DNA from: an uncultured Treponema sp.
Lineage (GTDB): Bacteria > Spirochaetota > Spirochaetia > Treponematales > Treponemataceae
Reading direction: 5' to 3'
Length of the DNA stretch: 64,000 nt
Assembly: GCF_946187725.1 (NCBI RefSeq)
Contig: NZ_CAMHSK010000009.1
Location: 1 to 64,000, forward strand
Shown here: one piece after another, positions 1 to 64,000 of the stretch
Layout of the letters: the number at the start of each line of letters is the position of its first letter
Position numbering within the stretch: the stretch's first letter is position 1
Made by a program: the position numbers and the translations under genes
The notes under the pieces: model-generated
Seen by the model: only the letters and a program-made list of their open reading frames with translations
Database searches by the model: none
Told to the model about the DNA's origin: nothing

Positions 1-277
1 CACTCCCGTCCGCCAGCTTGCAGTGGATGTCGAGTCGCGGAAACTTGCCGTCTGTGCGGGTTGGAAGCAGTTCGGGGTTCAGCACTTTTGTTTCTGTGAC
101 TTCCTGCCCGATTACCGCCGAAAGCATTTTGCGTCTGCAATAGGCAGACTCCGGGCACTCTTTTGAGAAGAAGGATTTGAATACGATGTCGTTTTTTAGG
201 TTGAGAATCCTTCCTTCTGCGACAGCGCGTGCGGCCTGTTCCTTGACTTCATCGTCGATTATGATTTGATATTTCAT
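1..277 (-). CDS. Rpn / PD-(D/E)XK nuclease family transposase, N-terminal part (runs off window)
   Basis: The start is ATG at 277 (minus), with AAAGGTGG as a good ribosome binding site just upstream. Ninety-two codons are visible before the window edge, and no stop is reached. The N-terminus contains LKNDIVFKSFFS, the usual opening of Rpn-type (recombination-promoting nuclease, 'PD-(D/E)XK nuclease family transposase') proteins. The catalytic D...ExQ segment would lie beyond the visible part. Related genes sit at 31951 and 33004, and the spacer upstream matches the spacer upstream of the 33004 gene. The family assignment is confident; intactness cannot be judged. Confidence 0.75.
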   Translation of the reverse strand, partial: MKYQIIIDDEVKEQAARAVAEGRILNLKNDIVFKSFFSKECPESAYCRRKMLSAVIGQEVTETKVLNPELLPTRTDGKFPRLDIHCKLADGS

Positions 278-335
278 ATCGCCACCTTTTTTACAAATAA
301 GTTTTGCATAAGGTGTTCTTTTCCCCATGCATATA

Positions 336-492
336 TTTATTTGAAAAAAAAGTCATGTTTCGGCAATGTCCACAGATAATAATTTGTTATAATTACAGAA
401 AAGGCCGCTCCGCTATGGAACCCCGAAGTTGCCAGCTTGCTGGCAATGAGCGCGAGCGAAGGGTGGAACAGCGGCAGACAAAGAAATTTGCG
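336..492. repeat. Dispersed repeat, copy 1, upstream of Rpn fragment
   Basis: This fills most of the 318-base gene-free stretch 278-595. It matches 34061-34220 almost base for base: an AT-rich block from TTTATTTGAAAAAAAAGTCA to ATTTGTTATAATT, then a GC-rich block. The GC-rich block contains a 7-bp hairpin, TTGCCAG (429-435), loop CTTG, CTGGCAA (440-446), and flanking CCGCT/AGCGG pairing. The same GC-rich block recurs in inverted orientation at 56866-56948. Short reading frames through it are not credible genes. Confidence 0.8.
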
Positions 493-595
493 CAATAAAA
501 ACTCATTCGTAGCGAAGTGGCGACATCCATGTCGCCCTCTTGTGAAAGCATTTTGCGTCAAAAAAAACAATTTATCGTTGATTGCTTTTTCCGAC

Positions 596-3499
596 TTATT
601 TAAGCACTGAATTCAACACTTCGAGCAGGCGTTCTTCATCGATTGGCTTTGCGACATGGGCATTCATTCCGGCGGCGTAAGCGTTTCGTTTGTCTTCCTC
701 AAAGGCATTTGCGGTCATTGCGATGATTGGAATCTCGGCTTTTTGTTTGTCGGAAAGAAGCCGAATGTGCTTTGTTGCTTCGTATCCATTCATTTCTGGC
801 ATCTGAATGTCCATTAGTATCGCGTCGAAATAATCTGACGGCATCGACTCAACTTTTTGGAGGGCGTCTTTGCCGTTTACAGAAGTTTCGACCATGAATC
901 CCATTTCTCCGAGAAGCATCGCCGCAATCTCGCGGTTTACTTCAACATCATCGACAAGAAGCAGGCGTTTTTTAGTGAAATCGATTTTGTTATTCGAATC
1001 AGAATCTTTGGTTTCGTTCGGCTGTTCTGGATTCGCTTTCTGTTCAAGATTTTCGCAATTTTCTGTCTGAGTGTCGCTTGACTCCTGAACCCGGAGCGTC
1101 AGCTGGATTACAAATTCTGTGCCTTTTCCCTGCTCTGTATTGACGGTGATTTCGCCACCCATTAGGTCGATTATGCTCTTCGTGATTGCCATTCCAAGGC
1201 CTGTGCCCTGAATTCCGCTGACTGTGCTTGTGCGTTCCCGTTCAAAGGCCTCAAAGGCTCGTTCGGCAAATTCCTTGCTCATTCCGATTCCAGAATCTTT
1301 TACGATGATTTCGTAACTTGAAATGCCGTCTTTTTCTTCGCCTGTCTGAAGAATCTTAAGCGTGACTTCTCCATCTTCCGGGGTAAATTTGTAGGCATTG
1401 CTCAAAAGATTCAAGAGTACGCGGTTGAGCCTGTTTTTGTCGCACCAAACTTTGGGATTATGCAAATTCTCGCAGTCCACATTGAAGTTAATCCGCTTGA
1501 TTGACATTTGCGTAGCAAAAATATCTTGTACTTCCTTCAAAAGTTCCCTGAAATCGCACGGACTTTCTTCGATTTCCATTTTGCCGCTTTCGATTCGGCT
1601 CATTTCAAGGACATCGTTAATCAGCGCAAGAAGATGTTTGCTCGAAGAATCGATTTTTGAAAGGAACTCCCGCATTTCCTGTAGCGAAACGCCTTCTTTT
1701 TGAGCGAGTTTTGTATAGCCGATAATTGCATTCATCGGGGTTCGTATGTCGTGACTCATGTTTGAAAGAAAGGCCGTTTTTGCCTTGTTTGCCCTGTGCG
1801 CCTCCAGTTTTTCTTCCTCAAGGATTTTTTCTCGGCTTCTCATTCTTGAATAGACACTGAACATGATTCCGAGCGCAACAATAATCATAACGAGCTGGAC
1901 AAGACTGTTGTTCATAAGCTCGTCGAGGATTACAGACAGCTTGGAGTTGATGAAGGTCGTTGCTGAAAGCTGCAATTCTCTGTTCGCGACGAAGCCACGA
2001 CTCTGCATTTCATCAACATAGAATTCATTGATGTCGTTCAAGACAGTTTCGGTCGTTTTATGAGTTTTCTGGCGCATCCACATGATTGAAGTGAAAAAGA
2101 CCATGAAGATGAGGACAATCCAGACTATGGTTGATTTTCCGAAACGGCGTTCTTTGTCGTTCGTAAATACCGTGCGGAAGTAAAGGAAGCCGAATACACT
2201 CCAACAAGCCAGAATGAGGTATGATTCGGGCGAGAGCGCGTTGATTGACCAGAAATTCGGAACCATAAGGAAAAGGCTGAAGAAAATTGCCGAAACGATG
2301 CCTGTGATGCCTGTGAGCTTGATAATGAGGTTTTTCTCTGTTTTGGCAATTTTGTACGCGCAGGCAGATGTGTAGCCGTATGAGATTGCCGCTCCGATTG
2401 TGGTGACATCGACTATCCAGCCGATTGCAGTGCGACCCAAAAACGGGATGATTGCACAGGTGATGGAGATTAAAAGAATTGCGTTTACCGGAACCCCTTT
2501 TGAAGAAGTCTTTTTAAAGAAGGAAGGCAGAATTCCGTCATCGGCCATTGAATAGAGCAGCCTGCTTGCCGCGATTAAATTTCCGATGATTCCCGTGATG
2601 ATTGCCCCAAAGACTGCAAGTGAAAGTATGATTGTGCCGGTTTGGCCAGCGAAAGTCTTGATTGCGAAGAATACCGGCATGCTCACGAGATTGTATGCCG
2701 GAACGGCCGTGTAAGTGAGCAGCGTGTATGCGGCGAATCCAGCAAAAATCGCAATAAACATGATTGGAAGAGACTTTTTGCGCGAAAAGCGGAATTCTCT
2801 TGACGAATGAGAAATTGATTCAAATCCGATGAAAGCCCAGGGTGAAAGTGCTGCGATTGAAATGACTTGAATGAGCGGCTTGTCCATTGATTTCAAATTG
2901 TTGAAGGCGTGATTAAAGACCGTGTTGAATGATTCTGAAGATTTAATGGTAAAAAAGCACCAGAGTACGCCAAAAATCAAAAGGAAGGCAAGCACGGTCT
3001 GAATAATGACGGCCGTTCTTTTTGCGAAAATGCAGGTCAGCGTGATGAAGATGAGCATGGAGATTTCAAGAAGAACTTCGCCAAAATAAATGCTATAACC
3101 TGCTATAGAATAGTAGAAACCGAACTGAAAGAGCGTTCCAAAGATATTCCGCGCGATTAGTGCAAGCGCCGTGACATTTGCCCATGTAATCGCAATATAT
3201 GTAAGCGAGAGAAACCACGCGCTCAAAAAGGCATGGTCGTAACCAAAAATGTTCTTTGTATAGGAATAAGTGCCGCCAGCGTCATCATAGCGGTTTATCA
3301 TGAAGTGATAGTTCGCGCCAATCAGAAGCATGATTAGTGAGCCGAAAGCCATTCCGAGCGCGGTTCCAACAGGACCTGCAATCGGGAGAAATGTGGTGCC
3401 GGGCATGACGAATGCACCCCAGCCGACCGCAGAGCCGAAAGAAAGAGCCCAGGCTCCCGCAGGTGAAATATACCGTTCAAGATTTGCTTTTTCTGTCAT
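596..3499 (-). CDS. APC-type amino acid permease fused to hybrid histidine kinase and receiver
   Basis: A 967-residue inner-membrane protein with three parts. Residues about 10-470 are an amino acid/polyamine permease of the APC superfamily, with roughly a dozen hydrophobic segments and an N-terminal GSAVGWGAFVMPGT like other APC transporters. A further segment near 530-550 and a short coiled coil lead to the kinase core: H-box SHDIRTPMNAIIGY (His583), N-box around Asn701, G1 DSGIGM (735-740), G2 GTGLGM (765-770). A Ser/Asn/Glu-rich linker leads to a C-terminal receiver with Asp897 in LMDIQMP and Lys951. The ATG has AGGAA upstream. I infer that substrate binding or transport is sensed and passed by phosphorelay. 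The partner regulator is not obvious here. Domain calls are firm; the ligand is unknown. Confidence 0.9.
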   Translation of the reverse strand: MTEKANLERYISPAGAWALSFGSAVGWGAFVMPGTTFLPIAGPVGTALGMAFGSLIMLLIGANYHFMINRYDDAGGTYSYTKNIFGYDHAFLSAWFLSLTYIAITWANVTALALIARNIFGTLFQFGFYYSIAGYSIYFGEVLLEISMLIFITLTCIFAKRTAVIIQTVLAFLLIFGVLWCFFTIKSSESFNTVFNHAFNNLKSMDKPLIQVISIAALSPWAFIGFESISHSSREFRFSRKKSLPIMFIAIFAGFAAYTLLTYTAVPAYNLVSMPVFFAIKTFAGQTGTIILSLAVFGAIITGIIGNLIAASRLLYSMADDGILPSFFKKTSSKGVPVNAILLISITCAIIPFLGRTAIGWIVDVTTIGAAISYGYTSACAYKIAKTEKNLIIKLTGITGIVSAIFFSLFLMVPNFWSINALSPESYLILACWSVFGFLYFRTVFTNDKERRFGKSTIVWIVLIFMVFFTSIMWMRQKTHKTTETVLNDINEFYVDEMQSRGFVANRELQLSATTFINSKLSVILDELMNNSLVQLVMIIVALGIMFSVYSRMRSREKILEEEKLEAHRANKAKTAFLSNMSHDIRTPMNAIIGYTKLAQKEGVSLQEMREFLSKIDSSSKHLLALINDVLEMSRIESGKMEIEESPCDFRELLKEVQDIFATQMSIKRINFNVDCENLHNPKVWCDKNRLNRVLLNLLSNAYKFTPEDGEVTLKILQTGEEKDGISSYEIIVKDSGIGMSKEFAERAFEAFERERTSTVSGIQGTGLGMAITKSIIDLMGGEITVNTEQGKGTEFVIQLTLRVQESSDTQTENCENLEQKANPEQPNETKDSDSNNKIDFTKKRLLLVDDVEVNREIAAMLLGEMGFMVETSVNGKDALQKVESMPSDYFDAILMDIQMPEMNGYEATKHIRLLSDKQKAEIPIIAMTANAFEEDKRNAYAAGMNAHVAKPIDEERLLEVLNSVLK

Positions 3500-3589
3500 A
3501 AGAAAATTCCTATTACAAAATATTATACACGATTTTTGGAAATTTGCTTGTATCTTTGAGAAATTATATGTATTTTTAATATAGATAAT

Positions 3590-4192
3590 ATGGAAGATTT
3601 ATACGAAGTTTTAGGAATAACAAAAACAGCGACTCAGAGTGAAATAAAATCCGCTTATCGAAAACTTGCGGTCAAATACCATCCAGACAAAAATCCGGGT
3701 GACAAGGCCGCAGAAGAAAAATTCAAAAAAATTACTGCCGCTTACGATGTTCTTTCTGACGAAACAAAGCGCCGCCAGTACGATTCATACGGCTCTACAA
3801 ACTCTTACGGTTCAGGCTCTTCTTCAAATCCATATGGTTCTTACGGATGGAATCAGCAGGGAACCTGGCAGGGCCAGTGGCAGAGAGGCGGATGGAATGC
3901 CGAAACTCAGGATGATTTTAATGACGCGTTCAATCAGTGGTTTAATTACGCAAATTCACAGCGTCAGAACGAGCAGAATACCTACTACTATGATTTTAAG
4001 CGCGCAAGTGAACCGCAGACAAAATCAGAGAATATAGTTTACATTCTTCAGAAACTTGCGATTCTTCTGATTGGAGCATGGTCACTCAAATTCTCATGGA
4101 TTTTGCTCCCATTCGGCCCGATTTTGAGCTTTGCAGCTATTGTTCATGGCTTTACGGGAATCACAAGGGGTGTGAGAAGATTATTGAGATAG
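3590..4192 (+). CDS. Short membrane-anchored J-domain protein
   Basis: Two hundred residues. Residues 1-66 form a canonical J domain with the HPD motif (YHPDKNPGD) that stimulates DnaK ATPase. A Gly/Ser/Tyr/Trp/Gln-rich linker (about 67-130) follows, then a hydrophobic C-terminus (about 148-185) that is probably a membrane anchor. It lacks the zinc-finger and C-terminal substrate domains of DnaJ, so it is a type III J-protein rather than the general DnaJ. It is divergent from the permease-kinase gene across a 90-bp spacer. I infer that it recruits DnaK at the membrane; the client is unknown. Confidence 0.85.
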
Positions 4193-4218
4193 GATTTTAC
4201 TGAATTGAGAAAGCCTGA

Positions 4219-4233
4219 CCGTGCAATGCACGG
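4219..4233. terminator. Short perfect palindrome between convergent genes
   Basis: CCGTGCA-A-TGCACGG lies between the DnaJ-like gene and infA, which converge. The stem is perfect but has no T-run on either side, so terminator function is only plausible from its position. Confidence 0.4.
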
Positions 4234-4243
4234 CAGTGCCCGA

Positions 4244-4465
4244 TTATCGTTCGCGGAAAATGATACGACCGCGATTTAAATCGTATGGTGAAAGGGCAAC
4301 TTTCACGCTGTCGCCCGGTACGATTTTAATGTAGTGCTTTCGCATTTTGCCAGACAAATGCGCCATAACGACATGACCGCCGTTTTTGAGTTCAACTCGG
4401 AACTGTGTGTTTGGCAATGCTTCTTTTACAATGCCTTCGACTTCAATAGCTTCTTCTTTAGCCAC
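4244..4465 (-). CDS. infA: Translation initiation factor IF-1
   Basis: Seventy-three residues, the normal length for IF-1, and a single S1-like OB fold. Typical segments are [17 protein letters not shown], the central [20 protein letters not shown] and the C-terminal [14 protein letters not shown]. It binds the 30S A site and helps IF-2 and IF-3 during initiation. The start is GTG at 4465, with GGAGG six to eight bases upstream. It stands alone, not in a ribosomal protein operon, and is divergent from the DksA-like gene. Confidence 0.96.
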
Positions 4466-4586
4466 GATTCCTCCAAAAAATTGTACAAAAATCTTGCTGA
4501 AAAAATTATAGATTTTCCTTGTCTTTTCAAGATTTCTCCCTTATTATTATCTAATAATAAAAAAAATTGTCAACATGGGAGTAATC

Positions 4587-4943
4587 ATGGAACAGGCATT
4601 CATTGAAAAAATGCAGGTAGCTCTTACGGAGCAAAAAGAACAAATCTTAAAATCATTGGCGGACAAACATTCTGAATATAAAAAGATGGTTGAAAGCGGA
4701 GAGCCGGGAGATGAAGTTGATATCGCATCTGATGTAATCGACGGTGCATTGCTCGAATCTTTGGGCGCTCAGGATGCTAATCGTCTCACGATGATTAACA
4801 ACGCTTTGGACAGAATCCAGCAGGGCAAATACGGCATTTGTCTCAAATGTCACAAAGAAATCCCTGTGGAGCGACTTGAAGCAATTCCTTACGCGTTCAT
4901 GTGCATTACCTGTCAGAGCGAAAACGAACGCAGAAACAGATAG
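4587..4943 (+). CDS. TraR/DksA-family zinc-finger protein
   Basis: A 118-residue protein with an N-terminal coiled coil and a C-terminal four-Cys zinc finger, CLKC...CITC. The coiled-coil tip carries DEVDIA, fitting the DxxDxA signature with which DksA enters the RNA polymerase secondary channel. I chose ATG 4587 because GGGAG (4577-4581) is correctly spaced before it; an in-frame ATG at 4575 has no Shine-Dalgarno. The likely role is transcription regulation with ppGpp. A divergent promoter region is shared with infA. The symbol is withheld because TraR/DksA-like paralogs are common. Confidence 0.88.
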   Translation: MEQAFIEKMQVALTEQKEQILKSLADKHSEYKKMVESGEPGDEVDIASDVIDGALLESLGAQDANRLTMINNALDRIQQGKYGICLKCHKEIPVERLEAIPYAFMCITCQSENERRNR

Positions 4944-4976
4944 ATTTTCAGCTTCTATTTTGAGGCGTGCACTTTG

Positions 4977-5843
4977 CTAGATTCTGCAGAATTTATAGCC
5001 GGTTCGGTCGATGTCGTAAATGACTTCGCTGTAACCGGCTTTTTTTGCGAGTGCGATTGTCTGGTCAAAGGCACAGTCGAGGCTTTCTGCTGCGTGCGCG
5101 TCTGCCGTAATTGCGACAGGAACGCCTTCTTCATAAAGAAGACCCAAAAAATACTCGCTGGGGTAGGGCTTTGAAAGCCAGTTCCTGCTGATTGCACCGC
5201 TGTTGATTTCTGTGGCACGACCGCTTTTTGCGATAGCCTTTGCCATTTCTTTCAGTTCATTTTTGTACCATTCTTCATTTTCATCAAAAAACGGAAATTT
5301 CTCGTTAAATTTGCGGATTAAATCAGGATGACCGAGAAGTTCAAAATCTCCCTTTTCAAGCATTTCCCGTTGGAGAGCAAAATAATCTGCGATGGCGGCC
5401 TTCATATTTCCGTTGTAGTGTTCAGCGACACCGTTTGCCCAAACTGTCGGCGTATTGTCGACTCCAAAAACTCCGTTCCGCTGAAAAATATAATGCACTG
5501 AGCCAATGAGATAGTCCGGCTTGAATTCCGCGTAATTTGCATGGCGCGGGAAAGTGATTCCGGGAATAAAATCTGCTTCAAAAGCAAGGCGAATCTTGAT
5601 TTTATCCTCGTACTTTTTTTGAAGACGGTGGATTTCCTGGCAGTAAGCGGGAAAATCTTCGACCTTCATGTTACATTCAGTCCAGAACGGGTACATTGAA
5701 TGCGAGGTAAAACCAAGCACGCGGATTCCTTTTTGAATTGCCGAAAGCACATTTTCTTCGGGCGTGTTTTTTCCGTCGCAGAAAGTTGAATGTGTATGCA
5801 GGTTTGATTTTATGTATTCGTTTTCGATTTTCTCTGTGTTCAT
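4977..5843 (-). CDS. PHP-domain phosphoesterase, histidinol-phosphatase type (HisK/HisJ family)
   Basis: A 288-residue PHP-fold metal-dependent phosphatase. The first metal motif NLHTHSTFCDGK is near residue 14, followed by GFTSHSMYPF, and there are later His/Asp ligands in IGSVHYIF, LLGHPDLIRKF and ITADAHAAES. Histidinol phosphatases of this type remove phosphate in histidine synthesis, but no his gene is nearby. It overlaps the upstream hybrid kinase by 4 bp (ATGA), so the two are translated together. I therefore leave open that the substrate is a signalling phosphoester. Fold confidence is high; substrate confidence is low. Confidence 0.8.
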   Translation of the reverse strand: MNTEKIENEYIKSNLHTHSTFCDGKNTPEENVLSAIQKGIRVLGFTSHSMYPFWTECNMKVEDFPAYCQEIHRLQKKYEDKIKIRLAFEADFIPGITFPRHANYAEFKPDYLIGSVHYIFQRNGVFGVDNTPTVWANGVAEHYNGNMKAAIADYFALQREMLEKGDFELLGHPDLIRKFNEKFPFFDENEEWYKNELKEMAKAIAKSGRATEINSGAISRNWLSKPYPSEYFLGLLYEEGVPVAITADAHAAESLDCAFDQTIALAKKAGYSEVIYDIDRTGYKFCRI

Positions 5844-7501
5844 GATTCGCCTTCCTCCTTTTTCATGAAAAAGTTGCTTTCTTTATTGAGAATTTTTATC
5901 TGCTCGAAAGACATTGTTTGCATTACTGTTTTCCATTTTTCTATCATAGTCTTTAAGGTTTCGCTTTTAAATGGCTTTAAGAGGATATCATTGATTCCGA
6001 TTCGCTTGTATTCGGCAAAATCGTTCGTGTCGTTGTTTGCGGTACAGGCGATGATGATTTCATTGAAGTGCATCGCCCGAAGCTCTTTTGCGGTTTCGAT
6101 TCCGTCTTTTTTGGGCATAAAAATGTCCATGAAAATCATGCGGATTTCACTCTGTTTTTTGATGATTTCAAGGACTTCCTCACCGTTTTGCGCAATGTAT
6201 ACATCCGCCCCAAAGCGCCTGAGAAAGGTCTCCATGAGCTTTCGATTCATCGGGTGGTCTTCCGCGACAAGAATTTTGATTCCTTCTGCAATTTTTTTCT
6301 CATCGAAGGTCTGCGCTTCAAATTTCTTTTTTTCATAGACGGTCAGCGGAGGAAGTTCTTCGGGCTCAGAAAACTGTTCTTTTAATAGTTCAAGAAGTGG
6401 TTCCCGTTTAATCGGTTTGTAGAGATAGGCTTTGAAAAGATCGAGCACCTTCATTTTTGCTTCTTCGTGCATCTGACCTTCTGGCACAAGAAGATAGAGG
6501 GCCGGAGTTTTTTTGAGTTTTTCAGAATGAACTATGTCGAATGCAACATGCCATCCGTCATTTCCGCCGTCAAGAATCATATCGATGAAAACTGCCGCGA
6601 ACGGAAATCCTGCTTCTTCCGCCTGCCTTATTATTTCGCCCACTTTTGCGCTCTCACAGCAAATTTCGACCTGTGAAAATCCGAGAAATGCAAGCTTTCG
6701 TTTAAGGCTTTGTGCTGCCAGAGAAATGTCGTCAACAATCAGGATGCGCTGCTTTTCGGGGGAGTTGAACGCCCAGTTCTTGTGTGCCTTTTCGACCGCA
6801 ATTTTTAGAGGAAGTTTTACCCAGAAAACGGAGCCTTCGTTTGGTGCTGATTTTACGCCGATTTGCCCGTTCATAAGACTGACAAGATTCTTGCAGATGG
6901 AAAGGCCCAGCCCGGTGCCGCCAAAGAGACGGTAAGTTGAAATGTCTGCCTGAAAGTATTCGGTGAAGAGCTTTTTTTGCTTTTCTTCGCTGATTCCGAT
7001 GCCTGTATCCGTGACCGTGAAGCAGATTCCGTATTCCTTTGTGTAGTCAACTTCTATGCGCACAAATCCTTCGTTTGTGAATTTGACCGCATTGCTGATA
7101 AGGTTGTGCATGATTTGCCGGACGCGCATTGAATCGCCTGTTACGAGTGCCGGTACTCCTGCCTTGATGTCAAGAATCAGCTCAACGCCCTTGTTGAATG
7201 CCTTTACGCTTTCTGAATCGACCACATGTTCGCAAACATAGAATATGTCAAAAGGAATGTTTTCGATTTTGAACCCGTTTTGATTCATTTTTGCAAGGTC
7301 AAGGATGTTGTTTGCGAGTTCCAGGAGACCTGTTGAACTGAAAAGGATTTGCCTTATATATTCGGTCTGCTCTTTGTCGAGCTTTGTATCCTGCATTAGT
7401 TCCGCAGCACTGATTATTGTTTGAATCGGTGTGCGGATTTCGTGAAGTGTGTTTGCCAGAAATCTTGTCGTGCCATTGAGTGACTGACTATTGCTTTGCA
7501 T
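5840..7501 (-). CDS. Sensorless hybrid histidine kinase with two receivers
   Basis: A 553-residue protein without signal peptide, membrane segment or recognisable sensor. It starts almost at the H-box (His20 in TLHEIRTPIQ). The ATPase core has NLISNAVKFTNEG, DTGIGI (165-170) and GTGLGL (195-200). Receiver 1 (about 252-375) has Asp307 in FIDMIL and Lys362. Receiver 2 (about 408-520) has Asp459 in FMDIFMP and Lys509. The phospho-acceptors are intact in both. It overlaps the upstream double-receiver gene by 14 bp and the downstream PHP gene by 4 bp, forming a three-gene operon. The input presumably comes from a partner protein, most simply the upstream gene product. Confidence 0.9.
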   Translation of the reverse strand: MQSNSQSLNGTTRFLANTLHEIRTPIQTIISAAELMQDTKLDKEQTEYIRQILFSSTGLLELANNILDLAKMNQNGFKIENIPFDIFYVCEHVVDSESVKAFNKGVELILDIKAGVPALVTGDSMRVRQIMHNLISNAVKFTNEGFVRIEVDYTKEYGICFTVTDTGIGISEEKQKKLFTEYFQADISTYRLFGGTGLGLSICKNLVSLMNGQIGVKSAPNEGSVFWVKLPLKIAVEKAHKNWAFNSPEKQRILIVDDISLAAQSLKRKLAFLGFSQVEICCESAKVGEIIRQAEEAGFPFAAVFIDMILDGGNDGWHVAFDIVHSEKLKKTPALYLLVPEGQMHEEAKMKVLDLFKAYLYKPIKREPLLELLKEQFSEPEELPPLTVYEKKKFEAQTFDEKKIAEGIKILVAEDHPMNRKLMETFLRRFGADVYIAQNGEEVLEIIKKQSEIRMIFMDIFMPKKDGIETAKELRAMHFNEIIIACTANNDTNDFAEYKRIGINDILLKPFKSETLKTMIEKWKTVMQTMSFEQIKILNKESNFFMKKEEGES

Positions 7502-8732
7502 TTATGATTTCCAGAACTTTCTGCAATATGACTTCTGAAGGTTGCGGCTTTATGAGATAGCTTGATGCTCCCATTTTAAGCGACTGCATGATGAGTTCTT
7601 TTTGGACGATGCGTGAATAGATTATTACAGGCAGGTCAATGCGCTTTTCGATGAGATATTTGAGAACATCAAGGCCCGTGACTTCGGGCATGTACATTTC
7701 TGAGATGACAATATTAAACTGATTTGGTTTAAGCTGTGCGAGGAAGTCTTTTGCGCTCATGAAGACCGTGATTTCACCGATTGTTTCAAGAGTGTCCTTC
7801 AACTGCTTTATAGTCGCTAATTCTGGATCAACGACTGCGATTTTAACCTGCTCTGTAAGGGCATCTGATTTATCTGAATTTTTGTGAGCGTCTGAATTGA
7901 ATCGGAGCTCGATGGAACCCTGGTCACTGTCCTTTGATGCAGTGAGGATTTTATCTGAAATCATGTCTTCGAGGCTGGAATTTACATCGCCTTCGACAAG
8001 GGAATTGAGGACTGCCGAAAGATTCTGCACGACCTGAATGCCTTCGTAGATTTGATGGCCTTCGATGAAGTCAGAAACAAATTTGTCGAGTGACAGGATT
8101 TTTATATTGCGCCGTATGATTCGTTTGTCGGCCGTGATGTTTTCCAAAAGAAGTTCCATGTTGAGGCCGTCAACATAGCTGAGACTCAAATCAGTCATCA
8201 TAATGACGACTTTTGGAAGAAGAAGCTTGTTTTTTTCAATCAGTTCCGAAAGCTTGTACTTTAGGAGCATGATTTTTTCGCGGTTTAAGCCCATCGCCAT
8301 TTCGATGAAGATGATGTCGTGGTTCAAGTGAATGTCGAGGACTGAAGGTGTGTGGTCAACTGCAAATGCGAGATGAAGAACTCGCCCGATTGCGTCAAAA
8401 TAAAGGTCAAACTGAATTGGCCGTGTAAAGTATTTTATGACTCCGTACTGAACGAGTTCGCTTGCTTCATAGCGTTCGATTTCTGGGCCTGACATGATGA
8501 CGGGTATTTTTTTACCGTTTGGATCAGACTGTTTTTTTTCAAGGAAGTCGATTATGTCGATGACCGACTGTTCAATGTTTATGATAAGCAGATCTGGAAG
8601 CATCGAAAGGAATTTAGGCAAAGCATCTCTCTGGCCATCGGCTGTTTCAACCGTAACTTGCTCGGCAGAAAGCTTTTCTTTGAGAAATTCCCTTAGCATG
8701 GGTGGTGCATCAACAATCAGAACACTTTTCAT
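7488..8732 (-). CDS. Protein with two degenerate receiver domains
   Basis: I take ATG at 8732 (414 residues) because MKSVLIVD is the natural receiver start. An upstream in-frame ATG at 8786 lies before a promoter-like sequence. The N-terminal receiver (1-125) has DAPP where the acidic pair is usual, and Asn52 where the phospho-acceptor Asp belongs (LLIINIEQ). The C-terminal receiver (296-414) has Glu345 in its place (VISEMYMPEVTG), with Lys395 kept. The middle (about 130-270) is an unassigned alpha/beta region. Neither receiver should accept phosphate in the usual way; the Glu may mimic the phosphorylated state. It heads the operon with the hybrid kinase and PHP gene. Confidence 0.85.
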   Translation of the reverse strand: MKSVLIVDAPPMLREFLKEKLSAEQVTVETADGQRDALPKFLSMLPDLLIINIEQSVIDIIDFLEKKQSDPNGKKIPVIMSGPEIERYEASELVQYGVIKYFTRPIQFDLYFDAIGRVLHLAFAVDHTPSVLDIHLNHDIIFIEMAMGLNREKIMLLKYKLSELIEKNKLLLPKVVIMMTDLSLSYVDGLNMELLLENITADKRIIRRNIKILSLDKFVSDFIEGHQIYEGIQVVQNLSAVLNSLVEGDVNSSLEDMISDKILTASKDSDQGSIELRFNSDAHKNSDKSDALTEQVKIAVVDPELATIKQLKDTLETIGEITVFMSAKDFLAQLKPNQFNIVISEMYMPEVTGLDVLKYLIEKRIDLPVIIYSRIVQKELIMQSLKMGASSYLIKPQPSEVILQKVLEIINAKQ

Positions 8733-8741
8733 AATACAAAT

Positions 8742-8770
8742 ATGATACCGCATTTGCAGCGGATTTTCAA
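8742..8770 (-). promoter_or_regulatory. Sigma70-like promoter for the double-receiver operon
   Basis: On the minus strand, TTGAAA (765-770 of this kilobase), 17 bases, then TATCAT (742-747). Only nine bases separate the -10 from ATG 8732, so transcription would begin within a few bases of the start codon, giving a leaderless or nearly leaderless message. Confidence 0.5.
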
Positions 8771-8862
8771 TTAAGTATTTTCCCAAAACTCAAAAAATCT
8801 GATTTCCGTATTTGCTTTTCTGTGTTACACTTTATTTGTTCCGATGGGAACAGGAGTTTTTT

Positions 8863-9486
8863 ATGGCAGATGTTGCTGTTTTTTTAGCACCGGGTTTTGA
8901 GGAAATTGAAGCCCTTACAGTCGTTGATTATCTTCGCCGTGCGAATGTGAATGTCATTACAGTCGCAGTTCCGCTCAATTCTGATGATTCTCCAATGAGC
9001 GTTACCGGCAGTCACAAAGTTACGGTCATCGCAGATACTAGCCTCAAGGATTTTATTGAAAAAATGGACGGAGAACTTCCTGATGCGGTTTATTTCCCAG
9101 GTGGAATGCCGGGCGCAAGCAATCTGGCTGCAAATCAGTATCTCTTCCAGTTGATTACAAAAATGGACAGAAGGGGCAAACTCGTGGCGGCAATGTGCGC
9201 GGCTCCTGCTGTGGTTCTTGCCAGAACAGGAATTCTTGCAAACAGAAAGTGGACCTGCTACCCTGGAATGGAACAGAATCTTGCTGAATATTGCGGCTCA
9301 GAAGTCGGGGCGCGTGAATTGACAGAAAATACAAGGCATATTGAGAATGTGCCTTTCGTCTTTGATAATAATGTGCTTACAGGAAGAGGCCCGGGAACAG
9401 CCGAGCAGTTTGCGATGAAGTTTGTGGAGCTTCTGGCAGGCGCAGAAACCGCCGTAAGAATTCACGACGGCTCGTGCCAAAGATAA
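8863..9486 (+). CDS. DJ-1/PfpI family protein (YajL/ThiJ type)
   Basis: A 207-residue class I glutamine-amidotransferase-fold protein. It opens with ADVAVFLAPGFEEIEAL and has the nucleophile-elbow Cys in AAMCAAPAVVLA, closest in pattern to the YajL/DJ-1 branch. Glu in the FEE segment would pair with the Cys. Members act as oxidative-stress chaperones or glyoxalase/deglycase-like enzymes. The start at 8863 is fixed by CAGGAG (8851-8856). It is divergent from the double-receiver gene and convergent with ackA. The family is firm; the precise activity is not. Confidence 0.88.
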   Translation: MADVAVFLAPGFEEIEALTVVDYLRRANVNVITVAVPLNSDDSPMSVTGSHKVTVIADTSLKDFIEKMDGELPDAVYFPGGMPGASNLAANQYLFQLITKMDRRGKLVAAMCAAPAVVLARTGILANRKWTCYPGMEQNLAEYCGSEVGARELTENTRHIENVPFVFDNNVLTGRGPGTAEQFAMKFVELLAGAETAVRIHDGSCQR

Positions 9487-9500
9487 TTAAATTAACAAAT

Positions 9501-9547
9501 TAGCAGTGAGCAATTAGCAATTAAAAACATCCTATTGCTCACTGCTA
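9501..9547. terminator. Bidirectional hairpin between DJ-1 gene and ackA
   Basis: A 14-bp perfect inverted repeat, TAGCAGTGAGCAAT (9501-9514) and ATTGCTCACTGCTA (9534-9547), separates two convergent genes. The arm and loop contain the 'AGCAATTAGCAATTA' type of iterated intergenic sequence. It is well placed to end transcription from both sides, although no long T-run is present. Confidence 0.6.
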
Positions 9548-9551
9548 TAAT

Positions 9552-10886
9552 CTACGGTCTAACGATGATGCTTGCGAGGTCTGGGTGTTTTTCCAAATCC
9601 TTTTTGAGACCTTCTTCGCGGGCCTTGTTGCGGTATGCTGGGTCCTGGAAAGAATATGTGAAGTTTGTGTGAACATCGTATGTGCCCTGCATGATTGCAA
9701 AAGCATCTTCTGTCATTACAAGCTCTTCGTCTGTTGGGATAACGAAAACTTTGACCTTTGAATCGTCTGCTGAGATGCAAGTCTCGGCATTGCCTGTATT
9801 TGCAAGAGCGTTCTTTTTTGGGTCGATTTTAACGCCGAGCCATTCGAGGCCTTCGAGAGCCTTTGCACGGATTGTAGCTGAGTGCTCGCCAACGCCTGCT
9901 GTGTAAACGATTGCGTCAACCGGGCCGATTGCTGCCATGTATGCACCGAAGTATTTCTTGAGGCGGTAGCATTCCATGTCCATTGCAAGCTGGCAGTCTT
10001 TGTCACCTTTTGCAGCATTTTCTTCAACATCGCGGCGGTCAGTGTATTTGCCTGTGATTCCGAGCAAGCCTGATTTTTTATTCATTGCTGTGTCCATTTC
10101 ATCAGCAGACATTCCTGTCTGGCGCATGATATAGAATGGAAGAGCGCAGTCCATGTCGCCTGAGCGAGTACCCATTACCAAACCTTCGAGAGGAGTGATA
10201 CCCATTGATGTGTCGTAGCAGCAGCCGTTCTTTACAGCACACATAGAAGCACCGTTACCGACATGCGCGATGATGACATTCGTGTCTTTTGGAGCTTTGT
10301 GAAGAAGTACAGAAGCGCGTTTTGCTGTATAAAGGAAAGAAGTTCCGTGGAAACCGTAGCGGCGAGCACCGTATTTTTCGTACCATTCTTTTGGAATCGC
10401 GTAGCGGAATGATGAAGCGGGCATGGTCTGATGCCAAGCCGTGTCCAAAACCGCGACATGCGGAACATTCGGGAGAACCTTCTGAGCAGCTTCGATGCCC
10501 ATGATGTTCGCAGGGTTGTGCAATGGTCCCAAATCCTGAACCGAGCGGAATGTTTCCAAAACTTCTGGAGTAACTTTGACAGATTTAGTGAATTTGTCGC
10601 CGCCGTGAAGAACTCGATGGCCTACTGCACCGATGACGCTCATGTCAGAGATAACGCCATGGTCTTTGTCTGTGATTGCGTTCAAAATCAATTCGATTGC
10701 TTCTTTGTGAGTTGGACAAGGGCTTTCGAGAACGAATTTGTCTTTTCCTTTTGGCTTGTGTGTGATTACAGAACCGTCCTGTGTAACGCGTTCAACAACA
10801 CCTGTAGCCAGAACATCTTTGTTGTCCCAGTCATAGACCTGATACTTTGCGGAAGAAGAACCGCAGTTCAAAGTTAAGATTACCAT
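9552..10886 (-). CDS. ackA: Acetate kinase
   Basis: A 444-residue ASKHA-fold kinase that interconverts acetyl phosphate + ADP and acetate + ATP, the last ATP-yielding step of fermentation. It shows the N-terminal [16 protein letters not shown], the catalytic-loop [27 protein letters not shown] and [18 protein letters not shown]. It is somewhat longer than the usual ~400 residues, with extra sequence at the C-terminus. No pta gene adjoins it, so phosphotransacetylase must be elsewhere. The start [11 protein letters not shown] is the family start. Confidence 0.97.
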
Positions 10887-10992
10887 AAAAATCCTCTATG
10901 TGTGATATAATAAAATTTACGAAAATATTATAAAAGTTTGAGAATATTTTTTCAATTAAAGTACTTTGTAAAAGAATGGCGTTTATTATTCT

Positions 10993-11607
10993 TTAACCGA
11001 ACTGTGCGATAAGCTCATCATTGTTGCGGCATCCGGTTTTTGCACGAATCCTGGACAGGTAGCTTTCGACCGTTCTTGTGTCCATGTCGAGGGCGGCCGC
11101 CATCTGATTCATGTTTTTGCGTTCCAGAAGCTTTTTGAGGACGCTTTGTTCGCTTTTAGTAAGGCTCGCGAGAATGCATGTGTATGTCTGAAGCCTTTCG
11201 ATAAGACTCTGCTGGATGTAAGTTTTTCCTGAAGAAATTTCTTTGATTGCCGTTACAAGCTCTTCTTCGGAACTTGCCTTTGAGACGAATCCTTTTGCGC
11301 CGCTTTCAAGCACAAGGCTTACGATTCCAGGATTTGAATACATAGAATAAACGACTACTTTAATAGAAGGAAAATGCCTGTTTACTTCGCGGAGAATGTC
11401 GATTCCTGAATATTCGCCCAAAAACAGGTCAAGAACTAAAACTTCCGGCAGAGAGCCTGTCATGTCAAGTTCGGTCAGTTTTTCAAATGCTTCTGGCTCC
11501 GATGAGGCAAAACCTGCACAGTTGAGGTCGGTGTTTGCCTGCAAGATTTCACGGATTCCTAAATTCGTGAGGGCATGGTCTTCTATGACAAAAAAAGAAT
11601 GTTTCAT
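10993..11607 (-). CDS. NarL/LuxR-type response regulator
   Basis: A 204-residue regulator. The receiver (1-120) has an acidic Glu-Asp pair (VIEDHALT) and Asp60 as phospho-acceptor (LVLDLFLGEYSG). A LuxR-type HTH (about 140-200) contains LTKSEQSVLKKLLERKN and a recognition helix around TRTVESYLSRIRAKTG. It overlaps the kinase gene by 4 bp, so it is the cognate partner. Targets are unknown; ackA lies immediately downstream on the same strand, 106 bp away, and is a possible target. Confidence 0.92.
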   Translation of the reverse strand: MKHSFFVIEDHALTNLGIREILQANTDLNCAGFASSEPEAFEKLTELDMTGSLPEVLVLDLFLGEYSGIDILREVNRHFPSIKVVVYSMYSNPGIVSLVLESGAKGFVSKASSEEELVTAIKEISSGKTYIQQSLIERLQTYTCILASLTKSEQSVLKKLLERKNMNQMAAALDMDTRTVESYLSRIRAKTGCRNNDELIAQFG

Positions 11608-12428
11608 TGCTGCTTTCCTGTGTTTTTGTTTAGTTTAACTATGGTGATTTGTGAACCTTCCCCATATTCGGAGTTGATTTCAAGTTTTGCATCGATAAAA
11701 TCGGCCCGCTGTTTCATTCCGACGAGTCCGAAATGATTGAAACCTGAGGCGTAATTCTTTTGCGTGTCAAAGCCCACTCCGTCATCAGTGATGAATATGT
11801 AAAGTCCCTTTTCTTCTGAACCGATTTCATTTCGCATCATGACGGTGACTTCTGAGGCGTGCGCGTGCTTTGATATGTTGGTGAGTGATTCCTGGACGAT
11901 TCTGTAAAGATTGAGGTTTTCTTCGCCGGTTAAGAAGCTTGTGTCGATTTTTTCAGGGGCGACCATTCTGAAATCAGTTCCCGAATACTGCTTGAAATTC
12001 TGACATAGATTCATGATATTTGCCGCAATGTCGTTTTTGGTGACATCTGGAGGCGCAAGATTGTAGCTCATTGAGCGCACTTCCGTGACCGATTTTTCAA
12101 GGATTTCAGACAGAGACTTTTGAAGTTCTGGCTCAGTGATTTTGTTGACGAGACTCCTGCAATAACGGAGATCCTGTGCAACCGTGTCATGCAGGTCGCG
12201 TGCGATTCGTGCCCGTTCTTCTTCCTGACCGCGGATTGTGTAGCGCAGGTAATTTCCTGAGGCATGAAGGCTTCGCTTTGATTTTAAGAATCTGATTGAA
12301 ATCATTATGATGCCGAGAAGAAGTGCAATAAAAACGGTATCAAAAATGAGGAAGAAGGTTGCATAATTTCTGAGGATTCCCTGAAGCCGTTCGATTTCAG
12401 CAAGAGCGCTTTCAAGTGTCATTTCCAT
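11604..12428 (-). CDS. NarX/LiaS-type sensor histidine kinase
   Basis: A 274-residue kinase with one N-terminal membrane segment (about 24-48). The HisKA_3 dimerisation box RGQEEERARIARDLHDTVAQDL gives His80 as phospho-donor. The ATPase part has the N-box NLYRIVQESLTNISKHAHAS and the G-box TDDGVGFD. There is no periplasmic sensor domain of note. It starts ten bases inside the upstream membrane-protein gene and overlaps the regulator gene by 4 bp. The split arrangement suggests that the membrane protein supplies the input. Confidence 0.92.
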   Translation of the reverse strand: MEMTLESALAEIERLQGILRNYATFFLIFDTVFIALLLGIIMISIRFLKSKRSLHASGNYLRYTIRGQEEERARIARDLHDTVAQDLRYCRSLVNKITEPELQKSLSEILEKSVTEVRSMSYNLAPPDVTKNDIAANIMNLCQNFKQYSGTDFRMVAPEKIDTSFLTGEENLNLYRIVQESLTNISKHAHASEVTVMMRNEIGSEEKGLYIFITDDGVGFDTQKNYASGFNHFGLVGMKQRADFIDAKLEINSEYGEGSQITIVKLNKNTGKQQ

Positions 12429-13027
12429 CGTTCATTTCCCATAACTCGAACCATGCAGCGGTAAACTCCATAGCCCGCAAAAGTTGTAATCATCCTGTCT
12501 GTGAGCGATACAGGAATTTGACCAAGAAAGCATGATGCAAGAAGCGAATAATGCAGGCTTCTGAAAGTGTCGGTAAAATCTTTGATTGGTGCCATGCGGT
12601 CCGGCAAGTCAGCGAACGTGAATCTGATGCAGTCGATTACTCCGCCGGCAATTACGGACATGAATGAAGAAACCAGTGCAATCAGAATCAGGTAAAGAAC
12701 TGTAATCGTCTTTGAAATGCGGAAATCTTCTTTATGGCGTGCAAAAAGCCAGGTCGAAAAGGCGACAAGTGCACCGCAGATTGCGAAAAGCATTGCGTAA
12801 GGTTCAAAGGTATAGTCCCTGATTGGAAAGGTGAGGGTTGCTATAACATTATAGAAGATTGCGACAAGGACACCCGGCAGAAGTCCGCAATAAAATGTAA
12901 TCGCGACGGTAAAAATCGTGTCCATGAAAAGGGGAAGTTGAAGCGTATCGTAAAAGATATATGCGGTTATTAAATTGAGGGCTTCCGCAACAATACAAAG
13001 CAAAATCGTTCTTGTTGAAATATGCAT
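12419..13027 (-). CDS. Six-segment membrane protein, first gene of kinase operon
   Basis: A 202-residue integral membrane protein with about six hydrophobic segments. The pattern, a short N-terminus followed by MDTIFTVAITFYCGLLPGVLVAI, resembles ECF-transporter S components or membrane sensor modules, but I cannot name a family with certainty. Its 3' end overlaps the kinase gene by 10 bp. In many kinases such a module is fused N-terminally; here it is a separate polypeptide, so I infer that it acts as the sensor or as a transporter that controls the kinase. Confidence 0.7.
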   Translation of the reverse strand: MHISTRTILLCIVAEALNLITAYIFYDTLQLPLFMDTIFTVAITFYCGLLPGVLVAIFYNVIATLTFPIRDYTFEPYAMLFAICGALVAFSTWLFARHKEDFRISKTITVLYLILIALVSSFMSVIAGGVIDCIRFTFADLPDRMAPIKDFTDTFRSLHYSLLASCFLGQIPVSLTDRMITTFAGYGVYRCMVRVMGNERWK

Positions 13028-13260
13028 AGAATCTCCGTCTCCTTTTTGAAACTATAACACATTTAGCATGTGCTGTTAACACCTTCGTAAGCTCGGAAAA
13101 TCGGGCGGTATTTGAACATTTTTTGCATTTATTATAATATCTTCGTCATGGCAGAGACTTTCGTTGGAAGCTTTGACCTTTGACATTCATGTCACACATT
13201 TTTCTTACATTTTAGGCTTGACCTGAGCTGGCTTAAAGCTCAATCAATAAGGCAGGTACT

Positions 13261-14043
13261 ATGACAACTCTCGATTTTCACAAATTTAAAAGCGAAAACC
13301 GCAAAATTTCAATGGTGACTTGTTATGATTCCACCTTTGCGCGAATCATCAACGACTCAGACATTGACTGCATCCTGATTGGAGACAGTGCTTCGATGGT
13401 AATGCACGGCGAAAAGACCACTGTTCCGGCAAAAATGGAATGGATGGAAGAGCACACCCGAAGCGTCCGTAACGGTGCGCCCGACAAATACATCGTCGCG
13501 GACATGCCGTTTTTGACAACTCGCAAAGGACTTGAGCATGCAACGGACTGTGCAGGCCGTCTTCTCGTGGCAGGAGCAAATTCCGTAAAGATTGAAGGAA
13601 TTTTCGGTCAGGAAGAAATAATCGCGCACATCGTTCAAAGCGGCATTCCTGTAATGGCTCATCTTGGCTTGACCCCGCAGTTTTACAATGCGTTCGGAGG
13701 GCACAAAATGCAGGGACGCACGGAGGAAGCAGCCGAAAAAATCATTGAAGAAGCAAAACTCGCAGAAAAGCTCGGATGCTATGCAATCGTTCTTGAGTGC
13801 ATTCCGGCTGCTCTTGCGGCAAAAATCACAAAGGCTGTCTCAATTCCGACGATTGGAATCGGTGCGGGCGTTGAATGTGACGGGCAGGTTCTAGTGCTTT
13901 TTGACATGCTTGGCATGACAGGGTTCAAAATCCGATTCGTGCGACAGTATTTGAACGGATTAGAGCTGATTAAGGGCGCGCTCAATCAGTACAGCGCGGA
14001 TGTGCACTCGGGTGACTTCCCTAAAGGGGAAGAAATAAAGTAA
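13261..14043 (+). CDS. panB: 3-methyl-2-oxobutanoate hydroxymethyltransferase
   Basis: A 260-residue (beta/alpha)8 enzyme that makes ketopantoate from 2-oxoisovalerate and methylene-tetrahydrofolate. Family segments are ILIGDSASMVMHG (metal-binding Asp), SVKIEG, MAHLGLTPQ, and IPTIGIGAGVECDGQVLV with the catalytic region. The start has AGGCAGG upstream at a suitable distance. It is the first gene of a six-gene pantothenate-to-CoA operon. No panE is present in the window to reduce ketopantoate. Confidence 0.97.
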   Translation: MTTLDFHKFKSENRKISMVTCYDSTFARIINDSDIDCILIGDSASMVMHGEKTTVPAKMEWMEEHTRSVRNGAPDKYIVADMPFLTTRKGLEHATDCAGRLLVAGANSVKIEGIFGQEEIIAHIVQSGIPVMAHLGLTPQFYNAFGGHKMQGRTEEAAEKIIEEAKLAEKLGCYAIVLECIPAALAAKITKAVSIPTIGIGAGVECDGQVLVLFDMLGMTGFKIRFVRQYLNGLELIKGALNQYSADVHSGDFPKGEEIK

Positions 14044-14206
14044 CGGGGCGTTGCGGGTAGGGAGCGACGGCGTAGCCGGCAAAAGTCGTGAGACGACTTT
14101 TGAGCGAGTCTCGGTGAGAGCTGTGCTCGAACCGTCTCCCGCAGAGAGGGTGGTGGAAGACTGCGAAGCAGGCTGGAACCAGGGGGAGACTTCCCCCTCC
14201 CAATTA
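14044..14206. repeat. Hairpin-rich GC-richer insert between panB and panC
   Basis: About 160 bases unlike the flanking genes. It contains three clean hairpins: CGGC-GTA-GCCG (14068-14078), AAAAGTCGT-GAG-ACGACTTTT (14081-14101) and GGGGGA-GACT-TCCCCC (14182-14197). The text looks like a dispersed intergenic repeat. It keeps an open frame joined to panC, but panC has its own ribosome binding site after the insert, so I do not read it as coding. Confidence 0.6.
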
Positions 14207-14224
14207 AATATATCGAGGCGAAAT

Positions 14225-14980
14225 ATGAAAATTATTAAGACTGTTGAAGAATTTAAGGAAATTAGAAAAACTTTTGGTGATAAGAGCGTTGGTTTTGTGC
14301 CGACTATGGGCGGGTTGCATAACGGGCATTTGAGCCTGATGAAGAGGGCGATTGCTGAAAACGACATCAGCGTGGCAAGCGTTTATCTGAATCCGACTCA
14401 GTTTAATGACAAAAAGGATTTGGAGACTTACCCGGCTAATTTTGCTGATGACTGTGCCCTGCTCGAAAAGGCCGGCGTGGACTATCTTTTTGCACCGACT
14501 TACCCGGTCATGTACCCGGATGACTATGCTTACATGTTGACAGAAAAACGCTTCAGCAAAGAATTGTGCGGGGCAAAACGACCGGGCCATTTTGACGGTG
14601 TTCTCACTGTTGTAATGAAGTTTTTCAACATCGTTCGCCCGACCCGCGCTTATTTTGGTGAAAAGGACTATCAGCAGTACAAACTCCTTGACGGAATGGT
14701 AAAGGCTTTCTTTATGGATATCGAACTTGTTCCGTGTCCGATTGTCCGCGAAGAAAACGGCCTTGCAATCTCAAGCCGAAACCGCAAATTGAGCAAAGAA
14801 GGTCTTGCGCTTGCTCCGAAGTTCCATGAGATTCTTGCAAGTGGCGGTTCGGAAGAAGAAATTGCGGCTAAACTTGAGGCTGCGGGCTTCAAAGTCGATT
14901 ATGTCACAATCAAAGACAACCGCATTTATGCCGCCGTCTTCCTCGAAGAGGTAAGATTGATTGATAATTTGGAGCGATAA
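14225..14980 (+). CDS. panC: Pantothenate synthetase
   Basis: A 251-residue enzyme joining pantoate and beta-alanine with ATP. Motifs are PTMGGLHNGHLSLM (HxGH-type nucleotide site), the GEKDYQQ segment and ISSRNRKLS (KMSKS-like loop). I start at 14225, with GAGG seven bases upstream. The frame stays open for 58 codons further upstream, through the hairpin-rich insert, but that extension has no family match. Its stop shares a base with the coaC start. It is slightly shorter than typical (about 280 residues). Confidence 0.96.
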   Translation: MKIIKTVEEFKEIRKTFGDKSVGFVPTMGGLHNGHLSLMKRAIAENDISVASVYLNPTQFNDKKDLETYPANFADDCALLEKAGVDYLFAPTYPVMYPDDYAYMLTEKRFSKELCGAKRPGHFDGVLTVVMKFFNIVRPTRAYFGEKDYQQYKLLDGMVKAFFMDIELVPCPIVREENGLAISSRNRKLSKEGLALAPKFHEILASGGSEEEIAAKLEAAGFKVDYVTIKDNRIYAAVFLEEVRLIDNLER

Positions 14981-15525
14981 TGAAAGATAAGCACATCCTG
15001 TTGCATGTGACAGGCTCAATTTCCTGCTACAAAGCATGCGAACTCACAAGTCTTCTCGTAAAGGCCGGTGCTGAAGTTCAGGTAACCATGAGCGAAGGTG
15101 CCTTGAAATTCCTTCAGCCCGCTGTGTTCGAAGGATTGAGCCGCCGCGAAGCACTCACGCCTGACATGTTTGCGCGTAAGCCTGACTGCATTCCGCACAT
15201 CACTTTGGCTCAAAAATGGGCTGATTTGATTATCGTGTATCCGGCTTCGGCAAACTGCATTGCTCGCCTTGCTTCTGGCCTGAGCGATGACCTTTTTGGT
15301 GCGACATTCCTTGCCAACAATTTTGAAAAAACGGTGCTTTTGGCGCCCGCAATGAACTCAAGCATGTTCGCTCATCCGTCAACGCAGGAAAACCTCAAAA
15401 AGCTGGCAGGCTGGGGCACAAAGATTCTTCCGACCGAAGAAGGCCGTCTTGCTTGCGGGGCAGTTGGATTGGGAAAGTTGATTTCGCCAGAAAAGGCACT
15501 GGAATTTATAAAAGAAGCGTTATGA
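14980..15525 (+). CDS. coaC: Phosphopantothenoylcysteine decarboxylase (separate CoaC)
   Basis: A 181-residue HFCD-family flavoprotein that decarboxylates 4'-phosphopantothenoylcysteine. It shows the N-terminal VTGSISCYKA, ITLAQKWADLIIVYPASAN, and the substrate-recognition PAMNSSM followed by the Cys-containing flap RLACGAVGLG. Most bacteria carry CoaB fused behind this domain; here the coding sequence stops and coaB restarts in another frame with an ATGA overlap. Translational coupling probably keeps the two products equal. Confidence 0.93.
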   Translation: MKDKHILLHVTGSISCYKACELTSLLVKAGAEVQVTMSEGALKFLQPAVFEGLSRREALTPDMFARKPDCIPHITLAQKWADLIIVYPASANCIARLASGLSDDLFGATFLANNFEKTVLLAPAMNSSMFAHPSTQENLKKLAGWGTKILPTEEGRLACGAVGLGKLISPEKALEFIKEAL

Positions 15526-16199
15526 AAATTTTGATAACTGGCGGCGGATGCCGGGAATATATTGATAGTGTTCGCGTGGTGACTAATTCTTCGAGCGGTC
15601 GGACTAGTGCCGAGCTTGCGGAGGAGCTTTTTGCAAAGGGCTTTGAAGTCACGCTGATTACGGCAAAAAGTGCTATAAAACCGCAGGTTTCTTCTATTAA
15701 TATGCGTTTCTTTGAGACTGGAGAAGAACTTGCTGTGGCTATTCGGAAAGAGCTTACTTCATGCCAGTACGATGCCGTGATTCATGCGGCGGCCGTGAGT
15801 GACTTTGTGCCAGAAACAATCCAGATTGCAGGCGAGACGATAAAGGCCGGAAAGAATGCGAAAAAACTCCCTTCCGGCGGCGAAATGACCGTAACCTTTA
15901 AGGCCAGTCCGAAAATCGCTGACAGCTTGCACGAATGGGCAAAAATCGGCGGAAACGCAAATGCAAAGGTCGTGTGCTTCAAACTTTTGAACAATGCAGA
16001 TGAAGAGGCAAAAACAAAAGCCGTTTCGAGCCTCTTCGGTCATTCAAAAGCCGACTTCGTTGTGTACAATGATTTGAGCCAGATTACAAAAGAGAGCCAT
16101 CCGTTCAAGATTCTAAAAACTAACGGAGAATGTGTTGCAACAGGAAATACAAACGCAGAAATGGCGGACGCTCTTTGCAAGGTTTTGGAGAAATTATGA
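15522..16199 (+). CDS. coaB: Phosphopantothenate-cysteine ligase (separate CoaB)
   Basis: A 225-residue ligase with the Rossmann-like start ILITGGGCREYIDSVRVVTNSSSGRTSAEL typical of CoaB, and AAVSDFVPE. It couples cysteine to phosphopantothenate using a nucleoside triphosphate. I chose ATG 15522, which overlaps the coaC stop as ATGA. Its own stop overlaps coaX the same way. Stand-alone CoaB enzymes are known from streptococci/enterococci and eukaryotes; the spirochaete context is consistent with an independent split. Confidence 0.92.
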   Translation: MKILITGGGCREYIDSVRVVTNSSSGRTSAELAEELFAKGFEVTLITAKSAIKPQVSSINMRFFETGEELAVAIRKELTSCQYDAVIHAAAVSDFVPETIQIAGETIKAGKNAKKLPSGGEMTVTFKASPKIADSLHEWAKIGGNANAKVVCFKLLNNADEEAKTKAVSSLFGHSKADFVVYNDLSQITKESHPFKILKTNGECVATGNTNAEMADALCKVLEKL

Positions 16200-16966
16200 T
16201 TTTAACACTTGATATCGGGAATACTCAGCTTTCGGGCGGGGTTTTTAAGGACGACAAGATTACGCTGACTTTCCGCTGTGCGACGACTCACGGAACTTCG
16301 AGTGATGAACTGGGAATCTTTTTGCGGTCGGTGCTGCGTGAAAACGGAATTGATTCTAAGCTGATTTCGGACATTGCGGTCTGCTCGGTCGTGCCTTCGC
16401 TGAACTATGCGGTCACAAGTGCCTGCCTCAAATATTTCGGAATCGAGCCGCTGATGATTCGTTCTGGCATCAAAACAGGACTCAGACTGCGCTATTCAAA
16501 TCCGCGTGAAATCGGTGCGGACAGAATCGCGGCTGCAATCGGAGCAAGCGCGCTCAAACTGGAAAATCACCTGATTGTCGTTGACATGGGCACTGCAACA
16601 ACGGTCGATGTAATCACAAAGGACTGCGAATATTGGGGCGGTGCGATTCTGCCTGGAATCAACATGATGATGCACGCACTTTCTTCAGGAACGGCACAGC
16701 TTCCAAGTGTCGAAATCGTTGAGCCAGAAAAGGCATGCGGAACTTCAACCGTAACGGCAATTCAGTCTGGCCTTTACTACGGCACTCTCGGTTCAATCCG
16801 GGAGCTAATCACGCGCTTCACAAAGGAAGTGTTCAAGGGAGAAAAGCCAATCATAATCGCAACAGGAGGCTTCTCAAACCTCTTCCGCGACTCCGGCCTT
16901 TTCGACCGAGTTGAAAGCCAGCTGGTTCTGGATGGATTAAGAATCGCGCTGGAATTAAATAAATAG
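16196..16966 (+). CDS. coaX: Type III pantothenate kinase
   Basis: A 256-residue ASKHA-fold kinase for the first committed CoA step. It has the phosphate loop DIGNTQ at the N-terminus, GADRIAAAIG, and DMGTATTVD, which together distinguish CoaX from CoaA. The start at 16196 overlaps the coaB stop (ATGA). Type III kinases need a monovalent cation and are not inhibited by CoA, so flux control would lie elsewhere. Confidence 0.95.
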   Translation: MILTLDIGNTQLSGGVFKDDKITLTFRCATTHGTSSDELGIFLRSVLRENGIDSKLISDIAVCSVVPSLNYAVTSACLKYFGIEPLMIRSGIKTGLRLRYSNPREIGADRIAAAIGASALKLENHLIVVDMGTATTVDVITKDCEYWGGAILPGINMMMHALSSGTAQLPSVEIVEPEKACGTSTVTAIQSGLYYGTLGSIRELITRFTKEVFKGEKPIIIATGGFSNLFRDSGLFDRVESQLVLDGLRIALELNK

Positions 16967-16975
16967 GAGAAAATT

Positions 16976-17329
16976 GTGAATATCGAAGTTTTGAAATCTA
17001 AATTGCATCGTGCTACTGTGACTCAGACTATTTTGGATTATGAAGGGTCCATTTCTATTGATACGGAGCTTGTTAAAAAGGCGGGGATGCATCTTTGGGA
17101 AAAGGTTGAGATTTTCAACATCAACAACGGTGCGCGACTTGCAACCTACATCATTCCTGGAAAGAAGGGCGAATTCTGCCTTAACGGAGCGGCCGCTCGT
17201 CTTGCACAGCCGGGAGACAAAATCATCGTCGTTACTTACACCTGGATTGACGAGAAGGACGCGGATTCATGGAAGCCGAAGATTGTCCTTTTGAACGACG
17301 ACAATTCGGTTAAGGAAGTCAAAGAATAG
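16976..17329 (+). CDS. panD: Aspartate 1-decarboxylase proenzyme
   Basis: A 117-residue pyruvoyl enzyme that makes beta-alanine for PanC. The self-cleavage site Gly-Ser is visible in YEGSISID (about residues 22-29), and the C-terminal beta-barrel segments NGAAARLAQPGDKIIVVTY are typical. The start is GTG, with AGGAGA upstream. It completes the pan/coa set; the next gene begins 15 bp later on the same strand. Confidence 0.95.
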   Translation: MNIEVLKSKLHRATVTQTILDYEGSISIDTELVKKAGMHLWEKVEIFNINNGARLATYIIPGKKGEFCLNGAAARLAQPGDKIIVVTYTWIDEKDADSWKPKIVLLNDDNSVKEVKE

Positions 17330-17344
17330 ACCTGCGCGCTCAAG

Positions 17345-18337
17345 ATGAAGTCTCGTTTTTTCCTGGCATTTTTTAGTTTTCTTCCGATTTTCTCTTTTGC
17401 GGAGATTCCGCTGCATTTTTCGCTTGAACCGTATTTTGCTTATTCGCAGGGGCAGATAAATGAACTTCTGTATGATGAGTGGCATTCCGGGCGGATTTTG
17501 AGCAGTCTTGAATGGGACAGGAATTTGTTCTTAATCGGTGTGGATTCCGCGTGCTCTTTTGGGCGGCTCAATTTGTCGGTTGATTTTTCATCTTCGGTGC
17601 CACAGGATAGTGGCAACATGCAGGATTCTGACTGGATGAACCAATCGGCTCCACAAATGCGTACGACTTATTCTTGCGGGACTAACGAAGCTGTTCAGAA
17701 TTATGACACGAATCTTTCGCTTTCCTTTGATTTTTTTCCTTTTAATTCGGCGGATGAGAGGGTACTGGTTTTTTCGCCGATGGCACAAGTTCAATATGCC
17801 TACGATTCTTTTGAGCGCACTAAGGCAAAGGGCTGGTACGGTCAGGGCACCTACTCTTCGGATTCTAAAAATCACTGGTGGTACGAAGAAGAAGCAAAGC
17901 GTTTCCCGGTGACTTACTGGAACGATTCAAAAGGCCGCTATGTCACCCAAAGGCTTGCCGGAGTTTCCTTTAGTCAGCATATTTTTTCAACTTTTATCGG
18001 GGCGAAAATTGCTGCAAGAGTCTCAAAAAGGCTTTCGTTCGATTTTTCGGCTTTATTTTCACCATTTTCATACACTGAATTTACGGACACTCATCACGGA
18101 AGCGAAACGCGCTATTCCCATGCAGGCAGAAATTTCTGGAAGCAGGCAAAATATTCTTTTGGCGGAGACTTTGCTTTTTCAAAAAGACTTTCACTGAATC
18201 TTTCTGGCTCAATTTTTTCTTTCCAGCGCACCAAGGGCACTTTTTACATTGATGGAATCAAAGATTATGCCCATAAGAACGGAACGGGGCGTTTTTCGAT
18301 GACGGCAAAGGCCGGGATTCGCGTGAAAGTTTTATGA
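17345..18337 (+). CDS. Omptin-family outer-membrane aspartyl protease (OmpT/Pla-like)
   Basis: A 330-residue protein with a signal peptide (cleavage near residue 19, FSFA-E), then alternating beta-strand pattern to a C-terminal strand. It follows the omptin plan: GQINELLYDEWHSGRILSSLEW matches the OmpT N-terminal strand region, GNMQDSDWMN gives the Asp pair (Asp94, Asp96) equivalent to OmpT Asp83/Asp85, and TDTHHG gives the Asp-His pair (Asp248, His250) equivalent to Asp210/His212. A ten-stranded barrel protease facing outward is therefore likely, and the catalytic set is complete. It lies 15 bp after panD, apparently in the same transcript. Omptins are best known in Enterobacteriaceae. Confidence 0.87.
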   Translation: MKSRFFLAFFSFLPIFSFAEIPLHFSLEPYFAYSQGQINELLYDEWHSGRILSSLEWDRNLFLIGVDSACSFGRLNLSVDFSSSVPQDSGNMQDSDWMNQSAPQMRTTYSCGTNEAVQNYDTNLSLSFDFFPFNSADERVLVFSPMAQVQYAYDSFERTKAKGWYGQGTYSSDSKNHWWYEEEAKRFPVTYWNDSKGRYVTQRLAGVSFSQHIFSTFIGAKIAARVSKRLSFDFSALFSPFSYTEFTDTHHGSETRYSHAGRNFWKQAKYSFGGDFAFSKRLSLNLSGSIFSFQRTKGTFYIDGIKDYAHKNGTGRFSMTAKAGIRVKVL

Positions 18338-18344
18338 TTTTGTG

Positions 18345-18357
18345 CTATACTTTCCGC
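18345..18357 (+). promoter_or_regulatory. Extended -10 promoter abutting ATG 18358
   Basis: TGC-TATACT ends six bases before ATG 18358. GTGAAA lies 17 bases upstream of the TATACT as a weak -35. A start here would give a leaderless message for the secreted protein, inside the omptin stop region. Confidence 0.35.
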
Positions 18358-19497
18358 ATGAAGCGCACTTTTCTTCTATATATATTGTTTTTTTTCTCCA
18401 TTCCGATTTTTGCGCAGTTTTTCTCGAAGAACAAATTCCGTGATTTGCAAGTCAAAGCTCACTCGGAGATTTTCTTTACGCAGACCGAAAATTGTTATGC
18501 GCTTGAACTTCCAGGGGTAGACCCGTCTTTGATTCAGATGGAGCTTCCTGAACTTCCTTTGGGCACAAAATTCATTTCATCAAAAAAAGAAGGATTCCGT
18601 GCGGATTCGGGCGAGTTGGGCACAGTCATTTCGCTTTGGTTCAATTTCGCGTATTCGGGTGTCACGCGTATTCCGCCGCTGCTCGTAAAAATCAAAAACA
18701 GAACTTACTACTTTGAATTCGAAAAGGTGATGGTTCATGAAAATCCGAGCCTGATTTCCCCGGTTCTTGAAATCGTGTTCGAAAATCCCAAAAATCTGAT
18801 TTCTGACAAAAAAACTGGCCGCAAAACGCTGAAAGTCCGCAAGGGCGAAAAGATTTCTTTCGTGCTCTCTTTGCGCTATGCCGTTCAGGTTCTTGATTTT
18901 TCATGGAAGATTCCAAAGGATTCAATTTTTACTGAAACCGAACGGTTTGATTTTGCGAACGGAATCACTAAAATCACTCAGTTTACGGGCGATGCAAAAA
19001 ATCTTTCAAGGTTTGATTGGCAGATTTTAAAAGACGGCACTTTCAGCTTGCCAGAAATTTCGGTCAGGGCACTGGCTTACAACGGTTCGCAAAAAGAACT
19101 TCATCTGAATCAGAATATTGCGCTCGCTGTTTCCGGGGTGGCATCTAATCTTTCTGATGACAAAGGAATCAAAGGCAGTGATGTTTTTTCTGCGGCGTTC
19201 GAAAAACCTTCTGAGCAAGATTTTGCCGAAAAGCAAAAAGCTTTCACCCGCGAGGACTGTGAAATCATGTCTCAAAAAGAAAGGCGCTCGCTGATGCAGA
19301 AACTTTTCGGGAAAAAATATGCAGTTTTTTCTGGTGGCGAGATTTATCCTGTTCCCGAAAAAAAATCAAACGGGCAGGCCTTTTCCGGCGGTCAGAAAGT
19401 AAAAGTCAGCGAGCAGGCCGGGGAATGGGCTTTCGTGGAATGTAACGAATTTTCCGGCTGGACATTAAATGAAAATCTGTTTGAAATAAGAGGATAA
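18358..19497 (+). CDS. Secreted protein with BatD-like region and C-terminal SH3-like domain
   Basis: From ATG 18358 this is 379 residues with a clear signal peptide (MKRTFLLYILFFFSIPIFAQ). An in-frame ATG at 18334 overlaps the omptin stop but would put eight odd residues before it. Residues about 30-130 alternate like the beta domains of BatD ('oxygen tolerance') proteins, including YSGVTRIPPLLVKIKNRTYY. The last ~55 residues (YPVPEKKS to the end) look like a bacterial SH3 domain, with WAFVECNEFSGWTLNENL. I do not recognise the full protein. It sits between omptin and Smr genes. Confidence 0.6.
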   Translation: MKRTFLLYILFFFSIPIFAQFFSKNKFRDLQVKAHSEIFFTQTENCYALELPGVDPSLIQMELPELPLGTKFISSKKEGFRADSGELGTVISLWFNFAYSGVTRIPPLLVKIKNRTYYFEFEKVMVHENPSLISPVLEIVFENPKNLISDKKTGRKTLKVRKGEKISFVLSLRYAVQVLDFSWKIPKDSIFTETERFDFANGITKITQFTGDAKNLSRFDWQILKDGTFSLPEISVRALAYNGSQKELHLNQNIALAVSGVASNLSDDKGIKGSDVFSAAFEKPSEQDFAEKQKAFTREDCEIMSQKERRSLMQKLFGKKYAVFSGGEIYPVPEKKSNGQAFSGGQKVKVSEQAGEWAFVECNEFSGWTLNENLFEIRG

Positions 19498-19498
19498 T

Positions 19499-20083
19499 AT
19501 GGATTTTGGTGATATTTTGAATCAATGGGGAGACATGCAGAAAAACGAGAAAAAAGTGGCCCGCGAAAAATCTAAAGTGCCTCAGATTTCTCGCAAAATG
19601 GCAAATGCTCCCACCGCTGAAGAAAAAGCCGCACGCAAAAAGGCAAAACTTGCAGCAGAAGGCAGAAGTTACGAAGAGCAGATGGAAGCTGATTCCAAAA
19701 AGACGATTAATCCGATGGAACTGTGGCTGCGCCGTTATGGGGTTACTGACAAGGACAAGGCCGCAGACGAATATGCAGAACGCACCAAGATGGAAAGCCG
19801 TGAATATCTCAGGACAATGCGCCCCGAAGCCAGAATTGATTTGCACGGACTTACCCGCGATGAAGCATGGGCTAGGCTTTCTTCATTTGTAAATGATTGT
19901 ATTCGTCGTGGATTAAAAAAGATTTTGATTATTCATGGAAAAGGAAATCACTCTCACGGAAGTGACCCTGTTCTTGGCGCGATGGTAAAGACTTTCATCG
20001 AGCAGAACAAAAATCTGGGCACTTCCGGTCACCCCGACCGCAGCATGGGCGGAAGCGGGGCAACATGGGTGATTATAAAGTAA
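19499..20083 (+). CDS. Smr-domain protein
   Basis: A 194-residue soluble protein. The N-terminal half is charged, Lys/Glu-rich and probably helical. The C-terminal Smr domain (about 110-194) has IDLHGLTRDEAW and the LIIHGKGNHSHG loop, as in MutS2 C-termini and stand-alone Smr nucleases that cut RNA or DNA. The ATG begins two bases after the previous stop, with AGAGG upstream. It appears to be the last gene of the long pan-coa transcript. Confidence 0.88.
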   Translation: MDFGDILNQWGDMQKNEKKVAREKSKVPQISRKMANAPTAEEKAARKKAKLAAEGRSYEEQMEADSKKTINPMELWLRRYGVTDKDKAADEYAERTKMESREYLRTMRPEARIDLHGLTRDEAWARLSSFVNDCIRRGLKKILIIHGKGNHSHGSDPVLGAMVKTFIEQNKNLGTSGHPDRSMGGSGATWVIIK

Positions 20084-20099
20084 GTGTTCTCTTTGAACC

Positions 20100-21728
20100 T
20101 TAGTAAACGCTCAAGATTTCAGCAAGTCGGTCTTTGCCGATGATTTTCATGAAGCTTGCAAGGCGCGGTCCCTGATCTTTGTTAATCAGTGCGTGATAGA
20201 GCGCGGTGAACAATGCCTTTGCTTCAATACCAAGCTCTGTTGCGATATCGTACATTGCCTGCTGGCAGTCTTTGTCTGTAGCGAATGAGCCGACCTTTGG
20301 AACGACTTCATCACGAACGCGTTTAACTGCTGTAAGAAGGTCGCCTGTGATATCGCTTGATTTGCTTCCGTCTGTGCGGAGAGAGAAACACATATCCGCG
20401 GCACAGTCAGGAGCAGATTCGTTAATCCAGTACCAAGCACAGGCACATCGTTTGCGCAAAGTTTCTTCCTGTTCTGGTTTTACATCGCCCAAAGACTTGA
20501 TTACTGCATCAACATCACCTGAATATGTCTGCAAGAGAGTTGTGAGCAATCGGAACGGAACCTGATATGGCATGACTTTTGGCATCTCGCCAATCTGGCT
20601 CAATTCATAAAGTCGTTTTTCGCGGAGAAGAAGCTGTTCTTTTTTTGCAGGATCCTTTTCTTTCGGCTCTTCAACTCCCCAAACCAATCGTTCTGTTCGG
20701 TCGTATGCTTCGTAAATTGTGATTACATCAAGGTCGAAGCTGATACTGAATTCGTGGTCAACTTTGTTTGAAGCGAAAATGTATCGCAAAACTTCCGGCT
20801 GATAAACTTCGAGGGCATCAACCAGAGAAATTACCTTTCCTTTTGAAGAAGACATTTTGCCAGGAACGCCCTTGAGCTTAACGAAGTCGTACTTCATTGT
20901 GACAGGAGCATCCCATCCGTAAAGGCGTTTTGAAACGAGTTTAGCTGTGTCGTAAGAGCCGCCTGGACTGATGTGGTCTTTTCCGCCTGGTTCGAAGCAG
21001 ACTTTTTCTTCATTCCAGCGCATTGGCCAGTCAACACGCCAGCCGAGCTTGAATTCTTTTGATGTGCGCAAGTCGCCCTTTTCAACATGACCGCAGGCAT
21101 TACACTTGTAAGTGATTCCGTACTCGCCGTCGTATTCGAGGATTTCTGTTTCGTCTTTGTTACATTTGCAGCAGAATGCGGCAACAGGCCAGTAAACATC
21201 GCTGTCCTTCATTTTGTGCTCGTCGTCGCGGTACTCGTTGAGGCACTGCTTGATGACATCACGCTTCTGCATAGCGATTTTCATGCCCTCTGTGTAGCGG
21301 TTTGCACGGTAGCGGCTTGCCTGATACAAAAATTCCGGGTGAATTCCAACTCGTGGAAGCTGAGTCTCAATATCGACCTCATGGTGGCGCGCATAGTTCT
21401 CGTCACGGCCGAAGGTGTCTGGAACCATTGTGATTGGGTAGCGGAGGTATTTTTCAAGAATCTCTGGTTTTGGCATGTTTCCAGGAACTTTTCGGAATAC
21501 ATCGTAGTCGTCCCATGAATAAATGAATCGGACATTTTTTCCGTGGTCACGCAAAGCGCGTACAACCAGATCAACCGTGATGATTTCGCGGAAGTTACCG
21601 ATATGAACAGTGCCCGAAGGAGTGATTCCCGAAGCACAGGTGTATGAAGGCAAATCGCCCTTCTGTTTGATGATTCGTTCAGCCTGCTGGTCAGCCCAGT
21701 GGCATAATTCTTTAGGGTCTCGTGACAT
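20100..21728 (-). CDS. lysS: Lysine-tRNA ligase, class I
   Basis: A 542-residue class I LysRS, the archaeal-type enzyme found in spirochaetes. It has the HIGH-like PSGTVHIGN and the KMSKS-like PGKMSSSKG, plus a Cys4 zinc-finger insertion (CCKCNKDE...CNACGHVEKG). It charges tRNA-Lys, unrelated to class II LysRS. I start at ATG 21728, with AAAGGA upstream; the frame is open 55 codons further but has no family match there. It is divergent from the ABC transporter operon. Confidence 0.96.
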   Translation of the reverse strand: MSRDPKELCHWADQQAERIIKQKGDLPSYTCASGITPSGTVHIGNFREIITVDLVVRALRDHGKNVRFIYSWDDYDVFRKVPGNMPKPEILEKYLRYPITMVPDTFGRDENYARHHEVDIETQLPRVGIHPEFLYQASRYRANRYTEGMKIAMQKRDVIKQCLNEYRDDEHKMKDSDVYWPVAAFCCKCNKDETEILEYDGEYGITYKCNACGHVEKGDLRTSKEFKLGWRVDWPMRWNEEKVCFEPGGKDHISPGGSYDTAKLVSKRLYGWDAPVTMKYDFVKLKGVPGKMSSSKGKVISLVDALEVYQPEVLRYIFASNKVDHEFSISFDLDVITIYEAYDRTERLVWGVEEPKEKDPAKKEQLLLREKRLYELSQIGEMPKVMPYQVPFRLLTTLLQTYSGDVDAVIKSLGDVKPEQEETLRKRCACAWYWINESAPDCAADMCFSLRTDGSKSSDITGDLLTAVKRVRDEVVPKVGSFATDKDCQQAMYDIATELGIEAKALFTALYHALINKDQGPRLASFMKIIGKDRLAEILSVY

Positions 21729-21824
21729 AAAGATTCCTTTACTATTCAGATTTTTCAATATTATAGTAAAAAACGGCATGTTATACAATGAAGTGCGGGA
21801 TTCAGTGCGATTCAAGTCTCGTAC

Positions 21825-21854
21825 TTGCATAAATATGTATAATTTCTGTATAAT
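21825..21854 (+). promoter_or_regulatory. Promoter of the amino acid ABC transporter operon
   Basis: TTGCAT (21825-21830), 18 bases, then TATAAT (21849-21854). A second TATAAT lies at 21838-21843. The leader to the first gene is about 60 bases. Confidence 0.6.
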
Positions 21855-21921
21855 TATTCGCAAATTAGGATAAATTCTTTGTCTGTGGGGCAAAATCCTT
21901 CATTATTATCAGGAGCTGGAT

Positions 21922-22716
21922 ATGAAAAAAATCGCTGTTGTTGTTGCAGCTTTTGCTGCTGTTCTTGCCTTGACTTCTTGTAACAAAAAGGTTGAGGCTG
22001 GTGAATTCACTGTTGAAAAGGGCAAACTCAAAGTTGGTATGGAAATCGGTTACCCACCAATGGAGTACTATGATGCTGACGGAAAAACTCCAATCGGTTT
22101 CGACATTGAATTGGGTAAGGCTGTCGCTGCAAAACTCGGTCTCGAAGTAGAATTCATTGACACTGCATGGGATGGAATTTTCGCAGGTCTTGAAACAAAT
22201 AAATACGACTGTGTTATGTCTGCTGCCACAATCACTCCAGAGCGATTGGAATCAATGGAATTCTCAAAGCCATATGTTGGAAACGGTCAGGCAATCGTTG
22301 TTCGTGCAGACAGAGATTTCCGCCCGACTACACCAAGTGAACTTGAAGGCAAAACAGTTGCTTATCAGGCAGAAACAACTTCTGACATCTTCATGCAGAA
22401 ACAGGTTCAGGCTGGTCTCAAATTCACTCCTGCTGAATTCGACAAAGTAATCAATGCTTACGATGAACTCAAACTCGGTCGCTGTGACGCTGTTGTTAGC
22501 GATGCTCTTGTTTATGCAAATTATGCAAACGACCCGTCTTTCATTTCAACATGGGTCGGAAGTGCTGATGAGTATTTTGGCGTTGCAATCCGAAAGGGCA
22601 ACACAGCTCTTCTTGAAAAAGTAAACACTGCAATCGATGAAATGCTTGCTGACGGTTCAATGACCGAAATCTACCTCAAGATTTTCGGTGCTGACATGTC
22701 TGACACAATAAAATAA
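21922..22716 (+). CDS. Polar amino acid ABC transporter, substrate-binding lipoprotein
   Basis: A 264-residue family 3 solute-binding protein. The signal peptide ends in the lipobox LTSC (Cys20), so it is anchored at the membrane. Typical segments are KLKVGMEIGYPPMEYYD, GFDIELGKAVAAKLG, WDGIFAGLETNKYDCVMSAATIT and ERLESMEFSKPY. It delivers an amino acid to the permease and ATPase encoded next. A GGAG ribosome binding site precedes the ATG. The substrate cannot be fixed from sequence. Confidence 0.95.
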   Translation: MKKIAVVVAAFAAVLALTSCNKKVEAGEFTVEKGKLKVGMEIGYPPMEYYDADGKTPIGFDIELGKAVAAKLGLEVEFIDTAWDGIFAGLETNKYDCVMSAATITPERLESMEFSKPYVGNGQAIVVRADRDFRPTTPSELEGKTVAYQAETTSDIFMQKQVQAGLKFTPAEFDKVINAYDELKLGRCDAVVSDALVYANYANDPSFISTWVGSADEYFGVAIRKGNTALLEKVNTAIDEMLADGSMTEIYLKIFGADMSDTIK

Positions 22717-22729
22717 TTTTGGAGATAAA

Positions 22730-23389
22730 ATGACCTCTATACAGAAAATAATCGGATGGATTCCTGCTCTGCTCGATGGAGCAAAAATCACGATTCTCCT
22801 TACGCTCACTTCGGTTGCAGCTGGAATCGTAATCGGGCTTTTTCTTTCTCTCGGAAAAATGTCAAAAGACAAGTTCCTCAAAAAAATCTGCTCGGTATAT
22901 ATCTTCTTTTTCCGGGGCACACCGCTCTTGATGCAGCTTTATTTTCTGTATTTTGGTCTGCCAAAATTGTTCCCGGTTCTTACGCTCCGCAATAAGTTCC
23001 TTGCAGCTTTCATTGCATTCGGTTTGAATTCGGGCGCTTACATGGCCGAGTACATCCGTGCGGCAATTCAGTCAATCGACAAGGGGCAGAAAGAAGCAAG
23101 TCATGCTCTCGGTTTCAGCTATGCTCAGACAATGGGCTTGATTATCGTTCCGCAGTCAATCCGCCGTCTTATTCCGGCAATCGGCAATGAATTCATCATG
23201 GTCTTAAAAGACGCTTCTTTGGTTTCACTTATTGCACTTGAAGACATCACAAAAGTCACACGAAGCATTGCATCTTCTTCTGGAAACGAACTTGTTTACA
23301 TTCCGGCAATGATTCTTTACCTGATTATCACCGCTGTGTTCTCTGTTGTATTTAATAGAACAGAAAAGCGATTCAGCGTGTATGAGTAA
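22730..23389 (+). CDS. Polar amino acid ABC transporter, permease
   Basis: A 219-residue HisM/GlnP-type permease with about five membrane segments. It shows the opening GAKITILLTLTSVAAGIVIGL, FFRGTPLLMQLYFLYFGLP, and the EAA loop KEASHALGFSYAQTMGLIIVPQSIRRLIP that docks on the ATPase. It begins 13 bp after the binding protein gene, with GGAG upstream. It probably forms a homodimer, as only one permease gene is present. Confidence 0.95.
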   Translation: MTSIQKIIGWIPALLDGAKITILLTLTSVAAGIVIGLFLSLGKMSKDKFLKKICSVYIFFFRGTPLLMQLYFLYFGLPKLFPVLTLRNKFLAAFIAFGLNSGAYMAEYIRAAIQSIDKGQKEASHALGFSYAQTMGLIIVPQSIRRLIPAIGNEFIMVLKDASLVSLIALEDITKVTRSIASSSGNELVYIPAMILYLIITAVFSVVFNRTEKRFSVYE

Positions 23390-23407
23390 GCGTGAAGGGG
23401 AAGCAAA

Positions 23408-24166
23408 ATGAGTATAATTAAAACAGAAAATATCGGTGTTGCTTTTGGCGATTTGCATGTTCTTAAAGGCGTTTCTCTTACTGTTGAACCAAAGGAAGTC
23501 GTTTGTATTATCGGGCCGAGTGGTGCAGGAAAATCAACTTTCTTGCGCACGCTCAACCATCTTGAAAAAATCGATTCAGGCAAGATTTTTGTTGAAGATA
23601 ATCTTCTTGATGATTACGAAAATGGCAAGGTTAACTTCAAGATGCCTAAAAAGGAGAGGGCAAAGGTTCTTCTGGAAATGGGAATGGTTTTCCAGAGATT
23701 TAACCTCTTCCCGCACAAGACAGTTCTTGAAAATGTTATGATTGCACCGGTTCATGTCAAAAAGGTGAGCCGCGAAGAAGCAAAAAAGAGAGCCATGGAT
23801 TTACTGGCTCGTGTCGGACTTGCTGACAAGGCTGGCGAATATCCTTCAAGGCTTTCAGGCGGTCAGCAGCAGCGAGTGGCAATTGCCCGTGCTCTTGCAA
23901 TGGAGCCAAAAATCATGCTTTTTGACGAGCCGACCAGCGCACTTGATCCAGAGCTTGTTGGTGAAGTTTTGAATGTTATGAAGCAGCTTGCCCAGGACGG
24001 CATGACGATGATTGTCGTGACCCACGAAATGGCATTTGCCCGTGAAGTTGCGAACCGCGTTCTGTTTATGGAAAGCGGTAAAATCGTAGAAGAGGGCAGC
24101 CCGGAACAAATCTTCGGTGCCCCAAAAAGCGAGCGTCTGCAGCAGTTCTTAAAAAGCGTACTTTAG
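23408..24166 (+). CDS. Polar amino acid ABC transporter, ATP-binding protein
   Basis: A 252-residue GlnQ/HisP-type ATPase. Walker [11 protein letters not shown]-loop [14 protein letters not shown], signature LSGGQQQR, Walker [15 protein letters not shown] and the H-loop His in VVTHEM are all intact. It carries a short Lys-rich insertion around [10 protein letters not shown] after the Walker A subdomain. It closes the three-gene operon, followed by a strong terminator. Confidence 0.96.
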
Positions 24167-24174
24167 TAAATGAG

Positions 24175-24216
24175 AGACCTGTCCAAAATCTGAGGTTAGC
24201 GGGCAGGTCTTTTTTT
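24175..24216 (+). terminator. Rho-independent terminator of the ABC operon
   Basis: AGACCTGTCC (24175-24184) pairs with GGGCAGGTCT (24201-24210), allowing one G-U, followed by seven T. Confidence 0.85.
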
Positions 24217-24244
24217 ATCAAAAGAAGTGTTTTTTGTAAAACTA

Positions 24245-24904
24245 CTATACAATTACCCCCCCCCATCCAATCTTTTTGAATAGTAGAAATTTGTCTTTGA
24301 TTCCAGTTTTGGTGTAGATGTGGGAAATATGATTTTCAACAGTGCGGAGTGAAACACCAAGCTTTTCGGCACACTGCTGATTTGAAAGCCCCTTCTGAAT
24401 CTCACTTAGAATTATTTTTTCAGTCTTTGTGAATGAAGCGTAAAGTTCTTCAATTTCGGAAAATTTAGAAGCAAGTTCCCGCTGAATGTATGGCTTGTCA
24501 AAATAAACGGATTCAATCGCTTCGATAAAAGCAGGCCTTCCTGCTGTTTTTGAGACAAAGCCTTTTGCCCCGTATGTATCACTCATTGCCTTGCGGATGT
24601 TGTGCCCTTCGTCAAGAGATGTGAAAACGATTGCCCTTAGATTTTTACCCGATTCTTTGATTGCCTTTAGAATAAGAAGCCCGCTGTCATTTTGGTCCTC
24701 GCCGCTTTTACGGAAAGAAAGTTCGGTGATAACGATGGCGTGCTGTTCTTCGGTGATTCTGGCGTTTTGGATGATGCGGATTGCGGCATTGACGCTCTGT
24801 GCCGTGGCGGCAATCTCAACATTTTTGAAGGTAGAAAGCCAGCTCATGATTCCTTCGATTATGACATCAGAACTGTCAAAAACATAAAGCAACACTTTTT
24901 CCAT
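24245..24904 (-). CDS. LuxR-type regulator with atypical receiver and G9 tract at its 3' end
   Basis: A 219-residue protein. The receiver-like N-terminal domain has FDSSDV instead of the acidic pair, and Glu61 where the phospho-acceptor Asp is expected (IVITELSF). The C-terminal LuxR HTH is intact (FTKTEKIILSEIQKGLSNQQCAEKLG...TVENHISHIYTKTG). It therefore probably binds DNA without ordinary phosphorylation. Nine G (24256-24264 on the minus strand) fall five codons before the stop. One extra G would replace the end with a long extension; one fewer would shorten it by three residues. No kinase is adjacent. Confidence 0.85.
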   Translation of the reverse strand: MEKVLLYVFDSSDVIIEGIMSWLSTFKNVEIAATAQSVNAAIRIIQNARITEEQHAIVITELSFRKSGEDQNDSGLLILKAIKESGKNLRAIVFTSLDEGHNIRKAMSDTYGAKGFVSKTAGRPAFIEAIESVYFDKPYIQRELASKFSEIEELYASFTKTEKIILSEIQKGLSNQQCAEKLGVSLRTVENHISHIYTKTGIKDKFLLFKKIGWGGVIV

Positions 24905-25085
24905 GGCAAATAGCTTAGCACGACAGTATTTTGAAGTCCAGCATTTTCTGTGATATTACTTATTTTTTTACACATAAAAATTGTGCGTTATTGTGCATTT
25001 TTCTTAAAAAAAAGTAAAAAATTTATGAGAATTTTCTTAAATGTGTGCGTTACACTCATGAATTTGAGAAAAACCTGTTATAAGA

Positions 25086-25131
25086 TTTATCTCAATATCC
25101 TCGTCGAGGAGTAAAAAAGTTTATCTCAATA
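25086..25131 (+). promoter_or_regulatory. Paired 12-bp direct repeats in the leader of the 1757-residue lipoprotein gene
   Basis: TTTATCTCAATA occurs at 25086-25097 and 25120-25131, 34 bp apart. Between them lies a small palindrome CCTCG-T-CGAGG. The second copy runs into AAAGGGAG, the ribosome binding site. Position suggests an operator or an RNA control element. Confidence 0.45.
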
Positions 25132-25146
25132 AAGGGAGAAAATCTT

Positions 25147-28100
25147 ATGAAGAAAATTTTGGCTTTGATGGCTGGGGTTGCATTGCTCTTTACATCAACA
25201 ATGTTTACTTCATGTTCAGACAGTGATGATGATTCAAGCTCTTCTGGCTCATCATCAGCAAACAAAACCGGCTCAATCGTCGGTGTTGTTCTGGACAACA
25301 AAGGTGAACCGGTAGAAGGTGCAACAGTCACTCTCGGTTCAAAAACTGCAACAACGAACTACGGTGGTGAGTTCGAGATTAAGGATGTCGCTGTAAACGA
25401 CGCAGCCTTAGTCACTGCTGGTTCAAGTGTATTGCCTACAACAGGTTCTACAACTGATACGCGTACAACAGCTTACACTTTGACTGCAAAGAAAGACGGC
25501 TACCTTTCTTCAAAAGTAACTGGTATCTATGTTACTTATAAAGAGAAAGAGGCTGCTAAGTCTAAGGACTATCAGGATGCTCTTCGTGGTGCTTTGACAA
25601 ACGACTATGCAACAATCCTTGATGATTATGCACAGAACACCACAAATAGCACACAGGCTGCTACAACAATTGTCGGAACTGCTGCTGGTACAGATGTCGG
25701 ATATTCTCAGACAACAACCAACACAAACGACATTTCTGGTGTAATGACAATCATTGCAAATGCATTGAAAGATCTTGAAAGCTTGTACAAAGATTCAGAA
25801 TGGAGTGTTGAAAACTATGCTGATTTTGCAAGTGCTGCATTGATTCCTTGTGATGCTTCATTCACTGGTTCTGTAAAATTGAACCTCTCTCCAATTGAGA
25901 GCCAGACTGGTTATTCAGAAAAAACATACATTCCTACATCTGAACCGACAGTACGAATGTCTTATACATCTGGAACAAATGACTATGTATTCACAGCTAA
26001 AGTAGCCAAAGACGGAACTTTCAAATTCGAAAAACTTCCTTCTGGTGTTACTCTTAAATTGACTGTTGATGCATTCATTGAAAAGATTGAAGACACACAG
26101 TACTACTTCTCTGGTACAGCTGCTGACTACATTCTTGATAATACTACTACATCTGAGCAGAATGGTACTAATATCAAACTTGGAAGCGGCGATGCTAACG
26201 AGAAATCTTGTGTCCTCATGCTCCATGCACAGTACGACAAGATTTGGATTGTTGAATCTAACCTCTTCGAGAACGAAACTGGTTCATTGATTGATGTTGC
26301 TACACCGTTCACATTCACTTTCAACAAAGAGATGAAAGAAGTTGGAATTACAGCAACTAATCTTAAAGATGTTACAGACAAAGCATTCACTGTTACACTC
26401 AGCGATGACAAAAAGACTGCAACTGTAACTCCAACAGACGGAAGCTGGACTGCAAGCGCTGCTGCAACAAACCCGACTGTTACACTCACTGCTCATGCAG
26501 TTGACGGTACAAATGTTATTGTTAACGGAAATGCAATCACTGTTTACCTCGATGTTTACAACTATGTTTCACTCGTAACAACAAGCTACGATGATGAGAC
26601 TTCACGCCTTGCCCTCGACAGCGAAATCAAACTCGCATTCTCTAAGGCAGTTAAGGGTGATGTTGTATTGAACTCACCGAATACATACCAGTACACAAAG
26701 ACATGGAGTGATGACCGCAAGACTCTCACTCTCAAGCCTGTAACTTACTGGCCTGCATTTACTTCAGCAACAAATACTGCTACTAACTTTGCTATTGCTA
26801 CTGCAAAATCACTTTCTGGCGATGATGAATCTGCAACTGTGACATTCAAATACTGGAAGGCTCATTCATCAACTACTGGTTTGGCTGTTTACTTCAACGC
26901 ATATGTTGATGTTGAACTTGAAGATGCAAGCACAGCAAATCAGGAAGCATTTAAGATTAAGTTCTCTAAGGCACTCAAATCATTTGATGTTAAGGGAAAT
27001 ACAAATCTTACAGCAGTAAAGATTGGTGCTGATACACTTACTATCAATAAAGATTACACTCTCTCAATCAATGATGCTAAAACAGAAGTTACTGTTTCTG
27101 CAAAAGACGGTGTATTCACAAAAGAAGGTAATGTAAAAGTTTCACTTGCTGCTCTTGAAGCTGTAGACGGAAGTACACTCATCCGTGAAGTTGGTAAGCT
27201 CACAGCTGCTACTACACTTGCAAATCTTACTTCTTACAAGTTCGCATACGAAGGCTTCTGGCTCAAACCAGTTGCAATCGAAGTTGTAAACACATTGCCA
27301 GCAAGTGCAAAACTTTCTCGTGCTGCAATCATCGATGCAACAACTGACCAGTACCTCAAGCTTTCTTTCAACAAGAACATCTACAAATCAGCTATCACTC
27401 TCAAAACCGGTGATGACGCAACTGCTGCAGCTGCTGTTGTAAATGGTGATAAAGCAAAGAACTACATCGACGGAAAAGATGTCTATGTTGCTCTTGCAGA
27501 TGTTGCTAATGTAAAGAAAGTTCTCGTTCTTGCTGATTTGGCTACTGTTACTGCAGAAGACGGTGAAACTCTTGATACTACATCACACACTGACTGGACA
27601 ACTCTCACATCAGGTCTTGAGTTCCGCATTTACGCTGCACTCACACTTGAGGGTTCTAGCCTTGTTGCAGAAACACCAGATGTTAACGGTTACAAGACAT
27701 ACAAAGAAGCTGACCCTGTAGCAAACAAAACTGTTACATTCACCTTCAACAAAGAGCTTCCAACAACTTACACAGCAGAAGTTGACTTGTATTCTTGGAA
27801 CGCTAAGAAAAACACTTACACAAAATCTGTCGACACAGCAAAAATTGCTTGTGACGGCTCAAAGACTGTAACATTCACATCTGACAAACTTCTTCCAATC
27901 ATTGAGAAAGAAGTTTCAAATGCTGATAATACAGCAGTTTACACAACACACTATCTCTCACTCGTAGTTAAGAATGAGGCAGGTGTTGTTCTCTTCTCAA
28001 CAAAAACAGCCAGCTTCGGAAACGAGGCAGGTTCATTCGATGTAGCATTCGATGCTCTCGTTGACAAAAAATCTGGAAGTTCATGGGCTTCAGCACAGGA

Positions 28101-30420
28101 ATTCAACACTGTAAAAGTTAATGTTGCTCCATATGCAATCACTAACTACAGCCTCGTTACAGAGGTAACAGATGTTGCTGGTAACAAATCTTACAAAGCT
28201 CTTCCGGCTGTTCCTGCTAAGACTCCGTTGGTATTCACATTCAACGCTCTCCCAGCTGGTGCAACTGCAAGCTATGATTTGGAACTTGATGGAAAACTTA
28301 TCGAAGAAGCTAAAGCCGCTACAGTTGATGCAACTGCAAACAAAGTTACAATCGCAAGCGACAAGCTCGTATTCGATGCTGACAAAGCTGCTGCTGCAAC
28401 AGGCCGCACAGAATACAAAGTTACTCTCAGCGTAAAAGATGCTGATGGAAACATTGTATTCACAACAGACAACACACAGAAAACTAAGTTCGCTGTTGTT
28501 AAAGATTCTTACGAGCAGAAAGTATTTGTTCCTGTAGCTGGTAAGGAAGTTAAGGACAGCACAGACACAACTGCTAATCCAGCACCTGTTGCTCTCTATG
28601 CTGCTCCAAAACTTTCTGTTAAGGTTGCACCACTCACATTGGTTGGAACAAGCCTTGTAAAAGCAACAGTTAATCCTCTCGATGAAACTGATGTTACTTA
28701 CAAGCTTCTTAACCCAATCGTTCCAGGTGCTTCTGTAGACTTCACATTCAGCGATGACCTCACAGGTGCAACTGTTGAAGCAAATGTTTACGGTCCAGCA
28801 AGCAAAGCTACTGTTGGAACAAATGTTAAACTCGAAGGCACAACAGCAACTGTTGCTGGTAAGACAGTAACTGTATCAAATGCTAAGATGCTTTCTTACA
28901 GCAATACAGCTTCAACTTCTTACTATGTTGAACTCAAGATTATTAAAGACGGTAAACTCTTGTTCTCAGTAGAAAAAGATTACTTCGGTGCTGTTGATAA
29001 GACATTTGAGAAAGTTGCTGTTGTTGGTAAGCTTTATTATGACGATACAGACTACAATGGTTCTACAGATGAACAGGCTGCTCTTAAGAGTACTGTAACT
29101 GTTAATGCTGTTGATCATGCAGCAATCAAAGTTGATGTAGTTAAGACTGCTGTTGTAACAAAAGCAATGAGCAAGACTGCTACAACAACAACTTCTACAG
29201 ACTTCGCTAAGTCTTACAACTCAGACATCGTTCTCCAGTTCACACACAATGTTCCTGGATACACAGCTGTTTTGTATAAGACTGCTGCAACAATCAATCT
29301 TAACGACAAGCTCGCTGATGTACAGAAACTAGCTGGAAATGTTGGTAAGATTTACGATTCTAAAGTAGTTGCTGCTGCTTCTAACAATGTTACACTTTCA
29401 ATCGGAACTAATAAGTACTTCTCTTCTGGAGAAACTGTTAAAGTTGCAATCTTCGATGACAGTGATGACAAAGTTTGTGTAATCACAGATGTTAAGACAA
29501 CTGACAAAGACGGTAAAAATGATGGTGATAAGGCAAACTTTATCGCTAAGGTAGCTGTTGCTGGTGATGAAACAAACGACTACATTTCTAGCTTGACAGC
29601 TGGCGAGCTAGCCCTCACTGTTGATGGTGAAGCTGCAAAAGTTGGTAACACTAAGAAAGTTAAGTTTGGTCCAATTCCAGTACACTTCTCTGCAGATAAA
29701 TCTACTCCAGCTACATACACAGTTTATGGAAAAACATTCAGCTCAAATGCCGCTAACAATGACAAGTGGATTAAATTGTCTGATACTACTGCAACAACGG
29801 CTGCTGTAAGCTATGAAGATGCTGCTGACGGTAAGGGTGTTGTAGATGCTGATGACCTTACATACACAGATTACACACTCCATAACTTCAAGTATGCTTA
29901 TGTAACTGTAACATTCGCTAGCGACGCATTCGGCTACGACGGTGTAGTTGATGTAGCTGTTCTTGAAGAATATGACGAAACACGTGCACTCTTCTCTAAG
30001 ACTGGATTGAAAGATGTTGTTGCTCCAGAATTGACATTGTCAGGTGCAGGTTTGGTTGCTGATGGAAGCGATGTAACTAAATACAGAATCACTGGTATTT
30101 CAGCTGTTGCTCCTGCTAATGCTTCAACTGACCCAGTTGCAGATCCTGTTGCTTGGAACAATGTTCTTACAATCACTGGTAACGAATGGCTTTCTACTGC
30201 TAAGGCAGAACTTCTGGCTACAGGAAAGCATACAAGTGCTCATGTAAGCGATGGTAAAGTTTCTACAACAGAAGCAGTTATTGGTAAAGTCAACTGGACT
30301 TCTTCTACAACAGGAACTGTTGAGTTCACTAAGACTGCATTCTTCAAGGGTGATATTATTACTATTACTGCAACTGATGCTTCTGGTAAAGAAGCAACTT
30401 ACACAATCACAATTGAGTAA
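25147..30420 (+). CDS. Giant Thr/Ala/Val-rich surface lipoprotein with Ig-like repeats
   Basis: A 1757-residue exported lipoprotein: signal peptide with lipobox FTSC (Cys23), then a Ser/Asp-rich spacer. Residues about 42-90 are a carboxypeptidase-regulatory-like beta-sandwich (GSIVGVVLDNKGEPVEGATVTLG). The rest is a series of bacterial Ig-like modules, several with the 'FTFNKEM' type start. Three longer units of about 165 residues begin near residues 831, 996 and 1161 (LTLEGSSLV, NYSLVTEV, LTLVGTSLV). Composition is poor in Cys, Trp and His. AAAGGGAG precedes the ATG. The likely role is adhesion or scaffolding at the cell surface; no enzyme motif was seen. Confidence 0.8.
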   Translation: MKKILALMAGVALLFTSTMFTSCSDSDDDSSSSGSSSANKTGSIVGVVLDNKGEPVEGATVTLGSKTATTNYGGEFEIKDVAVNDAALVTAGSSVLPTTGSTTDTRTTAYTLTAKKDGYLSSKVTGIYVTYKEKEAAKSKDYQDALRGALTNDYATILDDYAQNTTNSTQAATTIVGTAAGTDVGYSQTTTNTNDISGVMTIIANALKDLESLYKDSEWSVENYADFASAALIPCDASFTGSVKLNLSPIESQTGYSEKTYIPTSEPTVRMSYTSGTNDYVFTAKVAKDGTFKFEKLPSGVTLKLTVDAFIEKIEDTQYYFSGTAADYILDNTTTSEQNGTNIKLGSGDANEKSCVLMLHAQYDKIWIVESNLFENETGSLIDVATPFTFTFNKEMKEVGITATNLKDVTDKAFTVTLSDDKKTATVTPTDGSWTASAAATNPTVTLTAHAVDGTNVIVNGNAITVYLDVYNYVSLVTTSYDDETSRLALDSEIKLAFSKAVKGDVVLNSPNTYQYTKTWSDDRKTLTLKPVTYWPAFTSATNTATNFAIATAKSLSGDDESATVTFKYWKAHSSTTGLAVYFNAYVDVELEDASTANQEAFKIKFSKALKSFDVKGNTNLTAVKIGADTLTINKDYTLSINDAKTEVTVSAKDGVFTKEGNVKVSLAALEAVDGSTLIREVGKLTAATTLANLTSYKFAYEGFWLKPVAIEVVNTLPASAKLSRAAIIDATTDQYLKLSFNKNIYKSAITLKTGDDATAAAAVVNGDKAKNYIDGKDVYVALADVANVKKVLVLADLATVTAEDGETLDTTSHTDWTTLTSGLEFRIYAALTLEGSSLVAETPDVNGYKTYKEADPVANKTVTFTFNKELPTTYTAEVDLYSWNAKKNTYTKSVDTAKIACDGSKTVTFTSDKLLPIIEKEVSNADNTAVYTTHYLSLVVKNEAGVVLFSTKTASFGNEAGSFDVAFDALVDKKSGSSWASAQEFNTVKVNVAPYAITNYSLVTEVTDVAGNKSYKALPAVPAKTPLVFTFNALPAGATASYDLELDGKLIEEAKAATVDATANKVTIASDKLVFDADKAAAATGRTEYKVTLSVKDADGNIVFTTDNTQKTKFAVVKDSYEQKVFVPVAGKEVKDSTDTTANPAPVALYAAPKLSVKVAPLTLVGTSLVKATVNPLDETDVTYKLLNPIVPGASVDFTFSDDLTGATVEANVYGPASKATVGTNVKLEGTTATVAGKTVTVSNAKMLSYSNTASTSYYVELKIIKDGKLLFSVEKDYFGAVDKTFEKVAVVGKLYYDDTDYNGSTDEQAALKSTVTVNAVDHAAIKVDVVKTAVVTKAMSKTATTTTSTDFAKSYNSDIVLQFTHNVPGYTAVLYKTAATINLNDKLADVQKLAGNVGKIYDSKVVAAASNNVTLSIGTNKYFSSGETVKVAIFDDSDDKVCVITDVKTTDKDGKNDGDKANFIAKVAVAGDETNDYISSLTAGELALTVDGEAAKVGNTKKVKFGPIPVHFSADKSTPATYTVYGKTFSSNAANNDKWIKLSDTTATTAAVSYEDAADGKGVVDADDLTYTDYTLHNFKYAYVTVTFASDAFGYDGVVDVAVLEEYDETRALFSKTGLKDVVAPELTLSGAGLVADGSDVTKYRITGISAVAPANASTDPVADPVAWNNVLTITGNEWLSTAKAELLATGKHTSAHVSDGKVSTTEAVIGKVNWTSSTTGTVEFTKTAFFKGDIITITATDASGKEATYTITIE

Positions 30421-30472
30421 TAATCTTTACCCCGCTGGTTAACCCCAGTGGTGTAATGTCACACTAAACCAA

Positions 30473-30513
30473 AACAGCCACCTTGTATTGCTGCAGGGTG
30501 GCTGTTTTTTTTA
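30473..30513 (+). terminator. Rho-independent terminator after the giant lipoprotein gene
   Basis: AACAGCCACC (30473-30482) pairs perfectly with GGTGGCTGTT (30497-30506), followed by a run of T. A weaker hairpin lies just before it at 30432-30451. Confidence 0.9.
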
Positions 30514-30575
30514 TATATTTTATTTTGAATAATTTTCTCTTAACTGTTAGAGCTGTCTGTGATATAATATAGATA

Positions 30576-31007
30576 ATGGATATAAGATTTTACGAAAAAT
30601 TTCCATGTTGTTTCAAAAATGCATTAAAAAGTGGAGAAGTTATTTTTTCACAAGAGCCACAAATTTATTTTAATACTTTTAGGGCTTATAGGGGAATTTT
30701 TCGTACAAAAGGTGGAAATTTTTCAAAAATTACATTTGATGATTTTTTATCACAGGCAGAAAAAGGTCAAAATTACAATCCAAGATGGGGAACGAAAGAA
30801 AGTTATTATTCTTGCTCATTATTCAAAAACTTGGAGGAGTGTAAAAAAGCTTTAGTATTTCCAAATCCTAAAGAAGACCGTCAAATTGCTTTAGGGCCGG
30901 TAACGCAGAACGATGGCTGTATACGAGAAAGTTTGAGAGATTCCCATGTGGATTATTGGATATATGAAAATCATTCTGATTTTTGGACAAAGTTTAAGAT
31001 AGTATAA
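30576..31007 (+). CDS. Unrecognised 143-residue protein, first gene of AT-rich island
   Basis: I do not recognise this protein with certainty. It is soluble, without signal or membrane segment, and rich in Phe, Tyr, Lys and Asn. The segment FRAYRGIFR, then NPRWGTKESYYSCSLFKNLEECKKAL, faintly resembles the R...S...E layout of RES/ADP-ribosyltransferase-like toxins; this is a hint, not an assignment. It is visibly more AT-rich than the genes on either side. It begins 62 bp after a strong terminator, with a TATAAT-like box at about 30562, and is followed after two bases by the next gene. Operon partners suggest a small mobile functional module. Confidence 0.5.
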   Translation: MDIRFYEKFPCCFKNALKSGEVIFSQEPQIYFNTFRAYRGIFRTKGGNFSKITFDDFLSQAEKGQNYNPRWGTKESYYSCSLFKNLEECKKALVFPNPKEDRQIALGPVTQNDGCIRESLRDSHVDYWIYENHSDFWTKFKIV

Positions 31008-31009
31008 AT

Positions 31010-31576
31010 ATGAATAATGATGTTTGTTTTATAATAAATTCAAAGAATCTCTATATTGATGAATATCTGGTAGAAATGAATATTCCAATTTTTTTTATCT
31101 GTAAAGATGATGATAATAATAAATATGCAGTTTTATGTGAAGACACTTCTGAATTGGAATATTTGATTTGCCGTGTTTCAATTGATTCATTGTATAAAAT
31201 GCTAAAAAATGAATTAACTCTATATGATTTTATTCACGAATCAGATGAAAAGTGGATTCTAAAATCAGGTGATAGCCTTGAGACTGATTTAGTTGAAGAA
31301 GTTGGAGAATTGGAACCAGCTTATTACCCTAAAAAAAATGAATTCCTTGCTTTGAATAATGAAAAGATTTGTGATTATATAAACCGGATTCAAAGTGAGT
31401 GCAGCGAAGCATTTTCAGAAAACAATTCAATTGAGCTGCAAAAAATGATTCTCACAACTCTTACACGATTTAAAACTACTGTAAGCAAGTCTAATAAAGA
31501 ATATAATTTTTTTAGAAATTCTGTTAAACAAAAATATAATCTAAAACTCTCTTTGGTTGGAGGCGTTTATTTATGA
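31010..31576 (+). CDS. Unrecognised 188-residue protein, middle gene of AT-rich island
   Basis: A soluble, acidic protein with no signal peptide. The N-terminal ~75 residues (IYIDEYLVEMNIPIFFICKDDDNNKYAV and on) alternate like a small beta-sheet domain; the pattern recalls the DUF6575-type N-terminal module, from memory and unconfirmed. The C-terminal half is helical and Glu/Asn/Lys-rich. It starts two bases after the first gene and overlaps the third by 4 bp (ATGA), so all three are probably translated together. The function is unknown. Confidence 0.5.
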   Translation: MNNDVCFIINSKNLYIDEYLVEMNIPIFFICKDDDNNKYAVLCEDTSELEYLICRVSIDSLYKMLKNELTLYDFIHESDEKWILKSGDSLETDLVEEVGELEPAYYPKKNEFLALNNEKICDYINRIQSECSEAFSENNSIELQKMILTTLTRFKTTVSKSNKEYNFFRNSVKQKYNLKLSLVGGVYL

Positions 31577-31935
31577 AAGTATTAGACCCTAAAATTTCGA
31601 ATTTAAATTTAAATTTTGGGAAAACCCTAAAAGAAGATCAGGAAGTAAGTGTAATTTTAAATGCTCATATTACATTCTCAAAGGAAAATCAAGATAATTA
31701 CCTTGTAACAGAAATATTAGATATGTTTTCAGCTGAGAAAAATAAGATTTTTTCTGTTGAAGTGGCATGTCCTCTGACTTTTGAAAGCAATGATGTAAAG
31801 GATACAGCGCAAAGAAATGAAATAATAAAAAACGATGTGTTTCCTATGCTTTATAACAAAATAAAAACAGTTTCCGATTATTTATTGTCAAATGCTACTG
31901 TTGTATTACCGCCATTACCTGAACGCTTTAACTAG
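31573..31935 (+). CDS. SecB-like protein, last gene of AT-rich island
   Basis: A 120-residue protein. After a beta-rich stretch (VSVILNAHITFS...FSVEVACPLTF) comes FPMLYNKIKTVSDYLLSNATVVLPPLPERF. This resembles the SecB-fold end, where FPYAR is followed by a helix and a PxLxLPP-type strand. It is shorter than export SecB (~150 residues). Stand-alone SecB-like proteins serve as chaperones in some toxin-antitoxin-chaperone loci, which fits the three-gene layout here. It overlaps the previous gene by 4 bp and ends 15 bp before a convergent Rpn nuclease gene. Confidence 0.5.
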   Translation: MKVLDPKISNLNLNFGKTLKEDQEVSVILNAHITFSKENQDNYLVTEILDMFSAEKNKIFSVEVACPLTFESNDVKDTAQRNEIIKNDVFPMLYNKIKTVSDYLLSNATVVLPPLPERFN

Positions 31936-31950
31936 AATGAATTTGTATTT

Positions 31951-32793
31951 TTAATTGTGAATTGCTATTTCTTCTTTAAGCGCAAGTACCTGTTCCAATG
32001 GGAGAGAAGTGATTTGTGAAGTTTGTTCTGGGGAAAGTCCCATTCCAAGAGCGTTCTTTGCATTCGCGATGGAAGCCTTTCTTATTCCGCGCTGCTCGGC
32101 GTTGTACATGCCTGTGTTATAGTCTCTCTGGGCCTTGAAAATTGAGTTCTGCTGTGCCCATTTGATTTCGTCTTCGCTCACAGTCAGCAATGATGATTTT
32201 GCGTTCATAAGCCCCTCCTCGCTTTGCGTAAGGCAGTTGATGTATTCAGAGCGCTTCTCGTCGCCCGCATACGAAAGGAACAATCCCCATTTTTCGAGCT
32301 TCGAGAGATTTTCAACCGGCTTCCCGAAAAGCTTGTGGATTTTAATCAGGTCGAAGAAAATCACATTAAGTTTGTCAGAAAGCTGCGTTCCGTCTGCCTT
32401 ACGCATATTGTACCACGAAAGCGGTGAGCTGTCATCTTTGTCGAACTCGAAATTCAGCACCGAAATCTGATACGCGGGCGGCGTGCTCCAGTTTTCGCCC
32501 TTCATGTTTGATGTGCTGAGCAATCTCGCCACCTGGATTTCGGCACGGTCAGCATAGTCGTAGTCCTCGTTCCTAGTCTGCACCTCGATGTCAGCCCGCT
32601 CTCCGTCATTGAACTTAACGCTGACATCGAAACTCATCTGAGACTCCGTTGCAACCTGCACGGTCGGCTCATTCGGCATCAGCTGAATTTCCAGAATTTC
32701 GCGGCTCAGAATCGTCGAGAGAAAATCCTTCAGAGCGGCATTTGATTCCTTTGTGTCGGCCGTGAACATCGCCTTGAACGAAGAATCACACAA
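31951..32793 (-). CDS. Rpn / PD-(D/E)XK nuclease family transposase, probably 5'-truncated
   Basis: About 280 residues. The nuclease core has ADIEVQTR, the D/ExQ catalytic segment, and a C-terminal tail with NAKNALGMGLSPEQ and LPLEQVLALKEE shared with the 33004 gene. The only available start near 32793 is TTG, without a ribosome binding site. The sequence begins abruptly at CDSSFKAMFT, lacking the leading residues usual in the family, so the 5' end seems lost or replaced. It converges on the SecB-like gene. It may be a decayed copy or be read from an upstream promoter. Confidence 0.75.
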   Translation of the reverse strand: MCDSSFKAMFTADTKESNAALKDFLSTILSREILEIQLMPNEPTVQVATESQMSFDVSVKFNDGERADIEVQTRNEDYDYADRAEIQVARLLSTSNMKGENWSTPPAYQISVLNFEFDKDDSSPLSWYNMRKADGTQLSDKLNVIFFDLIKIHKLFGKPVENLSKLEKWGLFLSYAGDEKRSEYINCLTQSEEGLMNAKSSLLTVSEDEIKWAQQNSIFKAQRDYNTGMYNAEQRGIRKASIANAKNALGMGLSPEQTSQITSLPLEQVLALKEEIAIHN

Positions 32794-32845
32794 ATGAAAA
32801 ATTTTTGAAAAATTAAGATGGGCATATCACATAAAAGAGCATTGA

Positions 32846-32890
32846 TAAAAAAAATACGGCAATAGTTCTAAAAAACTGTTGCCGTATTCA
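32846..32890 (-). terminator. Rho-independent terminator after the 33004 Rpn gene
   Basis: On the minus strand ATACGGCAACAG pairs with CTATTGCCGTAT (plus-strand positions 32876-32887 and 32854-32865, one G-U), followed by eight T. Outer bases TGTGATAC/ATATCACA add pairing. It separates the two Rpn genes. Confidence 0.8.
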
Positions 32891-33003
32891 TGTGATACTT
32901 AAATAATGTACGCGGATACTATTGCTATGCTCTTGTCGTACTGCGAAAAGAGTACGATTAAACTGTTTCCGTAGCATCAAAAAGCTGACGGACAGATTTT
33001 GGT

Positions 33004-33996
33004 TTAGTTCGTTACACTAACGACTTCTCGCGCAAGTTCCTCTTTGAGCGCAAGCACCTGTTCTAACGGGAGAGATGTGATTTGTGCGGCTTGTTCAGGA
33101 GAAAGCCCCATTGCCAGAGCATTCTTCGCATTTGCGATGGCATTTTCTATGCGGCCATCGTTTCGGAGCGTTTCATCGTAAGATTCCTGGTCAAACTCGG
33201 TGTAAATGTCATCCAAAATCTTCATGCGATTCTCCCGGAAAAATCCTTCAAGGAAGTCGCTTTTGATTGCGAAGTCAACTGCCTCGTTAACCGCACTGTC
33301 AAAACTCATTCCGCTCGAAAGGTTTTCCTTTACTTGATTTACGAACTCTCGATAATGATACAACGGCTCGCAGTTTTTTGAAAGGCTTTCGTTGTGGTTT
33401 TTGTTGATATTTATCACGGTTGCGGTCCATTCAAATTTCGTGACATTCTTATGAGCATTTTGCGCCTGGCCGTCTCCCTGCGGGATTTCCGTCGTGTTTT
33501 TTAATTCGTCATCTTTTAAAAATGCATCAGAAAGTTTGTATTCCACAATATCCGCCTGTTCCGCGTTGCCATTATAAAACACGATGAATTGTGGGGCAGG
33601 AATCTTCACGAGCACGCTGCCGTAGAGGTTCTTTTTGTGCTTGTCGATGTACTGCTGATACAGCTGCGAGAAGTATAGCATCCCTCGGAGCGGCATATTC
33701 GGATTCACTGTCGATTGATGTTCATACAGGCACATCTGCGAATGAATCAGAAAGGAAAGGTCGTTTTTGATCGAGACATAAATCACATCTTCGAGCGTGG
33801 TGATTTCCAAGTCTTCGATGTTCGTGTGATTTTTCCCGCTAAGCGCGTTATAGAGCGAGAGTAGCCATCGTTTACTGCGTTCGTCCTTGCCGCCAAAAAT
33901 CGTGCGGAACAAGCTGTCGCGGTAGGTGCGCTTTGGCTTTCGTTCGCGGGCTGCATTATGGCGATTGCGTTTTTTGTTTCTAATTCTTTTTTTCAT
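33004..33996 (-). CDS. Rpn / PD-(D/E)XK nuclease family transposase
   Basis: A 330-residue protein with a very basic N-terminus (KKRIRNKKRNRHNAARERKP), then YRDSLFRTIFGG, the family opening. The nuclease segment is SQMCLYEHQST (ExQ). The C-terminal tail IANAKNALAMGLSPEQAAQ and LPLEQVLALKEE matches the neighbouring 31951 gene. Members are recombination-promoting nucleases often annotated as transposases. I start at ATG 33996, preceded by GGAG, instead of an upstream TTG. The upstream spacer is the repeat shared with the gene at the start of the window. It looks intact. Confidence 0.85.
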   Translation of the reverse strand: MKKRIRNKKRNRHNAARERKPKRTYRDSLFRTIFGGKDERSKRWLLSLYNALSGKNHTNIEDLEITTLEDVIYVSIKNDLSFLIHSQMCLYEHQSTVNPNMPLRGMLYFSQLYQQYIDKHKKNLYGSVLVKIPAPQFIVFYNGNAEQADIVEYKLSDAFLKDDELKNTTEIPQGDGQAQNAHKNVTKFEWTATVININKNHNESLSKNCEPLYHYREFVNQVKENLSSGMSFDSAVNEAVDFAIKSDFLEGFFRENRMKILDDIYTEFDQESYDETLRNDGRIENAIANAKNALAMGLSPEQAAQITSLPLEQVLALKEELAREVVSVTN

Positions 33997-34060
33997 GAAC
34001 TTCTCCAAATAAATAAGATGTGAGAAAGAAGAAGCGTGTGTTCTTTTCTCACTACATCTA

Positions 34061-34220
34061 TTTATTTGAAAAAAAAGTCACTTTTCGGCAATGCCCACAG
34101 ATAATAATTTGTTATAATTGACGAAAAATGCCGCTAAGCTATGGAACCCCGAAGTTGCCAGCTTGCTGGCAATGAGCGCGAGCGCGAAGGGTGGAACAGC
34201 GGCAGAAAAGGAAATTTGCG
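34061..34220. repeat. Dispersed repeat, copy 2, upstream of intact Rpn gene
   Basis: Nearly identical to 336-492, including the hairpin TTGCCAG-CTTG-CTGGCAA (34155-34172). In both places it precedes an Rpn nuclease gene on the minus strand, so it probably marks the outer end and promoter region of this element type. The rest of the 368-base gene-free stretch (33997-34364) holds AT-rich sequence and a weak hairpin with a T-run near 34297-34325 (minus strand). Confidence 0.8.
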
Positions 34221-34364
34221 TAAAAAAAACATATATCCTCTGAATCCTGAATGTGTTTTTTTCTTCTATATATATGCTTCAGAATCTGGGAATAAAAAAA
34301 AGAACCACCCCTGTTGTGGAGGCCAGCAAGGATGATTCAGAATAAGCTGTTTGGTTGTTAAATT

Positions 34365-35756
34365 TTACTTGTTGTACTCGCCGGCGACAGAGGTGTATTT
34401 TGTTGTGCCTGTTGGGTCGGCGGCGGCGGGTGCTATTTGTTCGGCGTATTTTTTGCTTAATTTGTCTATCTGGGTGAGCAGTGCTTTGTCGTAGGTTGTG
34501 GATTTTCCTGATGTACTGTCCGAAACATATGAGTTAATCAGTTTTGAAAGAATTTTCACATCTTCGTCTGTGTATTCTTTGCTTCCGTCCTGCGGGAAAA
34601 TCGTGTGGAAGAAGGTACTTGCGCTCAAGAATGAACCGATTGGCTGAGGATGCGTATCATCGCCAGAATCATAATAGCTGACTCCGTTCGTTTTGCTCAA
34701 ATCGTAGAAAGCTTCTCCTGCCGGGGCGATGAGGGCATTGTATTTCTGTGCTTTGTCCAGATAGCATTGTGTGAATTCGGCTGTCCGGTCATCGCGCACT
34801 GAATATTTTGGCCATGTCGCATAGTAAACGAGTTTTGCATTCGGGTTGTGTTCGAGGATTTTCGGAACAAGGGCTGCTGAACCGCGAGTGAGTTTGTCAT
34901 CGGTAAATGAGCCGCAAATGTCCTGCATTACGATATAATCGAAATTCCCTGCTTTGATTGCGGTTTCGGTGTTGTGTGCTGTCGAATGATAAATCAGGTT
35001 TTTGCCACCGAAGGTTACGGCTGTCGCGTTTACATTATGTCCGCGGAATCGTGAAAGTCCTTCAAAGACTGACCACATATTGTTGTAATAGGTCAGTGAA
35101 TTTCCGATAAAAAGAACATTTGTCGCTTTTCCGAGGCTTTCGAGTGTCCGTGATGTGTCGGGCGGAAATACTGAGATTTCAAGGAGTCCGCAGTAGTCGC
35201 CGTTGTATTGTTCGACAAGAACTCGAACCCAGCGCGATTCTTTGTTTTCAAAGTGGAGTGTCTTTGCTGAAAGGGTGCCGTCTTTGACTTCGCAGATGGT
35301 CATCCATGATAAGCGTTCGATGGAATCAGGGCTTGAAATTCCGTCTTTTTCCATTGAGAACTGAATCTTGTAATGAACAGGATATGCGTCCGGGTAAGAT
35401 TCTTCTGCATCCTGACCGCAGCCTGGAACTATTCTTATTGAGTTAAAAGATTTGACTGAGCCTAAATCGATTGCGAACCACGGTTTTTTGTCTCCGCCGG
35501 TCGTGTTTGCCAGTGCATAAGACTGAACCGAAGTGCTTCCGTCTGTAAGGTTGTTGACCGAAACTGGTGTGGTTTTCGACTGTCGCAAATTTGAGCTTGC
35601 ATAGCCTTTTACGGCCGTATAATTTTTCGAATTTGCCAAATCATCTGGAAGTGAAGCGTAAACAACTGACGATTCTTCTTCTGATGAACCGCATGAGCAC
35701 AGGCCGAGCGAGAGAAGGCAGCCTGCACAAAGACTGAAAAGTGTGACTTTTTTCAT
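34365..35756 (-). CDS. SGNH-hydrolase lipoprotein with discoidin-like domain
   Basis: A 463-residue lipoprotein: signal peptide with LGLCSC (Cys22 the likely lipid site). Residues about 45-200 look like an F5/8 type C (discoidin/CBM32-like) beta-sandwich: WFAIDLGSVKSFNSIRIVPG and RWVRVLVEQYNGDYCGLLEISVF. Residues 210-410 are an SGNH/GDSL hydrolase: VLFIGNSLTYY with Ser220, then GDDTHPQPIG with the Asp-x-x-His end (Asp366/367, His369). It probably deacylates a carbohydrate it binds outside the cell. Its promoter and a LacI-type operator are visible upstream. Confidence 0.85.
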   Translation of the reverse strand: MKKVTLFSLCAGCLLSLGLCSCGSSEEESSVVYASLPDDLANSKNYTAVKGYASSNLRQSKTTPVSVNNLTDGSTSVQSYALANTTGGDKKPWFAIDLGSVKSFNSIRIVPGCGQDAEESYPDAYPVHYKIQFSMEKDGISSPDSIERLSWMTICEVKDGTLSAKTLHFENKESRWVRVLVEQYNGDYCGLLEISVFPPDTSRTLESLGKATNVLFIGNSLTYYNNMWSVFEGLSRFRGHNVNATAVTFGGKNLIYHSTAHNTETAIKAGNFDYIVMQDICGSFTDDKLTRGSAALVPKILEHNPNAKLVYYATWPKYSVRDDRTAEFTQCYLDKAQKYNALIAPAGEAFYDLSKTNGVSYYDSGDDTHPQPIGSFLSASTFFHTIFPQDGSKEYTDEDVKILSKLINSYVSDSTSGKSTTYDKALLTQIDKLSKKYAEQIAPAAADPTGTTKYTSVAGEYNK

Positions 35757-35788
35757 ATAAGCCTCAAGAGAATGTAGAATTAATTATG

Positions 35789-35802
35789 GTTTAACGCTAA
35801 AC
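35789..35802 (-). promoter_or_regulatory. LacI-family-type operator
   Basis: GTTTAACGCTAAAC is a 14-bp near-perfect palindrome with the central CG typical of LacI/GalR-family sites. It lies just downstream of the predicted start point of the SGNH gene, a blocking position. No LacI-type gene is in the window. Confidence 0.55.
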
Positions 35803-35813
35803 TAATTAAGTTC

Positions 35814-35841
35814 AGTTTACACGCTTTTATTTTCTTGTCAA
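35814..35841 (-). promoter_or_regulatory. Promoter of the SGNH lipoprotein gene
   Basis: On the minus strand a perfect TTGACA (35836-35841), 16 bases, then TAAACT (35814-35819). It precedes the LacI-type palindrome and the ATG at 35756. Confidence 0.6.
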
Positions 35842-36005
35842 GAAAAAATGTAAAAAAAAAGTCATTTTTAGTCAAAAAAGTGCTAAATTATGACAATTCT
35901 TATATTTTTCTTGCCATTTTGTGAAAAAATTTGCTTGTTTTACAGGAAAATTCATAATAATATGTGAAAGATATAAAATTTTGCCGAAAATTTAAGTATA
36001 GATTG

Positions 36006-36193
36006 AATGTCGAGTTTTGTTGCACTGACATTGCAAAAATGGTGCACTACCAGAAAAGAGACTGTTGTTCAACACGGTTGCGCGTAATAGGTATCTGACT
36101 CGCTAACGCTCGCACGCGCAAAGTGTTTCACAACAGCCCTGCTTTTCTTCCCGTGCCCCATTTTTGATATTACTGTCAAGCAAACTCGACATT
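36006..36193. repeat. Long imperfect fold-back element A
   Basis: A 188-base near-palindrome inside the 729-base gene-free stretch 35757-36485. Nested stems: 36006-36017 with 36182-36193 (12 bp, perfect), 36026-36030/36174-36178, 36035-36042/36158-36165 (8 bp), 36052-36058/36142-36148 (7 bp), 36062-36068/36130-36136 (7 bp), 36071-36075/36123-36127, and 36078-36085/36114-36121 (8 bp), closing on a 28-base loop. No open frame of note. It could be a MITE-like element or a structured RNA. Confidence 0.75.
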
Positions 36194-36227
36194 TTTCTAT
36201 TCTATGCTCATAAAACCGTCTAATGAC

Positions 36228-36431
36228 GAGTTTTGAATTGGTCAGGTATTGCAAAAAACGGCGCGAGGGAGCGAAACGGCTTACGAAAACACTCGTTTTG
36301 TGCTGCCGCGCAAGCGGCAAATGTATATAGTTACAAGCACAAAACGCGTGTAGCAGGCTAGCCTGCGGTTTCGATAAGCCGTTATCACGACTGGGAGCCG
36401 TTTTTTATGCAGCCAGTAAATTTCAAAACTC
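36228..36431. repeat. Long imperfect fold-back element B, upstream of the giant gene
   Basis: A second nested structure. Stems: 36228-36237/36422-36431 (10 bp), 36253-36262/36397-36406 (10 bp), 36275-36288/36369-36383 (14 bp, one bulge), 36294-36304/36336-36346 (11 bp), hairpin GCCGC-GCAA-GCGGC (36305-36318), and palindrome GCAGGCTAGCCTGC (36353-36366). Its left end (CGAGTTTTG, later ATTGCAAAAA) matches that of element A, so they are probably two members of one family in the same direction. It ends 54 bases before the ATG at 36486. Confidence 0.75.
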
Positions 36432-36485
36432 AACATTCGAGCTGATAGAAAATTAAAAAAGTTTGTCCGTTCTTCGGAGGATTCT

Positions 36486-39400
36486 ATGAAAAAAGTGTTG
36501 CCGAAAGTTTTTGCTGTTACAACTGTCTTTGCTAAAATCGGATTTTTTGCAATTTCACTCTTTGCGCTTGCTTCCTGCGGTGAGGATTCAGGTCTTGGTT
36601 CATCTGTTGATACCGAGCCTCCGAGTCTTACCATAACTTATCCGCCTTCATCAGCGGTAGTTAACGGCTCATTCGTTTTTTCAGGAACGGCCACTGATGA
36701 CAAGCAGATTGCTTCGGTGAGTATTTCTGTCGCAGATTCTCTTGGAAAGGAAGTTTATAATGTGGAAACGATTCCAGAGAGAGACGGAAGCTGGAGTGTC
36801 GAGCTGAACAAGTATGATTCTTCAAATCCTGCTTATTACAACGGCTGGCAATTTGCTGACGGTACATATAAAATTTCTGCGATTGCTTATGATAATGCCG
36901 GCAGAAAGTCGGGACTGATTCCTCATACGCTTTCTGTGGACAATACGCCGCCTGTTCTGGTTCTTACAAAGCCAACCAGCGTCGGTTCTGATGACGCTCA
37001 AACTTACGGTCAGGCCGTTCTGCTTCAGGGTTCTGTATCAGAAATGTCAAACGGCGGAAAATTCAATCTCACTGTTGATTTTTACAACGAAAACGGCAAA
37101 TATCTTCTTTCAAGTACTTTCGAGAACATAATTGATATGTCTAGCGCGAATCCGCTTACAATCGCGCAGTATTATCCAGAAAGTGCGCGTCCTTCTTCTG
37201 AGAGTGATGCGAACTGGGAAAAATGGAACAATTACAAGACAATTTACGGCATCGATTACATTAAGGCTTATGAAGAGTATCGTGACGGAAAATCGAGCCA
37301 GAAGCCGGATGATAAGACTTTCTATTTCACTGTTACGGCAAATGATACTGCATTGAATTATACAAACAAAAAGTCACAGGAAGGAACTGGCAGCGGTAAT
37401 GCGACTTCGGTTTACTATCGCGGAACTCCTGAAATGCTCAAGCTCATTGAGGGCAAATCGATTCAGAATTTCTCTGTTCTTTCGCTTCAAAACTATCTCA
37501 ACAAAACTGATTCAACATACGCTGACAATGCAGATTTGAAAAAGATTCTCGATGAGGCGGCGAGTGTAAGTGCTAAACTCGAAGATTCTTCTTCACGCAC
37601 GCTTTTGGATTCTTCTAAGGATATTTCTGATTCAATCAAAAACACTGACACAAAAGACGGTTCGGTCTACCTTAATTTCCAGGTGAACCCGCTCAACAAT
37701 CCGACTTATTCTATTAACGGCTATCTTGTTGACGAGTCTAAAGTTAGCGAAAATGAATATTCGAGCGGAACTGAAGAAGGTGTCAGTGCGGGCTTCCATC
37801 GTTACTTTATGGATTCTAATCTCACTGTGAGCGTAAGTCCTGGACGCGATGAAACTCAGCTCAAACCTGCTACAGTTTCTTTCTTTATGAACAACACCGA
37901 TCCTGCTTCAACAGACGACCAAATCCTTGTCTGGACATGGAATAAAGAAACAGCAATCGCATACGCAATGAAAAAGAATTCTGTCGGAAGGGAAGCAGCA
38001 ACTGCGGCAATCGAGGCTCTGACGGCTGCATCTACCGAATACCGCTACACACCGACTCGAAGCGAGGCAATTCTTTCAAGCATGAGCATTGATACAACTC
38101 TTGGCGAAGAAGATGGCCTTGTGAGCGGAAAAACATACATTTTGTCGGCTGAAGGCGAGGACAATGACGGAAATGCCCTTGTTCCTGTAAAAACTGCCGG
38201 TTACGGAATTTGGGCCGCAATGAATGCCGAACCTCCTGAGGTCAGTTTTGGCGATACGGACAGCACGACAAACACGAATCTTGCGCAGGATTCTGTAATT
38301 AACTCTATAAGCAGGGAGTCACCGTTGCACTTTACGGGAAATGCGCTTTCTGCAGTTGCATTGAATGAAAATGACGGCCTTACCTATGCCGTTACTTTGA
38401 CTGATTCTTCTGATTCAAAACGGACTGTCACAATTGAAGGAACTGCTGCTTTTTCAACAGAAGATACAAGAAATCCTTTCAATTATGCATGGAATTTTGA
38501 TTTCCCAGCTGCAACCCTCTCAGAAGAGAAATTTGCTGAAATTCAGGAAATCTACGCAAATGAAGGCCGTTACAAGCTTGAAATCTTTGTCTGGGGAAAA
38601 TCTGTCGGCGGAAAATCAAAAGAAAGCCGCTCACTCATAGTTGATACCAAAAAGCCTGTCGTACGAAACCTTTCAGTCACTAATTCTTATGCGAAAAACG
38701 GAGTCACTTACATAAGCGGAAAGTCAGATTTTAAGATTTCCGGCTCTTCAAGTGATAACTATGAGCTTGCTTCGACTGTATGGAAAGTTTCTGGAACCGA
38801 TAAAGACGGAAAACTGATTAAAATCGAAGGCGGCATCGAAAAGAGCGAAAACTGGGAAGTTACAGTCACTTCCGAACAGCTTAAAGATTTCGTTTCTGTA
38901 GACGAAATTTCGGACATTACGGTTTCTGCGTATGGAACTGACATCGCAGGAAATGTTGGCGAGGAAGCGGTTCTTTCTATTGAAATTGATGCGACTGCTC
39001 CTGTTTTAAAATCTGATAAAATCGGCGGTACGGCATATTCTGGAAACGGTAGCTGGCAGAAAAGCACGACTATTGGCGTTGAGGGCGAAATCACCGAAAA
39101 TCAGAGTGGAGTCAAGGCGGTTTACTATCAGATTGAACCTTCTGATTCAGCAAGCGATTTTGTCAGAATGACAAGCGAAAATGCCGCAAATGTGCAGCAT
39201 GGCGGCGTGATTTATACTGTTTCAGGTGATTCAAGCGATTCCTTTACTCAGACACTTGAATTCAAAACGGGCACAAGCACCCTCAGATATGCGATTGCCG
39301 ATAATCTTGGCAATGTTTCTGAAGTTTATGAGCGCACGATTAAAACCGATTCTTCATCACCAGTCGTAAGCGAGCTTGAAAGCGGAAATCCTGAGCGCAC

Positions 39401-42400
39401 ATCATTCTCAACCGCACAGTTCGGAAACAGCGCATCAAAATTCTCTTTCGCATACTACATTTCTGATTCAGAGAGCGGCGTGAATGCTGATTCAATTTCT
39501 GTAAAAGTTAACGACAAAACGGTCTCTGCTTCGGATGACACATACGGCACATTGCGAGCTGATTATATAGAAGAAAAAAGCGCATATCTTGTAAAAGTCA
39601 CCCTCAAAGATTCTGAATTCAACGAAAATGACCTTTACACCGTGACTTCAAATGTGAGCGATGTGGCAGGAAATTCTGCACAGAATCAGGTCGGAATCTT
39701 CAGCATTGACAGGACTCCACCTCTCGTAAAAATCAGACAGGAAAGCGGAAGCAATCTTTTTGTTCGTGAGGGAAAGACTGTCAGTGCTACCGTGAGCGAT
39801 GTCGGCGGAATCTCTGAAATCACATGGGCTGTATTTGAGAAAGGCGAAAATGCTGACTATGATTCAAACCCGAATCCTGTAGAAACGGGAACTGCGGAAG
39901 CGGGAACTAGCGCGGACATAACTGTTCATTTTGATAAAAAGGCTGAGGACGACACAACTTATATCTTCGAAAGTGATAAGGAATATGTAATCTGCGTAAA
40001 AGCAAAGGATGAGGCTGGAAACGAAGGTGCTTATTCAGCTTCAAGCGCGTATATTGTTGACCGTGACGGCCCGATTTTTGATGATGAGCATGACGGCCTT
40101 AAAGGAAGCGACTGGTTCAATTCAACCACAATCGTTGTTTCTGGAAAATGGAATGATGGCTCAAAGGGCAGTGGTGCGACAACTCTCTATTATCAGCTCA
40201 ATGGAGAAAATGCGCTTACACAGGAAAACTACGAGGAAGTCGGAAAACCTGTCGCAATCGATTCAAAAGGTAATTTCAGCGTGAACATTGCCGATTTTAA
40301 GAGCAGTGATGCAAACAAATTGCTTTATGTTGCAGTTGACCTTGTTGGCAATGTTTCTGAAGTCAAAGAGCATGTAATCAAGGTTGATACGAGCAAGCCG
40401 ATTTTCAGGGATGCAACGGTTGATTTACAAGGAAATTATCCTGAGCTGACTGTTGAGACTCAGGAAGCAATCAAAGATGACGAAAAGACCTTTAAGGTTG
40501 CGGTCTGTGATACAGGCAGTGGAATTACAAACTCAGAGTCACAGAAAAAATTCTCTGCAACGGTAGCAGGTCTTAGTGAAAATCCTGCCTTAGAGCGGCC
40601 GATTTGGATTAGCTATGAGCCTGATGAGACTCCTGCAAGCGGATACCAATCTTCGGGTGTTGTAACTGTTACAATCAAGAAAAATCTCATCAATGCTTTG
40701 CAAGAAGGTGTTGCGAACGAAGTTCTGCTTACCGCAGAGGACAATGCGGCAAACTTTACTACGACAACAATCGGCTACATCAAGACCGATGTTTCGGCTC
40801 CGCGTGTTACAGTTCAGCTTGAAAGCGGCAAAAATCTCTATGTAAACGGCCAAAAGACCGTGAATGCCACAATCACTGATCAGGGCACAATCAAAAAGAT
40901 TGAATGGGCTGTGTTCCAAAAGCGGGAAGACAGAAAATACGATACAGATGGAATTACGCCAGTTAAGAGCGGAGAATTGACTGGAAATGCTATTACAAAC
41001 AGCCCATCGGTTACGGTTGATTTTAATGAAAAAGTCGATGAAAATTATCTCTTTAAAGATTCAGAAGAATATGTAATCTGCGTAAAGGCAGACGATACTG
41101 CCGGAAACTCAGGCGTTTACGAACTCAAGACCGGCGACAACGGAAACTTGTACGGCGGCGGCATTTCAAACGTATATCGCGTTGACCGCACAGGCCCGGA
41201 TTTGAGCGAAGACAAGATTTCTGATGCTGGTTATGACTCATCAAAATGGCTTAACGCAAATGTACTCACTGTAAACGGAACTTGGACTGATTCATACGGA
41301 GCTGGTTCTTCTGTTACAGGCAGTGGTGCAAGTGCTCTCTATTATGTGCTTACTCAGACAGAAATTTCTGAAATTTCTGCAAGTGCAATTGCAGGCAGCG
41401 CACTCAGAAAGACTGTCGCAATTGACGATAACGGCACATACACTACGAACATTTCAGGATTCAAGACAGGAAACAACTATCTCTATTATGTTGCAAGCGA
41501 CTATGCGGGAAATCTTTCTGCAGTTAAATCACATACAATTAAGATTGATACCAAGGCACCTGATGCTGTATCGGATGTTACTGTAAACGAAAGTGCGGTC
41601 GATTCAGCAAATTCATTCTACACGAATAAAACTAAGGCTCTGACCAATCCAGTAGATGCAATGTCAATTTCTTTCACTGTGGCTGATGAAACTGGCGGTA
41701 GTGGAATTGACACAAATAGAGTTTATGTCCTTCCATATAAGAAAGTCTCAAATGAGGAAAATGACAATACAGAAATTGCTGGAAATAAAGCAGATCTTTC
41801 TTCTGGAACAAACGGAACCTTTACCTTCAGCATTTCTTCTTCAAAAATCGAGAATTCTGGCAGTGTTTATGCGCGAATCTACGATAAAGCCGGAAACGCA
41901 AGCGATGTGAACCTGTTTGCCTTTGTTGTGGACACAACATCTCCACAAATCCAGAACTATACGGTTGCTGACGAAAAGCCTGGATTTGCGGCATACAAAA
42001 AGACAAAAGACGGTGATGAAAATCATTTCTATGTACACAGCGGAAATTCTCATACCTTCACTCTTTCAGGGGTTGCAACCGACAATCTCGGAATTGAAAA
42101 AGTTGAGCTTACGCTAAAGGATTCAGCTGGTGCGGTTCTTTCTGGCTACCCGAAAACAAGTTCAGATGTTTCAAACTGGAAGTTTGAGGAAGAGTCTCTT
42201 TCAGGTGTTGCTTCTGCTTTAATCGAGGTAACTGACAAGGCGGGAAACACGGTGGAACAGACCATTGCCTTTACACAGGATGTTACTTCACCTGTCGCAA
42301 AACACGAATATGACGCTAAGAAAAAGGATTTGTACTTCCGTGTGGGCGAGTTCGACAATGATCTGGATGAAATCAAAAAACTGGTAACTGGTGCAACAAC

Positions 42401-45400
42401 TCTGGATAATAACCTTGATAAAGATGTTGGCGGCAAATACAGTGCAGGAACTTGGGGAACTGCAAGCACAATCACAATCCGCGGTTACTGGACGGAAGAA
42501 GGCTCAGGGGTCAAGACGATTTACTATAAGATTTTCAACGATGTACCGACAGCAGAGCAAATTACTGAATTTAACACCAAATATGCACAGACAGGGGAAA
42601 GCGACGGAAACTTTGCACCTTGTGCTGAAGTGACAAAGCGCGTTGTTTACACAAAATCCCTGAATGATGATGGAAGTACAAATGAACAGGGAACGGCAGA
42701 AATTCCATATTCATTCAAGACCGCAATTCCAGGCTTCAATTCTGAAAAGAATTATCTCCTTCTTGTAGCAGTTGATAATGTCGGAAATGCAGCGATTGAC
42801 ACTTTGGGAGCTGACAAAGCTGATGGTGTAACAACGGATGTTACTTCGGAAAACTGGAACTCTGGCCTTGCCGCATTCTCGCTCAATGTGGACACCGTGG
42901 CTCCAAGCCTCACTTCAAGCACATCAGGCTCTCAGTATACGAATAAAATCACCCCAATCAAAGTTTCCTTTGGTGACACGGATGAAGCAAAGGGAATTGT
43001 AACGGACGCTTCTTCTGGAGTTAAGTCTGTCGTTCTTTCAATCGAAGATGTTGCAGATTCAAGCGTCACTGTAGAAAGTTCTGAACTTGTAGAAGATTCA
43101 ACAGATAAAACAAAAAAATACTGGAAGGCAACGATTCCAACGGACATTCTTTCTAAACTTTCAAGCGGAACCTATAATGTAAACGCCACAGTAAAAGATA
43201 ATGCTGGAAATAAGGCAGATAGTACAATCTTCACGCTTCAGGTTGATACGGATGCTCCAACTGTCAGCATGGTCACTCCTACTTACAACGCAACAACGGC
43301 AAGCGCAGTAAACGGCAAAATCTCCGTAAAGGGAACGAGTGAATACACAGGGGCTGCACCAAGCAAATTTGCGCTCTATTATACGACAACAGAACCAAAA
43401 TCAACTGCAACAAATGAGAGCGGAACTCCACTTTCAGCTTTGACTCCAATCACACTTGACGGAACTACATCTTCTGCAACAGAAATCACGGATTTGAGCA
43501 AAATCACCAGCTGGGAGATTAAAAACTTTGATTCTTACGCGGTATTCGGTGATGACACGACAAGTGCTGCAAAAGACATTTACATCGTGCCTGTCGTTTA
43601 TGATGTTGCGGGTAACTGCAACATTTATCGCGAAGAAGTTACAGAAACTACAAATGGCGAAACGGTAACTCAGACTGTAACAAGAAGCTACAGCTACACA
43701 GAAGGCACAAACTTCTTCAAGTATAGCGTAGACAAAAATTCTGACCGCCCGATTATCACTCTCGGAAACTGCGATGTAAGCGGAACAGCGTTAAAGAGCA
43801 CATCAAAGGCTTACGGCACAATCGAAGACGACGACGGACTTACAGGACTTCATTTGTTCTATATTGCAAAGGGAAATTCTGTTCCGTCTGCATTCCCGAC
43901 TGTAGAAAACGGCTCTGTAACATTGAATGGCTGGAAAGAATGCCCGCTTACTTCGGGAAGCTGGGATATTGATTCTGGTGTGGAAGGTCATTTCTCTTAT
44001 TATCTTTATGCGATTGACGCTGAGGGCGGAAAATTCTGGTCTACAGCGGAAAGTGCACTTTCACAGATGTATGTTTACAATGGAGTGAATGACAAGAGCG
44101 AAAAGAAAGACGAGAAGGTGGGACTTTCATTCAGTGCGGACTTGAACCCGCCGGAAATTGAAAGCGTTGAAATCGCTCACAAATCACTTCCTGCTGACTT
44201 TGTTGCTCAGGGCAATGAGACAGGCTGGAGTGCTGTAACTGAAACATTCGGTCCGACAGATAAATCTTTGTATCTCAAAGTCGTTGTTTCGGAATTCATC
44301 GGTTTGAAGGAAAAAGATAACCTCACAGAATCCGACACGACATTGCTTGCTCGCCTCTCAATTCCAACTGTTACAATCGGCGGAACAAATGTTACGCCAA
44401 ATCTAAAATCTGTTGCTTCTGAGACAAAATCAAAAACTGTCGGGGATAAAACTGATACGACATACTACACATTCCTCTTTGATGCAATTGATTTGTCAAC
44501 GCTCAATTTGACAGGCGCAAAGACTGCAAAAGTAGTCGTGACTGATAAATCAGGATTTACGGGGCAGGGAACAATCGGTATCAACTACGACCGAACTGCT
44601 CCAAGCATCAAGATTATCTCTCCGACTGCGGCAATTTCTGATGCGGTAATTTCTGCGACAAGCGTAAAGGGAACTGCATTTGATGATTATTCTTCAATTC
44701 AGAAACTTGAATATGTAATTCCAGCAAACGGTCAATCGTATACAACCGACTCTGACAACTGGATTACAATCGGAAGCAGCACCGGCACCTGGGAAATCGA
44801 ATTTGATTCAGGAAGCACGGAATCTCCATCAAGTCTTCTCTATTATGCGGCAAATCATGATGATTATGTTGGTGTTGAAGAGGTCTCTGAGGGACTTGGA
44901 ATTTATGCAATTCCGTTCTATTTCAGGACAACTGACTCTGTTGGAAATGTTGAAGTCCATAAAACTTACAGCGAAAAATCGGGTGAATCTTCTGTGAGCA
45001 AGCCATTCATCGTTTACGCAAATCCTGATGGTGGTAAGCCGAGCGCATGGATTAATGCCCCGGAAACTGGAATCACAACAAGCGGAACCGTCACTATTTA
45101 CGGTGGTGCAATGGACAATATCAGCGTTAAGACTGTTTGTGTTCAGATTGACGCAAACGGCGACGGTGTTATTAATGATGACGACTATACTTATCTTATG
45201 GCTACCAATGAAGGTGAAACACAACCGAATTATGAGGTATTTGGGCTTGAGGCTGGAAGTCTTGTAGAATCGACTGTAAAAGATGGGGAAAAACAGAACG
45301 ATTGGTACATCAAGGCTTCAGGCACAAACAGCTGGAAGGTAATTCTCAACACGAATAAGATTCCTTCTTATGAAGTTTCGGCTGGAGGTTCGGGGACAAC

Positions 45401-48400
45401 TGTTTCAGGCATAACTTTGGAGAACGGAAAAAAATATCTTCTCGTGCGGGTTCGTGCAATAGACGCTGATGACAACACTAGAAAATATACTAATCCGAAT
45501 GTTGTTAAAATTGACAATGTTGCTCCATATTTTAAGAACCTCAAGCTCGTTCAGTATGGAAAAAATGCCACTGCAAGTGTAAGCAAAACTCCTGTCACGG
45601 AACGAGAGTATGTTTCGGGTATGTACATCAGCAACATTACTGCAGAAAAGAATGGTACATGGTACCTCTATGCTGAAGTTGAAAGTCATTCTGATATTAA
45701 GAGTATCACGGCGGACACCCAGGCTTCTGAAACTGCGACGGTAATTCCTTTGTCAGACACGACAACATTTGTCTCAAATACGGAAAAAGTATATGCCACA
45801 GGTAGCGGAACATCTTACAAATTGCTCATTCCGTTGAATACAACTGAGTCTGGTGTTATTTATTCGATGTTGAAAGCTGATAATGTTAGCGATGGAGCAC
45901 CTACAGGCGAGCAAACAATCAAAATCAACATTGACTCAACAGCACCGAGTCTTTACACGACTGGCGGTTCTGAGACACTGGATGCCACTTCCACAAATGA
46001 TGGACAGGGAACCCTGCGAATCAAGAGCCAGAACAAGATTCTTGGTACAAATTCTGAAAGCAATGCTGTAATCGAAAACTCAGACGGCTACTTCTCACTC
46101 GGTGACACTGTTAAGGAAGCTGGTTCAGGCTTGGCTTGGCTTGCCTTCTATTTTGAAAATGACATCAAGGGCATGGTCTATGATCCGATGATTAAGGTCT
46201 CTGACAGCACTTACGGTGGAACGACTTTTGCGGCAAGTTCAGAAAATCTTTCGAGCGGAAGCGTTTACATCAACTCTGACAATCTTGCTGCTCTTTATTT
46301 GACAGACGTAACTCGTGGTTCTGATACGACATTCTCTCTGACAGCAGCAAATGACCATGTTCGGATTGGCGGTCTTGTTAAAATCGGTGGAACTTACCAC
46401 ACGATTAGCGGCGTGGACGAAAGGACTGTTACATTCACACCGGCAGTTTCGACTTCATTCACTACTGTTGAACTTATTTATGCTCAGGTTGTTGACCATG
46501 CTGTAACCGAGAATATCGTAGTTGATTATGATGACAATGATATTGGAACTGAGCGAATCGAAAGCGATGACGGCGACGGAATGTGCGAGAACCTTACCCA
46601 GCAGGGCTCTTACTACAACTGGAGCGCAATGGTTGATTCAAACAATATTCCTGACGGCACGACATATATCCGCCTGGTTGCAATGGACAATGCGGGCAAC
46701 CTCTCTCACGGAAAAATTGCCTCAATGGTTGCAAACAACCGTCCGCGTCTCACAAAGGTCTTCATCGGAACTGACTTGAACGGCAACGGCAAGTATGACT
46801 TTGATGCAGATGATGGAGATGCACCGGTCGTTTCAACAAGCAATAAAACCCGCACAAAGAGCGGCACAAGCTTTGGAGAATTCAACTATTACACCGCATA
46901 CAACACCCGAAGCGGCGCTGCCCAGTCAAAAGTCACTCTTGATTCTAGTGCATTCAAGGTAATCTCAGGCCTTTGTATCGTTCCTGAATTCACCGGCGGC
47001 AACGGAAGCCTCAAATACACCCTGACAAACGGCAGTGATTTGAATCCATATGCAGGCGGCGAATTGAAGGAAATGGTTCCGCGAAATTCTTCTACTGCAA
47101 GCGATGCAACTATGGAGAAGAAGGGGGAATCTGATACAAATTACTATATCAACAATGTCGGAAAACTCTCGCTTTTCGGAAACACGGCAATAACTGACGG
47201 TGACAATAAAAACGCCGTTGCTTACGGAATTAGTGATTCGGAAAGCGGAAACAACTATAAGGACTTCGGCGGAATCGTAATCGCTGATGGTAATGCTGTA
47301 ATTTCGGGAAGCGACGGTGCAACAAACAATGTAAAAGTCACATTCTTCGACAATACTGACAGCACAGACGGTGCGGCTCATGCAGACGGACAGTGGGCGA
47401 CACTCGTGATTCCTGTAACAATCAAATCAAGCGACACGACCGTTCCACAGCCAAAGATTAAGCCGTTCCATTGGGCAGATTCAACTGACAACAGCCTCTA
47501 TGTTAAAAAAGATTCAAACAATGTATATCAGGCTGCTTCTGCAACAGAAAAGAACGGCGTGATTGCAGGACACATTGAACTTGAAGGTGCTTTGCCGACT
47601 GGTTCAAACTTGACGGCTGATTTGCCGAAAGTATCGGGCATCATAAAGGTTGAGGGAACGATTTTTGATGATGTCCGACTTGAAGCAATCAGCATGAGCA
47701 TATTCGGTGGGGCAAACACAAAAGTTGCTTCGTATACAAGCGGTGCTTGGGGAACCGCAACTTCTTTGCCGACAGGACTTGTTTCATTCACGGCAGTTGA
47801 TGAGGACATGAGTCAGAAAGGACACACAGTTAAGTACACGGCCGTCATTGATACGGAAAAGCTTTCTGTAAGCGGATACCCTGTCGGAAAAGCGCAGTGG
47901 ATTACTGTGGGCGCAAGCGACTGGAAGCACAACTATGTGACTTCGAACGCTAGTGTTACAGGCGGAAGTGCGCCATTTACAGTTGGTGACGGTACTTCGA
48001 CTGCTGTAACACCTGCTCAGACAAAAAGTGCAACAAACACAAACTGCTATCAGATGGATGTCGTGCCGTATGTTACGGAAATTGTGACACATTTGAGTGC
48101 ATTCTCCGGAACGGCTCACAGTGTTTACGCACGCACAGCACATGGTCACTATCCGTGTTATGAAGGGGAGACAATTGAGTTCAAGGGCTACAACCTTGGA
48201 AGCGGAAAGGCAAAGGTCGTGATTCAGGGAATGACAGCTGGTGGCGATGCACTTTCGGAAGCAAACAAAATTACTCTCACAGCTACAAGCACTGGAAAAA
48301 CAGGTGCTGTTTCCGGGGCAATTTCTCTTAGCGTGAACGGAATTCCTGCGATGAACAACATCAACACAAACAATGCATGTGGTTCATACACGACAGAAGA

Positions 48401-50198
48401 TACAGGAAGGGCTTACACCGATGACAATTATGCTCACTGTTACAACCGCCAGCCGAACGGAGTGAACAACAACACACTCACCGACGACCTTGAACTTGAT
48501 GTATGGCAGTTCAAGAATGCAGCTAAACCTGTAAACGGTGGAGCAGAGCGCGTAACGATGAAGATTCGCCCAACTGACGGAACTCCAGGATTCAGCTATG
48601 CGAACTCGGTATTGTATTTCAGTATGCCGGGATATAATGCTGACCATACCAATGACACTGCATGGCGTTCAGAAAATGGTACAATTAATGGTACATATGC
48701 TTCTCAGATACCATTCGGAATGAACTACGGTGGTTTCAGTCATAACTCATTCACATTTGATAACCAGGGATATTCTTATGGTGCGGCAATGTGTACAGAC
48801 ACAAATAATGCATCTCAGTCAGCATTTTTCCAGTTCTTTAGTAAGGAAACTCCACTTCCTTACAATTCTTACGACCAGAACATGAATTATGCAAACGAAG
48901 CAAATGCCAGCCGACTTGATTCTTCAACGATGAATGTCGGCACAGATAATTCTCAGAACTGGCAGTGCAACATTAACCGAATTCAGTCAATCAGCATGGA
49001 AACTTCTAATTTAAATGGAACTGCTGCAGCAACTGATGAGGCTCCTGTTTATGTTTTCATGGCATATTATGATGCAATTGTTAAGCAGGTTCGTTTCCGA
49101 TGGGGAACGGTCGGCGGCTATTCTGACTCAATCGACGGAAAATCAAATAATAATAATCAAGACACATTCAGCACACGAAAAAACAATGCTTACGGTCTGG
49201 ATGATATTCATGACTCGAAGTACACAGGCCGTGCAGAAGATGGAAAAAATGCTGGTGGATGTCGTCCAAGCTATCTTGCAGATTCTTTCGTTAAGTACAG
49301 CAACACAAATAATGGCGGCATCCCAATCCAGGTAATTGCTGCCAGCGGCATGGCTTACAGCGGTATACACAATTCTATTTACAATAAAATGGAGTACACC
49401 GCCGGACAGTATGTTTCTCTTTCAATTCTTGGAAAAGATACTGCAAGTCCAACAGCCTGTGTATTCTGGTATGACGGTTCCAAACTCATGATGGCCTACA
49501 ACAGCTCACCGACCACAAGCAATTCATGGACTTACAAAACTGTCGACACCGACGGCGGCCTGCATGTTAAGTCGGCCGTTGACAGTGACGGAGGAATCCA
49601 TCTCGCTTACTACACTTCAAACGGCGGTAACTTGAAGTACGCATATTTGAGCGGTGTTACAGCGGACCCACAGATTGCTACAGTTGATGCGAACGGTGCC
49701 GTTGGTACAAAGTGTACGATTGATGTTGCAAAAGTTGGCGGAAATCAAGTTCCGTACATCACATATCAGATGATTGGTGGTGTTTACACTTACAACGCAA
49801 AGATTGCTTACCGAACAAACTTTACTTCAACGACTGTACCAAATGGTGCGGACAGCAAAGATATGTTCACTGGTGACTGGGAAGTTTCTGTAATCCCAAC
49901 GGAATCAAGCCGACTTTTGAACGACGACACAATCAATGTCGGTCTCTGGCGAGATTCAAACGGTGCGGCACAGGCATTCACATCAAATGCTTACTGGAAA
50001 GAAAGCGACAAATGGTTCAATGCTGCAACGAGTGCAACTCTCGGAACTCTCACTAACGGTGAAGATGGTGCGACTGGTGTTTCTAATAACACAATGAATG
50101 TCGGAAACCCATCGCTCATCTACGGTAACAACACCGCAAACCCAATCGTCGGTTACGGCATTGAGTCTGGTGCAATCGAAATGGCCCAGAAAAAATAG
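36486..50198 (+). CDS. Giant (4570-residue) lipoprotein of tandem Ig-like modules
   Basis: A 13.7-kb gene for an exported lipoprotein: signal peptide with lipobox LASC (Cys31). It consists of about 20 tandem beta-sandwich modules, each boundary marked by a D-x-T/S-x-P phrase such as VDTEPPSLTI, IDRTPPLVKI, VDTDAPTVSM or IDSTAPSLY, and by YxxAxDxAGN strands, as in bacterial Ig-like/adhesin repeats. The last ~650 residues differ: WxYKTVDTDGGLHVKSAVDSDGG and LKYAYLSG suggest a beta-propeller-like domain. GGAGG lies before the ATG. The likely role is a long surface adhesin or fibre. No sortase or autotransporter signal was seen. It is unbroken despite its length, so it is under selection. Confidence 0.85.
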   Translation: MKKVLPKVFAVTTVFAKIGFFAISLFALASCGEDSGLGSSVDTEPPSLTITYPPSSAVVNGSFVFSGTATDDKQIASVSISVADSLGKEVYNVETIPERDGSWSVELNKYDSSNPAYYNGWQFADGTYKISAIAYDNAGRKSGLIPHTLSVDNTPPVLVLTKPTSVGSDDAQTYGQAVLLQGSVSEMSNGGKFNLTVDFYNENGKYLLSSTFENIIDMSSANPLTIAQYYPESARPSSESDANWEKWNNYKTIYGIDYIKAYEEYRDGKSSQKPDDKTFYFTVTANDTALNYTNKKSQEGTGSGNATSVYYRGTPEMLKLIEGKSIQNFSVLSLQNYLNKTDSTYADNADLKKILDEAASVSAKLEDSSSRTLLDSSKDISDSIKNTDTKDGSVYLNFQVNPLNNPTYSINGYLVDESKVSENEYSSGTEEGVSAGFHRYFMDSNLTVSVSPGRDETQLKPATVSFFMNNTDPASTDDQILVWTWNKETAIAYAMKKNSVGREAATAAIEALTAASTEYRYTPTRSEAILSSMSIDTTLGEEDGLVSGKTYILSAEGEDNDGNALVPVKTAGYGIWAAMNAEPPEVSFGDTDSTTNTNLAQDSVINSISRESPLHFTGNALSAVALNENDGLTYAVTLTDSSDSKRTVTIEGTAAFSTEDTRNPFNYAWNFDFPAATLSEEKFAEIQEIYANEGRYKLEIFVWGKSVGGKSKESRSLIVDTKKPVVRNLSVTNSYAKNGVTYISGKSDFKISGSSSDNYELASTVWKVSGTDKDGKLIKIEGGIEKSENWEVTVTSEQLKDFVSVDEISDITVSAYGTDIAGNVGEEAVLSIEIDATAPVLKSDKIGGTAYSGNGSWQKSTTIGVEGEITENQSGVKAVYYQIEPSDSASDFVRMTSENAANVQHGGVIYTVSGDSSDSFTQTLEFKTGTSTLRYAIADNLGNVSEVYERTIKTDSSSPVVSELESGNPERTSFSTAQFGNSASKFSFAYYISDSESGVNADSISVKVNDKTVSASDDTYGTLRADYIEEKSAYLVKVTLKDSEFNENDLYTVTSNVSDVAGNSAQNQVGIFSIDRTPPLVKIRQESGSNLFVREGKTVSATVSDVGGISEITWAVFEKGENADYDSNPNPVETGTAEAGTSADITVHFDKKAEDDTTYIFESDKEYVICVKAKDEAGNEGAYSASSAYIVDRDGPIFDDEHDGLKGSDWFNSTTIVVSGKWNDGSKGSGATTLYYQLNGENALTQENYEEVGKPVAIDSKGNFSVNIADFKSSDANKLLYVAVDLVGNVSEVKEHVIKVDTSKPIFRDATVDLQGNYPELTVETQEAIKDDEKTFKVAVCDTGSGITNSESQKKFSATVAGLSENPALERPIWISYEPDETPASGYQSSGVVTVTIKKNLINALQEGVANEVLLTAEDNAANFTTTTIGYIKTDVSAPRVTVQLESGKNLYVNGQKTVNATITDQGTIKKIEWAVFQKREDRKYDTDGITPVKSGELTGNAITNSPSVTVDFNEKVDENYLFKDSEEYVICVKADDTAGNSGVYELKTGDNGNLYGGGISNVYRVDRTGPDLSEDKISDAGYDSSKWLNANVLTVNGTWTDSYGAGSSVTGSGASALYYVLTQTEISEISASAIAGSALRKTVAIDDNGTYTTNISGFKTGNNYLYYVASDYAGNLSAVKSHTIKIDTKAPDAVSDVTVNESAVDSANSFYTNKTKALTNPVDAMSISFTVADETGGSGIDTNRVYVLPYKKVSNEENDNTEIAGNKADLSSGTNGTFTFSISSSKIENSGSVYARIYDKAGNASDVNLFAFVVDTTSPQIQNYTVADEKPGFAAYKKTKDGDENHFYVHSGNSHTFTLSGVATDNLGIEKVELTLKDSAGAVLSGYPKTSSDVSNWKFEEESLSGVASALIEVTDKAGNTVEQTIAFTQDVTSPVAKHEYDAKKKDLYFRVGEFDNDLDEIKKLVTGATTLDNNLDKDVGGKYSAGTWGTASTITIRGYWTEEGSGVKTIYYKIFNDVPTAEQITEFNTKYAQTGESDGNFAPCAEVTKRVVYTKSLNDDGSTNEQGTAEIPYSFKTAIPGFNSEKNYLLLVAVDNVGNAAIDTLGADKADGVTTDVTSENWNSGLAAFSLNVDTVAPSLTSSTSGSQYTNKITPIKVSFGDTDEAKGIVTDASSGVKSVVLSIEDVADSSVTVESSELVEDSTDKTKKYWKATIPTDILSKLSSGTYNVNATVKDNAGNKADSTIFTLQVDTDAPTVSMVTPTYNATTASAVNGKISVKGTSEYTGAAPSKFALYYTTTEPKSTATNESGTPLSALTPITLDGTTSSATEITDLSKITSWEIKNFDSYAVFGDDTTSAAKDIYIVPVVYDVAGNCNIYREEVTETTNGETVTQTVTRSYSYTEGTNFFKYSVDKNSDRPIITLGNCDVSGTALKSTSKAYGTIEDDDGLTGLHLFYIAKGNSVPSAFPTVENGSVTLNGWKECPLTSGSWDIDSGVEGHFSYYLYAIDAEGGKFWSTAESALSQMYVYNGVNDKSEKKDEKVGLSFSADLNPPEIESVEIAHKSLPADFVAQGNETGWSAVTETFGPTDKSLYLKVVVSEFIGLKEKDNLTESDTTLLARLSIPTVTIGGTNVTPNLKSVASETKSKTVGDKTDTTYYTFLFDAIDLSTLNLTGAKTAKVVVTDKSGFTGQGTIGINYDRTAPSIKIISPTAAISDAVISATSVKGTAFDDYSSIQKLEYVIPANGQSYTTDSDNWITIGSSTGTWEIEFDSGSTESPSSLLYYAANHDDYVGVEEVSEGLGIYAIPFYFRTTDSVGNVEVHKTYSEKSGESSVSKPFIVYANPDGGKPSAWINAPETGITTSGTVTIYGGAMDNISVKTVCVQIDANGDGVINDDDYTYLMATNEGETQPNYEVFGLEAGSLVESTVKDGEKQNDWYIKASGTNSWKVILNTNKIPSYEVSAGGSGTTVSGITLENGKKYLLVRVRAIDADDNTRKYTNPNVVKIDNVAPYFKNLKLVQYGKNATASVSKTPVTEREYVSGMYISNITAEKNGTWYLYAEVESHSDIKSITADTQASETATVIPLSDTTTFVSNTEKVYATGSGTSYKLLIPLNTTESGVIYSMLKADNVSDGAPTGEQTIKINIDSTAPSLYTTGGSETLDATSTNDGQGTLRIKSQNKILGTNSESNAVIENSDGYFSLGDTVKEAGSGLAWLAFYFENDIKGMVYDPMIKVSDSTYGGTTFAASSENLSSGSVYINSDNLAALYLTDVTRGSDTTFSLTAANDHVRIGGLVKIGGTYHTISGVDERTVTFTPAVSTSFTTVELIYAQVVDHAVTENIVVDYDDNDIGTERIESDDGDGMCENLTQQGSYYNWSAMVDSNNIPDGTTYIRLVAMDNAGNLSHGKIASMVANNRPRLTKVFIGTDLNGNGKYDFDADDGDAPVVSTSNKTRTKSGTSFGEFNYYTAYNTRSGAAQSKVTLDSSAFKVISGLCIVPEFTGGNGSLKYTLTNGSDLNPYAGGELKEMVPRNSSTASDATMEKKGESDTNYYINNVGKLSLFGNTAITDGDNKNAVAYGISDSESGNNYKDFGGIVIADGNAVISGSDGATNNVKVTFFDNTDSTDGAAHADGQWATLVIPVTIKSSDTTVPQPKIKPFHWADSTDNSLYVKKDSNNVYQAASATEKNGVIAGHIELEGALPTGSNLTADLPKVSGIIKVEGTIFDDVRLEAISMSIFGGANTKVASYTSGAWGTATSLPTGLVSFTAVDEDMSQKGHTVKYTAVIDTEKLSVSGYPVGKAQWITVGASDWKHNYVTSNASVTGGSAPFTVGDGTSTAVTPAQTKSATNTNCYQMDVVPYVTEIVTHLSAFSGTAHSVYARTAHGHYPCYEGETIEFKGYNLGSGKAKVVIQGMTAGGDALSEANKITLTATSTGKTGAVSGAISLSVNGIPAMNNINTNNACGSYTTEDTGRAYTDDNYAHCYNRQPNGVNNNTLTDDLELDVWQFKNAAKPVNGGAERVTMKIRPTDGTPGFSYANSVLYFSMPGYNADHTNDTAWRSENGTINGTYASQIPFGMNYGGFSHNSFTFDNQGYSYGAAMCTDTNNASQSAFFQFFSKETPLPYNSYDQNMNYANEANASRLDSSTMNVGTDNSQNWQCNINRIQSISMETSNLNGTAAATDEAPVYVFMAYYDAIVKQVRFRWGTVGGYSDSIDGKSNNNNQDTFSTRKNNAYGLDDIHDSKYTGRAEDGKNAGGCRPSYLADSFVKYSNTNNGGIPIQVIAASGMAYSGIHNSIYNKMEYTAGQYVSLSILGKDTASPTACVFWYDGSKLMMAYNSSPTTSNSWTYKTVDTDGGLHVKSAVDSDGGIHLAYYTSNGGNLKYAYLSGVTADPQIATVDANGAVGTKCTIDVAKVGGNQVPYITYQMIGGVYTYNAKIAYRTNFTSTTVPNGADSKDMFTGDWEVSVIPTESSRLLNDDTINVGLWRDSNGAAQAFTSNAYWKESDKWFNAATSATLGTLTNGEDGATGVSNNTMNVGNPSLIYGNNTANPIVGYGIESGAIEMAQKK

Positions 50199-50207
50199 GC
50201 GGTCATT

Positions 50208-51095
50208 TTAATCATCTGACTCAACTCGCGATTTGCCCTGTTTCCTATATTCATTCGGAGACAGGGCAAATTTTCTGCGGAATAGGCTTATGAAGTATGA
50301 GAGATTTTCAAATCCGTTTTCAAAGGCGATTTGCGTGACGCTTTTTGTGCTTTGCAAAAGTTCTTCGGCTGAAAGCTCTAGCCTGTAATCGTTCAGGTAT
50401 TGAATAAATGCCATCCCGGTCTGCTCCTTAAACATCTTCATGAAGCGGCTTGGCGAAAGATTCGTGAGTTTTGCGGCTTCTTCTACGGCGATATTCCTTG
50501 AAAAATTCTCCTGAATGAACGAAAGAACTTTTTTAAGCCGGATTCTTTTTTCGTAGGATGACGGCGTTTCGTTTGGTGCCCCTACCTGGTTTTTGAGATG
50601 ATGCATCACCTCAAAGAGCCGTGCTTTGATTAGAAGCGCATTTTCTTCATAACAATCATGCGGAATATCAACAAGATTTTTTAGCAATGGGAGCAGTTTT
50701 TGATTCAGTTCGCTTCCTTTTTCGACATGAATTTCCTTGAGTTTCGAATTTTCTGAAAAATTCTGGAAAAATGCCCTGCTGCAAAAAGATTCGGGATTTT
50801 CTTCCAGAAAAGAAAAGTCAAAAAGGATATTGTGGTAAGCCATAAAATCTTCGTCTTTGCGCGCGATTGAATGAACCTGCTCCGGCGGAATCAATATGAT
50901 GTCGTCTTTCTGGCAAAGGAATTTTTCTCCCTGCACGGTTATGTAGCCCGTTCCGTAAGTCAGAAAGATGATTTCAAATTCCCGGTGCCAGTGCAGCGGA
51001 TACCCAGAAAGCCATTCTGGAATCCTGCCCTGATATATTGCGAAAGGAAAGCTCTTCTTTCCGTGTTCTTTTAATTCTCTTAGTGTCTGTTTCAT
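50208..51095 (-). CDS. AraC-family transcription regulator
   Basis: A 295-residue regulator. The N-terminal cupin (about 25-120) has HWHREFEIIFLTYGTGYI and HSIARKDEDF. The C-terminal pair of HTH motifs (about 190-285) shows VEEAAKLTNLSPSRFMKMFKEQTG and the family signature IAFENGFENLSYFISLFRRKFALSPNEYRKQ. It probably binds a small sugar-like or antimicrobial ligand. It is divergent from the MATE transporter gene across 78 bp that hold repeated GCCATTTTTCT elements, so the MATE gene is the likely target. Confidence 0.93.
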   Translation of the reverse strand: MKQTLRELKEHGKKSFPFAIYQGRIPEWLSGYPLHWHREFEIIFLTYGTGYITVQGEKFLCQKDDIILIPPEQVHSIARKDEDFMAYHNILFDFSFLEENPESFCSRAFFQNFSENSKLKEIHVEKGSELNQKLLPLLKNLVDIPHDCYEENALLIKARLFEVMHHLKNQVGAPNETPSSYEKRIRLKKVLSFIQENFSRNIAVEEAAKLTNLSPSRFMKMFKEQTGMAFIQYLNDYRLELSAEELLQSTKSVTQIAFENGFENLSYFISLFRRKFALSPNEYRKQGKSRVESDD

Positions 51096-51102
51096 TTAAA
51101 AC

Positions 51103-51159
51103 GCCATTTTTCTGTTATTATTATGCCATTTTTCTTGAAGATTTTGCAATAAAAAGGCA
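51103..51159. promoter_or_regulatory. Probable AraC-type operator repeats
   Basis: GCCATTTTTCT occurs at 51103-51113 and again at 51125-51135, exactly 22 bp apart (two helical turns), and a related inverted copy AAAAAGGCA lies at 51151-51159. Direct repeats at this spacing are typical of AraC-family dimers. They cover the promoters of both divergent genes. Confidence 0.6.
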
Positions 51160-51173
51160 TTATTCTTTTAAAC

Positions 51174-52562
51174 ATGAACGAAAAATCTATTATTTCAAAA
51201 GCATTTCATTTCGACAGGGATTTTAAGGCCCAGCTCATACAGATTGCGCTCCCGGTTACGGTGCAGGTTTTAATCGAAGCATCCCTTTCTTTAATCGATC
51301 AGATTATGATTGGTCGTCTTGGTAGTGAGGCAATTTCTGGAATCGGTCTGGCCGGAAAATTCATCTCGCTGTATCATGTTGTTCTTTCATCGATTGTTTC
51401 TGCGGCCGGCATCCTGATTTCTCAGTATTTTGGTGCAAAAAACAAAAAGGGCATCAATCAGAGCTTCTTTCTTCTATTTTATAGTTCTTTTTTCGTGGCG
51501 GCGGTTTTCTTTACTCTTTCAATTTTCTCTCCGAATCAGATTATGTCGTTTTATTCGAAGGATTACGGAACTGTAGCCGAAGCGTCGGTTTATCTGAAGT
51601 GGCGTACAATCGGCTTTTTTCCGTGCGTGCTCACAATGTTCATTTCTGCAATGCTGCGTAATATGAAGAGGGCAAAACTTCCTGCCTTTGCCGGTGTAGT
51701 TGCAATCTTTTTGAATACGATTTTGAACTGCTTTTTGATTTTCGGCCTGTGGATTTTTCCGAAAATGGGTTCTGCGGGTGCGGCTCTTGCAAGCAGTATC
51801 GCTCAGCTTACCGAAATGCTGATTCTTCTTCTGCTTTTCCTGCGTGAAGAGAAAAAACAGAATTTCGCTCTCAGACCGGTTTTTGCATTTGAAAAGGATT
51901 TTGTTTATAAAGTTGCGAAGATTCTTTTCCCGATTCTTCTCGGTGAATTTATGTGGTCTTTGGGCGAAAACATGTATGCCGTAATTTACGGTCATCTTGG
52001 TACAGAACCTTGTGCCGCAATGACTTTGATGTACCCGATTCAGGGGATTGCAATCGGTGCCCTGTGCGGAGTTTCAAGTGCTGCCGGAATCATTACGGGA
52101 AATTCGCTTGGTGCGAGCGACAACAACAAGGCATGGTCTCAGGCGATGGGATTCGTAAAACTCACTCTTACGGCGGGCATTCTGATTGGAATCGCTGTAA
52201 TCTCGATTTCTCCGCTGTATGTCCGTCTGTTCAATGTCGCGCCAGAAACACGCCTCGTCACAATAAAAATCCTTGTCGCATTCTCGGTCGTGTTCACTGC
52301 AAAAGTTTTCAATATGGTTGTCGGTGGCGGCGTTCTGCAGTCGGGCGGGCAGACAAAATTCCTCACTGCGGTCAACATCATCGGTACATGGGGATTTGGC
52401 GTGCCGCTCGGTTTCATTTCGGCTTATGTTTTCCATCTTCCAATCTGGTGGGTTTATTTTATGCTTTCACTTGAAGAGCTTGTGCGCGTAGGTATCAGCG
52501 TGTGGCTACTTCGCTCACGAAAATGGATGAAAAATGTCACGGAAAATCAGGAAGTTGCCTGA
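51174..52562 (+). CDS. MATE-family efflux transporter
   Basis: A 462-residue inner-membrane protein with about twelve hydrophobic segments in two halves. It opens IALPVTVQVLIEASLSLIDQIMIGRLGSEAISGIGLAGKF, a typical MATE start, and has the second-half counterpart FPILLGEFMWSLGENMYAVIYGHLGTEPCAAMTL. These exchangers export drugs or metabolites against Na+ or H+. It is divergent from the AraC regulator, with shared operator-like repeats. Confidence 0.93.
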   Translation: MNEKSIISKAFHFDRDFKAQLIQIALPVTVQVLIEASLSLIDQIMIGRLGSEAISGIGLAGKFISLYHVVLSSIVSAAGILISQYFGAKNKKGINQSFFLLFYSSFFVAAVFFTLSIFSPNQIMSFYSKDYGTVAEASVYLKWRTIGFFPCVLTMFISAMLRNMKRAKLPAFAGVVAIFLNTILNCFLIFGLWIFPKMGSAGAALASSIAQLTEMLILLLLFLREEKKQNFALRPVFAFEKDFVYKVAKILFPILLGEFMWSLGENMYAVIYGHLGTEPCAAMTLMYPIQGIAIGALCGVSSAAGIITGNSLGASDNNKAWSQAMGFVKLTLTAGILIGIAVISISPLYVRLFNVAPETRLVTIKILVAFSVVFTAKVFNMVVGGGVLQSGGQTKFLTAVNIIGTWGFGVPLGFISAYVFHLPIWWVYFMLSLEELVRVGISVWLLRSRKWMKNVTENQEVA

Positions 52563-52622
52563 TTAGAGGTTTTTTTTGCGGACGGTGGATTTTCTTTTAT
52601 CAAAGTGCTAGAATAGCTGATT

Positions 52623-54071
52623 ATGAAAACAGAACTTATCAAAGACATTCTTACTTCTAAGCCAGACGGCCGAATCGTTACCGTCTGCGGATGGGTTCGC
52701 ACTATGCGTGACTCAAAGAATCTCGTCTTCATTCAGGTGAACGACGGTTCCTGCTTTGCGAACATTCAGCTTACTTTTGACCGACAGAATCCTTCAAATC
52801 CAAATAATGCTTCTTCAATCGAAAATGCACTCTCAAATATCTCGACTGGTGCTTCTCTCAAAGCCACAGGAAAGCTTGTTGAATCACAGGGCGCAGGTCA
52901 GGCTGTTGAAGTCAACCTCGAATCTCTCGAAGTCCTTGGCAAATGTCCTTCTGACTACCCGATTCAGAAAAAGGCTGCCACAATGGAATTCCTTCGCGAA
53001 AATGCACATCTCCGTGGCCGCACAAACACTTTCGGTGCCGTTTTCCGAATGCGCAGCCAGATGGCTTACGCCGTTCACACCTTCTTCCAGGAGCGCGGTT
53101 TCTTCTATATTAACACTCCTGAAATCACTTGTTCTGACTGTGAAGGTGCAGGTGAAATGTTCCAGATTACCACTCTTTCCCTTGAAAAGATTGCCGAAAC
53201 TGCAATCGAAAAGGGTGCTGCTGGCATGAAAAAGGAAGATGCTGCCAAGCTTGTTAACTACAACAAAGACTTCTTCGGAAAGCAGGCTTCACTCACTGTT
53301 TCTGGTCAGCTTGAAGCAGAAACTCTCGCAACTTCACTCGGTCGTGTTTACACCTTCGGACCGACTTTCCGTGCCGAAAATTCAAATACAACCCGCCACC
53401 TTGCAGAATTCTGGATGTGTGAGCCAGAAATGGCTTTCTTCGATTTGAACGATGACATGGACATTCAGGAAGAGTTCATCAAATATCTTCTCAACTGGGC
53501 ACTCACAAAATGCCCGGAAGACATGGAATTCTTCAACAAGCGAATTCAGCCGGGCGTAATCGATACTCTCCGCCATGTTGTTGAAACTCCGTTCAAGCGC
53601 GTTTCTTACACAGAGGCAGTTGCCGAGCTTGAAAAACACGCTGATGAATTTGAATTCAAGCCATACTGGGGCTGCGACCTTGCCACAGAGCACGAGCGCT
53701 ATCTGACCGAAAAAGTCTACAAATGTCCTGTAATGGTTTACAACTATCCAAAAGAAATCAAGGCTTTCTACATGAAGCTTAACGATGACGGAAAGACTGT
53801 AAAGGCAGTTGATGTTCTCGTTCCAGGTCTTGGTGAAATCATCGGCGGTTCTGAACGCGAAGAAAGCTACGACAAGCTTTTGAACCGAATCAAGGAACTC
53901 GGCTTGAAGCCAGAAGATTACAGCTGGTATCTGGACTTGCGAAAGTTCGGCACTGTTCCTCACTCAGGCTTTGGCTTGGGATTCGAACGCCTTTTGCTTT
54001 ATGTAACAGGCATGCAGAACATCCGTGATGTAATTCCATATCCACGAGCACCAAAACTGGCAGACTTTTAA
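52623..54071 (+). CDS. asnS: Asparagine-tRNA ligase
   Basis: A 482-residue class II synthetase. The N-terminal OB fold (VCGWVRTMRDSKNLVFIQVNDGS) binds the anticodon. Motif 2 is FRAENSNTTRHLAEFWMCEPEM and motif 3 is GFGLGFERLLLYVTGMQNIRDVIPYPR. An insertion around residues 185-220 (EKIAETAIEKGAAGMKKEDAAK) is seen in AsnRS. It charges tRNA-Asn directly. The presence of gatB in the window suggests that GatCAB serves mainly tRNA-Gln. The promoter-like TGCTAGAAT ends eight bases before the ATG. Confidence 0.96.
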   Translation: MKTELIKDILTSKPDGRIVTVCGWVRTMRDSKNLVFIQVNDGSCFANIQLTFDRQNPSNPNNASSIENALSNISTGASLKATGKLVESQGAGQAVEVNLESLEVLGKCPSDYPIQKKAATMEFLRENAHLRGRTNTFGAVFRMRSQMAYAVHTFFQERGFFYINTPEITCSDCEGAGEMFQITTLSLEKIAETAIEKGAAGMKKEDAAKLVNYNKDFFGKQASLTVSGQLEAETLATSLGRVYTFGPTFRAENSNTTRHLAEFWMCEPEMAFFDLNDDMDIQEEFIKYLLNWALTKCPEDMEFFNKRIQPGVIDTLRHVVETPFKRVSYTEAVAELEKHADEFEFKPYWGCDLATEHERYLTEKVYKCPVMVYNYPKEIKAFYMKLNDDGKTVKAVDVLVPGLGEIIGGSEREESYDKLLNRIKELGLKPEDYSWYLDLRKFGTVPHSGFGLGFERLLLYVTGMQNIRDVIPYPRAPKLADF

Positions 54072-54078
54072 AGTATTA

Positions 54079-54144
54079 GACGCAGATTAACGCAGATAGA
54101 CGCAGATATTTATTTTTATCTGTGTGCATCTGCGTCAATTTTTT
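54079..54144 (+). terminator. Terminator built from ACGCAGAT repeats
   Basis: Three copies of (G/A)ACGCAGAT at 54079-54087, 54089-54097 and 54099-54107, ten bases apart, followed by the complement ATCTGCGTC (54128-54136) and a T-run. Any of the three can pair with the last, giving a hairpin plus T-tract after asnS. Confidence 0.7.
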
Positions 54145-54152
54145 ATTCACGA

Positions 54153-55439
54153 ATGAACAACAAAACGCCACGCAAATTAACATTCGTAACTTTCTCACAG
54201 GGAATTTTCCTTACCGCGAAATACTTCCTTCAGAACAGGCTTTTGTCTTTTGCGGGGGCATGCGCATTCAGCTTTCTTTTTTCTGTTATCCCGCTTTTTA
54301 TGATGATCGTGATGGTACTGGTCAGATTTTTGCATGCTTCACCAAACACCGTCTCGGCAATCATTTCTGCCATCCCTGAACTCGAACGCTACTTTAACTC
54401 AGATTCAATCATTCAGTCCGTGCAGTCAATCAGAATGGTCAGCACTTTTGAAATCGTCGCAGCCGTTTTTGTTTTGTGGATGGCACGGCGTTTTTTTGCG
54501 TCGATTTTTGATTCGATGCAGAACATTTTTCACACACAGACAAAGCGAAAGGCTCTGTTCAATCAGATTCTCACTTTCGTTACTGAAATCGTCCTTGTTT
54601 TTGCATCTTCGGCCGTAATTTTCGCCTACATCTCTTTGCAGACGATTTCTTCAGTTGAAGTCTTTAAAATCCCGCAGCTTGCTTTCTTGCAGAACGGAAT
54701 TCTTTCCGGCGAGCTGATTAATCTTCTTCCAAATTTGCTTATGCTGGTGATGGTCACCCTGCTTTACAAAACTGCTTCGGGAACAAAACCTTCTTTCTTG
54801 CTCTGTTCGGCAACCGGCGTGCTTTGTACGCTTTCTTTCTGGGGATTCCGGCTCATCATGCACTTTTTCCTCAATGTCAGCCGATATAACCTGATTTATG
54901 GAGTCCTTGGGCATGTAATCATTATGTTCATGGACATTTTCTTCTTTTTCGTGTTTTTCCTTGTATTCGCTCAGTTCATTTATGTCATTCAGTTTTTTGA
55001 CGAACTTCTTTTGGGCGAGCTTTACCTTCTTCCAAAAATAGAGCAGGGCGGATTTGGCTCTGGAATTAAAAGGGCATTTTTTGTCCGTGCAGATTTTCTC
55101 ATCGCAAAAAACAAGAGCAATGTCCTCTCTTTTAAGCCGGGTGAAGTCATTTTCAATGTCAATGATGATGATAATTATGCTTACTACATTATAAAAGGCA
55201 GCGTAAAATTCGTTCCCGAAGCAGAAGGGCAGGAGGGCGATGAAAAAGAACTTCTCGCACACCGCGGCGAATTCTTTGGCGAGACAGCCTGCATCCTGAA
55301 TCACAAGCGTGATGTTACTGCCGTCGCTGTAATCTCAACAAGAATCATCCGAATCGAAAGCGAACGCTTCAGATTTTTGATTCACCAGAATCCCGAAGCT
55401 GCCAAAAAAATCCTCAAACAAATTTCTCCGTTCCTTTAA
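54153..55439 (+). CDS. YihY/BrkB-family membrane protein fused to a cyclic-nucleotide-binding domain
   Basis: A 428-residue protein. Residues about 25-290 are a six-segment YihY/BrkB-type membrane domain (GACAFSFLFSVIPLFMMIVMVL, RFFASIFDSMQNIFHTQ, SFWGFRLIMHFFLNVSRYNLIYGVLGH). Residues about 305-428 are a cNMP-binding beta-roll (FKPGEVIFNVNDDDNYAYYIIKGSVKFV, HRGEFFGETACILNHKRDVTAVA). The phosphate-binding-cassette region has FFGETACILNHKRDVTA, close to FGEx(A)L...R.A, so nucleotide binding is plausible. I infer that a second messenger gates an otherwise uncharacterised membrane function. No Shine-Dalgarno is obvious. Confidence 0.85.
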   Translation: MNNKTPRKLTFVTFSQGIFLTAKYFLQNRLLSFAGACAFSFLFSVIPLFMMIVMVLVRFLHASPNTVSAIISAIPELERYFNSDSIIQSVQSIRMVSTFEIVAAVFVLWMARRFFASIFDSMQNIFHTQTKRKALFNQILTFVTEIVLVFASSAVIFAYISLQTISSVEVFKIPQLAFLQNGILSGELINLLPNLLMLVMVTLLYKTASGTKPSFLLCSATGVLCTLSFWGFRLIMHFFLNVSRYNLIYGVLGHVIIMFMDIFFFFVFFLVFAQFIYVIQFFDELLLGELYLLPKIEQGGFGSGIKRAFFVRADFLIAKNKSNVLSFKPGEVIFNVNDDDNYAYYIIKGSVKFVPEAEGQEGDEKELLAHRGEFFGETACILNHKRDVTAVAVISTRIIRIESERFRFLIHQNPEAAKKILKQISPFL

Positions 55440-55566
55440 TCCTTGTATTTTAAAGAATTACAATTGTAAAAAATTTCAGAATTCTCTTGTATCTTTTCCC
55501 CGCTCACATTGACCACACGCCTTTAAAAAGATAAAATAGAGACATAGAAAAAATAGGGAGACCTAC

Positions 55567-56844
55567 ATGCCGTATTCAGAACCGACCAATCTTGGTGTTG
55601 TTGCTTGTCCGGGTGGAGCAGTTTTTGCTGATGAAGTTATCGCACATCTGCGCCATATGTATAAACATCGTTTTGCTCTTAAGAGCGATGTCATTTCCAA
55701 AAGATACAATCTTGAGAAAGAAAAGCTGGTACAGGACATTAATTTCCGAAATGACCTTGCCACTTCTGACTTGGTTTTGCGTGGTACTATCGACAAATAC
55801 CGCCCGCCAGTATTCAAGGTTGAGACACAGTTCACTTGGTTTGCAAACGGTGAGGTCAAGGCAGAACTTCTTGAGTGTGTCCGTGGAAAAGACATTTACA
55901 TTTTCCAGGATGCAGAAAATCATCAGCCTATTCCGATGAATGGCGGAAAGAACATGGTCACTTTCTCAGTAAACGACCATGTGATGACCCTTCTTGTTAC
56001 AATCGATGCTGTTCAGCAGGCTGGTGCAAAATCAATCACCCTTGTTCTTCCTTCATTCCCTTACAGCCGTCAGCACAAAAAGAAGAGCCGCGAAGGTCTT
56101 ACAGCTTCGCTTCTCTGCCACATCTACGAAATGAAGAATGTCACACGAGTCATCACTCTCGACATCCACTCACGCGAAATCGTAAATGCTTTCAATACAA
56201 CTTACCTCGACAACCTTCACGCTTCTTATCAGATTATCCGTGAGCTTGCCAAAGTCGTAAACCTTTCTGGCCCAAACAAAGAAGATTTAGTCGTCGTTTC
56301 TCCAGATACAGGTGCAATCGACCGCAACAAATTCTATGCTACCGGCCTCAAAGTGCCTCTCGCAATGATTTACAAAGAGCGCGATTATTCAGTCGTCACT
56401 CAGGATGCCAAAAACACCAACATCAAGAGCGTTAAACTCCTTGGTGATGTAAAAGGCAAAGTCGCTTTCATTGCGGACGATATGCTTGGAACTGGCGGCA
56501 CACTTCTCAAAGCCATGGAATTCCTTCACAACAATGGAGCCACAAAGGTTATCGCAGCCATTTCGCTTCCGTTCTTCACAGGAAACGCAATCGAGCTGTT
56601 CGACAATGCTTACAAAGACGGTCTTTTCTATCGCGTAATCGGTACAAATGCCGTTTATCATCCAGATTTGAAGGATAAAGAATGGTTCATCTCAACAAAT
56701 GTCACAGGCCTGTTCGCAAATGTAATCACACGAATCCATCACGACCAGAGCTTGAGCGACTTGCTTGACAACCGTTCAATTATCGACAAACTGATTAAGA
56801 AAGATTCGGACGCTGCTGCAAAAGCTGAAGCAAAAGCAGAGTAA
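55567..56844 (+). CDS. prs: Ribose-phosphate pyrophosphokinase, long form
   Basis: A 425-residue enzyme, about 100 residues longer than the common PRPP synthetase. The N-terminal half has WFANGEVKAELLECVRGKDIYIFQD and DHVMTLLVTIDAVQQAGAKSITLVLPSFPYSRQHKK. The PRPP-binding loop is VAFIADDMLGTGGTL near residue 300. It makes PRPP from ribose 5-phosphate and ATP for nucleotides, histidine and tryptophan. GGGAGA lies before the ATG. The C-terminal tail is Ala/Lys/Glu-rich and low-complexity. A terminator-like repeat follows. Confidence 0.93.
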   Translation: MPYSEPTNLGVVACPGGAVFADEVIAHLRHMYKHRFALKSDVISKRYNLEKEKLVQDINFRNDLATSDLVLRGTIDKYRPPVFKVETQFTWFANGEVKAELLECVRGKDIYIFQDAENHQPIPMNGGKNMVTFSVNDHVMTLLVTIDAVQQAGAKSITLVLPSFPYSRQHKKKSREGLTASLLCHIYEMKNVTRVITLDIHSREIVNAFNTTYLDNLHASYQIIRELAKVVNLSGPNKEDLVVVSPDTGAIDRNKFYATGLKVPLAMIYKERDYSVVTQDAKNTNIKSVKLLGDVKGKVAFIADDMLGTGGTLLKAMEFLHNNGATKVIAAISLPFFTGNAIELFDNAYKDGLFYRVIGTNAVYHPDLKDKEWFISTNVTGLFANVITRIHHDQSLSDLLDNRSIIDKLIKKDSDAAAKAEAKAE

Positions 56845-56865
56845 TCAGGCGCCAAATTTTCTTGT

Positions 56866-56948
56866 CTGTCGCCCTTCCGCCCTTCGCTCACGCTCATTGC
56901 CACTTCGTGGCAACTACGGGGCTACACGGCGGGGGCGGCATTTTTTTT
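56866..56948. repeat. Dispersed repeat, copy 3 (inverted), acting as prs terminator
   Basis: The reverse complement of the GC-rich block of the repeats at 336 and 34061, more diverged. Its hairpin is TTGCCAC-TTC-GTGGCAA (56897-56913), with the closing pair changed on both sides relative to TTGCCAG/CTGGCAA. Outer arms TGTCGCCC and GGGCGGCA pair with one G-T and are followed by eight T, so it can end prs transcription. Confidence 0.7.
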
Positions 56949-56980
56949 AATCCACAGAACTTTTTCACACTGTTTTTAAT

Positions 56981-58105
56981 ATGACAGATACAATCCTTTG
57001 CATAGACATCGGAACATCTTCTCTCAAGGCAGCTCTTCTGCCCGATAATCTTTCAAAAGCAGAAATTTTTGTTTCAAGGCAGCCTTTCCCGAAATCAGCG
57101 TTCCGCGAATCAAATTCCGCACAATATTATCTTTCTGCACTCAAAGCCGCGCTTGAAGAACTGCATCAGAAAAATCCTGACTATGCGATTGAAGCCGTAT
57201 GCGTGAGCGGAAACGGCCCTACCTTGATTTCTGAGGACGGAAAAACACTCCTTTACAGTGACTTGTTTGAGCTTCCTTCTCTTGGACGAGTCGCGCATCA
57301 AAAAAAAGAAGCGTTAAAAAACACAAAGTCGCTTTTTATTCCGCGCCTTGCGGCATTTAGGGAACTTTTTTATGAAAACTGGGCAAAATCAGCGCATATT
57401 TTCGGCACGCCCGAATTTCTTCTTTATAAGCTGACAGGGAATGCAGTCTCGATTCTTCCTGAAGAGCGCTTTTTGCCAGCTTACTGGAACGATGAAGAGC
57501 TTGAATCCTGCGGATTTTCGGCTTCTGAAATCAAAAAACTTCCGCCATTCGTAAATTCGGGTGCGTTTGTCGGAAAGGTGAGCGAAAAAGCCGCGCTGGA
57601 GACAGGCCTGCTTGAAGGTACGCTTGTTTTTGCCGGTGCCCCTGATTTTGTCGTCGCGCTGATTGGAACAGGAACTGTCTTCCCAGGTAAACTTTGTGAC
57701 CGTGCCGGAACCAGCGAAGGCTTGAATCTCTGCACGGCAAAACCGGTTTCTGCCGAAGGCTTAAGGACAATGCCTTCTGTGGTGCCCGGAATGTGGAATC
57801 TTTCATATCTATTAAATTCCTCACAGAGTTCACAGAGAGATTTTTCTGAGCTTAACCACGGAATCAGCTTGCTTCGAGAGGCGGCTGTTGCTAACGGCGA
57901 GGCTTTTCCTGACTGCATGACAATCACCGGCGGGCAGGCTTTGAGCGATGAAGTGATTGCCCAAAAAGAAGCCGCAACTGGCTTAAAAATCAAAAAAATG
58001 CCCTGCACGGACGCAGAACTTATCGGTGATTTGATTCTTGCAAGAGTCGCTCTTGGGGATTATGATGATATTGTTGAGGCAGTTTTTGCCATTTTAGGAG
58101 TTTAA
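56981..58105 (+). CDS. Compact FGGY-family carbohydrate kinase
   Basis: A 374-residue sugar kinase, much shorter than the usual ~500. It has the phosphate loop CIDIGTSSLKAALL, the substrate-side GAPDFVVALIGTG, RAGTSEGLN, and the C-terminal ITGGQALSDEV...EAELIGDLILARVALG-like adenosine region (here CTDAELIGDL). Both domains are recognisable, so it is compact rather than truncated. Near residues 280-300 the reading frame crosses CTCACAGAGTTCACAGAGAG, an iterated sequence normally found between genes, giving a Ser/Gln-rich stretch. It is coupled to the HAD gene three bases downstream. The substrate is unknown. Confidence 0.8.
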   Translation: MTDTILCIDIGTSSLKAALLPDNLSKAEIFVSRQPFPKSAFRESNSAQYYLSALKAALEELHQKNPDYAIEAVCVSGNGPTLISEDGKTLLYSDLFELPSLGRVAHQKKEALKNTKSLFIPRLAAFRELFYENWAKSAHIFGTPEFLLYKLTGNAVSILPEERFLPAYWNDEELESCGFSASEIKKLPPFVNSGAFVGKVSEKAALETGLLEGTLVFAGAPDFVVALIGTGTVFPGKLCDRAGTSEGLNLCTAKPVSAEGLRTMPSVVPGMWNLSYLLNSSQSSQRDFSELNHGISLLREAAVANGEAFPDCMTITGGQALSDEVIAQKEAATGLKIKKMPCTDAELIGDLILARVALGDYDDIVEAVFAILGV

Positions 58106-58108
58106 GGT

Positions 58109-58768
58109 ATGCAAATCTACAATCTTCCTTCCAATCCAAAAGTTCTCATTTTTGACATTGATGCGACCCTCTATACATGCCCCGAATACGCGCACGAGCA
58201 GATTGACAGTCAGATTCGGCATTGGGCGGCTCTCAAAGGTTATTCTGTCGAAGGAGCCAGAAATATGATTGCTGATTTCAGACGAAAATGGGCCGCTGAC
58301 CACAACGGGCAGAAAATCTCGCTCGGGAATCTTTTTACAAGTTTTGGCGTTTCGATTGAGACGAGCATTGAATGGCGAAAGAAACTCTTTAATCCTGCTG
58401 ACTACCTGCACCGTGATGAAAAACTGATTGAGGCCTTGAAGATTCTTGCCCAAAAATTCTATATGATTTGCGTAACGAACAACCCGGTTGAACCGGCACG
58501 AAAAACACTCGAAGTAATCGGAATTTCTGAATTTTTCCCGGAAATTGTTGGCCTTGACACCTGCATGGCATCCAAGCCATCTAAAAAGATTCTTGATGCC
58601 GCCGTGGCCTGTGCAAAAAAGGCACTGAACCAGGAAATTGAATATTCCGACTGCATCTCAATTGGCGACCGCTACGACATCGATCTTTCCCTCCCGATAG
58701 AACTGGGAATGGGCGGAATCTTAGTAACCGGCGCCGAAGAAGTGTGTGAACTTGCAGATAAAATTTAA
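58109..58768 (+). CDS. HAD-superfamily phosphatase, pyrimidine 5'-nucleotidase-like
   Basis: A 219-residue HAD hydrolase. Motif I IFDIDATLY gives the two catalytic Asp, motif II is VTNN, motif III Lys is in ASKPSKK and motif IV is GDRYDIDLSLP. The helical cap between motif I and II resembles the SDT1/Phm8 (pyrimidine 5'-nucleotidase) group. AAGG precedes the ATG, three bases after the kinase stop, so a shared sugar- or nucleotide-salvage role is likely. The substrate cannot be fixed. Confidence 0.85.
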   Translation: MQIYNLPSNPKVLIFDIDATLYTCPEYAHEQIDSQIRHWAALKGYSVEGARNMIADFRRKWAADHNGQKISLGNLFTSFGVSIETSIEWRKKLFNPADYLHRDEKLIEALKILAQKFYMICVTNNPVEPARKTLEVIGISEFFPEIVGLDTCMASKPSKKILDAAVACAKKALNQEIEYSDCISIGDRYDIDLSLPIELGMGGILVTGAEEVCELADKI

Positions 58769-58791
58769 GGCTGCCTGGAATCAGACAGCCT
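58768..58791. terminator. Hairpin between convergent genes
   Basis: AGGCTG (58768-58773) pairs with CAGCCT (58786-58791), with inner CTG/CAG pairing, directly after the HAD gene stop and ten bases before the convergent membrane-protein gene end. No long T-run. Confidence 0.5.
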
Positions 58792-58800
58792 CAAGTCAAA

Positions 58801-59217
58801 TTAGTCTCGTGTAATCAAAAGTGCACAAAGAACAATCATATGCATTGCAAAGTCATAAAGCCACTGCAAGAAGTGGTTCATGCCGCCGTTAAGCAGACCG
58901 CCGTTTCCGAGGAAGTCCGCGAGAACGATTGCCACAGCCCATACAATCACAACGATCAGCTTTAAAATCGAACCGAAAGTTCCCATTCTGTCGCCAATGA
59001 AAAGCTGCAGGATGATGAAAATGCCCGAAAGCAGTTCGATTACACCGAACACGATTGAAAGAAGCCGTGCGATGTCGCCGTTGAACACGCTTTTGATTGC
59101 CTTGCAGCCGAAGTCACCGCCGCCCTGCAAAGCCCAGATTCCACCGACGGCGAGCATTGCGCCAACGGCCAGATTAAGTACGATCCAGAAAAGTCGAACC
59201 TGAGAGTTTTTTGCCAT
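58801..59217 (-). CDS. Small four-segment membrane protein
   Basis: One hundred thirty-eight residues with about four hydrophobic segments (LFWIVLNLAVGAMLAVGGIWAL, IARLLSIVFGVIELLSGIFIILQ, LKLIVVIVWAVAIVLADFL and LYDFAMHMIVLCALLI). I do not recognise the family; the layout recalls DoxX-like or other small conserved treponemal membrane proteins. AGGAGG precedes the ATG. It follows the ASCH-domain gene by 25 bp on the same strand, so the four minus-strand genes 58801-60836 may form one transcript. Confidence 0.65.
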   Translation of the reverse strand: MAKNSQVRLFWIVLNLAVGAMLAVGGIWALQGGGDFGCKAIKSVFNGDIARLLSIVFGVIELLSGIFIILQLFIGDRMGTFGSILKLIVVIVWAVAIVLADFLGNGGLLNGGMNHFLQWLYDFAMHMIVLCALLITRD

Positions 59218-59242
59218 AAAATCCTCCTTTTTTACAGCTGTT

Positions 59243-59698
59243 TTATTTTTTATAAATTACGCGGAAAATTTCGCAGACGATTTTGGAATCTTCACGGGCT
59301 TCAAAGCCGCACAAGTCCGCTTCATCTTCGATGTATTCCCGCATTTTATCCTGCCATTCAGAAAGATTTTCGTTTTCACCGTCCCGCTGTGCCAAATCCC
59401 ATGGAATTTCATTGAACGGAACGACATTCACATCGGTCAGCTCGATTACGCAGCGCGGCTCATCATTTGAATCAAGAACGACATAAACTTCACCAGATAC
59501 AGGAACTTGCTCCAGATTGATTTCGATTTCGTCAAGCGGAGTGAATACGGCGGTTTTTGCCCCCGAAAGAACCAGTGAAAGCTGCGTCTGACCGGCAAAG
59601 CCTGAATCTTCAAAAACAAGCTCCCCGGAATACAAGGCATTTTCTTCGTTTTGATTCGTGTCTTTGAGATATTGCTTCCAGAATTCTAGTGTAGTCAT
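59243..59698 (-). CDS. ASCH-domain protein
   Basis: A 151-residue soluble protein. The pattern LSLVLSGAKTAVFTPL, then GEVYVVLDSNDEPRCVIELTDVNVVPFNEIPWDLAQRDGE...LSEWQDKMREYI fits the ASCH (PUA-like beta-barrel) family, which binds RNA or acts on N4-acylcytidines. The typical Lys of the SGxKTA segment is present. Its start touches the stop of the upstream small membrane protein gene. The function remains inferred from the family. Confidence 0.75.
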   Translation of the reverse strand: MTTLEFWKQYLKDTNQNEENALYSGELVFEDSGFAGQTQLSLVLSGAKTAVFTPLDEIEINLEQVPVSGEVYVVLDSNDEPRCVIELTDVNVVPFNEIPWDLAQRDGENENLSEWQDKMREYIEDEADLCGFEAREDSKIVCEIFRVIYKK

Positions 59699-60003
59699 TA
59701 TTTCCTTCCTGTTTTAATGAGCATGAGAATGAAGGCCGCAATCACGAAAAAATTCGGTACGATTGTAAGCACCAGCTGAATAAGCGGAATTTCGTTTCCG
59801 AGAACGAGAATTTGCCGCGAAGTGACGAAGCCGAGTTTTAAAAGAAGGTCGAATACAATCGACGAATAGCCTGTGACTGCCGCAAAAACCAGAAACATCC
59901 ACGAGAAATCCCTTGTTTTGCTCCATAACATGATTGCCAGAAAAGCAATTATTCCACCGAGAAGAAGTTTGATAATGAAGAAGATAATTTCAGTCTCGCT
60001 CAT
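59698..60003 (-). CDS. Small three-segment membrane protein
   Basis: One hundred one residues with three hydrophobic segments (IIFFIIKLLLGGIIAFLAIMLW, WMFLVFAAVTGYSSIVFDLLL and IPLIQLVLTIVPNFFVIAAFILML). The family is not recognised. It shares its last base position with the ASCH gene start and lies 32 bp after the 60036 gene, consistent with one operon. Confidence 0.65.
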   Translation of the reverse strand: MSETEIIFFIIKLLLGGIIAFLAIMLWSKTRDFSWMFLVFAAVTGYSSIVFDLLLKLGFVTSRQILVLGNEIPLIQLVLTIVPNFFVIAAFILMLIKTGRK

Positions 60004-60035
60004 AAGACTCCGGCAGCATTTTTTGTAATGGTGGC

Positions 60036-60836
60036 TCAGTCAAAAGGATTGTTTTTCAGCTTCGAAAAGTTTCCTTTGTCGGCACCGAACGGTACGATTG
60101 AAGGTTGATTATAGTCAGGTGAAATTACGAGATTGCATTCGAGACAGTGAAGCACGAAATCCGCGTATTTTGATTCGGGCACTTTCGGAAAAAGATAAGG
60201 CCCCTTGCGCTCCCAGTATTTTGTAATAATCTGATCGTAAATGAACCAGTGCTTTTCTTCTCGTTCCTGAAGTGCCTTGATTAAGTCGTAAACTGAACGG
60301 GTAACAGCGGCGCACAGGGGAGAGGATAAGAAAGATTCATTTTTGAAAGAGAGATTTTCTGAAAGCGATTCTTTAACTGCAAGAACGAAAATGTCATTTG
60401 TCCACGGCAAAGTCGGCTCAAAAACGATGCAGTCAACGCTGCGCCAGTCAACGCTCTGCGGGTTCCACGGACGGTAAACCGAAGTTGACTGAGCTGAAAC
60501 GGAAATTGCCGCTTCGAGGGCTGCCTGTTTTGAAGAAAAAGTAAAGTCTGTGCGTGAATCGCCAAAAAGGTCAGAAACCGCACGGCTCAACTGAGATTTC
60601 TCTTTGCCGTTCGGGGATGAAAAATCAGTGAAATATGTGCCAGTGATTCCTCGTTCCAGAACATTTTTGAAAACGGTGAAAACGGAACCGCCCCAGCCCA
60701 AAATTGCACGCCCACCCTGCTGATATAAATCAGTGAGGCGAACGCTCTTTGCAGTGTATAAAAAGCAGTTGCGTGCACGCTTTACTGTGCCGAAACGAGA
60801 AAAGATTTCTTTTGAAAGTTCAATAATTTCTGACAT
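60036..60836 (-). CDS. Degenerate PLP-aminotransferase-like protein
   Basis: A 266-residue protein of unknown function. The N-terminal RARNCFLYTAKSVRLTDLYQQGGRAILGWGG resembles the opening of class III (ornithine-type) aminotransferases. The large domain with the cofactor Lys is not visible: the protein is about 130 residues too short, and SSKQAALEAAISVSAQSTSVYRPW is the only nearby cofactor-domain-like text. I read it as a treponeme-type derivative that has probably lost PLP chemistry. It is the first gene of the 60836-58801 run. Confidence in the gene is high and in the relation moderate. Confidence 0.6.
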   Translation of the reverse strand: MSEIIELSKEIFSRFGTVKRARNCFLYTAKSVRLTDLYQQGGRAILGWGGSVFTVFKNVLERGITGTYFTDFSSPNGKEKSQLSRAVSDLFGDSRTDFTFSSKQAALEAAISVSAQSTSVYRPWNPQSVDWRSVDCIVFEPTLPWTNDIFVLAVKESLSENLSFKNESFLSSPLCAAVTRSVYDLIKALQEREEKHWFIYDQIITKYWERKGPYLFPKVPESKYADFVLHCLECNLVISPDYNQPSIVPFGADKGNFSKLKNNPFD

Positions 60837-60839
60837 CTA

Positions 60840-60876
60840 TAATATATCCGCGTTTATCTGCGTAAATTCGCGTTTT
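60840..60876. repeat. ACGC repeats, period ten, between gatB and 60036
   Basis: On the minus strand AACGCGAATT, TACGCAGATA, AACGCGGATA follow one another at a ten-base period, the same family as the repeats after asnS. Confidence 0.6.
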
Positions 60877-60878
60877 AA

Positions 60879-62414
60879 CTACAGTTTTGCCAATTTCTCT
60901 GTCACGAGTTTTGTTGCAACTCCAGGGTTTGCCTTGCCTTTGCTTGCCTTCATTACCTGACCCATGAGCCAGCCGACGACATTTGTTTTGCCGCCCTTGA
61001 AGTCTGCAACAGCCTTAGGATTGTCTGCGATTACCTGATCAACAATTGCTTCGATTGCACCCGTGTCAGAGACGCTTTCCATGCCTTCTTCTTTGATGAT
61101 TTCTGAAGGCATTTTTCCTGATTCAAGCATTTTCGCAAAAACAGTTTTTCCCTGTGCCGAAGTGATTTTTTTGTCAGCGATTGCATTTACAAGCTCAGTG
61201 ATGTGTGCCGGCTTAATGCTGACTTCGCTGATAGAAATATTTTTTTCGTTAAGGACTGCGAGCAATTCAGCAAGAATCCAGTTCGCAACTTTTTTGACAT
61301 CCTTTGCACCTTCTGCGGCTTCCTCAAACCAGAGGGCAAGCTCGCGTGTGCCAGTCAAAGTCTCGACATCGAAATCTGAAAGACCGTAATCCTGCTTGAA
61401 TCGTGTTCGTTTTGCTTCTGGAAGCTCGCCTACACGGCTACCAGCACGCTCAACAAGCTCTTCGCTTACAGTGAAAGGCTTGATGTCCGGCTCAACGACA
61501 AATCGGTAGTCAACGAAAGAGTTCTTTGTTCGCTGAACGACGGTCTGACCTTTTGCCTCATCCCAGCCCATTGTTACTTTGAATCCAGGGTTGAATTCCT
61601 GGCGGTCATTCTGGAACTCTTCAAGCTGACGTTTTGCTTCGTATGTACAGGCTTCGCGGATTGCCTTGAAGCTGTTCAAGTTCTTGATTTCAGAGATTGG
61701 AGTGTGATAGAGAACACCGTCTTCCCAGACATTGAGGTTGATGTTCGCGTCGCATCGCATGTTACCTTCTTCGAGGTTACCGGCAGTAACTTTTACATAG
61801 CGAAGGATTTCCTGAACGGTCTGCATGAAAAGAGCGGCCTCGTCAGGTGAAGACATATCCGGCTTTGTAACGATTTCGATAAGCGGTGTGCCCGAACGGT
61901 TGTAGTCAATATAAGAATGTGTGCCCTGAAGGTGAAGTGACTTACCTACATCCTCTTCGAGATGGATTCGCTCAATGCGTACGCGGCGGTATTTGTTGTC
62001 GATGATGCAAGGCTCGCCCTTGAAGTTGTTCGGACGATGCTTTGCGCCCCCAACCTGCTCATCTTTCGGGAAGTGAGAAAGCGGGAGATCAACGAAACCG
62101 TCTGTACACAAAGGAATATCGTATTGAGTAATCTGGTAGCCTTTTGTAAGGTCTGGATAGAAATAGTGCTTGCGGTCGAATTTTGTATAATTTGCGATGT
62201 CACAGTTCAAGGCAAGGCCTGCTACAGCACCGAGCTCAACATATCCCTTGCTGATTCGAGGCATGGCACCCGGCAAGCCCAGACAAACCGGGCAAACTCG
62301 TGTGTTCGGCATTCCGCCGTAACGATTTTCACAGGCACAGAAAGCCTTGGTATTAGTAAGAAGCTGAGTGTGAATCTCGCACCCGATTACAATTTCGTAT
62401 TTATCAATAGCCAT
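60879..62414 (-). CDS. gatB: Aspartyl/glutamyl-tRNA amidotransferase subunit B
   Basis: A 511-residue subunit of GatCAB, which converts mischarged Glu-tRNA-Gln (or Asp-tRNA-Asn) to the amide form. Typical segments are YEIVIGCEIHTQLLT, GMPNTRVCPVCLGLPGAMP, the Cys zinc site CACEN...CPVC, DYNRSGTPLIEIVT and EGNMRCDANI; the C-terminal YqeY-like helical domain is present. I start at ATG 62414, with GGAG upstream, not at an in-frame TTG. gatA and gatC are not in the window. Confidence 0.97.
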   Translation of the reverse strand: MAIDKYEIVIGCEIHTQLLTNTKAFCACENRYGGMPNTRVCPVCLGLPGAMPRISKGYVELGAVAGLALNCDIANYTKFDRKHYFYPDLTKGYQITQYDIPLCTDGFVDLPLSHFPKDEQVGGAKHRPNNFKGEPCIIDNKYRRVRIERIHLEEDVGKSLHLQGTHSYIDYNRSGTPLIEIVTKPDMSSPDEAALFMQTVQEILRYVKVTAGNLEEGNMRCDANINLNVWEDGVLYHTPISEIKNLNSFKAIREACTYEAKRQLEEFQNDRQEFNPGFKVTMGWDEAKGQTVVQRTKNSFVDYRFVVEPDIKPFTVSEELVERAGSRVGELPEAKRTRFKQDYGLSDFDVETLTGTRELALWFEEAAEGAKDVKKVANWILAELLAVLNEKNISISEVSIKPAHITELVNAIADKKITSAQGKTVFAKMLESGKMPSEIIKEEGMESVSDTGAIEAIVDQVIADNPKAVADFKGGKTNVVGWLMGQVMKASKGKANPGVATKLVTEKLAKL

Positions 62415-62489
62415 TTTTCGCTCCAAAAGTGATTCAAGCTACAGTATATCAAATTTCAAAGGGAAGTTGTAGTGGGTTTGAGAGGATTT

Positions 62490-63416
62490 TTAGCCCGTAA
62501 CTCGCTCCAGGAAGGCAAGAATGTCTTTGCGCACTTCGCCTGCGCAGTCATCGCACAGAATCTCGTGCCTGAATCCTTCGTACAGCTTGTAGGTGCAGTC
62601 TTTGATGCCTGCCTTTTTGTATTCCTCACAGACTTTCGGAATGTCTGCTCCATAATGACCTACAGGGTCGTCTCCACCGGCAATCAGGTAAATCGGAAGG
62701 GAAGCGGGTGTCTTTTTGAAAGTGATGTCCTTGTTTGCGTCGCGATTTACTTCCATTAACATTTTGTAGCCGTCAAGACTGAACAAGAATCCGCAGTATG
62801 GGGATGCGATGTAATGGTCTACATTTGCCTTGCTTACAGAAAGCCAGTCCATCGGCGTGCGTGCGGGCTTAAAGCGGTCGTTGTATGAACCGAAGCTGCT
62901 TTTATCAATAAATTTGCTCTTGAAATCCTTGCCTTTGAAGATTTTCATCAGTTTGAGGATTGTAAGGCCGAGCGGAACTTTCGGGTCTTTTGCGCCTGTT
63001 CCGCATACAACCAGAGAATTATAATCTTCTCCGTATTTTGAAGCCGTGAGTCTGACGACAAAACTGCCCATGCTGTGACCAAAAAGATTGAGGGAAAGCG
63101 ACGGGTATTCTTTTTTTGCGATTCCACTCATTTTGTGAGTGTCTTCAACGAGCGTAACAGATTGATTTGCGTCAAGGAATAGACCAAGGTGGTCAACATC
63201 TTTTGCGGAATTTCCGTGACCGACATGCTCGTGAATGTAGACCACATAGCCGTTGTTGCAGAGAAGTTCTGCAAGTGCCTCATATCGTTCAGCATATTCT
63301 GCCATGCCGTGCACCATCTGGAAGATGGCCTTTGGTTCGGTTTCGGGCGTATATTTGAAATAGCAGATTCTGTCTGCTCCGTTTGTGCTGTCAAAATAAA
63401 GTTTTTCTTTGTTCAT
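62490..63416 (-). CDS. Alpha/beta hydrolase, monoacylglycerol-lipase type
   Basis: A 308-residue serine hydrolase. It has the oxyanion region MVHGMAEYAERYEALAELL, the nucleophile elbow GHSMGS, the acid Asp in IAGGDDPVG and the His in YEGFRHEIL. The pattern matches the lysophospholipase/monoacylglycerol lipase group. It lies next to glpK on the same strand, so release of glycerol followed by phosphorylation is a reasonable link. No signal peptide, so it is cytoplasmic. Confidence 0.88.
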   Translation of the reverse strand: MNKEKLYFDSTNGADRICYFKYTPETEPKAIFQMVHGMAEYAERYEALAELLCNNGYVVYIHEHVGHGNSAKDVDHLGLFLDANQSVTLVEDTHKMSGIAKKEYPSLSLNLFGHSMGSFVVRLTASKYGEDYNSLVVCGTGAKDPKVPLGLTILKLMKIFKGKDFKSKFIDKSSFGSYNDRFKPARTPMDWLSVSKANVDHYIASPYCGFLFSLDGYKMLMEVNRDANKDITFKKTPASLPIYLIAGGDDPVGHYGADIPKVCEEYKKAGIKDCTYKLYEGFRHEILCDDCAGEVRKDILAFLERVTG

Positions 63417-63469
63417 ATTTTCTTCCTTTTTTATATTTTATTCATTTTTTTCGATTCAACATCTGCTGA

Positions 63470-64000
63470 TTAGTGCTCGACCCAGTTACGGCTTCTTGAA
63501 ACAGCTTTTTCCCAGCCGTGCAGCAATTTGTCGCGAGGTTCTTCTGCCATCTGCGGATTCAAAACCGTTATATTCCGCTGAACCGTACGAATCTCGTCGA
63601 GGCTCTTGAACATACCGATTGAAAGTCCTGCAAGCTGTGCGATTCCAAGTGAAGTAATTTCCTTCATTTCTGGCCTGCGGACTGGAATCTGAAGGATGTC
63701 GCTCTGGAACTGCATCAGAAAATTGTTTCCGCTTGCTCCACCGTCAACATTAAGTTCTGAAAGCTGAATGCCTGTGTCTTTCTGCATACATTCTACCAAA
63801 TCATGCGTCTGAAAGGCTATGCTTTCGAGGGCGGCCCTGATGATATGTGCGCTTTTTGTGCCTCTTGTGATTCCCATGATACAGCCGCGCGCGTACATAT
63901 CCCAATAGGGTGCGCCCATGCCTGTAAAGGCCGGAACTACATAGACACCGCCCGAATCATTGACCTGACATGCGAGATTTTCTGAATCGGAACTTTTGTC
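63470..64000 (-). CDS. glpK: Glycerol kinase, C-terminal part (runs off window)
   Basis: The last ~176 residues of an FGGY kinase. GGVYVVPAFTGMGAPYWD, ARGCIMGITRGT, HIIRAALESIAFQTHDLVE and LNVDGGASGNNFLMQFQSDIL are diagnostic of glycerol kinase, which makes glycerol 3-phosphate. The ATP-side GGASGNN is intact. The stop is TAA at 63470-63472. The N-terminal two thirds lie beyond the window. Confidence 0.95.
   Translation of the reverse strand, partial: DKSSDSENLACQVNDSGGVYVVPAFTGMGAPYWDMYARGCIMGITRGTKSAHIIRAALESIAFQTHDLVECMQKDTGIQLSELNVDGGASGNNFLMQFQSDILQIPVRRPEMKEITSLGIAQLAGLSIGMFKSLDEIRTVQRNITVLNPQMAEEPRDKLLHGWEKAVSRSRNWVEH

Follow-up and report, generated by a model that had tools for sequence, protein, structure and literature searches.

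A predicted omptin protease in a treponeme without the lipid A enzymes LpxC and LpxK

Introduction

The closest described relatives of the protein reported here are OmpT, Pla, PgtE and SopA (Pfam PF01278; MEROPS A26), with which it shares a predicted ten-stranded barrel, the catalytic tetrad, the equivalents of OmpT E27 and S99 and a full-length profile match. In the literature, omptins are best known from Enterobacteriaceae (PMC5406399, PMC3724046) and require rough LPS (PMC3724046). A need for LPS is regarded as a defining feature of the family; the mechanism by which LPS activates the enzyme is unsettled. The lipid A motif of OmpT consists of Y134, E136, R138, R175 and K226. OmpT mutants without three or all five of these residues kept low activity, which LPS raised (PMC7356225), and a study of Pla names R138 and R171 as important for its LPS requirement (PMC7696990). 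PMC11410778 assigns E27 and D208 to the S1 pocket and D97 to the S1′ pocket.

The Pom family (PF17251, Protochlamydia outer membrane protein) offers a second comparison, PomS/T being described in PMC4827864 as having limited similarity to omptins. A spirochaete protein, LIC20019 of Leptospira, has been modelled as Pla-like (PMC5406399); unlike the treponeme studied here, Leptospira makes LPS, and it belongs to another class. The enzymes of Kdo2-lipid A synthesis are absent in T. denticola, T. pallidum and Borrelia according to PMC3087551. An open-access literature search, with subscription journals mostly outside its reach, found no paper on a treponemal omptin. Here we describe an omptin gene in a 64,000-nt stretch of an uncultured Treponema sp. 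(positions 1 to 64,000 of contig NZ_CAMHSK010000009.1, assembly GCF_946187725.1), referred to as the window, and its relatives across the spirochaetes.

Sequence and predicted fold of the window protein

The open reading frame at 17345–18337 on the forward strand starts with ATG and comprises 330 codons, encoding a predicted omptin-family outer-membrane protease of 330 residues. Approximately residues 1–20 (17345–17404, forward strand) form a probable signal peptide, recognized by eye as a basic stretch followed by a hydrophobic one and FAE; the predicted model has a low-confidence helix at residues 2–16. The sole Pfam-A match is Omptin (PF01278), with 42.1 bits (E = 7.4e-11) against a curated cut-off of 22.6 bits. 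A phmmer comparison with PDB sequences returned only Pla (6e-5). Profile A1, built from the window protein together with 27 treponemal relatives (28 rows in all), retrieved both Pla (1.2e-22) and OmpT (6.8e-18) over their full lengths with the tetrad aligned. The nearest homologues are from Treponema, the closest being just 50% identical, and the median identity to OmpT over 97 aligned relatives is 18%. Named relatives come from Treponema of goat, sheep and roe deer forestomach, an uncultured bin, UBA4326, Candidatus T. equifaecale and T. berlinense. A single-protein scan of genome contigs yielded no relatives, and none were found in viral contigs.

An AlphaFold2 model built from ten sequences (alignment A3) has a mean pLDDT of 80.6, a pTM of 0.77 and ten long strands. 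Foldseek hits to the model at ranks 1–11 are omptins throughout. In VIA-align, seven omptin rows score Z 28.5–25.9, with rmsd values of 2.4–4.2 over 245–278 residues, and the first non-omptin fold follows at Z 18.1. The predicted structure is that of a ten-stranded outer-membrane barrel whose best structural matches are OmpT and Pla. The initial annotation had recognized an omptin with conserved barrel strands in this spirochaete, and both the profile search and the structural comparison bear it out. It had also named a missing ten-stranded barrel or misplaced Asp/His pairs as grounds for rejection; the part of that check that was run gave ten strands and placed both pairs at strand ends (residues 87–94 and 230–250). 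As far as sequence and predicted structure can settle the matter, the window protein is a true omptin.

Active site and specificity residues

Alignments place D94, D96, D248 and H250 at OmpT D83, D85, D210 and H212, so that the two catalytic pairs lie where they had initially been assigned: D94-S95-D96 at 17624–17632 and D248-T249-H250 at 18086–18094 (both forward strand). All four residues are invariant across the 28 rows of A1. We extended the comparison to 118 full-length spirochaete omptins, obtained as omptin reading frames by profile search of the fetched loci after removal of identical rows, a set that leaves out four half-gene fragments and relatives found later. The whole tetrad is kept in 114 of them; the exceptions are D83N in L039, L046 and L191 and a dead copy at L183 (E/G/D/Y). 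When the 297 OmpT positions are ranked by identity to OmpT over these 118 rows, the tetrad occupies ranks 1, 4, 5 and 7 (P ~1e-7 with columns treated as independent). Chance resemblance to omptins is rejected on these ranks. The L183 locus (2066–5369, reverse strand), from another class, carries three tandem omptins; the outer two keep all four catalytic residues, and the middle copy retains just one.

Among the specificity residues, OmpT E27 is kept as E40 (17462–17464, forward strand). OmpT S99 corresponds to S110 (17672–17674, forward strand), a position that is Ser in 92 of 97 rows and invariant in the 28 rows of A1. Unlike in OmpT, D208 is replaced by F246, D97 by T108 and H101 by G112, leaving E27 as the only member of the OmpT-type dibasic acid set (E27, D208, D97). 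Two combinations are commonest across the 118 rows, E27 paired with a small side chain at 208 and Tyr at 27 paired with D208, so that a single S1 acid is the usual state in these alignments, and either acid apparently suffices. Several rows from other classes (L173 and L176–L188) have Tyr at OmpT 27 and keep D208, the reverse of the treponemal pattern. With T108 and F246 standing in for OmpT D97 and D208, cleavage at dibasic sites is not to be taken for granted, and an assay with dibasic peptides may miss activity. The same two replacements, together with G112 in place of H101, could also impair catalysis or specificity.

Paralogues and the integrity of the window copy

Profile A1 finds four omptin copies in the window's own genome, one of them with an in-frame stop, whereas Pfam finds one. 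The second copy, on contig C20 (L140:6394–7452), is split by an in-frame TGA; the third (L140:8736–9749) is intact. A VWA-domain protein is encoded just upstream of the split C20 copy. The fourth, on contig C27 (L170:1498–2562, reverse strand), has the full tetrad and lies beside a pseudouridine synthase gene (PF00849). This C27 omptin is missed by the Pfam Omptin model and instead gives a weak match to Pom (PF17251; E = 5e-4, below the cut-off), suggesting that the Omptin and Pom families may touch; the window protein itself, by contrast, matches Omptin and not Pom.

A quick tree (125 rows) joins the window protein to a sequence from genome G084 (support 99) within a 28-row genus clade (support 97). 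Members of this clade lie directly behind members of the C27 clade at L020, L089, L142, L151, L152 and L158. A pseudouridine synthase gene occurs within four genes of the omptin at 34 of 81 loci and is directly upstream of it in 12 of the 14 positions listed. The search for conserved partner genes of omptins returned this pseudouridine synthase site and no functional partner. The simplest reading is that an older omptin was tandemly duplicated and its copies then dispersed, the window gene being a dispersed paralogue of the omptin commonly found beside the pseudouridine synthase. The window clade also has a copy broken into two frames at each of two loci, L065 (G018:C7) and L166 (T. berlinense).

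A degenerate paralogue, in which barrel and tetrad persist in a protein that is mainly an adhesin or inert while the older copy beside the pseudouridine synthase does the work, would account for the four copies in this genome, one of them (contig C20, of the window clade) interrupted, the loss of the H101, D208 and D97 equivalents, the broken window-clade copy at L065 and the dead middle copy in the tandem triplet at L183. Against it, the 330-codon frame is intact, and the tetrad, invariant in all 28 aligned relatives, is complete even though the nearest homologue is only 50% identical. We therefore consider degeneration unlikely, if the strongest of the competing readings, and a working protease the probable state of the window copy.

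Omptins across the spirochaetes

The initial annotation had taken omptins to be typical of Enterobacteriaceae; that they are foreign to spirochaetes is not supported by the distribution of the family. A Pfam Omptin match is present in 74 of 98 genomes drawn from the genus and in 120 of 392 genomes (48 of 166 genera) drawn from the phylum; among genus genomes with completeness of 90% or more and contamination of 5% or less, the proportion is 42 of 45. The 120 phylum carriers comprise 45 from the genus, 23 from the rest of the family, 17 from the order, 13 from the class and 22 from other classes. All of these tallies are lower bounds, because Pfam undercounts treponemal omptins: the window's own genome gives one by Pfam and four by profile A1.

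Several individual sequences deserve mention. A spirochaete omptin at G305:C1:1883422–1884312 (L022), placed among its own order in the quick tree, has a Pfam score of 277 bits, well in excess of every other one. A close relative of L022 was probably among the sequences behind the Pfam Omptin model, which would mean that spirochaete omptins were already implicit in the databases. At L062 (7236–9677), an 814-codon frame contains the omptin in its last third only (Pfam match 553–757) and is possibly a fusion or a long upstream open frame. E. coli OmpT (L049) nests among the spirochaete rows, beside three sequences from other families of the class (support 95), a placement that, with a single proteobacterial row in the tree, does not reveal which way transfer went.

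Lipid A synthesis and the lipid A motif

The omptin, LpxC and LpxK phylum draws comprised 392 genomes each and were taken as one set, the genome handles agreeing where shown. LpxC (PF03331), which catalyzes the committed step of lipid A synthesis, was found in 110 genomes, every one in other classes, and LpxK (PF02606) in 54, with none in this class. Neither enzyme was found by profile search in the window's own genome, and the E. coli control genome was positive for both, in agreement with the earlier statement that many treponemes lack LPS; for incomplete genomes such an absence is weaker evidence per genome. LpxC carries the argument because LpxK misses the f29/g78 group (probably Leptospira), which LpxC finds. 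No LpxC match is present in 113 of the 120 omptin carriers, including all 98 carriers in this class; the seven genomes with both are G105, G109, G118, G130, G183, G226 and G264. Unlike the hosts of OmpT and Pla, therefore, this treponeme, like its whole class, appears to be without the lipid A pathway and unable to make LPS. What surprises is not a single omptin but how many omptins keep the complete tetrad in a class that apparently lacks lipid A synthesis.

The lipid A motif itself is not maintained. At least three of its five residues occur together in 0 of 118 rows; R138 is found in 13 and R175 in 6, and no row has both. The motif positions rank from 83 to 275 of 297 for conservation. The window protein, unlike OmpT, lacks the motif, having V, Y, Y, H and R at the five positions in the larger alignment and Y, Y, S, H and R in the first; the register of strand 134–138 is uncertain by two, with no Arg or Lys at the R138 site in either case, and the R at position 226 lies within a poorly aligned loop. 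In either register, the same-face residues near the motif are V149, Y151, Y153 and S155. Motif loss does not prove LPS independence, because OmpT mutants without all five residues are still stimulated by LPS. Arg or Lys occupies OmpT position 138 in 4 of 9 omptins of LpxC genomes, a count that includes a single one of two near-identical G118 copies, versus 13 of 108 omptins from other genomes (Fisher P = 0.025). The idea that a basic residue at 138 tracks LPS was set aside, as ancestry is not the same in the two groups and the alignment of this strand may be out of register.

LPS is abundant in rumen, omasum and gut. The window omptin might accordingly remain LPS-dependent and take its LPS from LPS-bearing gut neighbours; its relatives are of rumen, omasum and gut origin, and published omptins need LPS (PMC3724046). 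Such borrowing would have to serve carriers across the whole class (98 class genomes) while leaving the lipid A motif unmaintained in all 118 rows, and we consider it improbable. An enzyme that works without LPS fits better: with LpxC and LpxK absent, omptin activity would depend on another lipid, as the initial annotation had proposed, or on none. The window's own genome encodes an LptF/LptG pair (contig C8:41898–44041; L192 and L193). In a genome that lacks LpxC and LpxK, such a pair probably carries a different lipid to the outer membrane, and a lipid travelling by this route is a plausible candidate for the omptin partner. LptD (PF04453) gave no Pfam match in the same genome, a negative that does not count as absence because the spirochaete protein may have diverged beyond the reach of the Pfam model.

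Genomic position

The forward-strand gene order is panB, panC, coaC-like, coaB-like, coaX, panD, omptin, a gene for a probably secreted protein and one for an Smr protein. The stop codon of panD (16976–17329, forward strand; PF02261, E = 2.4e-44) lies 15 nt before the omptin start, and a promoter and terminator scan found nothing separating the two genes. The downstream neighbour (18358–19497, forward strand) encodes 379 residues from an internal ATG, or 387 from position 18334. Judged by eye, its product has a signal-peptide-like N-terminus and an SH3-type repeat-like C-terminus; it has no Pfam match at E ≤ 0.01.

The gene had been described as part of the CoA operon, which is right as to its place, directly behind panD on the same strand, but does not extend to a conserved position. 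Searches of 196 genus genomes gave 43 panD matches, 30 of them with loci and 29 of these outside the window's own genome. At these 29 loci, coaX is beside panD in 27 and an omptin follows panD in none, although three of the loci end within 0.7 kb downstream. Homologues of pan or coa genes were likewise not found beside the fetched omptins whose neighbours were inspected. The notion that the omptin serves the pantothenate/CoA pathway or is purposefully co-regulated with it, which the 15-nt spacing on one strand invites, is thus rejected as highly improbable, and the position behind these genes means little and carries no functional message. Enterobacterial contamination or recent transfer, suggested by the family's best-known hosts, is the least credible reading of all and is refuted by the distance of OmpT from all relatives, the Treponema origin of the nearest homologues and the treponemal neighbours on the contig (panD 97% to G467).

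Proposed function and significance

We favor a reading in which the window gene encodes a working omptin with a rim-facing protease site that is active without LPS; taken as a whole, and judged from alignments and the predicted model, this explanation is likely. The protein would form a ten-stranded outer-membrane barrel with the protease site at its outward-facing rim, where D94/D96 and D248/H250 would activate water for peptide bond cleavage as in OmpT and Pla. E40 in the S1 pocket would maintain a preference for a basic P1 residue, and loss of the S1′ acid would weaken the need for a second basic residue at P1′. The enzyme would work without LPS; either the barrel alone or a different glycolipid of the outer membrane, with LptF/LptG as its plausible exporter, would hold it in shape. 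Its probable role would be to shave basic peptides or proteins, such as antimicrobial peptides, at the cell surface in the gut. The window copy itself would be a dispersed paralogue that ended up behind the pantothenate/CoA genes.

More tentatively, and with somewhat less than even confidence, we suggest that the omptins of Treponema and the remainder of its class, diderms that lack LPS, form a whole branch that uses a different activating lipid, plausibly an LptF/LptG-exported glycolipid, or none. The need for LPS would then have arisen later or in particular lineages, and the omptin fold itself would not impose it. A natural set of omptins in which the catalytic site is kept and LPS is absent provides a ready control against OmpT for asking which part of activation belongs to the fold. 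It also supplies a candidate surface protease for common gut and rumen treponemes.

Follow-up and report, generated by a model that had tools for sequence, protein, structure and literature searches.

The interior of a MITE is usually regarded as the leftover of a shrunken insertion sequence (IS). Among short bacterial repeats, RUP depends on an IS acting in trans, and BOX varies by repeated boxB modules between fixed ends. The bcr1–bcr3 repeats of the Bacillus cereus group have been reported to show MITE-like behavior and often to lie within transcripts (PMC3446304, PMC2267715), and REPs are units of 20–40 bp that carry GTAG/CGTC tags (PMC3733652). Here, we describe a pair of fold-back units, E1 and E2, in a 64,000-nt stretch of DNA from an uncultured Treponema sp. 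(contig NZ_CAMHSK010000009.1, positions 1 to 64,000; hereafter, the window). No published description of such a Treponema element was found in the open-access literature. E1 and E2 sit in the gap between a divergent gene pair, and the features of the locus are as follows.

34365–35756, minus strand: divergent neighbor ORF, 463 aa (ORF list)
35951–35979, plus strand: promoter-like site 5' of E1 (prediction only)
36006–36437, no strand assigned: probable composite MITE (E1 + linker + E2), with a 99% identical twin elsewhere in its own genome
36006–36193, no strand assigned: E1 fold-back, 188 bp (nested inverted structure and folding)
36006–36019, plus strand: terminal inverted repeat at the left of both E1 and the composite, AATGTCGAGTTTTG (genome-wide end matches)
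36073–36125, minus strand: E1-type conserved core segment (aligned; 16 of 146 genomes of the genus)
36180–36193, minus strand: right terminal repeat of E1, GCAAACTCGACATT
36194–36221, no strand assigned: E1–E2 linker (kept in other composites)
36222–36437, no strand assigned: E2 fold-back, 216 bp, terminal repeats AATGACGAGTTTTGAA and TTCAAAACTCAACATT (structure, folding and copies)
36251–36408, plus strand: E2 conserved structured core (covariance model R1, 179 bits)
36261–36271, plus strand: 5' half of the conserved base internal loop, GCGCGAGGGAG (columns nearly invariant in alignment A1)
36305–36318, plus strand: apical hairpin GCCGC-GCAA-GCGGC (helix 6 of the consensus)
36388–36399, plus strand: 3' half of the conserved base internal loop, CGACTGGGAGCC (columns nearly invariant in alignment A1)
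36486–50198, plus strand: giant ORF, 4570 aa, neighbor of the composite (ORF list)

The two nested fold-backs reported by a first-pass annotation of the window were found at their place, and their folding went far beyond that of shuffled sequences. The RNA folds of E1 and E2 reached −69.9 kcal/mol (z −6.96) and −94.7 kcal/mol (z −8.37), respectively, and in neither case was any of 200 dinucleotide shuffles as good; the arms of E1 are 88% complementary. The annotated length of E1 (188 bases) was borne out, while E2, given there as 204 bases, is better delimited as the 216-bp unit listed above. The matching left ends (AATGTCGAGTTTTG and AATGACGAGTTTTG) and the GCAA loop on its GCCGC/GCGGC stem were likewise recovered. 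Terminal inverted repeats of the AATGTCGAGTTTTG type bound the 188- and 216-bp units as well as the whole composite of ~432 bp, which is without an ORF. The AATGTCGAGTTTTG end has 14 exact matches across its own genome and, with up to two mismatches, 93 matches compared with 53 for a reversed control. The annotation had placed both elements in the same direction; the two elements stand, and their terminal repeats are near-symmetric, so that the repeats themselves do not assign a direction. When E1 is taken on the minus strand, E1 and E2 have a base motif in common (GC-GGAAG ... CTGGGAGC), suggesting opposite strands for the two cores, minus for E1 and plus for E2; common descent of the two cores from this motif is suggestive, not proven. 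A minus-strand match of model R1 on E1 (21.5 bits) was discarded as proof of homology, as the minus strand of E2 itself scores 27 bits because E2 is palindromically symmetric.

A 99% identical E1–linker–E2 composite was found in the same genome (G000:C1:136084-136512), where it follows another gene, its flanks are unrelated to those of the window copy, and a 6–8 bp direct repeat, TCTAAATA, borders it. The E1–linker–E2 order also occurs at G000:C7 and G000:C1:192k and in the genomes of other species (G051 and G084), and the linker (TTTTTCyATTyTATGCyCATA..) is repeated in the composites of G000:C7, G000:C1, G051, and G084. Further E2 copies in the own genome show 90–94% identity, and several of them belong to composites with a diverged E1. 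The ends of the composite reach to roughly GGTCnAATGTCGAGTTTTG. No target duplication was recognizable at the window copy itself, and its insertion is therefore deduced from the near-identical twin. Among about 20 elements in the frame of the window copy (AATGTCGAG, IS982-like), about 8, the 99% twin included, bear target duplications of 5–7 bp, and exact 5-mer duplications numbered 4 against 0.23 expected.

The window frame matches the ends of an IS982-family remnant of ~850 bp in the relative G085, which is bounded by TAGGTCAAATTTCGAGTTT and carries an IS982-like DDE transposase fragment (48 bits, below the cut-off of 130). This remnant was the only partner found for the AATGTCGAG frame, with no intact autonomous one detected, and the own genome, as searched without PF13612, gave no intact IS982-type IS. 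In relatives, the core also lies inside a second frame, CAGGGCAAACGCATTATAAA or CAGGGCTTCCGCATTATAAA (the CAGGGC frame). The flanks of 37 CAGGGC-framed copies agree at 7.6 of 10 positions, compared with 2.98 in permuted flanks (maximum 4.05 in 2000 permutations), and they do so at length 10 only, as is the case for a 10-bp target duplication. A search for CAGGGC end pairs 1–3 kb apart revealed no autonomous elements. Located through its transposase, an intact IS of 1,284 bp with ends CAGGGCAAACGCAT and 10-bp duplications is present in at least 11 copies in G145 (chromosome of 2,731,853 bp), and this transposase was assigned to NF033564 (ISAs1) with 349.7 bits. At three loci of G145 (L472, L475, and L478), the ISAs1 IS stands exactly at a MITE end with a 10-base spacer between them, and at L472 and L475 the ten bases of the spacer are repeated beyond the IS; this tandem MITE–10 bp–IS arrangement suggests that insertions favor the target duplication as a hotspot. 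At two loci of G073 (L168 and L242), the core lies within a possible third terminal frame, with ATCCCCTGAAGGATA-like ends.

Taken together, these data make it very probable that the composite is a non-autonomous transposable element (MITE) of two fold-back units, as the first-pass annotation had proposed in naming MITE-type elements. It is a short non-coding unit with terminal inverted repeats, its copies are multiple and dispersed, and its family bears target duplications of 10 bp in the ISAs1 frame and 5–7 bp in the IS982-like frame. The transposases of relatives have matching ends, in full for the ISAs1 IS and, for the frame of the window, only by way of the IS982 remnant. Most probably, a DDE transposase acting in trans would have cut and inserted the fold-back units by their ends.

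The search of related treponeme genomes proposed at the outset revealed further copies of both units: the E2 core of ~150 nt was detected by BLAST in 50 of the 146 genomes of the genus, and the E1-type segment in 16. Of 393 Spirochaetota genomes scanned with model R1, 28 carry the core, and every one of these belongs to a single family, the Treponemataceae. The own genome has six core copies and eight relatives have between 10 and 107 each, the counts coming from candidate-limited scans in which covariance-model E-values are rough; the copies are dispersed and lie between genes. The named hosts among the matches listed are gut and rumen treponemes (T. bryantii, T. ruminis, T. sp. JC4, and C6A8), together with many MAGs. 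The core pattern had no match in viral contigs, and no Rfam family was hit at the gathering threshold, with chance matches only when the limit was relaxed to E up to 10. In the single-contig genome G044 (G044:C1, L252–L257), about 20 of the 23 cores are no more than 60 kb from position 1, the point at which dnaA-, dnaN-, and recF-like genes start (identified by eye in translation); 400 kb sampled elsewhere on this contig held one full core and one weak match.

The relation between core and frame was further examined in G145, where MITE deletion derivatives of 149 and 100 bp have lost most of the core and bear 10-bp duplications all the same. These core-depleted elements still jumped, which argues that the core is cargo and that the ends decide jumping. 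In a tree of the cores the frames are mixed, with 13 label changes, although 2 would have been enough; the well-supported branches force few of them. The core has changed frames, and it is found in terminal frames that belong to two or more transposase families. Around frameless cores there were 8 direct repeats of at least 9 bases against 3.7 expected, a weak signal for a core that would move by itself. Insertions within cores were also seen: in the 335-bp MITEs of G145 (L448–L452 and L456), a second palindrome with ends GATGTCCAATAAG is nested in the core, and this nested form has multiplied, while E1- and E2-type cores at L126, L127, L136, L137, and L094 hold further inserted palindromes of the GCAGCACAGCTGCT... 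type in a Russian-doll arrangement.

The covariance-model check of the E2 core revealed massive covariation. Across 107 distinct sequences, 94.4% of the cells are paired and both-sided changes occur in 40 of 43 pairs, with a covariation score of 0.572 compared with 0.164 for shuffled alignments and at most 0.10 with slid partners; the fitting of this alignment to the model favors the structure. A MAFFT alignment of 27 sequences without model fitting gave the same picture (31 of 43 pairs). The core thus carries the compensatory base-pair changes of a structured RNA; its G-U usage, however, is not of the RNA type. G-U makes up 2.5% of its canonical cells with a G-U:A-C ratio of 1.7, compared with 8.7% and 9.5 for the RNase P of the genus handled alike. 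Between close cores (<8% divergence), one-sided changes outnumber double ones by 43 to 3, and two-sided changes grow with divergence. This pattern fits decay of single copies together with compensation in active lineages, and fits less well with single-step template switching (PMC8794818). In the intervals between tandem genes, the core stands in the transcribed orientation in ratios of 34:9 (p = 1.7e-4) and 27:10 (p = 0.008), in two sets that overlap and are built on simple, crude ORF calls; E1 had no such bias in a small set (4:4). The orientation bias points to an effect in transcripts, and the near-absence of G-U points to DNA.

On these grounds, we tentatively consider that the core may be a functional folded nucleic-acid module specific to the Treponemataceae, passed among the MITEs of unrelated DDE transposase families and selected for its fold, possibly as folded DNA. 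It would be a passenger module whose folded form is under selection in active lineages. Most likely, it would act in the transcript as a stable asymmetric hairpin that is tolerated chiefly when it lies in the direction of transcription, and would thereby lessen harm to the host or lengthen survival of the element; such a transcript-level role is possible rather than probable, the orientation evidence being indirect. The core might instead work as folded single-stranded DNA, a hairpin or cruciform that a replication or transposition protein, for example, would recognize. Its covariation is almost strictly Watson–Crick (helix 5 is 99.5% paired with about one G-U cell), the G-U deficit relative to RNase P is as expected of pairing at the DNA level or of template switching, and the cores of G044 cluster around oriC. 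This reading is somewhat doubtful, as transposition continued in derivatives that lack most of the core, the core is co-directional with tandem genes, and in a larger set G-U still exceeds A-C by 105 to 43. A less probable reading is the absence of any function, with template switching in replication homogenizing the arms and the cores as passive filler. Template switching is able to generate and preserve hairpins by way of compensatory substitutions (PMC8794818), and G-U intermediates are lacking in the core; it leaves unexplained, however, the invariant unpaired motifs and asymmetric internal loops and the presence of one core inside unrelated frames, and one-step copying of an arm is unlike the excess of one-sided changes between close pairs. 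We regard it as unlikely.

Many cores form a G+C stem between A-runs and T-runs just past stop codons, as dispersed bidirectional intrinsic terminators or insulators would, but the ISAs1-framed copies of G145 are without strong T tracts, other copies lie inside likely operons (panC-coaBC and trpBA), and the one weak terminator-like match in the region is away from the core, which makes this role quite improbable. The structured leader RNA of the 4570-residue gene that the first-pass annotation had offered beside the MITE reading, whether riboswitch-like or an attenuator, would suit the position of the composite directly 5' of the start codon. The window copy is plausibly in the leader transcript, because a promoter-like site was predicted at 35951–35979 and none between 36437 and 36486. 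Giant-ORF homologues were found in 30 of 59 genomes searched, yet among 19 further homologue loci a core lies within 1.5 kb in one only (G032), as an inverted pair ~590 bp upstream, and unrelated genes adjoin the five remaining copies of the own genome and more than 100 copies in relatives. With no conserved association between core and giant gene, a dedicated cis-regulatory leader is largely refuted by distribution and very improbable. ORFs of 3000–6000 residues related to the 4570-aa ORF are widespread in the genus, often several in a genome, and those in the own genome include G000:C9:91922 and G000:C31:5080. Integron attC-like or REP/REPIN-type sites moved by single-strand recombinases also come as folded palindromes with a conserved base motif, variable tops, and inverted pairs. 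The R and L boxes of attC were absent by inspection, however, no integrase or other protein was found to recur beside the cores, a core of ~150 nt without an invariant tag is unlike a REP, and the terminal repeats and fixed-length target duplications are those that DDE transposition gives; we give this reading hardly any credence. In the case of the window, the mobile composite was inserted upstream of the giant gene, probably within its leader, and an effect on that gene, while possible, would be incidental. The fold-back observation is confirmed, and its earlier interpretation is partly supported.

If the module reading is true, a shared cargo makes quite different small transposons successful within one bacterial family. 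The presence of one covarying core in the MITEs of at least two transposase families, at up to ~100 copies per genome, suggests that the interior is under selection. The strong covariation beside a near-complete lack of G-U is a warning for covariation-based RNA discovery, and the core offers a testable contrast among RNA-level selection, DNA-level folding, and template switching.

Among known systems, bcr1–bcr3 resemble the core as dispersed intergenic repeats of ~150 bp with a foldable conserved interior (PMC3446304, PMC2267715). They differ in that their host group is unrelated to Treponema. We know of no report of bcr1–bcr3 sharing an interior with the MITEs of a second transposase family. 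REP, BIME, and REPIN elements are likewise palindromic, intergenic, and sometimes in inverted pairs, whereas the Treponema element is much longer, follows no GTAG/CGTC tag rule, and has target duplications at its flanks. Of the ISs and MITEs of the ISAs1 family, an ISAs1 IS agrees with the CAGGGC-framed relatives in the first 14 bases of the ends and in the 10-bp duplications, but the interior of these relatives is the Treponema core and is not IS-derived. To the IS982 family, the window frame is linked through the remnant with its IS982-like DDE fragment, a match to that fragment only. BOX and RUP of Streptococcus pneumoniae are short interspersed repeats like the Treponema element, and BOX is modular and structured as well (PMC3049150); in the Treponema element, in contrast to BOX, whole cores are swapped between unrelated terminal frames.
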